The notes beneath the pieces are model-generated. The model was not told the origin of the DNA. It saw nothing but the letters and a program-made list of their open reading frames with translations, and ran no database searches. The translations under genes and the position numbers were made by a program. 9,046 bases of DNA, from positions 1 to 9,046 of the forward strand of contig JASUTF010000020.1 of assembly GCA_030445695.1 (NCBI GenBank), given 5' to 3'. Positions 1-9,046 of the stretch are shown here, in pieces. This DNA is from Candidatus Iainarchaeum sp. (lineage in GTDB: Archaea; Iainarchaeota; Iainarchaeia; JAADDC01). Each line of letters begins with the position of its first letter. The stretch's first letter is position 1.

Positions 1-25
1 CTCTGTAATAAAATAAGGGAAAAGG
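1..25 (-). terminator. T-rich tract after tyrS, possible terminator
   Basis: Immediately after the tyrS stop, the minus strand reads CCTTTTCCCTTATTTTATTA, a pyrimidine-rich stretch with two T4 runs and no clear hairpin. Archaeal RNA polymerases can terminate on T-runs alone, so this may be the tyrS terminator. The window edge cuts the region, so the call is weak. Confidence 0.3.
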
Positions 26-1078
26 TCAGCGCGTCACGTTGAACTCCGGCAGGCCGTGCTTCTCAAAGTAGTTTCGTACTGGTTCGAGGACGTCAATGAG
101 CCATTCTGCCACGGCGTTCTTCAGGTCCAAGGGATGCAGTTTGCCCTGCACGAAGTCCCTCTCCAGATCCTCGTAACGATAGTACTCCACGGTTCCGCCG
201 AACTTCTCCGGACGCTCGACAACGAGCACTTCCTTATCATCCCTTCCGCGGAGGATGAGGTTCTTCACAATGTCTATGACCGGGTTGTTCTCCACCACGC
301 CTGCCGGGCAGTAGGCGTTCTTCATCTTTCTCCTTATTTCATCCGGCGAGTCGTGGACAAATATTGCGGTATCTGGCTTGCTCTTGCTCATCTTCAAATC
401 TTCTTCGCTGATTTCCTTGCCCATGCGCTTGCCCGCCTGAAGACCCAAGAGTAGATGATGGTGCACGAGAACGGGCTTCTTCCAGCCGAACTTCTCCGCC
501 ACCTCCCTTGCAAGGACGTTCACCTTTCTCTGATCCATGCCCAGTTGGCACATGTCCACGTCCAGTTCGAATATATCCGTCGCCTGCATGAGGGGGTAGA
601 CGAGGAAGGACGCCTTCTGCATCTCCACCGCCTTTCTTCCCATGATGGTGCCTGCTCGCTTGATGCGGTCAATGGTCACGGCGGTGGAGATGCGCAGGAA
701 CCGCTCCCAGTACTCAGGACGTTCTATTAGCTCGGACGCCCAGACAATCTTTATGTCCTCCGCGCCCAGGAGTTCCCAGACCTTCTTGAAGTAGTTTCCC
801 GCCTCGTGTATCTTCTCCATGTCGCCCCCTAATTTGTTGTTCAGGTATGCGTGCCAGTCGGCGAGGAGTATGACAAATTCCACGCCTGCGTCGATAAGAT
901 CCTTTGCCTTTATCGCCCTCTGAAGGCCAGATCCGATGTGTGCATAGCCAGACGGCTCAAAACCGTCGTAGGCCTTTGGGTGCTCCTTCGCTTCTAACAG
1001 CTGCCTAAGTTCTTCCTCCGTTACGATCTCCTCTGTCGGCCTTAACGCTATCAAGCGCATTCTCTCCTCAACGTCCAT
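26..1078 (-). CDS. tyrS: Tyrosyl-tRNA synthetase, archaeal type
   Basis: This cytosolic class I aminoacyl-tRNA synthetase attaches tyrosine to tRNA-Tyr in an ATP-dependent reaction. From the chosen start it is 350 residues long, with the Rossmann catalytic domain first and the helical anticodon-binding region after it. The HIGH-like motif is HIGS (47-50) and a full KMSKS is at 229-233. The tyrosine pocket is recognisable: Y37, and YPLMQATD at 161-168, which gives Y161, Q165 and D168 at the places of Y151, Q155 and D158 of the Methanocaldococcus enzyme. The reading frame is open seven codons further upstream to an ATG at 1099. However, a GGAGGTG site at 1085-1091 lies inside that extension, 6 nt before the ATG at 1078, so 1078 is the likely start. 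The ABC operon lies upstream on the same strand, 115 nt away, and a weak TATA-like box sits in the gap. It is probably transcribed separately. Family assignment is very secure. Confidence 0.96.
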   Translation of the reverse strand: MDVEERMRLIALRPTEEIVTEEELRQLLEAKEHPKAYDGFEPSGYAHIGSGLQRAIKAKDLIDAGVEFVILLADWHAYLNNKLGGDMEKIHEAGNYFKKVWELLGAEDIKIVWASELIERPEYWERFLRISTAVTIDRIKRAGTIMGRKAVEMQKASFLVYPLMQATDIFELDVDMCQLGMDQRKVNVLAREVAEKFGWKKPVLVHHHLLLGLQAGKRMGKEISEEDLKMSKSKPDTAIFVHDSPDEIRRKMKNAYCPAGVVENNPVIDIVKNLILRGRDDKEVLVVERPEKFGGTVEYYRYEDLERDFVQGKLHPLDLKNAVAEWLIDVLEPVRNYFEKHGLPEFNVTR

Positions 1079-1084
1079 CTTTTG

Positions 1085-1091
1085 CACCTCC
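1085..1091 (-). promoter_or_regulatory. Shine-Dalgarno site that fixes the tyrS start
   Basis: The minus strand reads GGAGGTG followed by a 6-nt spacer (CAAAAG) and ATG at 1078. This is a near-perfect complement to the archaeal 16S 3' end. It favours the ATG at 1078 over the longer in-frame ATG at 1099, because it would otherwise lie inside the coding sequence. Confidence 0.8.
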
Positions 1092-1136
1092 GAGAACATT
1101 AAACACTAGGGAAATCGGGGTAGAATCAGCGCCGCG

Positions 1137-1142
1137 AATAAA
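1137..1142 (-). promoter_or_regulatory. Weak TATA-like box upstream of tyrS
   Basis: The minus strand reads GCCTTTATTCGC here. A TATA-like TTTATT at this place would put transcription start near 1113, giving a leader of about 35 nt that contains the GGAGGTG ribosome site. It is the best candidate promoter in the gap before tyrS, but the match is weak and no purine-rich BRE is obvious. Confidence 0.35.
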
Positions 1143-1145
1143 GGC

Positions 1146-1180
1146 ATTCACCCACGTGGAGAATGAGGAAAGGGGTGAAT
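1146..1180. repeat. 8-bp inverted repeat between the ABC operon and tyrS
   Basis: ATTCACCC (1146-1153) is perfectly repeated in inverse as GGGTGAAT (1173-1180) across a 19-nt spacer. A second 8-bp palindrome, CCACGTGG (1152-1159), overlaps the left arm. On the minus strand the repeat lies after the last permease gene and directly before the TATA-like box of tyrS. It could be a stem-loop at the end of the ABC operon message or an operator for tyrS. The sequence does not decide between these. Confidence 0.45.
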
Positions 1181-1185
1181 AAAAA
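1181..1185 (-). terminator. T5 run after the last permease, possible terminator
   Basis: On the minus strand, 8 nt after the TAA stop of the last permease, there is GGTTTTTATTC. A T5 run followed by ATT is compatible with archaeal T-run termination of the four-gene ABC operon. The stem-loop at 1146-1180 follows it. The evidence is only the short T run and its position. Confidence 0.35.
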
Positions 1186-1193
1186 CCATGGGG

Positions 1194-2384
1194 TTACTCG
1201 TAACGGAGTGCCTCCACTGGGTCCAGTTCCGCTGCTCGCTTCGCGGGGAGATATCCGGCGATAATGCCCACGACGAAGGAGAACACCGCCGCACCGAGCA
1301 GTAGGTCCAGTCCGAGGTAGACGTGGTAGTATGATATGCCCCCGTAGTTCACTATGGCGTATTCCGTGAGTTTTGCGAGGGATACTGCGATTGCCTCCCC
1401 GAACAACCCCCCGGCAGCCCCTATGATCCCCGCCTCCACCAGGAATATCGCCATGATCTGCCACTTCGTAGCACCCACCGCCTTCATCACTCCTATCTCC
1501 CTTGTCCTCTCTGTAACGCTCATGTACATCGTGTTCATTATTCCAACCGCGCCGACGATTATGGCTATGATCGCGATAACCAGAACGACAATGCTGACGA
1601 CGCCCAGGATGGAGTTAATCGTGTTGAGCATGTCCTCCGTTGTCATGACCGTGAAGTCCTCCGTGCCCCGCTCCTGCTTTAACTTCTTCTTTATCTCCTC
1701 CGCCACCTCTTCGGGATCGGCGCCGGGGGACAGTTTTGCGACGATCGTGAGGTAAGCGGGTTCCTTTTCTCCGAGGAGTTCCTTATATGCCTCAAGGGGG
1801 ATCATCACGCTCGCGTCGTCCTGTTCGTCCCCTGCCCGCTTAAGGATACCTATGATGCGGAAGCGGCGGTCGTTTATGTATATCGTCCGCCCCACTTCCA
1901 GATCGTCTGAGAAGAGTTTGTGCGCCACGTCGTTACCCACGATTGCCACGTATTTGTCTCCCTCCCTGAAGGACCGCCCGTCCTCCATGAACGTTTCCAG
2001 GAATGTTCCGTAGAGCTTTGTGAACGTCTCCGGCGTTACCCCGTAGACGATCAAAGGTCTTCTTTCGTGCCCTACGCGGACTTCCACGGTCTTTGCAGTC
2101 ATGCCATCCGCGTAGTCCACGCCGTTGACGCGCTCTATTGCCTTGACGTCGCGATCCGTGAGTGGGTTTGGGGGCATGCTCATCATATCTGTCCCCGGGA
2201 TTACCATGATGATATCGGCCCCAAACTGGTCGAAGAGCTGCGTTATAGCTGACTGGAAGCCCCTGCTGACGGAAACGAGGAGGACGATGGCAGATATTCC
2301 TATGATAATGCCGATTATGGTGAGTATGCTGCGGAGCCTTCTATGTCTTAACCCCTTTAATGCGAGGTTAAAAAGATCGTTCAC
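1194..2384 (-). CDS. ABC transporter permease, FtsX/MacB type (second of two)
   Basis: This is a membrane permease subunit of the MacB/LolC/FtsX family (type VII ABC systems), expected to work with the ATPase at 4941-5621. It has 396 residues in the usual four-helix plan: TM1 about 18-40, a large extracytoplasmic MacB-PCD domain about 44-250, TM2 about 262-284, TM3 about 310-336 and TM4 about 355-380. The TM2-TM3 cytoplasmic segment carries the family signature MSVTERTREIG (288-298). The C-terminus ends in the typical LPAKRAAELDPVEALRYE. The start is GTG at 2384, which overlaps the TGA of the preceding permease in GTGA. A GGAGG lies at 2395-2399, 10 nt upstream. A block of about 49 residues (282-330) is identical to the neighbouring permease while the rest is clearly diverged. 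The substrate is unknown. The family includes exporters of peptides, macrolides and lipoproteins, and also non-transporting mechanotransmitters. Confidence 0.92.
   Translation of the reverse strand: MNDLFNLALKGLRHRRLRSILTIIGIIIGISAIVLLVSVSRGFQSAITQLFDQFGADIIMVIPGTDMMSMPPNPLTDRDVKAIERVNGVDYADGMTAKTVEVRVGHERRPLIVYGVTPETFTKLYGTFLETFMEDGRSFREGDKYVAIVGNDVAHKLFSDDLEVGRTIYINDRRFRIIGILKRAGDEQDDASVMIPLEAYKELLGEKEPAYLTIVAKLSPGADPEEVAEEIKKKLKQERGTEDFTVMTTEDMLNTINSILGVVSIVVLVIAIIAIIVGAVGIMNTMYMSVTERTREIGVMKAVGATKWQIMAIFLVEAGIIGAAGGLFGEAIAVSLAKLTEYAIVNYGGISYYHVYLGLDLLLGAAVFSFVVGIIAGYLPAKRAAELDPVEALRYE
1402..1550 (-). repeat. Near-identical 149-bp block, copy 1 (in second permease)
   Basis: Aligned base by base with 2580-2728 at a constant offset of 1178, this block differs at only three positions (1491, 1524 and 1543). 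Two differences are synonymous (a Gly and a Tyr codon) and one changes Gly to Val. Just outside the block the two genes diverge quickly. It encodes the TM2-TM3 cytoplasmic segment and most of TM3. Confidence 0.9.
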
Positions 2385-3568
2385 TGCCGCATCGCCTCCA
2401 CCGGATCCAGTTCAGCCGCGCTGCGTGCCGGAAGGATTCCAGAAATGACCCCGACGAGTGCGGAGAATCCTACGAGCCCTAAAACGAGGAGGGACGGGAA
2501 TGCTGCCGAGTATGACTCAAGGGACGCACGTATAACCCCTTCGAGTGTTTTGACGATGCCAAAGCCTATGATTTCTCCAAACAACCCCCCGGCAGCCCCT
2601 ATGATCCCCGCCTCCACCAGGAATATCGCCATGATCTGCCACTTCGTAGCACCCACCGCCTTCATCACGCCTATCTCCCTTGTCCTCTCTGTAACGCTCA
2701 TATACATCGTGTTCATTATTACAACCGCCCCAATGACCAGAGATATTGCCGCTATTGTGACGAGGAGGGCCCCCACCATTCCAAGGATTTGGTTCGCCCT
2801 TTCCATTGCCTGTTCGGGCGTGATCACCCTGAAGTTCTCCAACCCTCCGTGCAGCGCCTTCAGACGCCTCTTTATGCGTTCCACCACGTCGTCCACATTG
2901 GCTCCCTCTGCAAGTTCCGCCGATATTCTCACGTATTCTCTTTCTCTCCCCGTTATCTCCTGGAAGACGGACTCGGGGATATACGCTCCAGCATCCAATG
3001 GGCTGTTGGTCTTCTTCATCACGCCCACGACGCGGAAGGGCTTGCCGTTTATGTAAACCGTGCTCCCCGGAAGGATGTCCTTGCCGAAGAGGTCGTGGGC
3101 TACAGAGTACCCGATCAATGCAACGTACCTTCCCCTGTCCGTTCTGTCCAGTATCCTTCCCGACTCAAGGTATCCGCCCAGCAGGCTCTGGAACGTTTTG
3201 TTGAACGCATCGGGGTCCACGCCAAATATCGTGATCCCCTTCTCCTCTCCCCATGCGCTTATGGTCGCATGGTCTGTCTGGAGCGCCAGGACGTTCTTCA
3301 CGCCGGGCGTGTTCTCTATGGCCTTTCGGTCCTCCTCCGTCAGGACGTCACCACCCAGATTCATGCCTACCATGGTCCCCGGGATCACCGTGATCCTGTT
3401 GGTCCCCAGTTTTGACAGTTCTCCCCGAACAGTTTCCTGTAGACCGAGTATGAGCGAAACCAGTGTGAAGATCGCGGCAATGGCGACCACTATGGCGATT
3501 ATTGTGAGAAATGAGCGGAGGGGCTGGTGCCTGAGCCCCCGCCATGCCAGGAAGCCATAGTCCATCAC
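2381..3568 (-). CDS. ABC transporter permease, FtsX/MacB type (first of two)
   Basis: This is the second, non-identical permease of the same system, 395 residues long. TM1 lies about 18-42, a MacB-PCD-like extracytoplasmic domain about 45-255, TM2 about 263-286, TM3 about 312-338 and TM4 about 358-380. It carries MSVTERTREIG (290-300) and ends in LPARSAAELDPVEAMRQ. Two starts are possible. GTG at 3568 overlaps the upstream TGA as GTGA; ATG at 3565 is the next codon. GGAGG at 3577-3581 is 8 nt from the GTG and 11 nt from the ATG, so GTG is preferred. With its neighbour it probably forms a permease heterodimer around one ATPase dimer, as in LolC/LolE with LolD. Its extracytoplasmic domain is only distantly similar to that of its partner, so the two may have different external roles. 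Family assignment is firm and the substrate unknown. Confidence 0.92.
   Translation of the reverse strand: MMDYGFLAWRGLRHQPLRSFLTIIAIVVAIAAIFTLVSLILGLQETVRGELSKLGTNRITVIPGTMVGMNLGGDVLTEEDRKAIENTPGVKNVLALQTDHATISAWGEEKGITIFGVDPDAFNKTFQSLLGGYLESGRILDRTDRGRYVALIGYSVAHDLFGKDILPGSTVYINGKPFRVVGVMKKTNSPLDAGAYIPESVFQEITGREREYVRISAELAEGANVDDVVERIKRRLKALHGGLENFRVITPEQAMERANQILGMVGALLVTIAAISLVIGAVVIMNTMYMSVTERTREIGVMKAVGATKWQIMAIFLVEAGIIGAAGGLFGEIIGFGIVKTLEGVIRASLESYSAAFPSLLVLGLVGFSALVGVISGILPARSAAELDPVEAMRQ
2580..2728 (-). repeat. Near-identical 149-bp block, copy 2 (in first permease)
   Basis: This is the partner of 1402-1550, with 146 of 149 positions the same. It covers codons for the segment from IMNTMYM to AAGGLFGE. 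It is a direct repeat within two tandem paralogous genes and not a mobile element. Confidence 0.9.
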
Positions 3569-4944
3569 TTACGCTTCCTCCACCACCAGACTGCCCCTAC
3601 AATCACAAAGAGGGCCAGGAGGAGTGCAGTGTAGTTTGCAGGCTTCTTCGGTACCTTGACGGCTATGTCATCCTCCTCTGTCTTCCGCTCGCCGTATGCC
3701 GTGTAGGTGACCTTTACGTGTATCTTCTCCTCCTCGCCCGGGTCGGAGAGGTATACCGTTGCCGTGTCGTAGTCGCCCGGGGCGAGGTCTCCTATGCTGT
3801 CCTTGCCAGCGAATGCCTTTGGACTGTTGGTCTCCACGAAGACGTTCTCTGCCGTTCCGGTGCCCACGTTCGCCACCGCTATGGTTACCTTGAGGTGATC
3901 TCCCTCCCACTTCGGCTCCTCTGCCAGGTATACGGAAATTTCCGGCTCGTCCTCCGGCAGGACAGAGAAGGAGTACGTCCTAGTCCCCGTTGGTGTCGTG
4001 AGGACCACGTTTATACTGCCCACCTCGTCGCTCTTCTCCAGTTTCCACACCACGGGGATTGTTACCTTCCCATTGGGTTGGATGGCGTTGATGTAGTGGG
4101 ATGTCTGGCCACCGAGGCGCACATTGATCCCCGTTATGCTCACGGAGATCGGGCCGAGCGCCACGGATGTGAGATTCGTTATTACGAGTTCTGTGTTCTG
4201 CTCGCCGCCGCTGACCTTCTCAGGGATGTTCATCGTTACCCTGATGTCCTCCCTCGGCGGGACGCATTTCACGGAGTAGTTCACCGTTTCGGAGAATGCT
4301 TCCGTCCCCCTGTATCCACTTATAGTTAGAGGAATCGTGTATATGCCTCCGTTGCACTCTGGCAGGATTGTGACGTACGTTTCCTTTTCCTCGCCGCTCC
4401 CTATGTCTCCGAGGTATACGTTCGGATCCCCAAGGGCAGAGGGGACCGTGAGGACCGCGTTGTATATCTTTTCCCCGCTGTTGCTCACCGTGAACTTGAC
4501 GCTCATCTCCCTGCCGCCGTACACCCTGTCCGTGCTCATCTTCACGTCAATGCCCTTGCCAGAGGTAACAGTTATGATCGGGGCGAATTGCTCCTCGTAG
4601 TGCGTGCCTGTGGTGGGGTCGTCATATTCTATCGTAACTGGGAGTACGTATACGCCCGGTTTGATGTCTGAGGGGACGGAAAAGCCGAGGACGTATGAAA
4701 CGGTCCCACCCATTGCGTCTCCCACGTCTATCCTTGTGTCTTCGTCCTCTATGCTGAACTGGTCGGAGGGGCCGACCCGCATGTATATGTTCTTCGCACC
4801 GCTCGTTGCAGTGATTTCAAATATCATTTTTCCGCCTGTCCCCGGGGTTACAACGCCCGGGACTGTTTTTACGTTAAGCGTGAGCGCAAATGCGCTCCAG
4901 GAAAGCATAATCAATGCCAGTGCAACCAGCAAATACCTTCTCAT
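3565..4944 (-). CDS. Secreted, membrane-anchored CARDB/COG1361-like beta-sandwich protein
   Basis: The protein has 459 residues. Residues 1-20 are a typical signal sequence (two Arg, a hydrophobic core, then AFA), and 438-455 is a single membrane helix followed by WWWRKRK, a positively charged stop-transfer end. The body should therefore face outside. Residues 22-432 look like about four beta-sandwich modules of 95-105 residues (roughly 22-128, 131-228, 232-330, 334-432). They show CARDB/NEW3-like features such as [18 protein letters not shown] and [19 protein letters not shown]. The only two cysteines, C197 and C227, could form a disulfide. N-glycosylation sequons occur at N222, N257 and N437. 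The ATG at 4944 overlaps the ATPase stop as ATGA and has GGGGTGAT at 4951-4958, 6 nt upstream. Its place between ATPase and permeases suggests it is the extracytoplasmic partner of the ABC complex. That role is inferred; no enzymatic motif is seen. Confidence 0.82.
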
Positions 4945-5621
4945 TTTTCAATCACCCCTTCTATTTTCCCATCTCGGATCTTCACGATTTTTTCCGCCTC
5001 TTCGGCGATTTCAGGATCGTGCGTGACTATGACAATCGTCTTCCCCCTTTTGTTGAGGTCCTTGAAGATCTTCAGTATCTTCTCACCCGTCTTTGTGTCC
5101 AGGTTGCCCGTGGGCTCGTCCCCCAGTATGATCTCGGGGTCGTTTGCCAGGGCGCGGGCAATGGCCACACGCTGCTGCTGGCCCCCGGAGAGTTGGTTCG
5201 GGTAGTGGTAGAGCCTATGCCCCAGTCCAACCATCTCCAGGAGTTCCTTTGCCCTCTTCTCCCTTTCTCTCTTCGGCACGCCTGCGAAGAGCATGGGGAG
5301 TTCCACGTTCTCCAGCGCGTTCAGCGAGGGGCTGAGGTTGTACTGCTGAAAGACGAATCCCACGGTTTTCCTCCTCATTATGGCGCGCTCGTCGTCTGAG
5401 AGTGTGGAAACGTCCTTGCCCTTGAGAAGAACCTTCCCTTTCGTGGGCGTGTCCAGAAGGCCGATGATGTGCATGAGCGTGCTCTTCCCCGAGCCGGAGG
5501 GGCCTATGATGGCCACGAAGTCTCCCTGCTCTATGTCAAGGGATACTCCTCTCAACGCGTAGGTTGCGGCGTCTCCCTCGCCGTATATTTTCCAGACGTC
5601 GCGCACGGATATTATCCCCAC
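4941..5621 (-). CDS. ABC transporter ATP-binding protein, LolD/MacB family
   Basis: This cytoplasmic ATPase (226 residues, normal for the LolD/FtsE/YknY group) would power the two permeases that follow. All motifs are present: Walker [10 protein letters not shown] (40-48), Q-loop [10 protein letters not shown] with Q92, signature [15 protein letters not shown] (144-158), Walker B IILGDEP (164-170) followed by TGNLD, and H-loop H201 in VTHDP. The DEPTGNLD stretch is typical of this subfamily. Gly precedes the Asp of Walker B where Ala is usual. The start is GTG at 5621. No ribosome site precedes it, but a TATA box centred at 5647 lies 26 bp upstream, so the mRNA is probably leaderless. It is the first gene of the four-gene operon and is divergent from the PadR gene, which is probably its repressor. 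Function as an ATPase is near certain; the exported or moved substrate is not known. Confidence 0.95.
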
Positions 5622-5643
5622 GGTATTATGGTGTCGTAATAAG

Positions 5644-5650
5644 TTTATAA
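5644..5650. promoter_or_regulatory. Shared bidirectional TATA box for padR and the ABC operon
   Basis: TTTATAA on the plus strand reads TTATAAA on the minus strand. Its centre (5647) is 27 bp before the padR GTG (5674) and 26 bp before the ATPase GTG (5621), the usual TATA-to-start distance in archaea. Neither start has a ribosome site. One box may thus serve two leaderless transcripts. The plus-strand side (AATAAG before the box) looks the better BRE. Confidence 0.6.
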
Positions 5651-5659
5651 CGATATCGT
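5650..5659. promoter_or_regulatory. Perfect palindrome ACGATATCGT, candidate PadR operator
   Basis: The 10-bp perfect palindrome abuts the shared TATA box. It lies between TATA and start for padR and on the BRE side for the ABC operon. The half-site TCGTAA occurs at 5656-5661 and again at 5634-5639 in the same direction, 22 bp (about two turns) apart. A bound repressor here could block both promoters. It does not match the ATGT-N8-ACAT pattern known for some PadR proteins. Confidence 0.5.
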
Positions 5660-5673
5660 AACAACATTACTCC

Positions 5674-6150
5674 GTGGTAAAGGTATCCCTCGCCAAGTTG
5701 CTCATGCTTAAGTGGTTATCCGAGGGCCCTGCGAGCGGATACGAGCTCATGAAGAAGTATGAGGAAGCGTTCGGCCGTTCTTCCCCCGGAACGATCTACC
5801 CCCTCCTCTCCCAATTGCAGGAAAAGGGCTTTGTGGACAAGGGGGACGACGGGAAGTTTTTCCTTACTGAGAAGGGACGGAAACTGTTCTCCGAGATCGA
5901 AGAGCGCCGCAGGGAACTTATTCGAGAGGCGAGGAAGCGTTTGAAGGCGCTTGCGGACGTTTTTGAAGAGCCGTATCTGGCACGCCTTGCGGACTACCTT
6001 CCGGTTATGGAACACGTTCCCCCCAGCGTTCTTGAAGTCCTTGGAGATGTTGAGATCCTTGCCTATGAACTCGGCGAGGATGCGCTTCCCGTTCTTGAAG
6101 AGGCGAAGAAGAAGTTGGAGAAGATCAGCGGTGCGTCCAGTAGAAGGTGA
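5674..6150 (+). CDS. PadR-family winged-helix transcriptional regulator
   Basis: This DNA-binding protein has 158 residues. Residues 5-75 form the PadR winged helix, with the marks SGYELMKKY (21-29), SPGTIYPLLSQLQEKGFV (37-54) and FFLTEKG for the wing (62-68). Helices rich in Glu, Arg and Lys (72-98) follow, then a mixed C-terminal part (100-150) that should serve in dimerisation. PadR proteins are typically repressors that often sit beside and control ABC exporter genes. Here the gene is divergent from an ABC operon with 52 bp between start codons and a palindrome there, so control of that operon and of itself is likely. The start is GTG at 5674 with no ribosome site, 27 bp after a TATA box, which suggests a leaderless mRNA. 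Its last 26 nt overlap the end of gltX on the other strand. The inducing ligand cannot be read from the sequence. Confidence 0.9.
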   Translation: MVKVSLAKLLMLKWLSEGPASGYELMKKYEEAFGRSSPGTIYPLLSQLQEKGFVDKGDDGKFFLTEKGRKLFSEIEERRRELIREARKRLKALADVFEEPYLARLADYLPVMEHVPPSVLEVLGDVEILAYELGEDALPVLEEAKKKLEKISGASSRR

Positions 6151-7816
6151 TCTTCTCTCCCTGATTGCTCCTCACACGTGCGAAGCAGACACGCTCCAAC
6201 TGGACGATATCTCCCTCTTTCAGGCCCTGTGCCCAGTACTCTACGATGCCTGAGATCTTCTCGCCGGACGGGTGGAGGATCTCTGCGTCTATTGTTGATT
6301 CTCCCACCACTGGGACCCACTGGATCTTCTGGATGCGCTTTATCTCGTCCCCGCTGTACTCCGCCACGACCCTTTCTCCGACGTCCTTGACCGTCACATT
6401 GTAGAGGTGCATGAGGCGTATCTCTTCTCCCTTCTTCGGAACGTCCTTCCTGGCGATGAATAGGCGGTGATCTCCCTCTGGGAATTTATATATCCTTTCC
6501 CCGTACTCGGGGTGGTCCGGATGGTATGGTATTCTCGCCTCCACGGCGGGGGCGTTCTCCACGATTAACTCCACTGGATCCTCGACGAAGAAGAAGCGTT
6601 TTGCACGTTCGTCCAGCTTCTTCCTGTTAATCCCGTATATGTACTCCATGTCCACGTGGAGATCGCTCTTCTTGGGCCCTATTTCCTCGAAGAACTCCCA
6701 GAGCGTCTCGGGAAGGATGCCTCTATTTAGGAGGGCGCGCACAGTGGGTATTTTTACGTCTCCCCAGCCCTCTATTACGCCCTCGCGGAGTGCCTGGCGG
6801 ATGTAACGTTTACCCATGGGTATGGAGGAGTCCTTGTCCTCCACGTGGATTCTGCCGAAGTGCACGAACTCTGGCACGTTCAGGCCGAGGGCATTCTGGA
6901 TTATCTTCTGGATCTCCCCGTTGGTCTGGTGCTCCTTGCCGCGTAGGACGTGCGTTACCTCCAATCCATCTTCAACGGCGCAGGCGAAGTTGTACAGCGG
7001 ATAAACGTGGTACTTGTATCCTGTCCTTGGATGGGGGACGGACGTTATTATTCTGAAGAGAACGGGGTCGCGCATGGCAGGGTTCTTGTGTGCAGGGTCT
7101 ATCTTCAGGCGAAGAACTGCTTCACCCTCTCCGAAGGCCCCCTCTAACATTTTATCCCATAGTTCCAGGTTCTCCTCAACGCTCTGGTCCCTGTGCGGGC
7201 AGGCCGTTCTGTTCTCCCGGTGCTTCTTCATCTCTTCGGGGGAGCAGGTGCAGACATATGCTTTTCCAACCTCTATGAGTTTCCTCGCGTACTTGTAGTA
7301 GAGTTCCATTCTGTCGGACTCGATGATTTCTTTATCCCATTTTATGCCCACCGCCTTCAAATCTTCTCGTATGGCGTCGTAGTAGGGTAGTTTGGGCTTT
7401 GCAGGGTTCGTGTCTTCAAATCGGAGGATGAACCTGCCGTTGTACTTCTTCGCGTAGAGGTAGGAGACGAGGGCGCTGCGGAGGTTGCCGAGATGTATGT
7501 ATCCCCCCGGTTCGGGCGGAAAACGGGTTACCACCGTGCCCTTAACGTTTGGCAGTTCGGGCAGCCCCTTTCTCTCCTCCTTCTTGAGTGCCGAGTAGTC
7601 GTGTTTCTCCATCTCCTTCTTCTGCTGTTCGAGCGTGAGTTTGTTCACCGCTTCAACGGCTTTCTTTACGATTGGGATGATTTCCTTTGCCCTTTCCTTT
7701 AGCTCCGGCCGCTCTACGAATATTTTTCCGACGACGGCGCCCACAGCTGCCTTTCCGCCGTGGTCCACGGCGTTCTTCAGGGCGTACTTATACGCGAGTT
7801 CATACACCTCTTTCAT
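6125..7816 (-). CDS. gltX: Glutamyl-tRNA synthetase, archaeal type
   Basis: This cytosolic class I enzyme charges tRNA with glutamate. In archaea it is commonly non-discriminating, with GatDE finishing Gln-tRNA. The length of 563 residues is normal. A helical archaeal N-terminal region (1-95) precedes the catalytic domain, which has TRFPPEPGGYIHLGN (97-111, HIGH equivalent H108-N111) and LRFEDTNP (131-138). A cysteine cluster with C189, C191, C206 and H208 may bind zinc. The beta-barrel anticodon domain follows (about 405-563). The KMSKS equivalent is PMGKR (333-337), and the usual GWDDPRL region reads GWGDVKI (350-356), so two conserved motifs are altered although the lysine of KMSKS is kept. 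The ATG at 7816 has AGGTG at 7822-7826, 5 nt upstream. It overlaps the end of the TrmB gene by 17 nt, so both are in one operon. The 3' end overlaps padR by 26 nt. Confidence 0.94.
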   Translation of the reverse strand: MKEVYELAYKYALKNAVDHGGKAAVGAVVGKIFVERPELKERAKEIIPIVKKAVEAVNKLTLEQQKKEMEKHDYSALKKEERKGLPELPNVKGTVVTRFPPEPGGYIHLGNLRSALVSYLYAKKYNGRFILRFEDTNPAKPKLPYYDAIREDLKAVGIKWDKEIIESDRMELYYKYARKLIEVGKAYVCTCSPEEMKKHRENRTACPHRDQSVEENLELWDKMLEGAFGEGEAVLRLKIDPAHKNPAMRDPVLFRIITSVPHPRTGYKYHVYPLYNFACAVEDGLEVTHVLRGKEHQTNGEIQKIIQNALGLNVPEFVHFGRIHVEDKDSSIPMGKRYIRQALREGVIEGWGDVKIPTVRALLNRGILPETLWEFFEEIGPKKSDLHVDMEYIYGINRKKLDERAKRFFFVEDPVELIVENAPAVEARIPYHPDHPEYGERIYKFPEGDHRLFIARKDVPKKGEEIRLMHLYNVTVKDVGERVVAEYSGDEIKRIQKIQWVPVVGESTIDAEILHPSGEKISGIVEYWAQGLKEGDIVQLERVCFARVRSNQGEKITFYWTHR

Positions 7817-8429
7817 TCAACCACCTTCTGAACACGTCCACGATGTTGGGATCCTGGAACACAACGACCGTCGTTTCCCTGGCCGGCTCCCCCAGCGGTG
7901 CAAGGGGGATATATACCGCCTTCCCGGTTAGTATGAAGTCGAAGGGGCTTTTTACGTGTTTGCCGTTCAGCCGGTGCAGGATGTCCGAACTCTTTGGCGT
8001 TACCCCTATAATCGTTTTCTCGTCCGTTTCGTCCCCTATGATGCCCACAAGCGTTTCTGGTCTCTTGAAACGTAGGATGTAGTTGCCGGTAATTTCCTCG
8101 TTTTCGGAGAGCACGGGGATGAGCTTCCCTATGGTCTCCAGCCGCTTCTCTATGCGCTCAAGCCCCTCCTTCTTCTCCTTTATTATGAGGCGGAGGACGC
8201 GGATGGGGTCTGCCACCACGTAACGCCTAGGTCTTGTGTCAAGTTCCGTCACGTAGCCGTCTCGGACAAACTCCTCCAGAATTTCGTAGACCTTTGTTCT
8301 GGGAACCCCTGCGTGTTCCGATATGGTTTTGGCGTCCCCCTCCCTGAGACGGAAGAGTGCGTAGAGCGTCTTCGCCTCGTATTCGCTCATCCCAAGATCC
8401 CTGAGCAGGGAGACCAGCGCCTCGTCCAC
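7800..8429 (-). CDS. TrmB-family transcriptional regulator
   Basis: The protein has 209 residues. Residues 1-75 form a TrmB-type winged helix: LLRDLGMSEYEAKTLYALF (8-26) is the classic first part and AGVPRTKVYEILEEFVRDGYV (40-60) the recognition region. A coiled-coil linker follows (about 80-108, EKKEGLERIEKRLETI) and then a mixed alpha/beta effector domain (115-205). It is shorter than sugar-sensing TrmB proteins of about 340 residues and lacks their large ligand domain, so its signal is unknown. The start is GTG at 8429. No properly spaced ribosome site is present, a TATA-like CTTAAA is about 26 bp upstream, and an 18-bp palindrome touches the start codon, which suggests self-repression of a leaderless mRNA. 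It is transcribed together with gltX, which it overlaps by 17 nt. Family is firm and the target beyond its own operon is inferred. Confidence 0.88.
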   Translation of the reverse strand: MDEALVSLLRDLGMSEYEAKTLYALFRLREGDAKTISEHAGVPRTKVYEILEEFVRDGYVTELDTRPRRYVVADPIRVLRLIIKEKKEGLERIEKRLETIGKLIPVLSENEEITGNYILRFKRPETLVGIIGDETDEKTIIGVTPKSSDILHRLNGKHVKSPFDFILTGKAVYIPLAPLGEPARETTVVVFQDPNIVDVFRRWLNERGV

Positions 8430-8447
8430 GTCACCACTATTGGTGAC
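8430..8447. promoter_or_regulatory. 18-bp palindrome at the trmB-family start, candidate operator
   Basis: GTCACCACTATTGGTGAC has perfect 7-bp arms (GTCACCA / TGGTGAC) around a 4-bp centre. It fills the space between the TATA-like box (8453-8458) and the GTG start at 8429, a classic place for an archaeal repressor to block RNA polymerase. The adjacent TrmB-family protein is the natural candidate to bind it. Confidence 0.6.
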
Positions 8448-8452
8448 AAACG

Positions 8453-8458
8453 TTTAAG
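8453..8458. promoter_or_regulatory. TATA-like box between the TrmB gene and the divergent gene
   Basis: The minus strand reads CACTTAAACG. The centre of CTTAAA is 26-27 bp before the GTG at 8429, the right distance for a leaderless trmB-family mRNA. On the plus strand the same box (TTTAAG) would start transcription near 8482, 14 nt before the ATG at 8496, so it may serve both directions. The match to the TATA consensus is moderate. Confidence 0.45.
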
Positions 8459-8495
8459 TGCCTGTATGAAAAATGTTGTCCCCTCCATTTTATCC

Positions 8496-9046
8496 ATGGA
8501 GAACGTGATCCTGTTTTCGGGCAAGCACGGCGACTGGGAGTTTTCAAGGCGTTTGAACGTCCCTTCACCCGATGTCCCTGCATTCGTATCCACGGTGGCC
8601 TCAGTGGTTAACCAGAGGGGCGACTACTACATATCGGGGAGCATAGACGTTTCACCCCTTGTTTCGGCGCTGGAAGAAGTTGTGCGCACCAGGGCGGATA
8701 TGGACAAGGCGATATCCTCGGCGGTCCGATCCAGATCCGTTCAGTCCGCGGTTTCGGACATCGTCAGCACCGTTGCCGCCGACTACAACCTCGACAAAAA
8801 GCCGACAGCCGCTTTCAAGGACATGCTGAAGGTCTTCTCCGTTAGGTATGTCCTTTCGGCAAAGATAGGGGACTTTGAGCACGTGCAGGACGTGGGGGAG
8901 AAGATCTCCCCGCTGGGCGAGGGCTACTTCTTTGTGGCGAACACGGGCGACTGGGTGGTGGTCAAGAAGCAGAAGATATCGGACAAGACGACCCCTGTAG
9001 ACCTTCTGTTCTACATAGCATCCCTGAGCAACTCCCTGCAGTCCAA
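8496..9046 (+). CDS. Protein of unknown function, 3' end outside the window
   Basis: An open frame runs without a stop from 8496 to the right edge (183 codons plus two bases), so this is the first part of a longer gene. I do not recognise the family. The sequence begins MENVILFSGKHGDWEF and has no signal peptide or membrane helix. It appears to alternate short strands with helices, for example 53-95 and 104-113. Four GD-aromatic triplets occur: GDW at 12 and 151, GDY at 42, GDF at 125. An in-frame ATG ten codons upstream (8466) would add MKNVVPSILS. Neither ATG has a ribosome site, and the TATA-like box at 8453-8458 would start RNA after 8466, so 8496 is preferred with moderate certainty. Codon usage resembles that of the neighbours. 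It is divergent from the TrmB-family gene with 66 bp between starts, so the palindrome there may also affect it. Confidence 0.72.
   Translation, partial: MENVILFSGKHGDWEFSRRLNVPSPDVPAFVSTVASVVNQRGDYYISGSIDVSPLVSALEEVVRTRADMDKAISSAVRSRSVQSAVSDIVSTVAADYNLDKKPTAAFKDMLKVFSVRYVLSAKIGDFEHVQDVGEKISPLGEGYFFVANTGDWVVVKKQKISDKTTPVDLLFYIASLSNSLQS

Follow-up and report, generated by a model that had tools for sequence, protein, structure and literature searches.

Recurrent, domain-limited gene conversion at the coupling helix of paired MacB/FtsX-type permeases in archaea

Two adjacent permease genes of an operon from Candidatus Iainarchaeum sp., here termed A and B, share an almost identical stretch of about 150 bp in otherwise strongly diverged sequences. 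Both genes lie in the window, the stretch of 9,046 nucleotides of contig JASUTF010000020.1 that was analysed. We are highly confident that this similarity reflects recurrent gene conversion that is limited to a single domain. A and B are old paralogues within one operon and likely represent the two dissimilar halves of a single MacB/LolCDE-like (type VII) ABC transporter that is served by one ATPase. Ectopic conversion between the adjacent copies appears to have overwritten about 150 bp of one gene with the other in the recent past, presumably by RadA-dependent homologous recombination, and RadA is encoded in the genome. The segment from the end of TM2 over the coupling helix to TM3 has been homogenised repeatedly and independently in related archaea, while the remainder of the genes has kept diverging. 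Exchange would start in this loop as local identity peaks there, and conversions may persist, by tolerance or by selective advantage, only in the element that docks to the ATPase and be purged where the subunits have specialised. We consider it likely that this explanation holds as a whole, namely conversion that is confined jointly by local identity and by selection on the docking element.

The draft genome behind the window has a size of 664 kb and carries an archaeal SSU rRNA as well as archaeal-type GluRS and TyrRS; the window lies on its contig C7. The operon is arranged in the order ATPase-CARDB-B-A, and start and stop codons overlap between neighbouring genes (Table 1). Permease A uses a GTG start, with a 4-bp overlap into the stop of permease B. 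Overall, the two permeases are 47% identical. In operons of the window's family the CARDB gene sits between the ATPase and the permeases. Its product has an apparent N-terminal signal sequence, a C-terminal transmembrane segment and a basic tail, and might possibly act as an extracytoplasmic partner in the role of an adaptor. An A+T-rich palindromic intergenic stretch (5635-5674) adjoins the gene for the PadR-like regulator.

Table 1. Features of the permease operon and its surroundings (window coordinates)
Feature	Position	Strand	Description	Source
Permease A	1194-2384	-	MacB_PCD + FtsX, 396 aa	Pfam
Converted tract, copy A	1402-1550	-	residues 279-328; 146/149 to copy B	
Permease B	2381-3568	-	MacB_PCD + FtsX, 395 aa	Pfam
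Converted tract, copy B	2580-2728	-	residues 281-330; 146/149 to copy A	
CARDB-domain protein	3565-4944	-	CARDB 4.4e-10; same order in family relatives	Pfam
ABC ATPase, MacB/LolD type	4941-5621	-	ABC_tran	Pfam
PadR-like regulator	5674-6150	+	PadR 2.1e-10; divergent from operon	Pfam

Both permeases belong to the MacB/FtsX-type (type VII) family, with MacB_PCD and FtsX above the Pfam cut-off in A as well as in B. Permease A is collinear with MacB through the coupling segment (5gko, E=5e-43), and the tract comprises the end of TM2, the coupling helix and half of TM3, homologous to TM2-CH1-TM3 of MacB. In MacB and LolCDE the coupling helix that touches the ATPase lies in the stretch linking TM2 to TM3 (PMC5985334, PMC5673888, PMC8333309), and the coupling helices of LolCDE undergo the largest movement upon ATP binding (PMC8333309). 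The collinear alignment and the position of the coupling helix agree with a preliminary description of this DNA, which had placed the tract in the cytoplasmic TM2-TM3 segment that touches the ATPase. The helices of the segment are visible in an AlphaFold model, which was built from two sequences and has low confidence (mean pLDDT 54). The best PDB matches of the ATPase are 5xu1, MJ0796, MacB and LolD, and it is predicted to be the single motor subunit that serves A and B. A shared ATPase had been proposed before and fits the gene content, one ATPase gene for two permeases in the operon. The operons of the relatives also have one ATPase gene of this type each, either in the same order as in the window or as permease-ATPase-permease. 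In this second operon type the gene between the permeases was considered as an insertion, an idea that was rejected because the gene encodes the ATPase.

Two unlike permeases with a single ATPase gene make up a LolCDE-like gene set (PMC8333309), and judged from the sequence A and B would form a heteromer on one ATPase. However, LolCDE is a bacterial lipoprotein extractor, and the window permeases stay far below the cut-off of the LolC/LolE equivalog TIGR02212 (111.9 and 76.7 bits compared to 362.5). MacB (PMC5985334, PMC5673888) shares the same domains, is the best match among solved structures and has its coupling helix in the same position. In contrast to the window, where a separate ATPase and two different permeases are found, MacB is a homodimer with a fused ATPase.

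The two copies of the tract are in register at a spacing of 1178 bp, with longest exact runs of 89 and 32 nt. The match reported in the preliminary description was confirmed, and a recount yields two synonymous changes, Gly GGA/GGC at 1491/2669 and Tyr TAC/TAT at 1524/2702, and one nonsynonymous change at 1543/2721 (GGA Gly281 in A, GTA Val283 in B). The flanks are indeed diverged, as had been noted. Identity drops to about 35-55% directly on either side of the tract, and outside of it A and B are about 50% identical in DNA. Even at an identity of 66%, as found for the loop in unconverted pairs, the chance of such a match is about 1e-22. Synonymous divergence along the genes is not uniform. 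At identical residues (Met and Trp excluded) the same codon is used in 40 of 43 cases within the tract versus 66 of 133 outside (Fisher p=8.5e-8), and a codon-column permutation for clustered synonymous identity gave p=0.0002, which is the floor for 5000 shuffles. With synonymous identity concentrated in the tract, the signal does not come from protein conservation, and the earlier argument that selection on the protein alone is insufficient is borne out. No third copy of the tract exists in the 664-kb genome, hence no third donor was found.

If purifying selection together with codon bias held the segment identical, conversion would not be needed, and the segment is in fact conserved at the protein level in all pairs. 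Three relatives from the family retain the complete A/B pair with unchanged operon order. In DNA, B of the window is 66% identical to its orthologue in G006 in the remainder of the gene and 79% in the tract, while A and B of the window are 50% identical in the remainder and 97% in the tract. Between genomes only about half of the synonymous codons in the segment are kept (20/37 for B of the window and of G006), compared to 37/42 between A and B within the window. The orthologue comparison refutes codon bias with purifying selection, to which we assign next to no probability. The preliminary description had proposed to compare close relatives, and within-genome copies are closer to each other in the tract than to G006.

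Tree tests were carried out with the A/B pairs from four genomes (the window's genome, G006, G003 and G008), treating tract and remainder separately. For the tract, orthologue clades are rejected (delta lnL 89, p-AU 2e-42), again at odds with purifying selection. For the remainder, within-genome clades of paralogues are rejected (delta lnL 272, p-AU 2e-8). In the tract tree the copies from the window, G006 and G003 each group with the paralogue from the same genome (support is 100 in G003 and 52 in G006); those of G008 pair only weakly (47), with long branches and without a clear tract. In the remainder tree the A copies of the different genomes group together, as do the B copies, and both clades are well supported. 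Paralogues are thus more alike than orthologues inside the tract only, and the reverse holds outside, which is the pattern of domain-limited conversion. As the copies are adjacent, each genome could also have duplicated the gene recently and on its own, with the sequence outside the loop diverging rapidly afterwards. The separate A and B clades outside the tract place the duplication before the genera, so the remainder tree refutes this scenario, and we consider it practically impossible. The recent gene conversion that had been proposed for the window is supported by both the clustering of synonymous identity and the conflict between tract and remainder trees.

The phenomenon extends beyond the window. 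We searched 87 genomes of the window's phylum and 23 of a second archaeal phylum, and obtained 69 pairs of neighbouring permease genes. A synonymous scan returned 16 pairs with p<=0.0014, and in 14 of these 16 the best segment lies within residues 264-336 of B. Of the two top pairs that fall elsewhere, L077 looks spurious as its segment is only 51% identical, whereas L119 has a real tract. Exact runs of 30 nt or more occur in the TM2-coupling helix-TM3 loop in 23 of 67 pairs, in residues 361-395 in 2 of 63 and in residues 1-45 in none of 66; every other gene region of the surveyed pairs is free of them. Within a genome, tract identity is higher than to any other genome compared, with 0.97 vs 0.83 for the window, 0.99 vs 0.91 for G029, 1.00 vs 0.86 for G100 and 0.96 vs 0.72 for G031, and the same excess is seen in G006, G003, G083, G038, G058, G068 and others. 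Because the own paralogue comes out above any other genome in most strong cases, the events are independent or repeatedly refreshed, and from these sequence comparisons at least ten homogenisations look independent. Tracts are found in both operon types, with the ATPase outside the pair and in the order permease-ATPase-permease. About two thirds of the surveyed pairs have no clear tract, hence homogenisation is not required.

Outside the two phyla, a third archaeal phylum gave single matches only at the chosen threshold, and a scan of genome contigs for relatives returned one distant relative. Six bacterial tandem permease pairs, a small sample, had no tract. A 55-nt exact run at residues 356-374 was observed in L119 (G012:C1:1000000-1005500), which stems from a single-contig genome, and G069 has a second exact run at residues 373-386 toward the C-terminal end. 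Both would lie in TM4, near a minor contact, with the run of L119 at the start of this helix rather than in the coupling loop.

Near-identical neighbouring sequences raise the question of whether a short-read assembler has collapsed or chimerised the copies. The genome is a fragmented draft, and permease frames are broken or 16-30 codons short in the tract segment in L107 (434-1390 and 192-488), L126 (1335-2219 and 1070-1378) and L132 (2063-3172 and 3850-4875); these lesions are probably assembly faults at a shared tract and possibly real. The copies in the window are not the product of a collapse, since they differ at three sites and are both located on one contig. Moreover, the version of the tract is specific for each genome, and an artefact would not be expected to produce, across many unrelated bins, synonymous patterns that differ between genomes but agree within each; we therefore regard it as very improbable. 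Where a permease ORF is cut off by a contig end, the break falls in the tract segment in 11 of 16 cases and in 8 of 12 genomes, more than expected (binomial p 2e-5 and 4e-4; the segment was delimited post hoc). Two contig ends of G002 (L039/L040, C3 and C12) stop in the tract with exactly 91 bases in common, and two of G069 (L085/L122, C18 and C13) do so with exactly 57. These overlaps fit shared tracts that the assemblers failed to cross. As assemblies break at shared tracts, perfect tracts are under-represented among intact pairs.

Why conversion is confined to this loop is less clear than the conversion itself. It might be entirely passive. Recombination requires near-identity, only the conserved loop would supply enough of it, and no benefit from matching would be involved. 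In unconverted pairs, exact seeds of 15 nt or longer are present in the loop in 5-9 of 33 pairs, at the N-terminus in 1 of 33 and at the C-terminus in 0 of 33. Mean nucleotide identity is 0.66 in the loop, compared to 0.60 and 0.62 for the terminal segments and 0.43-0.49 for other gene regions. However, amino acid identity of the N- and C-terminal segments (0.54 and 0.56) comes close to that of the loop (0.60), yet the long exact runs counted above are almost restricted to the loop. The second observation that speaks against a passive process comes from G100 (L099), a member of the second phylum. Four relatives from the same genus have distinct coupling segments, KATGASNAQVMKIF in the first permease and KAIGATDGMVLRIF in the second, or close variants. 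In G100 both permeases carry KATGASNAQVLRIF inside a 72-nt exact run. Within the genus this tract is restricted to G100; the relative L098 shares a shorter run of 32 nt. The second permease of G100 has acquired KATGASNAQ of the first, and the common tract also contains LRIF of the second, so that exchange may have occurred in both directions. Since several coupling-helix residues were replaced in G100, conversion in this case is not a silent by-product. A purely passive origin nevertheless keeps a considerable, if smaller than even, probability, and selection as the explanation for the confinement stands at about even odds. A joint cause is favoured because the terminal segments have nearly equal protein identity and almost no tracts.

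Limited conversion between tandem paralogues has been described before. TLR1 and TLR6 are the closest known case, in which nine mammals underwent independent conversions of almost the same segment, ascribed to co-evolution with shared partners (PMC2077338). These receptors are likewise tandem paralogues with a common dimer partner and diverging other regions, and the archaeal permeases resemble them in that several lineages have independently converted almost the same segment. There are clear differences, as the TLR segment of these mammalian receptors spans about 300 residues, while the archaeal tracts cover roughly 10-60 residues centred on the coupling helix. In prokaryotes, a survey identified long-lasting concerted evolution for 26 genes, most of them in complexes (PMC6053082). 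This resembles the recurrent conversion over long times seen here, but was described for genes, amoCAB among them, and not for a short segment, and the words permease and ABC transporter are absent from that paper. In the open-access literature we found no report that ties gene conversion to a transporter coupling helix or to ABC permeases.

Domain-limited concerted evolution, described in a vertebrate receptor pair, is hereby extended to archaeal transporters. A practical warning follows for trees and assemblies of such operons, which are distorted at the coupling segment. Conversion may be kept because both permeases stay matched to the ATPase. Tentatively, recurrent conversion in heteromeric MacB/LolCDE-type transporters of archaea could be maintained as a way for two specialised permeases to keep a common docking module, which would evolve as one unit and in step with the groove of the ATPase while other parts of each subunit diversify. 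In type VII ABC permeases the converted tracts would mark a docking module that can be exchanged and is usable for the design of chimeras, and the at least ten apparently independent events may be seen as a replicated natural experiment that separates the part of a subunit that has to fit the partner from the part that is free to diverge.
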